IMG/VR virus record: IMGVR_UViG_3300024433_000070
Span: 1-21,610 of that record
Length of the DNA: 21,610 bases
Source: a virus
Direction: 5' to 3' (one strand)
Below are positions 1-21,610 of this stretch, piece by piece; positions within the stretch are counted from its first letter, which is position 1; the number at the start of each line of letters is the position of its first letter. A program made the translations under genes and the position numbers. The notes beneath the pieces were generated by a model. That model was not told the origin of the DNA and did no database searches. It saw nothing but the letters and a program-made list of their open reading frames with translations.

Positions 1-269
1 CTGGGATTTATTTTTAGAGTATTAACACCAAAAGCTAGACCAGTAGCATTACCATCATTATAAGGATCCATACCTAATATCACAGCTTTTATATCTTTAT
101 ACTGGCACAATTCAAATGCCCTAAATATATTCTGTGGTTCAGGATAAACTTTATATCTTTGATACTCACTACTAATAGCCTTTACAATGTTATTAGTACC
201 AGGAGATTCCCAAAAAGATGGGAACTCCTGATACCAATCTCCTAATTGATTAATAGTTGTTGGCTTCAT
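1..269 (-). CDS. ung: Uracil-DNA glycosylase, N-terminal part (cut by window edge)
   Basis: The first 89 residues of a family 1 uracil-DNA glycosylase are visible; the rest lies outside the window. The enzyme cuts uracil bases out of DNA. The water-activating motif reads GMDPYN at residues 66-71, against GQDPYH in the usual enzyme: the catalytic Asp (D68) and the Tyr that excludes thymine (Y70) are kept, while Gln and His are replaced by Met and Asn. It is followed by a GLAFGV strand at residues 77-82, as in UNG. The upstream helix (PEPQNIFRAFEL) also fits. The ATG at 269 overlaps the TGA of the preceding gene as ATGA, so translation is probably coupled. The second catalytic motif (the His loop) cannot be checked. 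UDGs are common in crAss-like phages. It follows a run of recombination and repair genes. Confidence 0.88.
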   Translation of the reverse strand, partial: MKPTTINQLGDWYQEFPSFWESPGTNNIVKAISSEYQRYKVYPEPQNIFRAFELCQYKDIKAVILGMDPYNDGNATGLAFGVNTLKINP

Positions 270-901
270 TTTACTTTAATTCTTCTATGATCTTCTATTT
301 TTATATCCAATATCTCTTCTTCACCTATATTACCCCATACCTCAGCCTTACTAAAGTCAAAAGAGTAATCACTAAAATGTTTACATCTTAGATATGTATT
401 AGGAGTACATTTACATTCTTGAGCTAAACAGCCTAGATTTTTATGCACATTCCTAAGCATATGCTCATTCCTAGATAACACACCTATAATACCTTTAGTA
501 GGACTGCCTACATGGAAGTCTACAACTTTATTTTTGTATTTAGGACTCATCTTAGAATATCTGCTGTACATAAACCAATCATAATCATCTTGATGTTCTT
601 TAGGAACATTGTAGATAAATACAGAGTGGTGTACATCAGGATCATATCTTTTAATTAGTAGGTGGTCTAGGTCATTATATAGCTTATTTTCCATAGATAC
701 AATCTTACCTAAGTTATTAGCATTAAGATACTCAGGATAGTTTAACAATAATACAATATGGTTATTGTATTCTGGATAGTTAGCATCTTGGATATAACAA
801 TTTACTAGTAACCCAGACCAATCAAAATATGATTGATCTGGGCCTAGCATAGGCAGAATTAAAAAGGAAGCTTTATTCTTCTGGGGTTTTTGCCTTGTCA
901 T
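266..901 (-). CDS. Conserved hypothetical phage protein, 211 aa
   Basis: I do not recognise a named family. The protein is soluble, without signal peptide or membrane segment. It opens with a hydrophobic strand (FLILPML, residues 13-19), has a basic central stretch (SRYSKMSPKYKNKVV) and a small cysteine group near residues 157-173 (CLAQECKCTP followed by CKHF) that could bind metal, although spacing C-x4-C-x-C is not a standard zinc motif. The ATG at 901 overlaps the end of the upstream nuclease gene by 29 nt; the later Met18 is less likely because the hydrophobic strand lies before it. It is sandwiched between a PD-(D/E)XK nuclease and uracil-DNA glycosylase, which hints at a DNA repair or recombination role, by context only. 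Confidence 0.8.
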   Translation of the reverse strand: MTRQKPQKNKASFLILPMLGPDQSYFDWSGLLVNCYIQDANYPEYNNHIVLLLNYPEYLNANNLGKIVSMENKLYNDLDHLLIKRYDPDVHHSVFIYNVPKEHQDDYDWFMYSRYSKMSPKYKNKVVDFHVGSPTKGIIGVLSRNEHMLRNVHKNLGCLAQECKCTPNTYLRCKHFSDYSFDFSKAEVWGNIGEEEILDIKIEDHRRIKVK

Positions 902-1913
902 ACATATTAGTTGTTAACTCACCTTGATTTTCATAAACTTCTCTTGTATAATCCCAAAGGTCATTACTAATATGCCAATCTAAATCATCCATAATTTCCC
1001 ACATGCTCTTCACTGAATATCCAGCTGCTTTTCCAAGCTTAGCTGCCATAAAATCAGTTTCACTGAATTTCCAGATTAAAGGGTTATTAGGATACTTAAC
1101 ATTGATGACAATAAACTTAAACGGCATTATAGTATATCCTTGTAAATTATTAACTTGAATAAATTCAGTACTAATGTAGTGAGAATAAATTACTGCTTGC
1201 AAATCATATCTGTATTTCCACATAGATTTTGTAAAGCCATAAGGGGAATCACTAGTAGTTTTAATGTCTAGTGGCTGTATGGTTTTATTATCATGGTCTA
1301 CAACAATAGCATCTAGCTTTACTCTGTAATTGATGTTATCATAAGTAAATGTAGAATCTACTTGATAGAATCTTTGCTTATTACCTTCTAAAGTTTCACT
1401 TAAATACTTAGCAGTAAACCTGTTGGATTTAAGTATATTAGCAGCAGTTTGAGCTATAGTAAAATTCTCAAAAGAGATAGTTAGCTTTCCTTCTGATGCA
1501 TCTAAAAACTTAAAATAAGCCAAACCTTCAGCAAGAAATCTTTCTTTTACTTTATCAAAACTAATCTTAAATCCAGCTTCTGTATAAGCAGTAACTTCAG
1601 CACCATTATAGCAAGCTTCTTCAGATAAAGGAGTAGATTCTAGTAAGCTTTTATAATTTTTGTATAAAGACTTTACATAATCACCCATCATAGCTGTAGG
1701 CACAGGAACTGTAGCTACAGCAAATCTATTGTGGAATTCATCAGGCTCTGTAATAAGGCAATCTACTGCAGAACCTATATCTAAGGTAGTAGTGTCATCT
1801 TCTATGACTTCACCTAGTATATATTTTTTATAATATAGATAAGGACTTCTGTCAAATAAAGCTAATCTACTAAAACTAATTGTAGGAAATTGAGAACTAT
1901 AACTCATGATCAT
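873..1913 (-). CDS. PD-(D/E)XK exonuclease, RecB/Cas4/RecE-like, 346 aa
   Basis: This is a nuclease of the PD-(D/E)XK superfamily, close in layout to RecE/exonuclease VIII-type and Cas4/RecB-type phage exonucleases. The N-terminal pattern (SRLALFDRSPYLYYKKYI, then GSAVDCLITEP at 47-57) matches the family's GSAxH helix, with Asp51 where His is usual. The core shows D201, then D216-I-K218 (the D/ExK catalytic pair) and YDLQAVIYSHY with Q239 and Y243, the family's QxxxY helix. Such enzymes resect double-stranded DNA ends before annealing or recombination. Here RusA lies two genes upstream and the Sak4-like ATPase further up, so a phage recombination pathway is likely. It may start at Met1 (1913) or Met3 (1907); with Met1 it overlaps the upstream small gene by 17 nt. 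Confidence 0.88.
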   Translation of the reverse strand: MIMSYSSQFPTISFSRLALFDRSPYLYYKKYILGEVIEDDTTTLDIGSAVDCLITEPDEFHNRFAVATVPVPTAMMGDYVKSLYKNYKSLLESTPLSEEACYNGAEVTAYTEAGFKISFDKVKERFLAEGLAYFKFLDASEGKLTISFENFTIAQTAANILKSNRFTAKYLSETLEGNKQRFYQVDSTFTYDNINYRVKLDAIVVDHDNKTIQPLDIKTTSDSPYGFTKSMWKYRYDLQAVIYSHYISTEFIQVNNLQGYTIMPFKFIVINVKYPNNPLIWKFSETDFMAAKLGKAAGYSVKSMWEIMDDLDWHISNDLWDYTREVYENQGELTTNMYDKAKTPEE

Positions 1914-2085
1914 GTGATATTACAATGTTAACTGTTGATTTTTCTAGAGATTTTTTATAAAGCTCTACTTTCCTATTTATTTTTTCAATGGGAGTTCCTG
2001 GTTTAAAATACACAGTAGTCCTTTGATCAATAATTACTCCTATCATTTTATTGATGTTTGGAGATTTAATTTCTTTTTCAGTCAT
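1897..2085 (-). CDS. Small hypothetical protein, 62 aa
   Basis: Unrecognised. Predicted by eye as strand-strand-helix-strand: a valine/isoleucine hairpin (IGVIID, TTVYFKPG), an amphipathic helix (TPIEKINRKVELYKK) and a final strand (TVNIVIS). It starts at an ATG whose first four bases overlap the stop of the RusA gene (ATGA) and ends with TAG 17 nt inside the nuclease gene, a tight arrangement supporting a real gene. The strand-helix-strand order is loosely like a shortened beta-grasp, but there is no C-terminal glycine, so I do not call it a ubiquitin-like protein. Confidence 0.68.
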   Translation of the reverse strand: MTEKEIKSPNINKMIGVIIDQRTTVYFKPGTPIEKINRKVELYKKSLEKSTVNIVISHDHEL

Positions 2086-2513
2086 AATTCTAGCTTTAAA
2101 TAAACACCAGGATTTTCTTTGTCCACAGAGTAATATTTGTTATCCATTTCTAATACATATGGGATTAAGTATTTCATGCTATCATCTGTAATGAAATCAT
2201 GAGCTACTAATAAATCTTGGATAATCTGTGTGGCATTATTAAAATCAAATTCAGCCTTTGTTTTGCGAACAAAATGAAATCCTAGTTTAATTGGGTAATT
2301 GTCAATAATAGGAAAATCTTTAAGAGATTCTCTAAATAGATTAGGCTTTGTTTTATACTCTTGAACTTGTTTATCTCTCACAGAGTATTTTAAAATACCT
2401 ATATCTCTTAAGTATTTTACTACAGTTTTAGAAGGAAATATCCCCCTTGAAGTCTTCACTTTGGAATTCTTCAAGGAGGGTACATTTCCAGGAATAAAAA
2501 ATAAAGTTACCAT
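2082..2513 (-). CDS. rusA: RusA-like Holliday junction resolvase, 143 aa
   Basis: Resembles RusA-type endodeoxyribonucleases, dimeric enzymes that cut four-way DNA junctions symmetrically. The N-terminus has the family's G-x-x-P-S-x-K-N pattern (GNVPSLKNSK, residues 9-18), where the basic residues contact DNA. The catalytic region shows FDFNNATQIIQDLLVAHDFITDD: D90, N92-N93, D100 and D110-D111, matching the RusA arrangement of essential aspartates around a helix. The length is close to the usual 120-140 residues. It starts 7 nt inside the end of the 325-aa gene and its stop overlaps the start of the 62-aa gene, so it is translated in one run with them. It probably resolves branched replication and recombination intermediates before packaging. 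Confidence 0.88.
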   Translation of the reverse strand: MVTLFFIPGNVPSLKNSKVKTSRGIFPSKTVVKYLRDIGILKYSVRDKQVQEYKTKPNLFRESLKDFPIIDNYPIKLGFHFVRKTKAEFDFNNATQIIQDLLVAHDFITDDSMKYLIPYVLEMDNKYYSVDKENPGVYLKLEL

Positions 2514-3484
2514 AAAACTTGAAAAGTCTCTTCAGCAGGTTCAGGCTCTGGAGTTATACCGCTAAGATAATCAGTAATAACTTTAATCATAATTTCCTTC
2601 TCTTCTTTAGATTTTTGTATTGCATTATTAAATACTGGTAAATCTACTTCGTAAAAGAGTTGAGCTTTAAGATCAGGTACAGTGACTATTTCAATGTTGT
2701 TCTCTTCAGCAAAAGGAAGAAGTATATTTCTATATACTTTTCTAAAGCTTTGAGATGGAAAATCTTTATAGTCAAAACCAGCCTGTACATAGAGTTTAAA
2801 CAAACCTTCTTTATTTTCTAAGTGGTGGTAATTACATTGATCACCTTTATTACGTTCAATACTATTATATAGTCCTGCTAGCCTAGGTAACTGCACAGCT
2901 TCAGTTTTAATAGCTAGTATTGCAAGAGGATTAAACATACCAGAATAAAAATATTGATTATTTTTATACATCTGAGCTACACCAAAAATACCACCTCCCC
3001 AATAAAAATTACCAGCTCTTGAAGCAATGTGTAAAATTCCTTGGCTTAGAAAACTAGTAATCTCTAAATCTGTTAAACTACGCCTAATCATAGGCCCTTT
3101 TCTTAATCTTAAATCATTACAAGGAGTGAGGTAGCTATTAAGAACTTCTTTTATTCTAGTTTTAACTATATCATCTTTAACAGAAATAGGAACATTAACA
3201 TCTAAAAAAGTATTAGATAGTTCTAATAAGTACTGATTACAAATTTGATTAGCACTTATTATAGATTGTAAAGATTCATTTTCAGGCCTATCCAAAAACT
3301 CTCGAATATATTTATAGCTGCTATGTAAACGATTTAAAACACTATATACACTAATTGAAGGTATGTAATGATTACCTGAATATACACAATACTCTTGATT
3401 ATATTTTATTTTAAAGGAATTTGTGTATCTATCTTCATGCCCAGAAGTATTTGTAGGGTTTCCTGTAAATAATAAATTTTGCAT
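2507..3484 (-). CDS. Unrecognised 325-aa protein next to the E1-like gene
   Basis: I do not recognise the family. The protein is mostly helical in the first half (residues 40-130) with a mixed, aromatic-rich middle (GNFYWGGGIFGVAQMY, about 160-175) and an acidic, proline-rich end (TPEPEPAEETFQVLW). No signal peptide, membrane segment or P-loop is visible. It lies 9 nt downstream of the ThiF/E1-like gene and overlaps the RusA gene by 7 nt, so it links the ubiquitin-like cassette to the recombination genes. PRTRC-type systems place a divergent E2-like protein (protein B) beside ThiF, but I could not find the expected N...C-G pattern here. It could be a partner or target of the cassette; that is a guess from position. 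Confidence 0.82.
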   Translation of the reverse strand: MQNLLFTGNPTNTSGHEDRYTNSFKIKYNQEYCVYSGNHYIPSISVYSVLNRLHSSYKYIREFLDRPENESLQSIISANQICNQYLLELSNTFLDVNVPISVKDDIVKTRIKEVLNSYLTPCNDLRLRKGPMIRRSLTDLEITSFLSQGILHIASRAGNFYWGGGIFGVAQMYKNNQYFYSGMFNPLAILAIKTEAVQLPRLAGLYNSIERNKGDQCNYHHLENKEGLFKLYVQAGFDYKDFPSQSFRKVYRNILLPFAEENNIEIVTVPDLKAQLFYEVDLPVFNNAIQKSKEEKEIMIKVITDYLSGITPEPEPAEETFQVLW

Positions 3485-3493
3485 AGGTACTAA

Positions 3494-4180
3494 TTAAAAG
3501 GTTACAATTTCAGTCATAGTAAAAATATCATTTTCAATGCAAAATGGTACATCTCTAACAGGTTCTTCAGTTACTAAATTAGCACAAAAATTAGTATATG
3601 CAGCTACCATTTTACTTGCTATCATAAAACTATTATGTGTAGTGCCTTTAAAACCACAAGGTAATACAGCAGCTTCTGAATCAGGAAATAAAGTTTCTTT
3701 GTACCTATCTACTTTATCTCTAGTAACTACATAAATGTAGAACTGCTCAGCAGTTAATCTACCATCAATTAATATAGGCTCAATTCCTTCAGAAGAATAC
3801 ATATTCATATCTCTAGTAAATAGGTCAAACATAACCTGTCTAGCTGCCATATTATCAAAACAGCTAAACATTACTTCACTAGTTGTAGTTTCAGGTGTTA
3901 CTAATGCATTATTAGGACTTAATCTATCATAACCACTAAACCTAAAAACAACATCTGCAACAGCAGTTATTTTACTTTTACCTATATGTTGAAAACTAAA
4001 TAGTTGATTTGATAAATTTATATTATCCACAGTATCATTATCATAGATACTAATTGATGCTGGTTCTATCCTAGATAGAAGAAAGGTTACCACAGAACCT
4101 ATACCCCCAGCCCCACCAACAGTAATGTTATGGGACTGGGCTTTAGGTAACCACACAGCTTCTTTAAATCTGTCTGTCAT
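3494..4180 (-). CDS. ThiF/MoeB-type E1-like adenylyltransferase, 228 aa
   Basis: E1-like enzymes activate the C-terminal glycine of a ubiquitin-like protein by adenylation. The Rossmann ATP site is clear: VGGAGGIGSV at 21-30, then YDNDTVDNINLSNQ at 46-59, IGKSK at 66-70 and CFDN at 107-110, the conserved switch Asp being D109. The family's Arg finger (NLxRQ) reads NLSNQ, so the arginine is replaced by Asn. No CxxC zinc sites are seen. C175 in the LPCGF loop is a candidate thioester cysteine, though its identity is inferred. At 228 residues it is a minimal E1 without a C-terminal ubiquitin-fold domain. Its ATG shares one base with the stop of the JAB gene (TAATG), so the two are co-translated. 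It is the fourth gene of the modifier-E2-JAB-E1 cassette and resembles ThiF proteins of PRTRC and Bil-type systems. Confidence 0.9.
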   Translation of the reverse strand: MTDRFKEAVWLPKAQSHNITVGGAGGIGSVVTFLLSRIEPASISIYDNDTVDNINLSNQLFSFQHIGKSKITAVADVVFRFSGYDRLSPNNALVTPETTTSEVMFSCFDNMAARQVMFDLFTRDMNMYSSEGIEPILIDGRLTAEQFYIYVVTRDKVDRYKETLFPDSEAAVLPCGFKGTTHNSFMIASKMVAAYTNFCANLVTEEPVRDVPFCIENDIFTMTEIVTF

Positions 4181-5337
4181 TAGTTGTTTGATTTGTTAAA
4201 AGAATTATTCCAAGAAGTAGTATCGTCATCATCTTCAAGTACATCTGTAAAATAATCAGCTATAACTGTATAAAGAAATTCAGCAGTACTACTTTTAATA
4301 TCATAAGCAACTTCTAAACAATACTCCATTACATCAGTAAGAAAATCAGCCATAGAATTGTTATTGATTAGCTGTCCTTTTTTAATAAAGAACACTTCTT
4401 TGTAACAATCTTCAATCTTATCTTCTATATGAAATGCATAAGCATCTTGATCCATACCACTAAACTTAGCATCAAGCTTAACTAAAGCTTGTTCAAAGCT
4501 ATCAGTACTTTTATATGCAGGATCTAAGAACATCAATTTACACAAAAAAAGTTCCATCTCTTTTTTGGTAAATGTGACTTTGTTATTAGTTACAAATGGC
4601 TTATCATCAAAAAGCTTAGGCAATGTAGATTGGCTTTGATTATAAGTTGGCTTATTATAAGTATCTATATCATAATCATCTCCATAGTTATAATTACCAT
4701 ACATACTTTTACTACTGCCAGTATTATAATTATAGTTACCAAAGTTATTGTAGGCTGTATGACTTTCTTTAATTGCTTTATCAGTCATAGACTCAAAGAA
4801 AGTATCTATCTCTTTAACAATGTCTAAGTCTAGTGTTATTACATCAAAAGTAGATACTTCTTCTTCTTGATTAGCAGTAAGAGGAATCCAGTTGCCATCA
4901 GAATCTTTGTACTCTTTAGCATATCTTTTTGTTTTATTATTAATAGGATAAGCAGCTTTGGCTACCATTTCACCTTTGTTATTAACAATTAAAGAAATAC
5001 AAAAATTAGAAAGCTTAGCATACTCATTTAAAGTAGAAGAATCTGTACCACTAAAGAATACTCCCATATTAACATGAGAGTGAATAATACCCATTTTACA
5101 ATCTTCTAGCTCTGGATTATTATCATAGGCATCAATGATTCTTTCATCTACTTCAAATTCAGTATAGGTAGGCTCACCTTTATGCATAGGCAAAATGTCT
5201 ATAGCTCTAATGCTAAAGGTTTCAGGATTAATAGGATGGCCTTCAGTTTTACAAAATACAATACCAGACCATTCTACTGTGTTAATTTTATGACACAAGA
5301 ACCAAATTTTTGATATTATCTCTGGAGAGATAAACAT
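4180..5337 (-). CDS. JAB/JAMM (Mov34/MPN) metallopeptidase, about 385 aa
   Basis: A JAMM peptidase that would process the modifier or remove it from targets. All zinc-site residues are present in order (numbering from the ATG at 5337): E22 in EWSG, then H86-S-H88, seven residues, S96 and D99, an exact E...HxH-x7-S-x2-D signature. A Tyr/Asn-rich low-complexity linker (about 207-254, with GNYNY repeated) separates the peptidase from a helical C-terminal region (about 265-375). Start choice: an earlier in-frame ATG at 5466 would add 43 Gln/Asn/Ser-rich residues but overlap the E2-like gene by 179 nt; the ATG at 5337 begins directly at the JAB fold (MFISPEII) with a 50-nt overlap and is preferred. 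Third gene of the cassette, directly before the E1. Confidence 0.9.
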   Translation of the reverse strand: MFISPEIISKIWFLCHKINTVEWSGIVFCKTEGHPINPETFSIRAIDILPMHKGEPTYTEFEVDERIIDAYDNNPELEDCKMGIIHSHVNMGVFFSGTDSSTLNEYAKLSNFCISLIVNNKGEMVAKAAYPINNKTKRYAKEYKDSDGNWIPLTANQEEEVSTFDVITLDLDIVKEIDTFFESMTDKAIKESHTAYNNFGNYNYNTGSSKSMYGNYNYGDDYDIDTYNKPTYNQSQSTLPKLFDDKPFVTNNKVTFTKKEMELFLCKLMFLDPAYKSTDSFEQALVKLDAKFSGMDQDAYAFHIEDKIEDCYKEVFFIKKGQLINNNSMADFLTDVMEYCLEVAYDIKSSTAEFLYTVIADYFTDVLEDDDDTTSWNNSFNKSNN

Positions 5338-6652
5338 CTTCGGTCTGTAAACTGGTGTAGTGGTTTGTAAATAATTGTTGTAAAGTTTCCCTTGTGAAGG
5401 ATAAGAGTTCTTCACTGCAGAATTCTGTTGTGACTTCTGCTTGTTGATCAATGCTTGTGGCTTCATAATTTATGGGGATGTTTCTAAAGGTTTTAAAATG
5501 TGCATTCTGTACAGCTATATCTAATTGCTGTTGATGTAAGGCATAATCGTACTGTTCAGTATTATTTGTTTGTACATTACCATCAGAATCAGTATAACCA
5601 TAATAAGTAGTATATGGAGCTAAAGCTCTAGCTAAATTAAGTGTATTTTGAATAGTCACTTCTACACTACTACCTGAATTATTGTAATTTAGTAAAGGAT
5701 TAAATAAATCAGGATTTTCTTTGTAGGCATTGCAAAATTTATTAAAATCACTTATAATAATACCAGGATCTATTGATTGCCTTGATACTACAGTTAAATT
5801 TCTGTTGTTAGTTGTTGATAAATGAATATAAGGAGTGCCTTCAATAGATTCCCATTCTACAAAATTGTTTATTTGATATAAAAACAAATCAAACCTATCC
5901 TCATTAAAGTCTTCCCTAAACTCAGAGATAAGTGCAGTTAAATCAGTACTGCCTGTGCAAAACGATGATACATCAAATAAACTTTCTAAACTTCTAAAGT
6001 TTAAGTGAGAATGTCTGTAACTATTTTTTACATCATTAAAAGACATTTTAGCTCTAAAGCCTTGAAATTCTTTTAATAAGCAAGATTCATTAAAGGTTAG
6101 TACACAATATAATTCTTCTATTTCTCTACTTTCTTGTTTAGTATTAGTAATAGTTATGTGTGGGTACCTAATAAGTAGATCTAAAAATCCATTTAAGTGA
6201 AGTTGTAAATCATAATTCTCACCATAAACTTCATCCAATACAGGTTTTAGTTTTGTTAAACCAAAATCTTTAAACTTATTAGCTAATGTAGTTTTATGAA
6301 AATCTTTGTATAAAGTTGCTAAGTTACTAAAATCAACTGCTTCATGAGATAATATAACATATTCATTTGTATGGTTTAGAGATACTGAGTAATCTTCATC
6401 GTAGTTATAAAGACTTTTTATATTATTATTTCGAGGATTTACAATTACATCATAACTATTAAATATCCAATCTATATTATCAGGATCTACAAAATAAAAA
6501 TGATTGTACATACCAATGCCAGAAGATATATAGTTTTCTCCTTGAAGTTGGTTAGCAGGCCTAACTATCACATTTGGATAGTTTTTAACTACCAGATCTC
6601 TAAATGAAGTTACATCACTAGCAGTTGATAATAATTTTTCTAATTCTGTCAT
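5288..6652 (-). CDS. Putative E2-like (UBC-fold) ubiquitin-conjugating protein, 454 aa
   Basis: Candidate E2 carrier that takes the modifier from E1 as a thioester. The central segment looks like an E2 core: strands YPHITITN (163-170), IEELYCVLTF (about 178-187) and FRAKMSF, then YRHSHL (212-217) followed by FCTGSTDL with C232. In classical E2s a Y/F-x-x-HPN motif is followed by the catalytic Cys and a Leu-Asp pair; HSH (214-216) and C232 fit that layout, with a longer spacing. Flanking N- and C-terminal regions are unrecognised. An upstream in-frame ATG at 6703 is rejected because the extra 17 codons run through a terminator hairpin; the ATG at 6652 (MTELEKLL) lies just after it. The E2 assignment is an inference from pattern and from being between a beta-grasp candidate and JAB/E1 genes. 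Confidence 0.72.
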   Translation of the reverse strand: MTELEKLLSTASDVTSFRDLVVKNYPNVIVRPANQLQGENYISSGIGMYNHFYFVDPDNIDWIFNSYDVIVNPRNNNIKSLYNYDEDYSVSLNHTNEYVILSHEAVDFSNLATLYKDFHKTTLANKFKDFGLTKLKPVLDEVYGENYDLQLHLNGFLDLLIRYPHITITNTKQESREIEELYCVLTFNESCLLKEFQGFRAKMSFNDVKNSYRHSHLNFRSLESLFDVSSFCTGSTDLTALISEFREDFNEDRFDLFLYQINNFVEWESIEGTPYIHLSTTNNRNLTVVSRQSIDPGIIISDFNKFCNAYKENPDLFNPLLNYNNSGSSVEVTIQNTLNLARALAPYTTYYGYTDSDGNVQTNNTEQYDYALHQQQLDIAVQNAHFKTFRNIPINYEATSIDQQAEVTTEFCSEELLSFTRETLQQLFTNHYTSLQTEDVYLSRDNIKNLVLVS

Positions 6653-6666
6653 ATTTTGGTTTTTAG

Positions 6667-6706
6667 AAAAAAATAAGAAAGGGTGAGGTAATAAATACCC
6701 CACCCT
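6667..6706 (-). terminator. Intrinsic terminator between modifier and E2-like genes
   Basis: The arms 6680-6690 and 6696-6706 form an 11-bp stem with loop TTTAT (minus strand), followed on the minus strand by TTTCTTATTTTTTTC. The only imperfect pair is A-C on the plus strand but G-U in the minus-strand RNA, so the structure is built for leftward transcription. It sits directly after the 132-aa gene and just before the E2-like start at 6652. Confidence 0.8.
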
Positions 6707-6733
6707 ATTCTTACATCATAGCAAAGCTACTAC

Positions 6734-7132
6734 TTAGGAAATTACTCCTTCAGTACGTAGTTGATCAAGATCATCTTCCTCATCTTCAGAAAGATTAGAG
6801 TTATTAGCTACATTACCAGCTAATACATCTTCAAAAAGGTTTTGAAGTTTAGTACGCAACTCTCTGATTTGAGAATCAGTGTAACGAGTACCATTATCAT
6901 TGGTGCCAGAAGCAATTTTCTTCATGCTCAAGATAACAGTAAAGTTACCTTCAGGAAGTTGAGCTTCTGGAGACTCCAAAGATACTCTGGTTTCACGAAC
7001 AATAGCTTTCATATTTCCAATGTCAGAAATATGAGAAGACAAATCACTTTGAAGTTCACTCCAAGTGGTTGCAGCAGATTCTACACTTTTAGCACGATCT
7101 GATTGAGAAGAAATAACACGAATTGTACGCAT
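6734..7132 (-). CDS. Putative ubiquitin-like (beta-grasp) modifier, 132 aa
   Basis: Candidate protein modifier. The first 76 residues, the length of ubiquitin, read like a beta-grasp: strand TIRVISS (3-9), helix TWSELQSDLSS (23-33), strand MKAIVRETRVSLE (41-53), then LPEGNFTVILSMKKIASG (59-76) ending in a glycine. A helical linker and acidic tail follow (EDEEDDLDQLRTEG-VIS), with a second candidate processing glycine at G129. Either could be exposed by the JAB peptidase; neither is proven. Seven of nine Arg codons are CGT, unlike the AGA-rich neighbours, which suggests high expression. The start ATG is 2 nt after the primase stop region's preceding gene boundary in transcription order, and a terminator follows the stop, so this gene ends a transcript for part of the polymerases. 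Fold and role are inferred from pattern and synteny with E2, JAB and E1 genes. Confidence 0.7.
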   Translation of the reverse strand: MRTIRVISSQSDRAKSVESAATTWSELQSDLSSHISDIGNMKAIVRETRVSLESPEAQLPEGNFTVILSMKKIASGTNDNGTRYTDSQIRELRTKLQNLFEDVLAGNVANNSNLSEDEEDDLDQLRTEGVIS

Positions 7133-7134
7133 AA

Positions 7135-8160
7135 TTAAAAAATTAAAGGATTAAAAATTAGGGATTTAATTAAAGATTTGGATACTTCCTTTCCATGGTT
7201 TTTTACTAGGTCAGAAAAGTCTTTTGATTTATATTCATCAGGTATCTCTATTTGATTTAACTGAAATTTAGAAGATAACTCACTGCCATACTTTCTACCC
7301 CAGTTAACTTCTTTATTGAAGTCATTATCATAGAGTAAATACACTTTATCAAACCTTTTCTTCAGCTGATTAACAATATGAGGCTTAGGATCAGTTGTTT
7401 CAGCTTGAAGAGATACAGAAGGAACACCAGTTAATTCTGTAAGTGACATAACATCTTTTAAAGATTTAGTGATTATGAGCTTTTCACCTCTCTTTGGCAA
7501 TTGTGTCCATCCTTGCCAAACAGATTTATCAACATTTGATATAAATCTTAATTGTTTGTTATAGGGTTGATATATTTTATATGTATAGATTCTATCCTTG
7601 CTCTCTAGATAAGCATATGCAGGGTTCTTTGAGTTATCTACAGGTATTATTAAATCATTTAAGAAAATGAATTTACAACTAAAAACATTATACCTATTTA
7701 ATGTAGATTTACTTATCCCAAATTGTCCCCAGAAATGTATATCTCTTGGGGTGAACTCTTGCATTTTTATGCCTATGTGTACTCTAGATTTATCTTTGTA
7801 GTCAATGTCTTTGGGGATTTTAATTTTCTTTTTTCTGCCCACTATATCACTGTCAATAAGTCCAAAGTCATTAGCTACTTTTCGCAAAGCACCATAGTAA
7901 TCTAGTCCAAATAACCTAGAAACAAATACAAAACAATCTCCTTTTTCTTTTGTAGCAAAATCTCTGAATAGAAGTTTATCCAAGGTGGATGCATAAAACA
8001 CACTAAAAGAAGCAATATCATCCTCTCTAAGAGGGCTGCATATAGCAGTATTGAGTTGCAAATTTGGTATGTAGAATGCAAAGATTTGATACTCTGAAAC
8101 TCTATCTAATATGAGTTCAGATGATAATGTATTATAGTCTAAAGAATTAAGATTAATCAT
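7135..8160 (-). CDS. DnaG-like primase with Toprim domain, 341 aa
   Basis: Likely makes RNA primers for phage DNA replication. The N-terminal part (residues 40-100) resembles the CHC2-like region of DnaG primases (CSPLREDDIASFSVFY ... GDCFVFVSRLFGLDYYGAL) but lacks the zinc cysteines and histidine. The C-terminal half carries a Toprim fold: LIITKSLKD at 228-236, then VYLLYDNDFNKE with the D278-x-D280 metal pair. Where canonical Toprim has a catalytic Glu (EGxxD), this protein has Lys232, a pattern I associate with a phage primase subfamily (TKSxKD). At 341 residues it is shorter than bacterial DnaG and has no visible helicase-binding domain. It is preceded by a hairpin and a possible single-strand-binding protein and followed by the modifier gene. 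Confidence 0.83.
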   Translation of the reverse strand: MINLNSLDYNTLSSELILDRVSEYQIFAFYIPNLQLNTAICSPLREDDIASFSVFYASTLDKLLFRDFATKEKGDCFVFVSRLFGLDYYGALRKVANDFGLIDSDIVGRKKKIKIPKDIDYKDKSRVHIGIKMQEFTPRDIHFWGQFGISKSTLNRYNVFSCKFIFLNDLIIPVDNSKNPAYAYLESKDRIYTYKIYQPYNKQLRFISNVDKSVWQGWTQLPKRGEKLIITKSLKDVMSLTELTGVPSVSLQAETTDPKPHIVNQLKKRFDKVYLLYDNDFNKEVNWGRKYGSELSSKFQLNQIEIPDEYKSKDFSDLVKNHGKEVSKSLIKSLIFNPLIF

Positions 8161-8195
8161 AATATAATAAGGGGGATTGTTAATCCCCCATTATT
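8161..8195 (-). terminator. Hairpin terminator between the SSB-like gene and primase
   Basis: GGGGGATT (8171-8178) and AATCCCCC (8182-8189) form a perfect 8-bp stem with a 3-nt loop; with one bulged A at 8190 the stem extends 5 bp further (8166-8170 with 8191-8195). In leftward RNA it is followed by the T-rich run TTATTATATT, which reaches the primase ATG at 8160. It could terminate part of transcription and also shape the primase leader. Confidence 0.7.
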
Positions 8196-8215
8196 ACAAA
8201 GTTACAATCTAATTT

Positions 8216-8788
8216 TTAGATAATATCACTAGAAGCAGCAAAACTTCCAGCATTCATAGCTGGAGCATCTTCTTCTATTCTAGTCATCTGGTCAATATTA
8301 TTGGCTTTCAGACGAGTATCAGACAGCAGCACACTTTCTGCTTCAATAAAAGGAACATAGCTTCTTACTTGTAGATACTTCTTAGGATACAAAGTAGTAC
8401 CATAAGTACAATACAGTCTAACCATTACTGAAGAAATCTTAGGTTGGATTAGCTGTAAGCATCCATCAAGTAATTCTTTAGGTGAAGTAAAAGCAGGAAA
8501 CTGATAAGTTTCACCTAAGAAACAATGTACCAAATGCTTAAGAGCTTTACCTTGTTTCTCCAAGTCCTTAGCAAATGTATCTCTTGTAGAATCTAGATAC
8601 CAAAAGGCCAAGTTAAGCTCAGCACCATTAGAATCTTTAAAGAATAGCTTATAGTCAGGAGCATTACCAGCTTCTGTCTTAGGCTCAATTCTATCAAGTC
8701 TAACATTTCTTACTACACCAGCTTGTCCACCATTAAAGATTTGAACATTACTACCTCCATCAAAGGAATTGTCATTTAGATTAATCAT
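8216..8788 (-). CDS. Possible single-stranded DNA-binding protein, 190 aa
   Basis: No motif gives a certain identity. The composition is beta-rich with an alternating pattern expected of an OB-like fold (VVRNVRLDRIEP, YKLFFKDSNGAELNLAFWYL, SSVMVRLYCTYGTTLYPKKYLQVRSYVPFIEAE), including exposed aromatic and basic residues suited to binding single strands. The tail is short and mildly acidic (RIEEDAP) and does not end in the DDDIPF type of bacterial SSB. It lies between a Sak4-like ATPase pair and the primase and ends in a strong hairpin, an arrangement expected for an abundant replication protein. I therefore propose an SSB-like role; another OB-fold or recombination mediator would fit equally well. 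Confidence 0.55.
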   Translation of the reverse strand: MINLNDNSFDGGSNVQIFNGGQAGVVRNVRLDRIEPKTEAGNAPDYKLFFKDSNGAELNLAFWYLDSTRDTFAKDLEKQGKALKHLVHCFLGETYQFPAFTSPKELLDGCLQLIQPKISSVMVRLYCTYGTTLYPKKYLQVRSYVPFIEAESVLLSDTRLKANNIDQMTRIEEDAPAMNAGSFAASSDII

Positions 8789-8816
8789 ACTATTTATTTG
8801 TTTTTAGGGTTAATAC

Positions 8817-9128
8817 TTAGATATTTGCAAAAGAATGCTGAGGAATACCAGCATGTTGTAGAGTTCCTAAATCTAGTTGTTCTTCAGGCTCACTGTAAAC
8901 ACAGTTGTCTTCAACAATCATTTCAGGATCTACAAACTCAAAAGTAGGTTCACTTCTTTTGATGTTTCTGGCTTGTACTTTTCTATCTCTGAGTAAAGTT
9001 ACAACATCATCACCACTGCAATTTATGCGGTGAATATCGTTGATTTTTACCGCAATTTCATCAGCTGACATACAGTCCAGCACATACCAGATTTTCAAAT
9101 CTCTAGTACTAATAGGAATTTGTTTCAT
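8817..9128 (-). CDS. Small protein with possible helix-turn-helix, 103 aa
   Basis: Unrecognised. The first half is helical and resembles a DNA-binding helix-turn-helix: TRDLKIWYVLDCMSADEIAVKIN followed by SGDDVVTLLRDRKVQAR, in which the DEIA helix and the arginine-rich second helix would be the paired helices. The second half is acidic and probably disordered (DPEMIVEDN, SEPEEQLDLG). The start ATG is 5 nt after the stop of the Sak4-like gene, so it belongs to the same transcription unit. It may help to load or regulate recombination or replication proteins, but this is position only. Confidence 0.75.
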   Translation of the reverse strand: MKQIPISTRDLKIWYVLDCMSADEIAVKINDIHRINCSGDDVVTLLRDRKVQARNIKRSEPTFEFVDPEMIVEDNCVYSEPEEQLDLGTLQHAGIPQHSFANI

Positions 9129-9133
9129 ACTTA

Positions 9134-9811
9134 TTAGTTATAATATTCGTTAATTTTTGCAGACACAAGGGATAAGTCATTAGGAATAGAAAGCTCATCA
9201 AACATTCCTCTTGGACTTTTAGCAGTGGTCACACCATCAGTTTGAGTTACAAAATAATAGTGTGGCCTTTGGTCTTCTTCAATCCTTACTTCAGTAAATA
9301 GGACAATAGTAAATAAACCTTCTAGAGTAATTTTATCATCTAGAAGTTTACCGATTGTCTTGATTTTCCTTTTCTGATTGAAGTTTTCATTGGTACTTTC
9401 CTCATGATATAGTGCAAATACTATTAGGTCATCCCTAAGCTGACGACCTGTATTTAACACATCAAAGGTGTTTTTCGCAATGTCTGTAAATTTGTCAAAG
9501 CCTCTTTCTTTAGCTTTAGCCATAAACTCAAAGGACATCAAGTATTGAATATCATCCAAGATAATATGCTTAATCTCAGGTCTATTATCACTAATGAATT
9601 TCATAGCTGTGACAATAGTAGCTGAAGTGTCTGTGGATACATAATTAGCTCCTTCAGATAGCTTACCTTGGATGTATTTACTTTTCCATCCTTTAAATGG
9701 TAAAGGTTTGTTAGAAACATTGACAATTACAGTTTCTTTTGGGTCAAGGCCTTCAATAGAAGTGGATTTACCAGTTCCACTATGGCCTACAATACCTACG
9801 AGTGTACTCAT
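9134..9811 (-). CDS. Sak4-like RecA-fold ATPase, 225 aa
   Basis: A P-loop ATPase of the phage AAA_24/Sak4 type, the short RecA-like proteins that promote single-strand annealing or strand invasion. Walker A is GHSGTGKST at residues 9-17, the Walker B strand is HIILDDIQYL near 96-105, and a polar sensor-like strand (LIVFALYHEES) follows. The length matches the family (about 220-270 residues) and lacks the RecA N- and C-terminal domains. It lies between the DnaB-type helicase and the SSB-like gene, together with nuclease and resolvase genes downstream, which fits a phage recombination-dependent replication pathway. Confidence 0.85.
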   Translation of the reverse strand: MSTLVGIVGHSGTGKSTSIEGLDPKETVIVNVSNKPLPFKGWKSKYIQGKLSEGANYVSTDTSATIVTAMKFISDNRPEIKHIILDDIQYLMSFEFMAKAKERGFDKFTDIAKNTFDVLNTGRQLRDDLIVFALYHEESTNENFNQKRKIKTIGKLLDDKITLEGLFTIVLFTEVRIEEDQRPHYYFVTQTDGVTTAKSPRGMFDELSIPNDLSLVSAKINEYYN

Positions 9812-9824
9812 ATATTTGTTGAAT

Positions 9825-9986
9825 TTAGTTACGATATTTTCTTTTTAATCTCCAGATAAGGGACTTAACATATTCAATAGATACATTAAACCTTTCTATA
9901 ACACTTTTATGTGTTATAGTACGCCCACCTCTTTCTATAAACTCAACAATATCTTGTTCTAGGGTATTACGCTTTAACTTTTCCAT
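9825..9986 (-). CDS. 53-aa helix-turn-helix protein
   Basis: A short gene between the DnaB-like helicase and the Sak4-like ATPase. It reads MEKLKRNTLEQDIVEF at the start and ends in IWRLKRKYRN before TAA. The pattern is a compact helix-turn-helix: helix DIVEFIERGG, helix HKSVIERFNV, turn, recognition helix IEYVKSLIWRLKRK with many basic residues. Its ATG lies 20 nt inside the end of the helicase gene, and its stop is 13 nt before the next start, so it fills an otherwise empty gap exactly. It may be a transcriptional regulator or a small DNA-binding partner of the replication machinery. Confidence 0.72.
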   Translation of the reverse strand: MEKLKRNTLEQDIVEFIERGGRTITHKSVIERFNVSIEYVKSLIWRLKRKYRN

Positions 9987-11073
9987 TGTATTTTTTATAA
10001 ATTTCTTCTAAGATAGGATCCCCTGGTTTAGGTAGCTCCTCAAAGAAGTTTGTAGCTCCATTAAACTGCAAGCCTACAACTCCATTAGGACTACCACTAC
10101 GGTATTTTAACACATGTAAAGATCGGAAATTATCCTGTAATAAAGAAATTTTATAGTTCCTAAATACATCTAATTCATACCTTGCAGGACTAAAAATACC
10201 TAGTGCTATATCAGCATCTCTACCAGTTAATTTAGTTTCACCTAAACCATACAAACTAGGAATCAATTTAGATTCTAAAGTCTGACCTTTATAGGTGTCT
10301 AATTCCTCCATAGCAGCAGCTTGTTGTTGAATTAATACAGGAATAAACCCAAAGTTATTTCTTAGCTGCACCATGTTATTACTATGCTTTTCTATAGTAC
10401 CTTTAATGCTTAAACCTTGCTCAGTATTAAGCAAAGCAGCATGGTCTACAATAATGATAACATATTCCTTTGGGTTATTAGGAGTATAATAGTCAAAGAT
10501 TTCTTGTTGTTCTTCTCTTATTTCTCCAGATACCTCATCTCTAATCTTTTTAGTTATCATCTTCTTGTGTATAGTACCATGGGATTTAGCATAGTCAACC
10601 ATCTGTTTGAAGATACCATAAGGATTCATTGTACTATCATAGATGTAAACAAAGTCTTCTAATTTCTCAAAGTAATCCTTAGTGGAAGATATAATACTAT
10701 ACTCCTCTTCTGATATCCTATGCTTGTTCATAGATAGGATTTTATTAAATGGAATAACCATGTTGTAATCATAGTATATCTTCCTAGCAATACCTTGTAT
10801 AATCTTAGATTCTTTGTCTACCTCTAATGAGTAGTAAAAGATTTTTAGCTTAATATCTGTTTCATTATTAAGCACAAAATCTATAGGTCTATACATAAAA
10901 AAAGCATCAGTAAACTGAGTTTTGCCAATACCTGAGTTAGCAGTTATTAGGTAATACTTTTGTTGCATAATACCTGGAACTACATTCTCAAATCTAGGTA
11001 AACCCCAAGGGATGCAGTTATGCTCATTATGCATATTGTCCCTAATTCTACTTAATGCTCTATCAAATATCAT
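9967..11073 (-). CDS. dnaB: DnaB-like replicative helicase, 368 aa
   Basis: A RecA-fold SF4 helicase that would unwind the fork 5' to 3' as a ring. Walker A lies in LITANSGIGKTQ (about residues 43-54 from the chosen start). The Walker B strand is YVIIIVDHAALL, with the Asp-His pair typical of phage DnaB relatives, followed by a polar IQQQ motif (sensor strand) and a basic C-terminal loop (VLKYRSGSPNGVVGL). It lacks the N-terminal primase-interacting domain of bacterial DnaB. The ATG at 11073 (MIFDRALSRI) overlaps the previous gene by 11 nt; a second ATG at 11103 would add ten residues and overlap by 41 nt. The possible loader gene lies directly upstream. Confidence 0.87.
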   Translation of the reverse strand: MIFDRALSRIRDNMHNEHNCIPWGLPRFENVVPGIMQQKYYLITANSGIGKTQFTDAFFMYRPIDFVLNNETDIKLKIFYYSLEVDKESKIIQGIARKIYYDYNMVIPFNKILSMNKHRISEEEYSIISSTKDYFEKLEDFVYIYDSTMNPYGIFKQMVDYAKSHGTIHKKMITKKIRDEVSGEIREEQQEIFDYYTPNNPKEYVIIIVDHAALLNTEQGLSIKGTIEKHSNNMVQLRNNFGFIPVLIQQQAAAMEELDTYKGQTLESKLIPSLYGLGETKLTGRDADIALGIFSPARYELDVFRNYKISLLQDNFRSLHVLKYRSGSPNGVVGLQFNGATNFFEELPKPGDPILEEIYKKYNGKVKA

Positions 11074-11509
11074 GTATAAACGAATTTTGAGGTTCATTAG
11101 CATCTAGCTCATCACAATATGCTTCTAGCTTAGATACTCTACCATCTCTGGTGTTACCTTGGTTCTTAGAGATAAAATAGTCTGCTTGCATTAGATACTT
11201 CCATCTTTGATTGGATTCTACCTGAATATACTTTTCAGTAGCTCTCATTACTTTATCCATAGATAAATCAGGTCTTCTCAAAAACAGCTCTTTCATTTTA
11301 ACAATACAGGCATTTTTATCACCCATAGCACCAGGTTTCTTACCTTTAAACAGATTTCTGTAGTTATCAATCCATTCTTCAATAGGATGTATAATCTTAC
11401 TTTCTGTTTTAGGTAAGAGGATTAGTTCTCTGGTTTCCCAGTTTAAGACTTTTATAAAGCCTTCATCTTGCATTTTATTTAGCAAGTCAATTACTTCTAG
11501 TATTTCCAT
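11063..11509 (-). CDS. Possible helicase loader or primosome protein, 148 aa
   Basis: The middle of the protein (about residues 44-112: IEEWIDNYRNLFKGKKPGAMGDKNACIVKMKELF, then LSMDKVMRATEKYI and a YLMQADYFISK helix) is helical and resembles small phage replication proteins encoded just before the replicative helicase. No P-loop is present, so it is not a DnaC-type ATPase loader; a DnaD/gp59-like accessory role is more plausible. The stop lies inside the start of the DnaB-like gene, which indicates translational coupling and possibly a complex. Function is inferred from context and helical character. Confidence 0.75.
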   Translation of the reverse strand: MEILEVIDLLNKMQDEGFIKVLNWETRELILLPKTESKIIHPIEEWIDNYRNLFKGKKPGAMGDKNACIVKMKELFLRRPDLSMDKVMRATEKYIQVESNQRWKYLMQADYFISKNQGNTRDGRVSKLEAYCDELDANEPQNSFIHDI

Positions 11510-11673
11510 AATACGAAAGAATTTACTCTAGTGAAAGGCATACCATCGCTATCAATCTTTTCTGTAACCCATACAAGTTTTAGGCATTGCCCATCATCAA
11601 TTAGGGATACACTATGCATTGCAATAGCTATGTAACCTACAATAAGTAAAATAATTACAATCATCAAAATCAT
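11497..11673 (-). CDS. Small single-pass membrane protein, 58 aa
   Basis: A short gene with an N-terminal membrane helix (MILMIVIILLIVGYIAIAMH, residues 1-20) and a polar tail containing one Cys and a DDG turn. It has no recognisable family. The ATG overlaps the stop of the 82-aa gene exactly as ATGA, and the TAG stop lies 13 nt into the loader candidate, so both ends fit the packed operon style. Possible roles are anchoring the replication complex to the membrane or altering the host membrane; nothing in the sequence decides between these. Confidence 0.7.
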   Translation of the reverse strand: MILMIVIILLIVGYIAIAMHSVSLIDDGQCLKLVWVTEKIDSDGMPFTRVNSFVLWKY

Positions 11674-11918
11674 AAACCCATGTTTTTATACTTTAGTCTT
11701 GCATCTTCTTCCTCCATCAGTAGTATAAAAGCAGGTATAACACACATTACTTGGTCTGCACAGGTGCATTTAGGTTTTGCTAAGGTGTTAATTTTGTCAA
11801 CATAGGATTGTGGGTGTTGTTTTTCTTCTTGTGTCATATCTACCTCTACTATCTTAGAAAAGAAAAGTACTTCTTCATCTGTCAGCGTATTTATACTGAC
11901 TTGTATAGTTTGCTCCAT
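11670..11918 (-). CDS. Small cysteine-containing protein, 82 aa
   Basis: Unrecognised. Residues 1-40 are acidic and helical (TDEEVLFFSKIVEVDMTQEEK), followed by a cysteine group CTCADQVMC around residues 51-59 (C-x-C-x5-C) and a hydrophobic helix CVIPAFILLMEEEDARLKY. The spacing is not a standard zinc finger; a metal or disulfide role is possible. It starts just after the stop of the helicase gene (1-nt gap) and overlaps the membrane-protein start, so it is part of the operon. Confidence 0.75.
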   Translation of the reverse strand: MEQTIQVSINTLTDEEVLFFSKIVEVDMTQEEKQHPQSYVDKINTLAKPKCTCADQVMCVIPAFILLMEEEDARLKYKNMGL

Positions 11919-13034
11919 TTATAAGTTTTTATAGTGAATAAACTCTATTTTGCTCCTAGGAACATTTTTCAAAGCACTTCTTACCCAATCTTCATCTACT
12001 GTATTAACAGCACATATAACCCACACTTCTGCAATCTTATTAGGGTTATTATACTCTAACCTAAGCAGTCTACCCATTCTTTGCTGAGCAGTTTCTTCAG
12101 AGCTTTGAAATTGATGTACTACGGCTTTATTTAATGGCTTTATATTTAAGCCTACATTTGCCATATTAACTACTGCTAGTTTATCAATTTCTCCTTCTGA
12201 GAATCTCTCTAAGTTTTTCTTATCAGCTTTAGAATGATATTGGTAATCACATAGCTGGTTAGCACTGTCTGTTAATGTAGTGAAGACAAGCAATCTGTCT
12301 TCAGGATAATTGTTGATTATTCTAGAAGCAGCATCTAATTTACTTTTACAGGAATAGATAAGCTTGGCTCTTTTAGAAGCAAACTGCATTTTAATCAATG
12401 CATATTTTCTCTTATCAGCTCCTATAGCATTCCACTCTGCAAATTTAATTTGATTAAACTGCTTTGTTAGATAATCGTATTGTGCCTTTTCTGTAGTTAA
12501 AAAGGGCTTTAGTTTAGTTCCTCCTTCAATATACTTGTGTGTATCATCAAGAGAGACCTCTACAACTTTAACTCTATAATCAGCAATGATACCATCTCTA
12601 ATAGCTCTCTCAATATCATATGAATATATAACATCAAGGTTTAGTTGTTCTTTAATTACAGCTTTAGAATTATCACTAAGAGTACCTGTAAGACCTAATA
12701 ATGGCCCTGCAGGTATCTTAGATAATTGATTAGTAGAATACAGATGAATTTCATCTAATATTACTAAATCAAATGTATTCTTAGTGTGTTTCCCCAAGGA
12801 AGCTGTAGTGGTATATACAACATTACTATCTGATTTACCCCATTTAATAAATTCTTCTTTCCAAGAATCTAAAACTGATGTAAATGGTGCTACTACAAGT
12901 ATTTTCTGATGGGAGTTTTCTATTAAATCTATTCCGATTTTAGTTTTACCAACACCCATTGAAATATGTAATATGCCTCTTTTATGAGTTAAAAAAGTCT
13001 GTTTTGCTAAATGTTGTATTTCATCTTTTGTCAT
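11919..13034 (-). CDS. Superfamily 2 DEAD/DEAH-type helicase, 371 aa
   Basis: An SF2 DNA helicase/translocase similar to the phage UvsW/RecG/RadD-like group. Motif I is MGVGKTK (about residues 26-32), motif II is LDEIH (DEIH box), motif III is LTGT and motif VI is QQRMGRLLR, all in order. The second RecA domain contains VNMANVGLNI (motif V). At 371 residues it is compact with no extra DNA-binding domains. Such enzymes remodel branched or R-loop DNA and can switch between origin- and recombination-dependent replication. The start overlaps the stop of the upstream DUF6915 gene (ATGA). Confidence 0.9.
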   Translation of the reverse strand: MTKDEIQHLAKQTFLTHKRGILHISMGVGKTKIGIDLIENSHQKILVVAPFTSVLDSWKEEFIKWGKSDSNVVYTTTASLGKHTKNTFDLVILDEIHLYSTNQLSKIPAGPLLGLTGTLSDNSKAVIKEQLNLDVIYSYDIERAIRDGIIADYRVKVVEVSLDDTHKYIEGGTKLKPFLTTEKAQYDYLTKQFNQIKFAEWNAIGADKRKYALIKMQFASKRAKLIYSCKSKLDAASRIINNYPEDRLLVFTTLTDSANQLCDYQYHSKADKKNLERFSEGEIDKLAVVNMANVGLNIKPLNKAVVHQFQSSEETAQQRMGRLLRLEYNNPNKIAEVWVICAVNTVDEDWVRSALKNVPRSKIEFIHYKNL

Positions 13035-13399
13035 TTTAAAAGTTCTTCAAGATTGAGTTTTGTATTTGTAGTTTGGCTTACAGTTTGACCTCCCATCCAA
13101 GGTTTAAAAGGTAAACAAGATACCCATTGTTCTATGGTAGGCACAAAACCTAGATCTTCTTTGATATGATTAATAACAATGTATCTAGTTTCTATTTTCT
13201 GTCCTTCTGAATTTACTATAAATGCACCAAACACTCTTTCACATACATAAATACCAAAAGTATTATGTAGTATAGCTCTATGTTGATAACCAACATAGTG
13301 TGTTTTAGTCATATCTAGAAATTCATGGATAGGTAAATAATCTGTGTATTCTCCTCCGAATTTTTTAACTGATAATTCTGAATGTTTTAATGGACTCAT
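13031..13399 (-). CDS. DUF6915-like phage protein, 122 aa
   Basis: The sequence matches the pattern I know for DUF6915: HSELSVKKFGG near the start, YLPIHEFLDMTK, HRAILHNTFGIYVCERVFGAFIVNSEG, then HIKEDLGFVPTIEQWV and a final PWM. Several histidines (HEFLD, HRAILH, HIKEDLG) are conserved in the family and could bind metal. Function is unknown. It overlaps both neighbours by 4 nt (ATGA), between the DUF6878-like gene and the helicase, a pairing that suggests a conserved small-gene set. Confidence 0.8.
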   Translation of the reverse strand: MSPLKHSELSVKKFGGEYTDYLPIHEFLDMTKTHYVGYQHRAILHNTFGIYVCERVFGAFIVNSEGQKIETRYIVINHIKEDLGFVPTIEQWVSCLPFKPWMGGQTVSQTTNTKLNLEELLK

Positions 13400-13773
13400 C
13401 TTGTAAATTCTTTAGCTTGATAATTAAATCCATAATAATTTGTATCAGTCACATGAATATTCATATGAACTTTAATATTACCTGTTAACAAGCAAATATT
13501 TACACAACCATATCCACCATCATTATTATACCAATCATGATCTGTAGAATCTGCTGCTTCATAACCAAGAGAAAATAATTCATCTGCGTCATTATTATAG
13601 CCATCAGAATAATCATCATCTATATCAAAACCATCATCAGTCCTAAATACAGAAGAATAATTAAAACTGCCATCATCACCACTACCATCAAAACATAAAG
13701 ACACACCTACATAACCTTCATTTTTTAGTCTAGTAAGTGTATTTCTAATTAGTTCTTTTTCTTGTTGTGTCAT
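13396..13773 (-). CDS. DUF6878-like acidic protein, 125 aa
   Basis: A very acidic protein (runs such as DIDDDYSDG) resembling DUF6878 members, whose typical features are an early G-x-V-x-x-x-FDGSGDDG segment (residues 22-36 here), a WYNNDGGYG motif (about 81-89) and a C-terminal beta strand pair. Function is unknown. The start overlaps the end of the 66-aa cysteine protein by 29 nt, and the stop overlaps the DUF6915-like start. DUF6878 and DUF6915 genes side by side support both assignments. Confidence 0.78.
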   Translation of the reverse strand: MTQQEKELIRNTLTRLKNEGYVGVSLCFDGSGDDGSFNYSSVFRTDDGFDIDDDYSDGYNNDADELFSLGYEAADSTDHDWYNNDGGYGCVNICLLTGNIKVHMNIHVTDTNYYGFNYQAKEFTR

Positions 13774-13945
13774 GTTTTTCTATATTAAATTTCCAAAATC
13801 CAGGGCAACTTATTACCCCATTTTTATCTTTTTCCCACTCAAATTTTGCATATGATTGTAACAAGTCATCTGGCTGAGCCAAATACCTATAACATGAGAG
13901 TTTGAGTGGACAACTCTCATTTGTACACATCGAAATATCTGGCAT
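13745..13945 (-). CDS. Small four-cysteine protein, probably metal binding, 66 aa
   Basis: The protein has four cysteines, C7-x4-C12-x5-C18 near the N-terminus and a fourth in CPGF at about residue 47, a layout seen in a widespread small phage protein and suited to zinc or an iron-sulfur site. The rest is polar with a basic end (DTTRKRTN). Function unknown. It starts 8 nt after the polymerase stop and overlaps the DUF6878-like gene. Confidence 0.75.
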   Translation of the reverse strand: MPDISMCTNESCPLKLSCYRYLAQPDDLLQSYAKFEWEKDKNGVISCPGFWKFNIEKHDTTRKRTN

Positions 13946-13953
13946 AGTTTAAG

Positions 13954-15819
13954 TTATTTTTTCCAATGTTTAGCTATATACCCATCAACATCAATAGGAT
14001 ATCCTATAACTTCTTTAAAAGCATCTATCATACATTGTTTTTGGATATTAAACCACTCATCAGCTTGTTCATCTTTAACTTCACATACTATAGCATCATG
14101 CAATTGTAAAACAAACTTAACATCAATATTATGCTTAAGTCTTTCTTCATGCATTTTAACCATAGATAGCTTAGTTATATTAGCACCAGTGCCCTGAATG
14201 TAGGTGTTACCACTTTGTCTTTCTATTTGAGAATAGATTGCAGGATCATCTTGTGGATTTTCAAAGAATCTAATTCTTCTATATGGAGGTTTAGTCCTAA
14301 TCATTAGATTTCTTTTACCATAATCCTTTAGCATATTAAGAAAGCCAGTAAGTTTAGGTAAACCTTTAAAGTAAGTGCTAATAATTTCTTTAGCTTCTGC
14401 TAATGGAATGTTAATAGAATCACTAAGCTTTTGTGGGCCACCACCATATAAAGCAAGATAGTTAAGAGTTTTAATCTTAGTCCTCATACTTTTATGCTCT
14501 TTGCAGTCGCACTTTTGCTTAGTTTTTACATACTCACAGCTTTCTTCAGCAGCATTTCTCCATTTATCTTTATAAACAGCTTCTGCTACTACAGAGTGTA
14601 AGTCTAATCCATTATTAAAGGCTTCTACCCAAGACTCTTCACCACTAACACAGCCAGCAATAACCAGTTCCATAGCAGAATAATCACAATCTATATAAGA
14701 ATAACCATCTCTAGCTATAAAGCAATTCCTAACTTCATTTAAAGCTGGTAATTGCTGCATATTAGGTGCTTCATTTTTCATACCTGATGATACTCTACCT
14801 GTGGCTAATATTTGCCAATATGAAGTATGAACAGCATTTGTTAAAGGGTTTACCCATTTTAGGTATTCTCTACCAAACTTACTAATTGCAGTTTGGTTTT
14901 CTTTATAGTCAAGATAAAGTCCTACTATAGGCACTTTAACCTTGTATTTTTCTATTATTTTTTCATTGACTGAATCTATTTTAATTCCTGAAGCTGATAA
15001 TACATCTAATACTTGTTTAGGAGAAGACCATGTAACATTAGTCTTAAATCCTTCTTCAAACAAACTAAGCTGTCTATTAATAAATTTATTATACTTTTCT
15101 GGATTATCTAGTATGAACGTATTAAGAGTTTCTTCATATTGATTGGCATTCTTTTCTCTGTCAAGAGCTTGAATCATCCATTTCTCTCTATCTAATTTCA
15201 TTCCTACATATTCCATCTCTGCAAATACTCTAGAACACTTAAATTCTAAGTCTGCTACAGACATTAAATCTAATCTAGTAAGTTCTACAATTTGCTTATT
15301 CATTACTTCTTCTAAAGCAATAACATCATAAGCAGCATACTTAATGACATCATCAGTAAGTCCAGCCCAATTAATTTTGCCTCTTACTGACTTATCTAGT
15401 TGGTATTTATTACCACAATATTTAGTTACTATATAGTCAAGCCTTAGCTGTCTATTTTCATAACCAGTAGTTAAAATACATTCTGTTAAAAAGGTATCAT
15501 AGATGTTATGTAATCTAATGCCTTTAGCAAAGAAAAACTTATCATCATATTTAGCATTTTGTAGAATGTTAATAGCTGTAGGATCTTCAAGTTCTTCTTT
15601 TAGGTCTAATATATTGGCATAGGTACAGTCTATTACAAATTGTGTATTAGCATCACCAATTTGCAGAGTAAAAATGTATCCAGTCCAACAATCACCTATA
15701 GTTTCTGTGTCTATGCCTCTGATTTTATGAGTTTTACACCATTCTTTTACATCATTAATTGAACAAGGTGTAGATATCTCACTAGCTATCAGGGCATTAT
15801 TTGCTACTAAGTATATCAT
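13954..15819 (-). CDS. polA: Family A DNA polymerase with 3'-5' exonuclease, 621 aa
   Basis: The replicative polymerase. The proofreading domain has ExoI DTE (D37-E39), ExoII NAKYDD (89-93) and ExoIII YAAYD (161-165). In the polymerase domain, motif A is DYSAMEL (379-385), motif B (O-helix) is R446-T-K-I-K450-T-L-N-Y454-L-A-L-Y458-G459, and motif C is LHDAI with D575. Position 454 is Tyr as in T7 polymerase rather than Phe as in E. coli Pol I. Motif C lacks the usual Glu after Asp (A576). A cysteine-rich insertion before motif B (C428, C437, C439, H442) may hold a metal. There is no 5'-3' exonuclease domain. The start lies 23 nt inside the DnaA-like gene. Confidence 0.95.
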   Translation of the reverse strand: MIYLVANNALIASEISTPCSINDVKEWCKTHKIRGIDTETIGDCWTGYIFTLQIGDANTQFVIDCTYANILDLKEELEDPTAINILQNAKYDDKFFFAKGIRLHNIYDTFLTECILTTGYENRQLRLDYIVTKYCGNKYQLDKSVRGKINWAGLTDDVIKYAAYDVIALEEVMNKQIVELTRLDLMSVADLEFKCSRVFAEMEYVGMKLDREKWMIQALDREKNANQYEETLNTFILDNPEKYNKFINRQLSLFEEGFKTNVTWSSPKQVLDVLSASGIKIDSVNEKIIEKYKVKVPIVGLYLDYKENQTAISKFGREYLKWVNPLTNAVHTSYWQILATGRVSSGMKNEAPNMQQLPALNEVRNCFIARDGYSYIDCDYSAMELVIAGCVSGEESWVEAFNNGLDLHSVVAEAVYKDKWRNAAEESCEYVKTKQKCDCKEHKSMRTKIKTLNYLALYGGGPQKLSDSINIPLAEAKEIISTYFKGLPKLTGFLNMLKDYGKRNLMIRTKPPYRRIRFFENPQDDPAIYSQIERQSGNTYIQGTGANITKLSMVKMHEERLKHNIDVKFVLQLHDAIVCEVKDEQADEWFNIQKQCMIDAFKEVIGYPIDVDGYIAKHWKK

Positions 15820-16159
15820 ATTTTTTAAAATGTATTTGTACTTTATCGTCTAAGGTTATACTATCAAAGTCTTTGACATGTAATAAATTACCATAGGTAA
15901 TCTTGTAATGATGAACATTACTACGGCTTATTGTTTGATTAAAATAATTAGCTGCTTTTTCTTCTGTATAGCCAAACTGATTAATCAAGTAATAAGATAT
16001 AGCTTTTCTAGCATTTACAACATCTTGTTTTCTAGTTTTTAGGTTAAGATGTTTTTCTTTAACTCTATAATGCTTACATATTGTATTTACAAAAGCTTTA
16101 ATCTTAGCAGTTTTAGATAAATCTAAACCTGGAAGTACCCATGGACTAATGTGTTTCAT
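15797..16159 (-). CDS. DnaA domain IV-like DNA-binding protein, 120 aa
   Basis: Resembles the C-terminal DNA-binding domain of DnaA as found alone in phage proteins. The helix RKQDVVNARKAISYYLINQFGYTEEKAANYFN (residues 43-74) matches the basic-loop and helix-turn-helix layout, and SRSNVHHYKI (78-87) takes the place of the DHTTV DnaA-box recognition signature, here SNVHH. There is no ATPase domain. It probably binds specific sites in phage DNA, either at an origin or as a regulator. It precedes the polymerase and overlaps it by 23 nt, which supports a replication role. Confidence 0.8.
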   Translation of the reverse strand: MKHISPWVLPGLDLSKTAKIKAFVNTICKHYRVKEKHLNLKTRKQDVVNARKAISYYLINQFGYTEEKAANYFNQTISRSNVHHYKITYGNLLHVKDFDSITLDDKVQIHFKKYDILSSK

Positions 16160-16162
16160 AAG

Positions 16163-16399
16163 TTATCTCCATAACTCATCAATGTTTTGCTCCCGAAGGT
16201 ACTGGCGTATCTGCTCGGCAAGGTCAATTTGGTCTTCGGTTGCTGGCTTGCCGCTAAATGGGTTGTTGTTGAACTTCGTAATATCCCGCAGCTTTTGGTC
16301 GATGTCGTGAAGAACAACAAAGTATTCGCCGCCCTTTAGAGCAAAGTTTGCCTCTTGCTCTTCTTTGGGTAATTTGAATTTAAGTTTTAGTTTGGGCAT
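16163..16399 (-). CDS. Small phage protein with foreign base composition, 78 aa
   Basis: A widespread type of small phage protein: F-x-LP-x-E near the start (KFKLPKEEQEANFALKG), then a helix with HDIDQKLRDITKF and a C-terminal helix EDQIDLAEQIRQYLREQ. Function is unknown. Codons differ sharply from the neighbours: AAG for Lys, GAC for Asp, CGG/CGC for Arg and GCC/GGC are used, and by hand count 16201-16320 is about 48% GC against about 30% in the adjacent 60 bases of the DnaA-like gene. This points to recent transfer from a more GC-rich phage or host. A terminator hairpin precedes its start. Confidence 0.82.
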   Translation of the reverse strand: MPKLKLKFKLPKEEQEANFALKGGEYFVVLHDIDQKLRDITKFNNNPFSGKPATEDQIDLAEQIRQYLREQNIDELWR

Positions 16400-16407
16400 A
16401 AGTCAAT

Positions 16408-16448
16408 ATTTAATAATAAAAAGAGCAAGGGCTGTTAACCCTTGCTCT
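16408..16448 (-). terminator. Intrinsic terminator after the 119-aa gene
   Basis: A perfect 10-bp stem (AGAGCAAGGG at 16422-16431 with CCCTTGCTCT at 16439-16448, 7-nt loop) is followed in leftward RNA by TTTTTATTATTA. It lies between the 119-aa gene and the foreign-looking 78-aa gene and is one of the clearest terminators in the window. Confidence 0.85.
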
Positions 16449-16463
16449 ACAAATATATGAATA

Positions 16464-16823
16464 TTAGTACTTAAAATTAATCAAACCCCAAAAGAAACTA
16501 AAGTGCCTTTCATTTTTACGCTCTGGAGTAGTAGCTACAGAGGTTACTGCATTTCTTCTACCTCTTTGTTTAGCATTCATAACATCAATATAGTTTTGAT
16601 ATGTTGAAGCTAAAGCAGCATTAGGTTTAATACTATTATTCCATACAACAACATTATTCTTCTTTTGAAGAATATTATTTTTATGTAAAAAGCTAACTAA
16701 TCTGCTATCTACTTTTACATCTTTTGTAACTTCTTTAAATGTTTTGTATTGCAGAATATTTGTGTTGTGGTGAATAGCATTAAGCTGTGTAAGTTTTCTC
16801 TTAACTTTATTTTGATTACTCAT
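16464..16823 (-). CDS. Basic protein with possible winged helix and FFWGLI tail, 119 aa
   Basis: Unrecognised family. Residues 24-70 (ILQYKTFKEVTKDVKVDSRLVSFLHKNNIL ... VVVWNN) look like a winged-helix: three helices then a beta wing. The rest is basic (RGRRNAV) and ends in a hydrophobic aromatic peptide HFSFFWGLINFKY, which could be a docking tail for another protein. The stop is followed by a strong terminator, so it may be expressed above its downstream neighbours. A DNA-binding or regulatory role is inferred. Confidence 0.75.
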   Translation of the reverse strand: MSNQNKVKRKLTQLNAIHHNTNILQYKTFKEVTKDVKVDSRLVSFLHKNNILQKKNNVVVWNNSIKPNAALASTYQNYIDVMNAKQRGRRNAVTSVATTPERKNERHFSFFWGLINFKY

Positions 16824-17461
16824 TTTATTTTATATTTTTTAATTATTAATCTAACTTTATCAATTAGGTCATATAAACTACCATCATTGATAATTACTTC
16901 GTCAAAGCCATCAAAGTTATCAAGTGCTGTTTCTGATATATGTAAGCCTGTGTTATTATTACTAGGTCTTATAACTTTTATCAATAAACCACCTCTATCT
17001 TTGATAGCTTGAACTTCATTATGGAATCTAACATCAGATATAATCCACCTAGATTTTTTAGTTATTTGGTTAAATAAAGCATTAACCCATACATTCTGGT
17101 TTATATTTCTTCCAATGTCAGTTCCCACTTGCTGTAGAATATCTCTAGGAGTTAATTCTACATCAATGCTAACCCATTCTTTACCTAATGGGGTTTCTTT
17201 ATATTCTCTATCTTCAAGGTCTTTTACTTTACATCCTAATAAAATACTAACAACCTTTTTTAGAGCTGTTGCAAATTTTTTTACTTCCCATTTAGATTTA
17301 GAAGCACAATAACCTTTATGGTCTAAATCAACTAAGCAGTCTTTATTAGTTTTGCTAAATACTTCATCATCTAAGGTTAAAAACTGGATAATTGTAGCAA
17401 CAGTATCTTTACCTGAGCCAGCTTTACCAGCTATCCCCATTAGTTTTATTTTCTTCTTCAT
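16820..17461 (-). CDS. Deoxynucleoside monophosphate kinase, 213 aa
   Basis: A P-loop kinase of the T4 gp1-like dNMP kinase family, which phosphorylates dNMPs to supply dNTP synthesis. Walker A is GKAGSGKDT (residues 12-20 from the chosen start), a form typical of this family, followed by a lid region with LTPRDILQQVGTDIGR and an ISDVRFHNEVQAI motif used for substrate contact. Start choice: an ATG at 17521 would overlap the upstream gene by 98 nt; the ATG at 17461 (MKKKIKLMGIAG) starts immediately before the first beta strand and overlaps it by 38 nt. It sits close to the polymerase as expected for precursor supply. Confidence 0.85.
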   Translation of the reverse strand: MKKKIKLMGIAGKAGSGKDTVATIIQFLTLDDEVFSKTNKDCLVDLDHKGYCASKSKWEVKKFATALKKVVSILLGCKVKDLEDREYKETPLGKEWVSIDVELTPRDILQQVGTDIGRNINQNVWVNALFNQITKKSRWIISDVRFHNEVQAIKDRGGLLIKVIRPSNNNTGLHISETALDNFDGFDEVIINDGSLYDLIDKVRLIIKKYKIK

Positions 17462-18065
17462 CTTCTTTTGGTTTAAGCGTATCATTGTAGTCTTGCAGTT
17501 TTTGAGTAGACCACCATTCATATTTAAAATCAGGTTCTACAGCTCTAATCTCATCAAGTAGTTCTTGTCTATAACCTCGATCATAAAAATGAATGGTAAT
17601 GGCATCTTCTAGGTCACAAATGTCTTGTGGGGCAGCTATTGATACTCTTAAATCATAATGGTTCCACTTAGTTTTGTAATCATAAATTGTAATACCTTTT
17701 GTAAGCTTCCTAAGTAGATTATGTAATCTGCGGTTTCTAACTCTAACAATAGATTTGTCGCTACCAAATACATGTAAGAATCTTAAAAACCATCTAGGAC
17801 ACCACTTAGGCTTGGCTTTGTAATCCATAGTTAAGATCAAAGGATAGAGTGCCTTAAAAACATCTCCATTACCTTCATAAGGCACAGAACCTAAGTAGCC
17901 ATATATTTCATGAAATCCTTTAGGAAAGAAGATATACCTAAAATCATCTAAGGTAATATCACGAGTGTGAATTATACCTTTTTTTCTACCTTTCCAAAAT
18001 AAAAAGAAATACTTCAAATCTTGTAAGCGCTCTTCTCGTGTAGGTGCTTTATAGAATTTACTCAT
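17424..18065 (-). CDS. Conserved hypothetical phage protein, 213 aa
   Basis: I do not recognise a domain. It is rich in aromatic and basic residues (YFFLFWKGRKKG, PKWCPRWFLRFLHVFG, RVRNRRLHNLLRKL) and ends in an acidic, probably flexible tail (PKEDEEENKTNGDSW). It might bind nucleic acid through the basic central part. It precedes the dNMP kinase, whose start lies inside its end. Confidence 0.78.
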   Translation of the reverse strand: MSKFYKAPTREERLQDLKYFFLFWKGRKKGIIHTRDITLDDFRYIFFPKGFHEIYGYLGSVPYEGNGDVFKALYPLILTMDYKAKPKWCPRWFLRFLHVFGSDKSIVRVRNRRLHNLLRKLTKGITIYDYKTKWNHYDLRVSIAAPQDICDLEDAITIHFYDRGYRQELLDEIRAVEPDFKYEWWSTQKLQDYNDTLKPKEDEEENKTNGDSW

Positions 18066-18080
18066 TTTTGTTTAACTTAC

Positions 18081-18302
18081 TCATTTCTCTTTGGTGTTAA
18101 AGGTTTCGTTGTAGTATTGCTCTACATTAAAAAAAGCGGTTCTAACATCCAAATCTTTAGCTTTATCTAAACAATGTTTGGCAAAATCTAAACTCTGCTC
18201 CTTTTCCATTTCTTTGGCTTTTTCTAATTTAAAATTAAATTTTGAAATAGTTTCATAGTCTAATTCATCTATCAACCATTCTATTGCTGTTTGTTTACTC
18301 AT
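18081..18302 (-). CDS. Small helical hypothetical protein, 73 aa
   Basis: Almost entirely helical and charged (IEWLIDELDYETISKFNFKLEKAKEMEKEQSLDFAKHCLDKAKDL), with no known domain. It overlaps the end of the next upstream gene by 4 nt (ATGA). It belongs to the accessory block of small genes between the replication core and the lytic gene; similar short charged proteins are frequent in Bacteroidota phages and mobile elements. Confidence 0.7.
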   Translation of the reverse strand: MSKQTAIEWLIDELDYETISKFNFKLEKAKEMEKEQSLDFAKHCLDKAKDLDVRTAFFNVEQYYNETFNTKEK

Positions 18303-18595
18303 TTTAAAAATATTTTTAAAGTTTCATTGTTGTCTTGAAATTGTATCTCAACATCTTTAGCATCATAGTTTGTATATGCTCTACCATTGTATGGTGGTGA
18401 ATGTTGTATCACTTCTACTCTTTTCACTTTTGATGTGTCATTTTGTTCTTGTTGCCATTTAGCACCATGAGTAAACATTGTTATAGGAGTTTCAAACTCA
18501 CAGCTTCTGTCATTTTTAACAATCATCTGTTCAGTAGATATATTGTTTATCAAACAGTATTTTTCAGCAGCTTCTTCTAATGTTTCTTTTTTCAT
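18299..18595 (-). CDS. Small GAKWQQE-motif protein, 98 aa
   Basis: Contains a GAKWQQEQN motif at about residues 44-52, shared with the next gene upstream, and an N-terminal helix KKETLEEAAEKY. Proteins with this motif are common in Bacteroidota phages and have no known function. An earlier ATG at 18640 would overlap the upstream gene by 44 nt; the ATG at 18595 begins directly after that gene's TAG and matches the typical MKKxTLEEAAEKY opening, so it is preferred. Confidence 0.72.
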   Translation of the reverse strand: MKKETLEEAAEKYCLINNISTEQMIVKNDRSCEFETPITMFTHGAKWQQEQNDTSKVKRVEVIQHSPPYNGRAYTNYDAKDVEIQFQDNNETLKIFLK

Positions 18596-18596
18596 A

Positions 18597-19091
18597 CTAT
18601 TTCTTTTTAAATTGTTCAAACCATCTTTCACAGTGTTCATTTTTTAAATCTAATTCTTGTACAGGACTTCCATATCCTATATTAAAACCAATTTTAAAAG
18701 CATTTTTTAATTCTTCCTCAACAAGAAAGAATCTTTCTTGTTGCCATTTAGCTCCTAATTCTATAAATCTTTCATAAGTTGAAAAATCTATTTCATCATA
18801 TCCATCAAGTTCTATTTTTATAAATTCTTGAAATAAATCTTTCATAGTAAAAGTACCTTCTTTATTTTCTACTGTATAATTTACTCCATTTGTTAAATCA
18901 TCATAATACTCTATACCTTTAGAAAATAAAAAATTACCAAACTCAACAGCAATCTGTTCTGTTATCTCTGCTGATTTAGATGCTACAGTTTTTTCCAAAT
19001 CGGATGTTCCAAAATCATTAACACACAGTTGTTTTCTTACATGTTTATCATTTTGAATGATATCTAAATGCATTTGTTCTATCTTGTTCAT
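18597..19091 (-). CDS. GAKWQQE-motif protein, 164 aa
   Basis: Carries IELGAKWQQERFF near residue 110, the same motif as in the adjacent 98-aa protein, indicating related or duplicated genes. The N-terminal half is helical and acidic (IEQMHLDIIQNDKHVRKQL) and the end is basic (CERWFEQFKKK). Function unknown. Its ATG overlaps the upstream stop (ATGA). It is part of the accessory block. Confidence 0.74.
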   Translation of the reverse strand: MNKIEQMHLDIIQNDKHVRKQLCVNDFGTSDLEKTVASKSAEITEQIAVEFGNFLFSKGIEYYDDLTNGVNYTVENKEGTFTMKDLFQEFIKIELDGYDEIDFSTYERFIELGAKWQQERFFLVEEELKNAFKIGFNIGYGSPVQELDLKNEHCERWFEQFKKK

Positions 19092-19453
19092 ATCAAATTA
19101 TTTAAAGTGTATTCAATAGCAGATTCATAAGCTTCTGTTGGTGAATTAAAATAAGATTCTACATCTTCTCCAACACCTTGTTCAAATACAGAAGGATAGT
19201 ATCTTATTTCTGTACCATTTAATAGTTCAGGAAGAATAACAATCCAAATCTCGTGATTTTCATACAACCACATCACTACTTCTGCAATGGTTGGTGCTGA
19301 GTAATAAGGGTGTAAGCTATTTCTGTGTATTGTGTTGCCGCAATTAAATGGTAATGGTCTTTCATCGCCATCTTCAACACAAAGTCTACATTCTTCATCA
19401 AACCCTTTTTCTTTTAGCAATTTTGCTAATTCAAACTTTACTGGTGTGTTCAT
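19088..19453 (-). CDS. Conserved hypothetical protein of Bacteroidota phages, 121 aa
   Basis: The pattern FELAKLLKEKGFDEE at the start and YSAPTIAEVVMWLYENHEIWIVI in the middle matches a family often seen in Bacteroides phages and mobile elements. It has two cysteines in a CRLCVEDG loop. No function is known. It lies 3 nt after the neighbouring upstream gene. Confidence 0.77.
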   Translation of the reverse strand: MNTPVKFELAKLLKEKGFDEECRLCVEDGDERPLPFNCGNTIHRNSLHPYYSAPTIAEVVMWLYENHEIWIVILPELLNGTEIRYYPSVFEQGVGEDVESYFNSPTEAYESAIEYTLNNLI

Positions 19454-19456
19454 AGT

Positions 19457-19813
19457 TTAATTAGTTTGTTCATTGTACCAAATTAAAAATTGATTAATTG
19501 CTTGTACTATTGCTTCTTTTTTAGGCATAGGTGTTAATTTTAAATCAACTAAAAAATTACCTATTCTCACGTGAGTTGTAGTTATATCAACTAATACACC
19601 GTATTTATTAGAAGTTTCACCTATTCTCTCAATAGCTTCAACTACTTCTATTATCCAATTCCAGTCTGAGTGGAAAACCATTGACATTACTTCCAACATT
19701 TTTCCATCTTTATTTTCGTAGATATTAAAATCCTTATCAGTTGGTGTAGTGTTTACATAACCTAAAAACTCAGCACACCTTTTATTATACTCTAATATTT
19801 CTTCTTGTGTCAT
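19457..19813 (-). CDS. Conserved hypothetical protein, 118 aa
   Basis: The layout (EEILEYNKRCAEFLGYV near the start, then FHSDWNWIIEVVEAIE and a C-terminal INQFLIWYNEQ helix) matches a recurrent small family in Bacteroidota phages, with conserved tryptophans but no assigned activity. It overlaps the upstream gene by 4 nt. Part of the accessory block. Confidence 0.76.
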   Translation of the reverse strand: MTQEEILEYNKRCAEFLGYVNTTPTDKDFNIYENKDGKMLEVMSMVFHSDWNWIIEVVEAIERIGETSNKYGVLVDITTTHVRIGNFLVDLKLTPMPKKEAIVQAINQFLIWYNEQTN

Positions 19814-20070
19814 ATATCAAGTTTTAAGTTTGAGATGTAGTCTTTTGAAGTTTCATACTTATAGATAGTAGTTGTACCAAAACAAGTTCCTTCTGTAAAA
19901 CCTTTATTAAAAGCATCTTCAATTACAGGAATTAAAGGTGTTGATTGAGATAGGATTTGTTTTAAAGTATCAAATTCCATATGTTCCCAAATTTCTTTGT
20001 TATCTATTTTTTCCAACTCTTCTATTCTTTTTTGAATAGTTTCTATGTTAATAATAGCGTATTGTGTCAT
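19810..20070 (-). CDS. Small hypothetical protein, 86 aa
   Basis: Mostly helical, with a coiled stretch ETIQKRIEELEKIDNKE and an AFNKGFTEG segment like that of other Bacteroidota accessory proteins. No function is recognised. It starts 3 nt after the stop of the 88-aa gene and overlaps the next gene by 4 nt. Confidence 0.7.
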   Translation of the reverse strand: MTQYAIINIETIQKRIEELEKIDNKEIWEHMEFDTLKQILSQSTPLIPVIEDAFNKGFTEGTCFGTTTIYKYETSKDYISNLKLDI

Positions 20071-20073
20071 ATA

Positions 20074-20340
20074 CTATATAGTTAAATAAGGTAAAGCACT
20101 GATTTGATAAAATTTAGCTTTTTGACCTGCTTTAAACAGAATTTTAGCAGCTACAGAAAAATTCTGAGTAATATGTTCATCTCTATTCCATATTAACATT
20201 AGCTCTTTTTCATGTAGCTCACCAATTAGTTGAAAGGTTAAATAACCTTGTGTATCCCATAAGTCTTCAACTAAGAAAAAACCCATAGATTTAGTTATCT
20301 CTAAGATAACTTTTTTGTCATTAAATACTAATTCTTGCAT
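20074..20340 (-). CDS. Small hypothetical protein, 88 aa
   Basis: Unrecognised; mixed strands and helices, beginning with alternating hydrophobic residues (LVFNDKKVILEIT) and containing a W-rich pair (LWDTQ, LIWNRDE). It is the first gene of the accessory block in transcription order and follows a terminator hairpin, so its expression depends on read-through or on a local promoter that I cannot identify. Confidence 0.7.
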   Translation of the reverse strand: MQELVFNDKKVILEITKSMGFFLVEDLWDTQGYLTFQLIGELHEKELMLIWNRDEHITQNFSVAAKILFKAGQKAKFYQISALPYLTI

Positions 20341-20350
20341 ATTTATAAAG

Positions 20351-20390
20351 TTAAAGAATAAAAGATAAATAGGGGGATTTCTCCCCCTAT
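20351..20390 (-). terminator. Intrinsic terminator before the accessory block
   Basis: The 9-bp stem ATAGGGGGA (20369-20377) with TCCCCCTAT (20382-20390) and a 4-nt loop is followed in leftward RNA by TTATCTTTTATTCTTT. It would end transcripts carrying the lytic gene and tRNA, letting only part continue into the accessory and replication genes. Confidence 0.78.
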
Positions 20391-20400
20391 CTATTGTACC

Positions 20401-20431
20401 AAAAAATCTTGAGCTTTAGGTGACATCAAGA
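20401..20431 (-). terminator. Weak hairpin with T-run just after the tRNA
   Basis: A 6-bp stem TCTTGA/TCAAGA (20407-20412 with 20426-20431) and 13-nt loop is followed by six T residues on the minus strand, 12 nt after the tRNA 3' end. It could define the tRNA precursor end. The stem is short, so this is tentative. Confidence 0.4.
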
Positions 20432-20442
20432 ACCTGTATTAG

Positions 20443-20516
20443 TAGTTCCATTAGGAGTCGAACCTAAGACCTATTGCTTAGAAGGCAATTGCTCTATCCA
20501 GCTGAGCTATGGAACC
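20443..20516 (-). tRNA. tRNA-Arg (anticodon UCU)
   Basis: A complete 74-nt cloverleaf on the minus strand: acceptor GGTTCCA paired with TGGAACT (first pair G-U), D arm TAGCTCAGCTGGATAGAGCA, anticodon stem ATTGC/GCAAT with loop CTTCTAA giving anticodon TCT, and T arm TTAGG-TTCGACT-CCTAA. Discriminator A; CCA is not encoded. It reads AGA, the main Arg codon in most genes of this window, so it would support phage translation. Confidence 0.95.
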
Positions 20517-20523
20517 ATATAAA

Positions 20524-20883
20524 TTATTTAAGTTCGCATTTATGGTATTTAGGATAAAACAGATTAGATATCTTTTGCCAGTACTTTAATGTAGATTCTT
20601 TAAGATGACCATTAGGGCCACCATTCCACTTTCTAGCAATAATCTCTGGGTTGGTATAATTCTTGATTTCTACCCATTTCTTAAATGCTTCAACAGATTT
20701 GTGTTTAGAGTACCTATCTTCTAAAGTAAACTCAATACCTATTCTGTTGAACTCTGCGACCATAATAGGTCTAATTTGCAGTACACCTGCGGCTTGCTCT
20801 TTAGCATTAAAACTAAGAGGATCTCCACCACTCTCTACAAAGATTATGGCAGAGATTAATTTTGCTAATACAAAAGCTTTCAT
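20524..20883 (-). CDS. Lytic transglycosylase/lysozyme-like protein, 119 aa
   Basis: Resembles small transglycosylase-like proteins of Bacteroidota phages that cut peptidoglycan. The helix LISAIIFVESGGDPLSFN contains the probable catalytic Glu (E17 of VESGG), followed by EQAAGVLQIRPIMVAEFNRI, the G-x-LQI motif of the SLT/goose-lysozyme fold, and IARKWNGGPNGHLKESTLKYWQKI near the end. The hydrophobic start looks more like the first catalytic helix than a cleaved signal peptide. It lies directly before the tRNA, at the head of the leftward unit. It could act in lysis or in DNA entry through the wall. Confidence 0.82.
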   Translation of the reverse strand: MKAFVLAKLISAIIFVESGGDPLSFNAKEQAAGVLQIRPIMVAEFNRIGIEFTLEDRYSKHKSVEAFKKWVEIKNYTNPEIIARKWNGGPNGHLKESTLKYWQKISNLFYPKYHKCELK

Positions 20884-21204
20884 AGTTTACAGAGTTAAAT
20901 GTTAGTTTAAAATTTATACCCTATCGGTAGTTAAATGTATGCTTTTGAATACATTTATACCCTATCGGGGGTTGTTTTGCAAAAAGCGTTTTAATGTGAT
21001 TTAGCCGTGTTTTTCTTGCGTTTAAAAGCATAAAAACCAATAAATCATACTATAATGTGGTTTAAAGATTAAAATTAATTGATAAAGTTGGCAGAAATTC
21101 CGCCAAGTTGGAGATTTATTTTTAAATAACTAGTCATAAAAAGGATAAAACATAGGATTTTTGTGCCTTTAATGACAAGTTGTAGTCAGGACAGGATTAT
21201 TTAA
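20884..21204. other. Gene-free control region
   Basis: About 320 bases without a convincing gene on either strand. It holds the duplicated 16-bp motif and an inverted repeat near 20912-20968, a short inverted repeat TTGGC/GCCAA (21088-21092 with 21102-21106) flanked by two AAGTTGG copies, and is bounded on the right by a terminator. All surroundings indicate a start point for leftward transcription, and an origin or operator function is possible. Confidence 0.6.
20912..20968 (-). promoter_or_regulatory. Duplicated promoter/operator-like motif CCGATAGGGTATAAAT
   Basis: The same 16 bp occurs at 20912-20927 and 20953-20968 in the same orientation, 41 bp (about four helical turns) apart. On the minus strand each copy ends in TATAAAT. 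Upstream of the first transcribed copy a TTTG lies 20 nt before TATAAATG, loosely like the Bacteroides -33/-7 promoter (TTTG, TAnnTTTG). Between the copies is an inverted repeat AAATGTAT/ATACATTT (20933-20940, 20949-20956). The pair could be tandem promoters, phage-polymerase promoters or operator sites for the lytic gene unit 30-70 nt downstream. Confidence 0.55.
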
Positions 21205-21239
21205 AATAATGTGCCTACCATAAAGATAGGCACATTATT
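21201..21239 (-). terminator. Strong intrinsic terminator after the edge gene
   Basis: A perfect 13-bp stem (21205-21217 with 21227-21239), extended in the minus-strand RNA by a G-U and a C-G pair to a TTTAT loop, lies 18 nt after the stop of the partial gene and is followed by TTTTAAA. The G-U pair exists only in leftward RNA, so it serves minus-strand transcription. Confidence 0.82.
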
Positions 21240-21257
21240 ACATAAAACCAAACTGAA

Positions 21258-21610
21258 TTATCCTAGCAAATTGGCACCAGGAAAATCAGCAGAAACACCA
21301 GCAGTTTCACGAGGCAAAGTTACAACTTTACCACCATAACCTACAGGTACAAGAGAAGAATGCTCAAAAATAGGCATACCTTCGCTAGTGATTACCTCAC
21401 CAGTAGAAGGATTGATTTTTGGATTCTGAGCAGCATATTGTGGCTCAGTTTTCTCTACAACAAGGATGTCAAAAGGAAGTTCAGAACCAGCAGTAATGCC
21501 ATTTTGAGCTACAAGAGCTTTCTCAGCAGAGAAAATAGCACGTAGTAAACGAGTACCTTGTCCCCAGCCTAAGAAAAACTTCTGAGCATCAGAAGCATTA
21601 TTCTGAGTAG
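21258..21610 (-). CDS. Unrecognised protein, C-terminal part (cut by window edge)
   Basis: The last 117 residues of a gene entering from the right edge, ending in ADFPGANLLG before TAA. It includes KFFLGWGQGTRLLRAIFSAEKAL, a glycine/proline-rich loop (NPKINPSTGE) and strands around FDILVVEKTEP and KVVTLPRE. I cannot assign a family; a structural or abundant DNA-binding protein is possible. All three Arg codons in the visible part are CGT, which together with the following strong terminator suggests high expression, in contrast to the AGA-rich replication genes. Confidence 0.8.
   Translation of the reverse strand, partial: TQNNASDAQKFFLGWGQGTRLLRAIFSAEKALVAQNGITAGSELPFDILVVEKTEPQYAAQNPKINPSTGEVITSEGMPIFEHSSLVPVGYGGKVVTLPRETAGVSADFPGANLLG

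Follow-up and report, generated by a model that had tools for sequence, protein, structure and literature searches.

A putative ubiquitin-like conjugation and deconjugation cassette in the replication module of crAss-like phages

Does a bacterial virus own a pathway for attaching and removing a ubiquitin-like (Ubl) modifier, and if so, which proteins would be tagged? This question is raised by the window analysed here, a stretch of 21,610 nucleotides (positions 1 to 21,610 of the IMG/VR record IMGVR_UViG_3300024433_000070), which represents part of the genome of a crAss-like (Crassvirales-type) phage. Four genes on its minus strand, spanning positions 3494–7132, encode a modifier candidate, an E2-like protein, a JAMM/JAB isopeptidase-like protein and an E1-like adenylyltransferase. 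A DnaG-type primase gene (7135–8160, minus strand; PHROG 12622 at 6e-65) is their upstream neighbour and forms the left border of the slot that they occupy.

The order modifier, E2-like, JAMM, E1 is kept in 93 of 98 loci, a near-non-redundant set fetched by E1 homology, so that co-occurrence figures are conditional on E1; the remaining five loci end at contig ends. An HMM-based count gave this order in 92/98, and the 93rd locus (L045) does contain a modifier, with the C-terminus RTKAGN, that the HMM had not detected. The four-gene arrangement is real and not due to chance, and the co-conservation in related phages that had been set beforehand as a test was thus found. The cassette is carried by phiCrAss001 (crAss001), DAC15, Kehishuvirus and Fipvunavirus, among others. 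The carriers form a large group of viruses infecting Bacteroides-type bacteria; crAss001 is a lab-grown gut phage, and DAC15 has also been cultured.

The primase precedes the cassette in nearly all of these loci, and pairwise distances correlate among the cassette genes and also with those of the primase and the exonuclease. The cassette is best read from these distances as vertically inherited, as a part of the phage replication module. The dN/dS values of 0.11–0.36 for the modifier, JAMM and E1 genes indicate that all three are under purifying selection. A bacterial chromosomal source was also considered; just six MAG contigs matched, mostly short, and therefore no bacterial origin was found. 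The neighbouring genes and the conserved loci bear out the suggestion of the initial annotation that a phage owns the cassette within its replication/recombination module. The placement between the primase and the RusA/nuclease genes was likewise confirmed, with the correction that a fifth gene lies between E1 and RusA. This gene X (2507–3484, minus strand; 325 aa) directly follows E1, and its position is conserved. Its family is present in 34/87 loci, profile comparison connects another cluster of 30 to it (probability 95%, E 2e-8), and weaker links exist for 11 more. Gene X evolves fast, with pN/pS often >0.6.

The modifier precursor (6734–7132; 132 aa) consists of a predicted β-grasp domain (residues 1–76) and a 56-aa C-terminal tail. 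Its AlphaFold2 (AF2) model (pLDDT 84.9) has the strand-strand-helix-strand-strand order of a single β-grasp domain, and its PDB matches are mostly ubiquitin folds, such as UBX, ISG15, FAT10 and the B. fragilis Ubb, in agreement with the fold originally proposed. The domain closes with Ser-Gly (residues 75–76; 6905–6910), the predicted mature C-terminus. In the family members examined, [S/A/G]-G occupies this position, and one or more further residues always come after it, as expected of a pro-modifier. Most members carry an extension of 54–252 residues beyond the Gly, while the short versions stop 1–5 residues after it. UFM1 matures to a single Gly on losing a short tail, and the phage modifier is predicted to behave alike; UFM1, however, is processed by cysteine proteases and not by a JAMM enzyme, in contrast to what the phage cassette implies.

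The E1-like protein (3494–4180; 228 aa) has a single ThiF/UBA5-like adenylation domain, and matches to Pfam ThiF at 1.8e-13 and to PHROG 15670 at 7e-49 leave the original ThiF-type assignment standing. It is a minimal enzyme of ThiF/UBA5 size. Its best relative in the PDB is UBA5 (5.5e-13), the similarity being confined to the adenylation domain. General ThiF models score it higher than PRTRC_ThiF does, and it has NCBIfam ThiF matches. The candidate catalytic residue, Cys175 (3656–3658), lies in a C-x-x-K-x-T motif and is present in 95/95 aligned members (3 gaps), and the ATP-site residues are retained in 96–98 of 98. Public annotation assigns the ThiF protein to thiamine biosynthesis, an assignment that we rejected, since this protein always comes with a tailed modifier and with partners of the E2-like and JAMM types.

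The JAMM/JAB protein (4180–5466; 428 aa) has an uncertain start codon because its frame shares 179 nt with that of the E2-like protein. It matches Pfam Prok-JAB weakly (0.0026, below the curated cut-off). It nevertheless contains, as first annotated, every metal ligand of a JAMM peptidase, in an HSH-x7-SxxD motif (H129, H131, S139 and D142; 5041–5082) preceded by the catalytic Glu65 (5272–5274), and each of these five residues is retained in 94–95 of 95 aligned members.

The E2-like protein is the weakest part of the cassette. It comprises 454 aa from its ATG (5288–6652; the open frame extends to 6703), with a predicted UBC-like core at approximately residues 111–290, which is conserved, and variable N- and C-terminal regions, which evolve fast. 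Its AF2 model (pLDDT 89.5) contains a helix, a four-stranded meander, a Cys loop and two helices, a predicted topology that fits the UBC fold. The candidate catalytic residue, Cys232 (5957–5959), is located 16 residues past a nearly invariant HSH motif; it and the Gly of the C-x-G motif are found in 94/94 aligned members. The conserved stretches from the Cys onward, C-x-G and ES..G.P, contain no His. A Foldseek search of the PDB with the full-length model returned no significant match, the best UBC-like entry being a UEV domain at rank 28 (E 1.3), and the search of viral models returned only the protein's own family and unnamed proteins. Thus, a UBC fold, which the initial annotation had made a test of its reading, agrees with the predicted topology and the invariant Cys but has no significant counterpart in the PDB.

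Neither the modifier nor the E2-like protein matched a family in Pfam, NCBIfam or PADLOC. Prok_Ub and Prok-E2_D, which the PRTRC proteins themselves match, found nothing among 67 modifier and 69 E2-like members. Alignments of either family gave only chance hits against profiles of solved structures. Both proteins match PHROGs of unknown function (15560 for the modifier and 15310 for the E2-like protein), and are therefore real phage families.

Among the closest known systems is the plasmid PRTRC system (Prok_Ub, Prok-E2_D, Prok-JAB and ThiF), apparently the operon type 6d described by Iyer et al. 2006 (PMC1779556). The two cassettes share the relative order Ubl, E2, JAB, E1, carriage by mobile elements and a C-x-G around the E2 Cys. 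The E1 matches the PRTRC ThiF profile (probability 98.5%, E 2.4e-15 over 180 columns), and the JAMM protein matches PRTRC protein A (probability 87%, E 4e-6) with a common F-F-S-x-T-D stretch. In contrast, the comparisons of the modifier with PRTRC C and of the E2-like protein with PRTRC B (E 0.058) were not significant. Furthermore, ParB, protein E and protein F are absent from annotated phage relatives, which have the primase and the additional gene X instead; in the phage E2-like protein an HSH lies upstream, and the His found downstream in 6d is missing; and the phage JAMM protein lacks the DUF2016 N-domain. By profile comparison, then, the E1 and JAMM proteins resemble plasmid PRTRC proteins, whereas the modifier and the E2-like protein represent new families.

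The anti-phage operon Bil (BilABCD) has the same gene order, as the initial annotation had noted, and also pairs a pro-modifier with a JAMM enzyme, which cleaves in Bil and is predicted to cleave in the phage. Bil is defined by a BilA with two Ubl domains, an E1 with inactive and active adenylation domains and a Cys domain, and a CEHH motif in the E2 (PMC11354881). The phage modifier has one Ubl domain, its E1 one ThiF domain, and its E2-like protein no CEHH motif after the Cys; moreover, the cassette is borne by the phage, whereas Bil is borne by the phage's host. On the first three of these features, assignment to Bil was rejected, and kinship with it is not supported.

The slot itself offers a clue to function. 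In two relatives (n = 2), the Steigviridae phages phi14:2 and cr108_1, no E1 is present anywhere in the records, and amidoligase, ATP-grasp and GATase genes (COOH-NH2_lig, Amidoligase_2) occupy the slot that follows the primase; these families are absent from 16/16 cassette-bearing records tested. Such phage cassettes, predicted to form peptide-type bonds, consist of enzymes unrelated to the Ubl cassette and occur in many unrelated phages (315 records).

We consider it probable that the cassette is a phage-owned pathway for Ubl conjugation and deconjugation. The JAMM protein would trim the modifier precursor after the conserved Gly; E1 would adenylate this Gly and accept the modifier on Cys175; and the E2-like protein would then receive the modifier on its Cys232. 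Target choice may lie with the variable flanks of this protein, perhaps together with protein X. The JAMM protein could also strip the tag off. No E3 was identified for this pathway. Since the cassette is inherited together with the replication/recombination module, and a different peptide-ligation cassette can take its place at this site, its likeliest targets would be proteins at the phage machinery for replication and recombination.

Alternatively, the modifier and enzymes might compete for, or strip, host conjugates of a Ubl-based defence (Bil or type II CBASS). Hosts do have such defences (PMC10097602, PMC11354881), and the fast evolution of gene X and the E2 flanks resembles an arms race. 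However, the cassette looks complete and reversible and is situated among replication genes, it is inherited with the primase and exonuclease, its E1 and JAMM proteins have no close match to Bil models, and an unrelated peptide-ligation cassette fills the slot in two relatives, so that counter-defence seems unlikely as compared to tagging of phage replication proteins. Still less likely is a role in processing only, with the JAMM protein freeing a protein from the Ubl's C-terminal extension and the ThiF/E2-like pair conjugating nothing, or transferring sulfur like ThiS/ThiF. The long extensions on most modifiers, the minimal ThiF size of the E1 and its NCBIfam ThiF matches would suit such a role, but the short modifiers leave no protein for release, the E1 is always joined by another protein whose Cys is invariant, and the gene neighbourhoods that were read showed neither a rhodanese nor a sulfurtransferase gene. 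Finally, a vestigial or scaffolding complex without catalysis, to which the missing PDB match of the E2 fold might point, is very improbable given the near-invariant catalytic residues of three enzymes across very divergent phages and the purifying selection on the modifier, JAMM and E1.

Taking the conjugation pathway as the preferred reading, we tentatively propose, as a bolder idea that may well prove wrong, that Crassvirales-type phages run a self-contained, reversible Ubl tagging of their own replication machinery, a core function that peptide tagging by amidoligases could equally fill, and that this is the first bacterial Ubl pathway owned by a virus which itself encodes the modifier, E1, E2 and deconjugase. 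In the mainly open-access literature searched, no description of crAss-like phages or Crassvirales with ubiquitin, ThiF or an E1 enzyme came up, and prior notice elsewhere, above all in subscription journals, is possible. Bacterial Ubl conjugation has so far been known chiefly from anti-phage defences and from plasmid operons of unknown role. If the proposal is true, a complete and conserved pathway in the cultured gut phages phiCrAss001 and DAC15 would mean that bacterial viruses use Ubl conjugation too, and these carriers allow an immediate test. The reading further provides working hypotheses for genes annotated as 'thiamine biosynthesis protein', 'metalloprotease' or 'hypothetical' in widespread phages.

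Essentially all credible genes of this 21.6-kb record of virus origin lie on the minus strand. Read in the direction of transcription, the region begins with the primase (8160-7135), directly followed by the 132-aa modifier (7132-6734), the 454-aa E2-like protein (6652-5288), the 428-aa JAMM protein (5466-4180), the 228-aa ThiF-type E1 (4180-3494) and the 325-aa protein X (3484-2507), downstream of which lie a RusA-like resolvase and then a PD-(D/E)XK exonuclease. The initial annotation had thus placed the four-gene cassette correctly. The open frames of the E2-like and JAMM proteins share 179 nt, read in different frames (5288-5466); several relatives, among them annotated RefSeq records, show overlaps of similar length. 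Elsewhere, a tRNA-Arg (anticodon TCT; 20442-20516, minus strand) adjoins a short lysozyme-like open frame (20524-20883).

The modifier, proposed initially as a beta-grasp candidate, bears out that proposal. Its AF2 model (mean pLDDT 84.9) has the beta-grasp order, with two strands (2-8, 15-19), a helix (24-31) and two further strands (41-45, 64-70). Ubiquitin-fold proteins dominate its PDB matches, at a probability near 1.0 but with modest E-values (3e-3 to 2e-2); the ubiquitin-like protein of B. fragilis superposes at 1.8 A across 76 aligned columns. K-x-K-[S/A]-G or a near variant of it closes the domain, and in no family member does the protein stop at this Gly. The shortest modifiers run one to five residues beyond it (KVKSGK, KMKAGA, KVKSGTSI and KVKSGNEKKH), and the others extend 24 to 252 residues. 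An obligatory tail together with an ever-present JAMM peptidase is the pattern that processing of a pro-modifier would predict. In the related locus L098 (2728-3931), a 92-aa open frame with a C-terminal KIKSGKF encodes the modifier, and a 532-nt insertion splits off the usual extension as a separate open frame.

The E1, whose closest relative in the PDB is UBA5, retains G23, G25, D49, N55, Q59, K70, D109, D139 and R141 in all 98 members; Cys175 is invariant among the 95 that have a residue at that position. The JAMM residues E65, H129, H131, S139 and D142 are kept in 94-95 of 95 members. In three relatives (L050, 5684-6137; L062, 5139-5351; L084, 4543-4802), group I introns (Rfam) split the JAMM gene inside or beside the codons of its HxH metal motif; L011 and L108 have the break in the same position but give no Rfam match. 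In the E2-like protein, Cys232 and Gly234 are present in 94/94 members with a residue there, ES..G.P in 95/95, and HSH is near-invariant. In its AF2 model (pLDDT 89.5), a long helix leads into a four-strand meander, followed by a Cys-bearing loop and two helices, which is the order of the UBC fold. Since Foldseek found no significant match to this model in the PDB, it is topology, the invariant Cys and context that make the protein a candidate E2.

Among known systems, profile comparison relates the phage E1 to PRTRC ThiF (E 2.4e-15) and the phage JAMM to PRTRC A (4e-6), but matches neither the E2-like protein to PRTRC B nor the modifier to PRTRC C. Plasmid PRTRC operons (ParB, E, C, F, B, A, ThiF) seem to correspond to operon type 6d in Iyer et al. 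2006 (PMC1779556), whose E2 has a His downstream but not the upstream one; the phage protein shows the reverse, an upstream His and none downstream. The gene order is that of Bil operons, as the initial annotation pointed out, but assignment to Bil is rejected, as modifier, E1 and E2 features all fail the Bil description (PMC11354881). The open-access literature searched contains no description of a Ubl cassette in crAss-like phages. Xanthomonas phage PhiXhv-15 (PV764602.1; 2709-6588 of locus L131) carries a different cassette between its DNA ligase and topoisomerase genes. Its small protein has SGG as its very C-terminus, and the other members are an 893-aa protein (HPH...GSLCLGS, Cys-rich C-terminus) and a ThiF-type E1. 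No JAMM motif was found within the surrounding 49 kb, which fits a modifier needing no trimming.

E1 relatives occur in 79 phage records, from Bacteroides crAss-like phages (crAss001, DAC15 and DAC17 included), Flavobacterium Fipvunavirus, uncultured Steigviridae and a few others, and in 396 IMG/VR stretches. Because only six MAG contigs among 84,980 bacterial and archaeal genomes encode one, this E1 is a phage lineage. Public records label the cassette genes 'thiamine biosynthesis protein', 'metalloprotease domain' or 'hypothetical protein', and in one case 'E1 enzyme family protein'. The four genes stand in the same order, nearly always directly after the primase, in 92 of 98 loci, a sample chosen via E1 with some near-duplicates, so that the count means that, given E1, the other three adjoin. 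One further locus, L045, has a modifier overlooked by the HMM (81 aa, C-terminal TKAGN), and contig ends cut the cassette in the remaining five; the expected co-conservation in related phages is therefore borne out. In most loci X or a profile-related cluster directly follows E1, making X a fifth cassette member.

In pairwise distance the cassette genes track one another (correlations of 0.44-0.59) and follow primase and exonuclease just as closely (0.44-0.64), whereas the correlation with Sak4 is slight. The pattern is consistent with genes that are passed on together with the replication module and not often exchanged. Modifier, JAMM and E1 have dN/dS values of 0.11-0.36 against L001, L004 and L005. 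In the E2-like protein, pN/pS is 0.23-0.47 in the core (147-274) and 0.68-0.96 in residues 1-110; that of X often exceeds 0.6, although its closest pair shows very few substitutions. Target choice may lie with the variable E2 flanks and with X.

Primase and uracil-DNA glycosylase flank the Ubl cassette and X in phiCrAss001, cr85_1 and Kolpuevirus. E1 is missing from the whole records of two Steigviridae, Cellulophaga phage phi14:2 and cr108_1; their post-primase slot (L134 8016-13660 and L135 8241-13827) holds gamma-glutamyl cyclotransferase, ATP-grasp, COOH-NH2 ligase, glutamine amidotransferase and amidoligase genes, followed in phi14:2 by uracil-DNA glycosylase. COOH-NH2 ligase and GATase_6 occur in both of these phages and in none of 16 cassette-bearing records. 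The exchange of one peptide-bond-forming cassette for another in this slot suggests that the two share a role, although two cases are few. Suoliviridae cr60_1 and Intestiviridae crAss002 have neither cassette, so the function is dispensable for some crAss-like phages.

The best reading, as first proposed, is that a phage owns the pathway; as regards biochemistry, a Ubl conjugation and deconjugation cassette is probable. A replication-linked target is a weaker proposition, at slightly less than even chances. The general kind of system is already known, and the cassette is a variant of it; what is new are two protein families, the modifier and the E2-like protein, and an unexpected owner, the phage.
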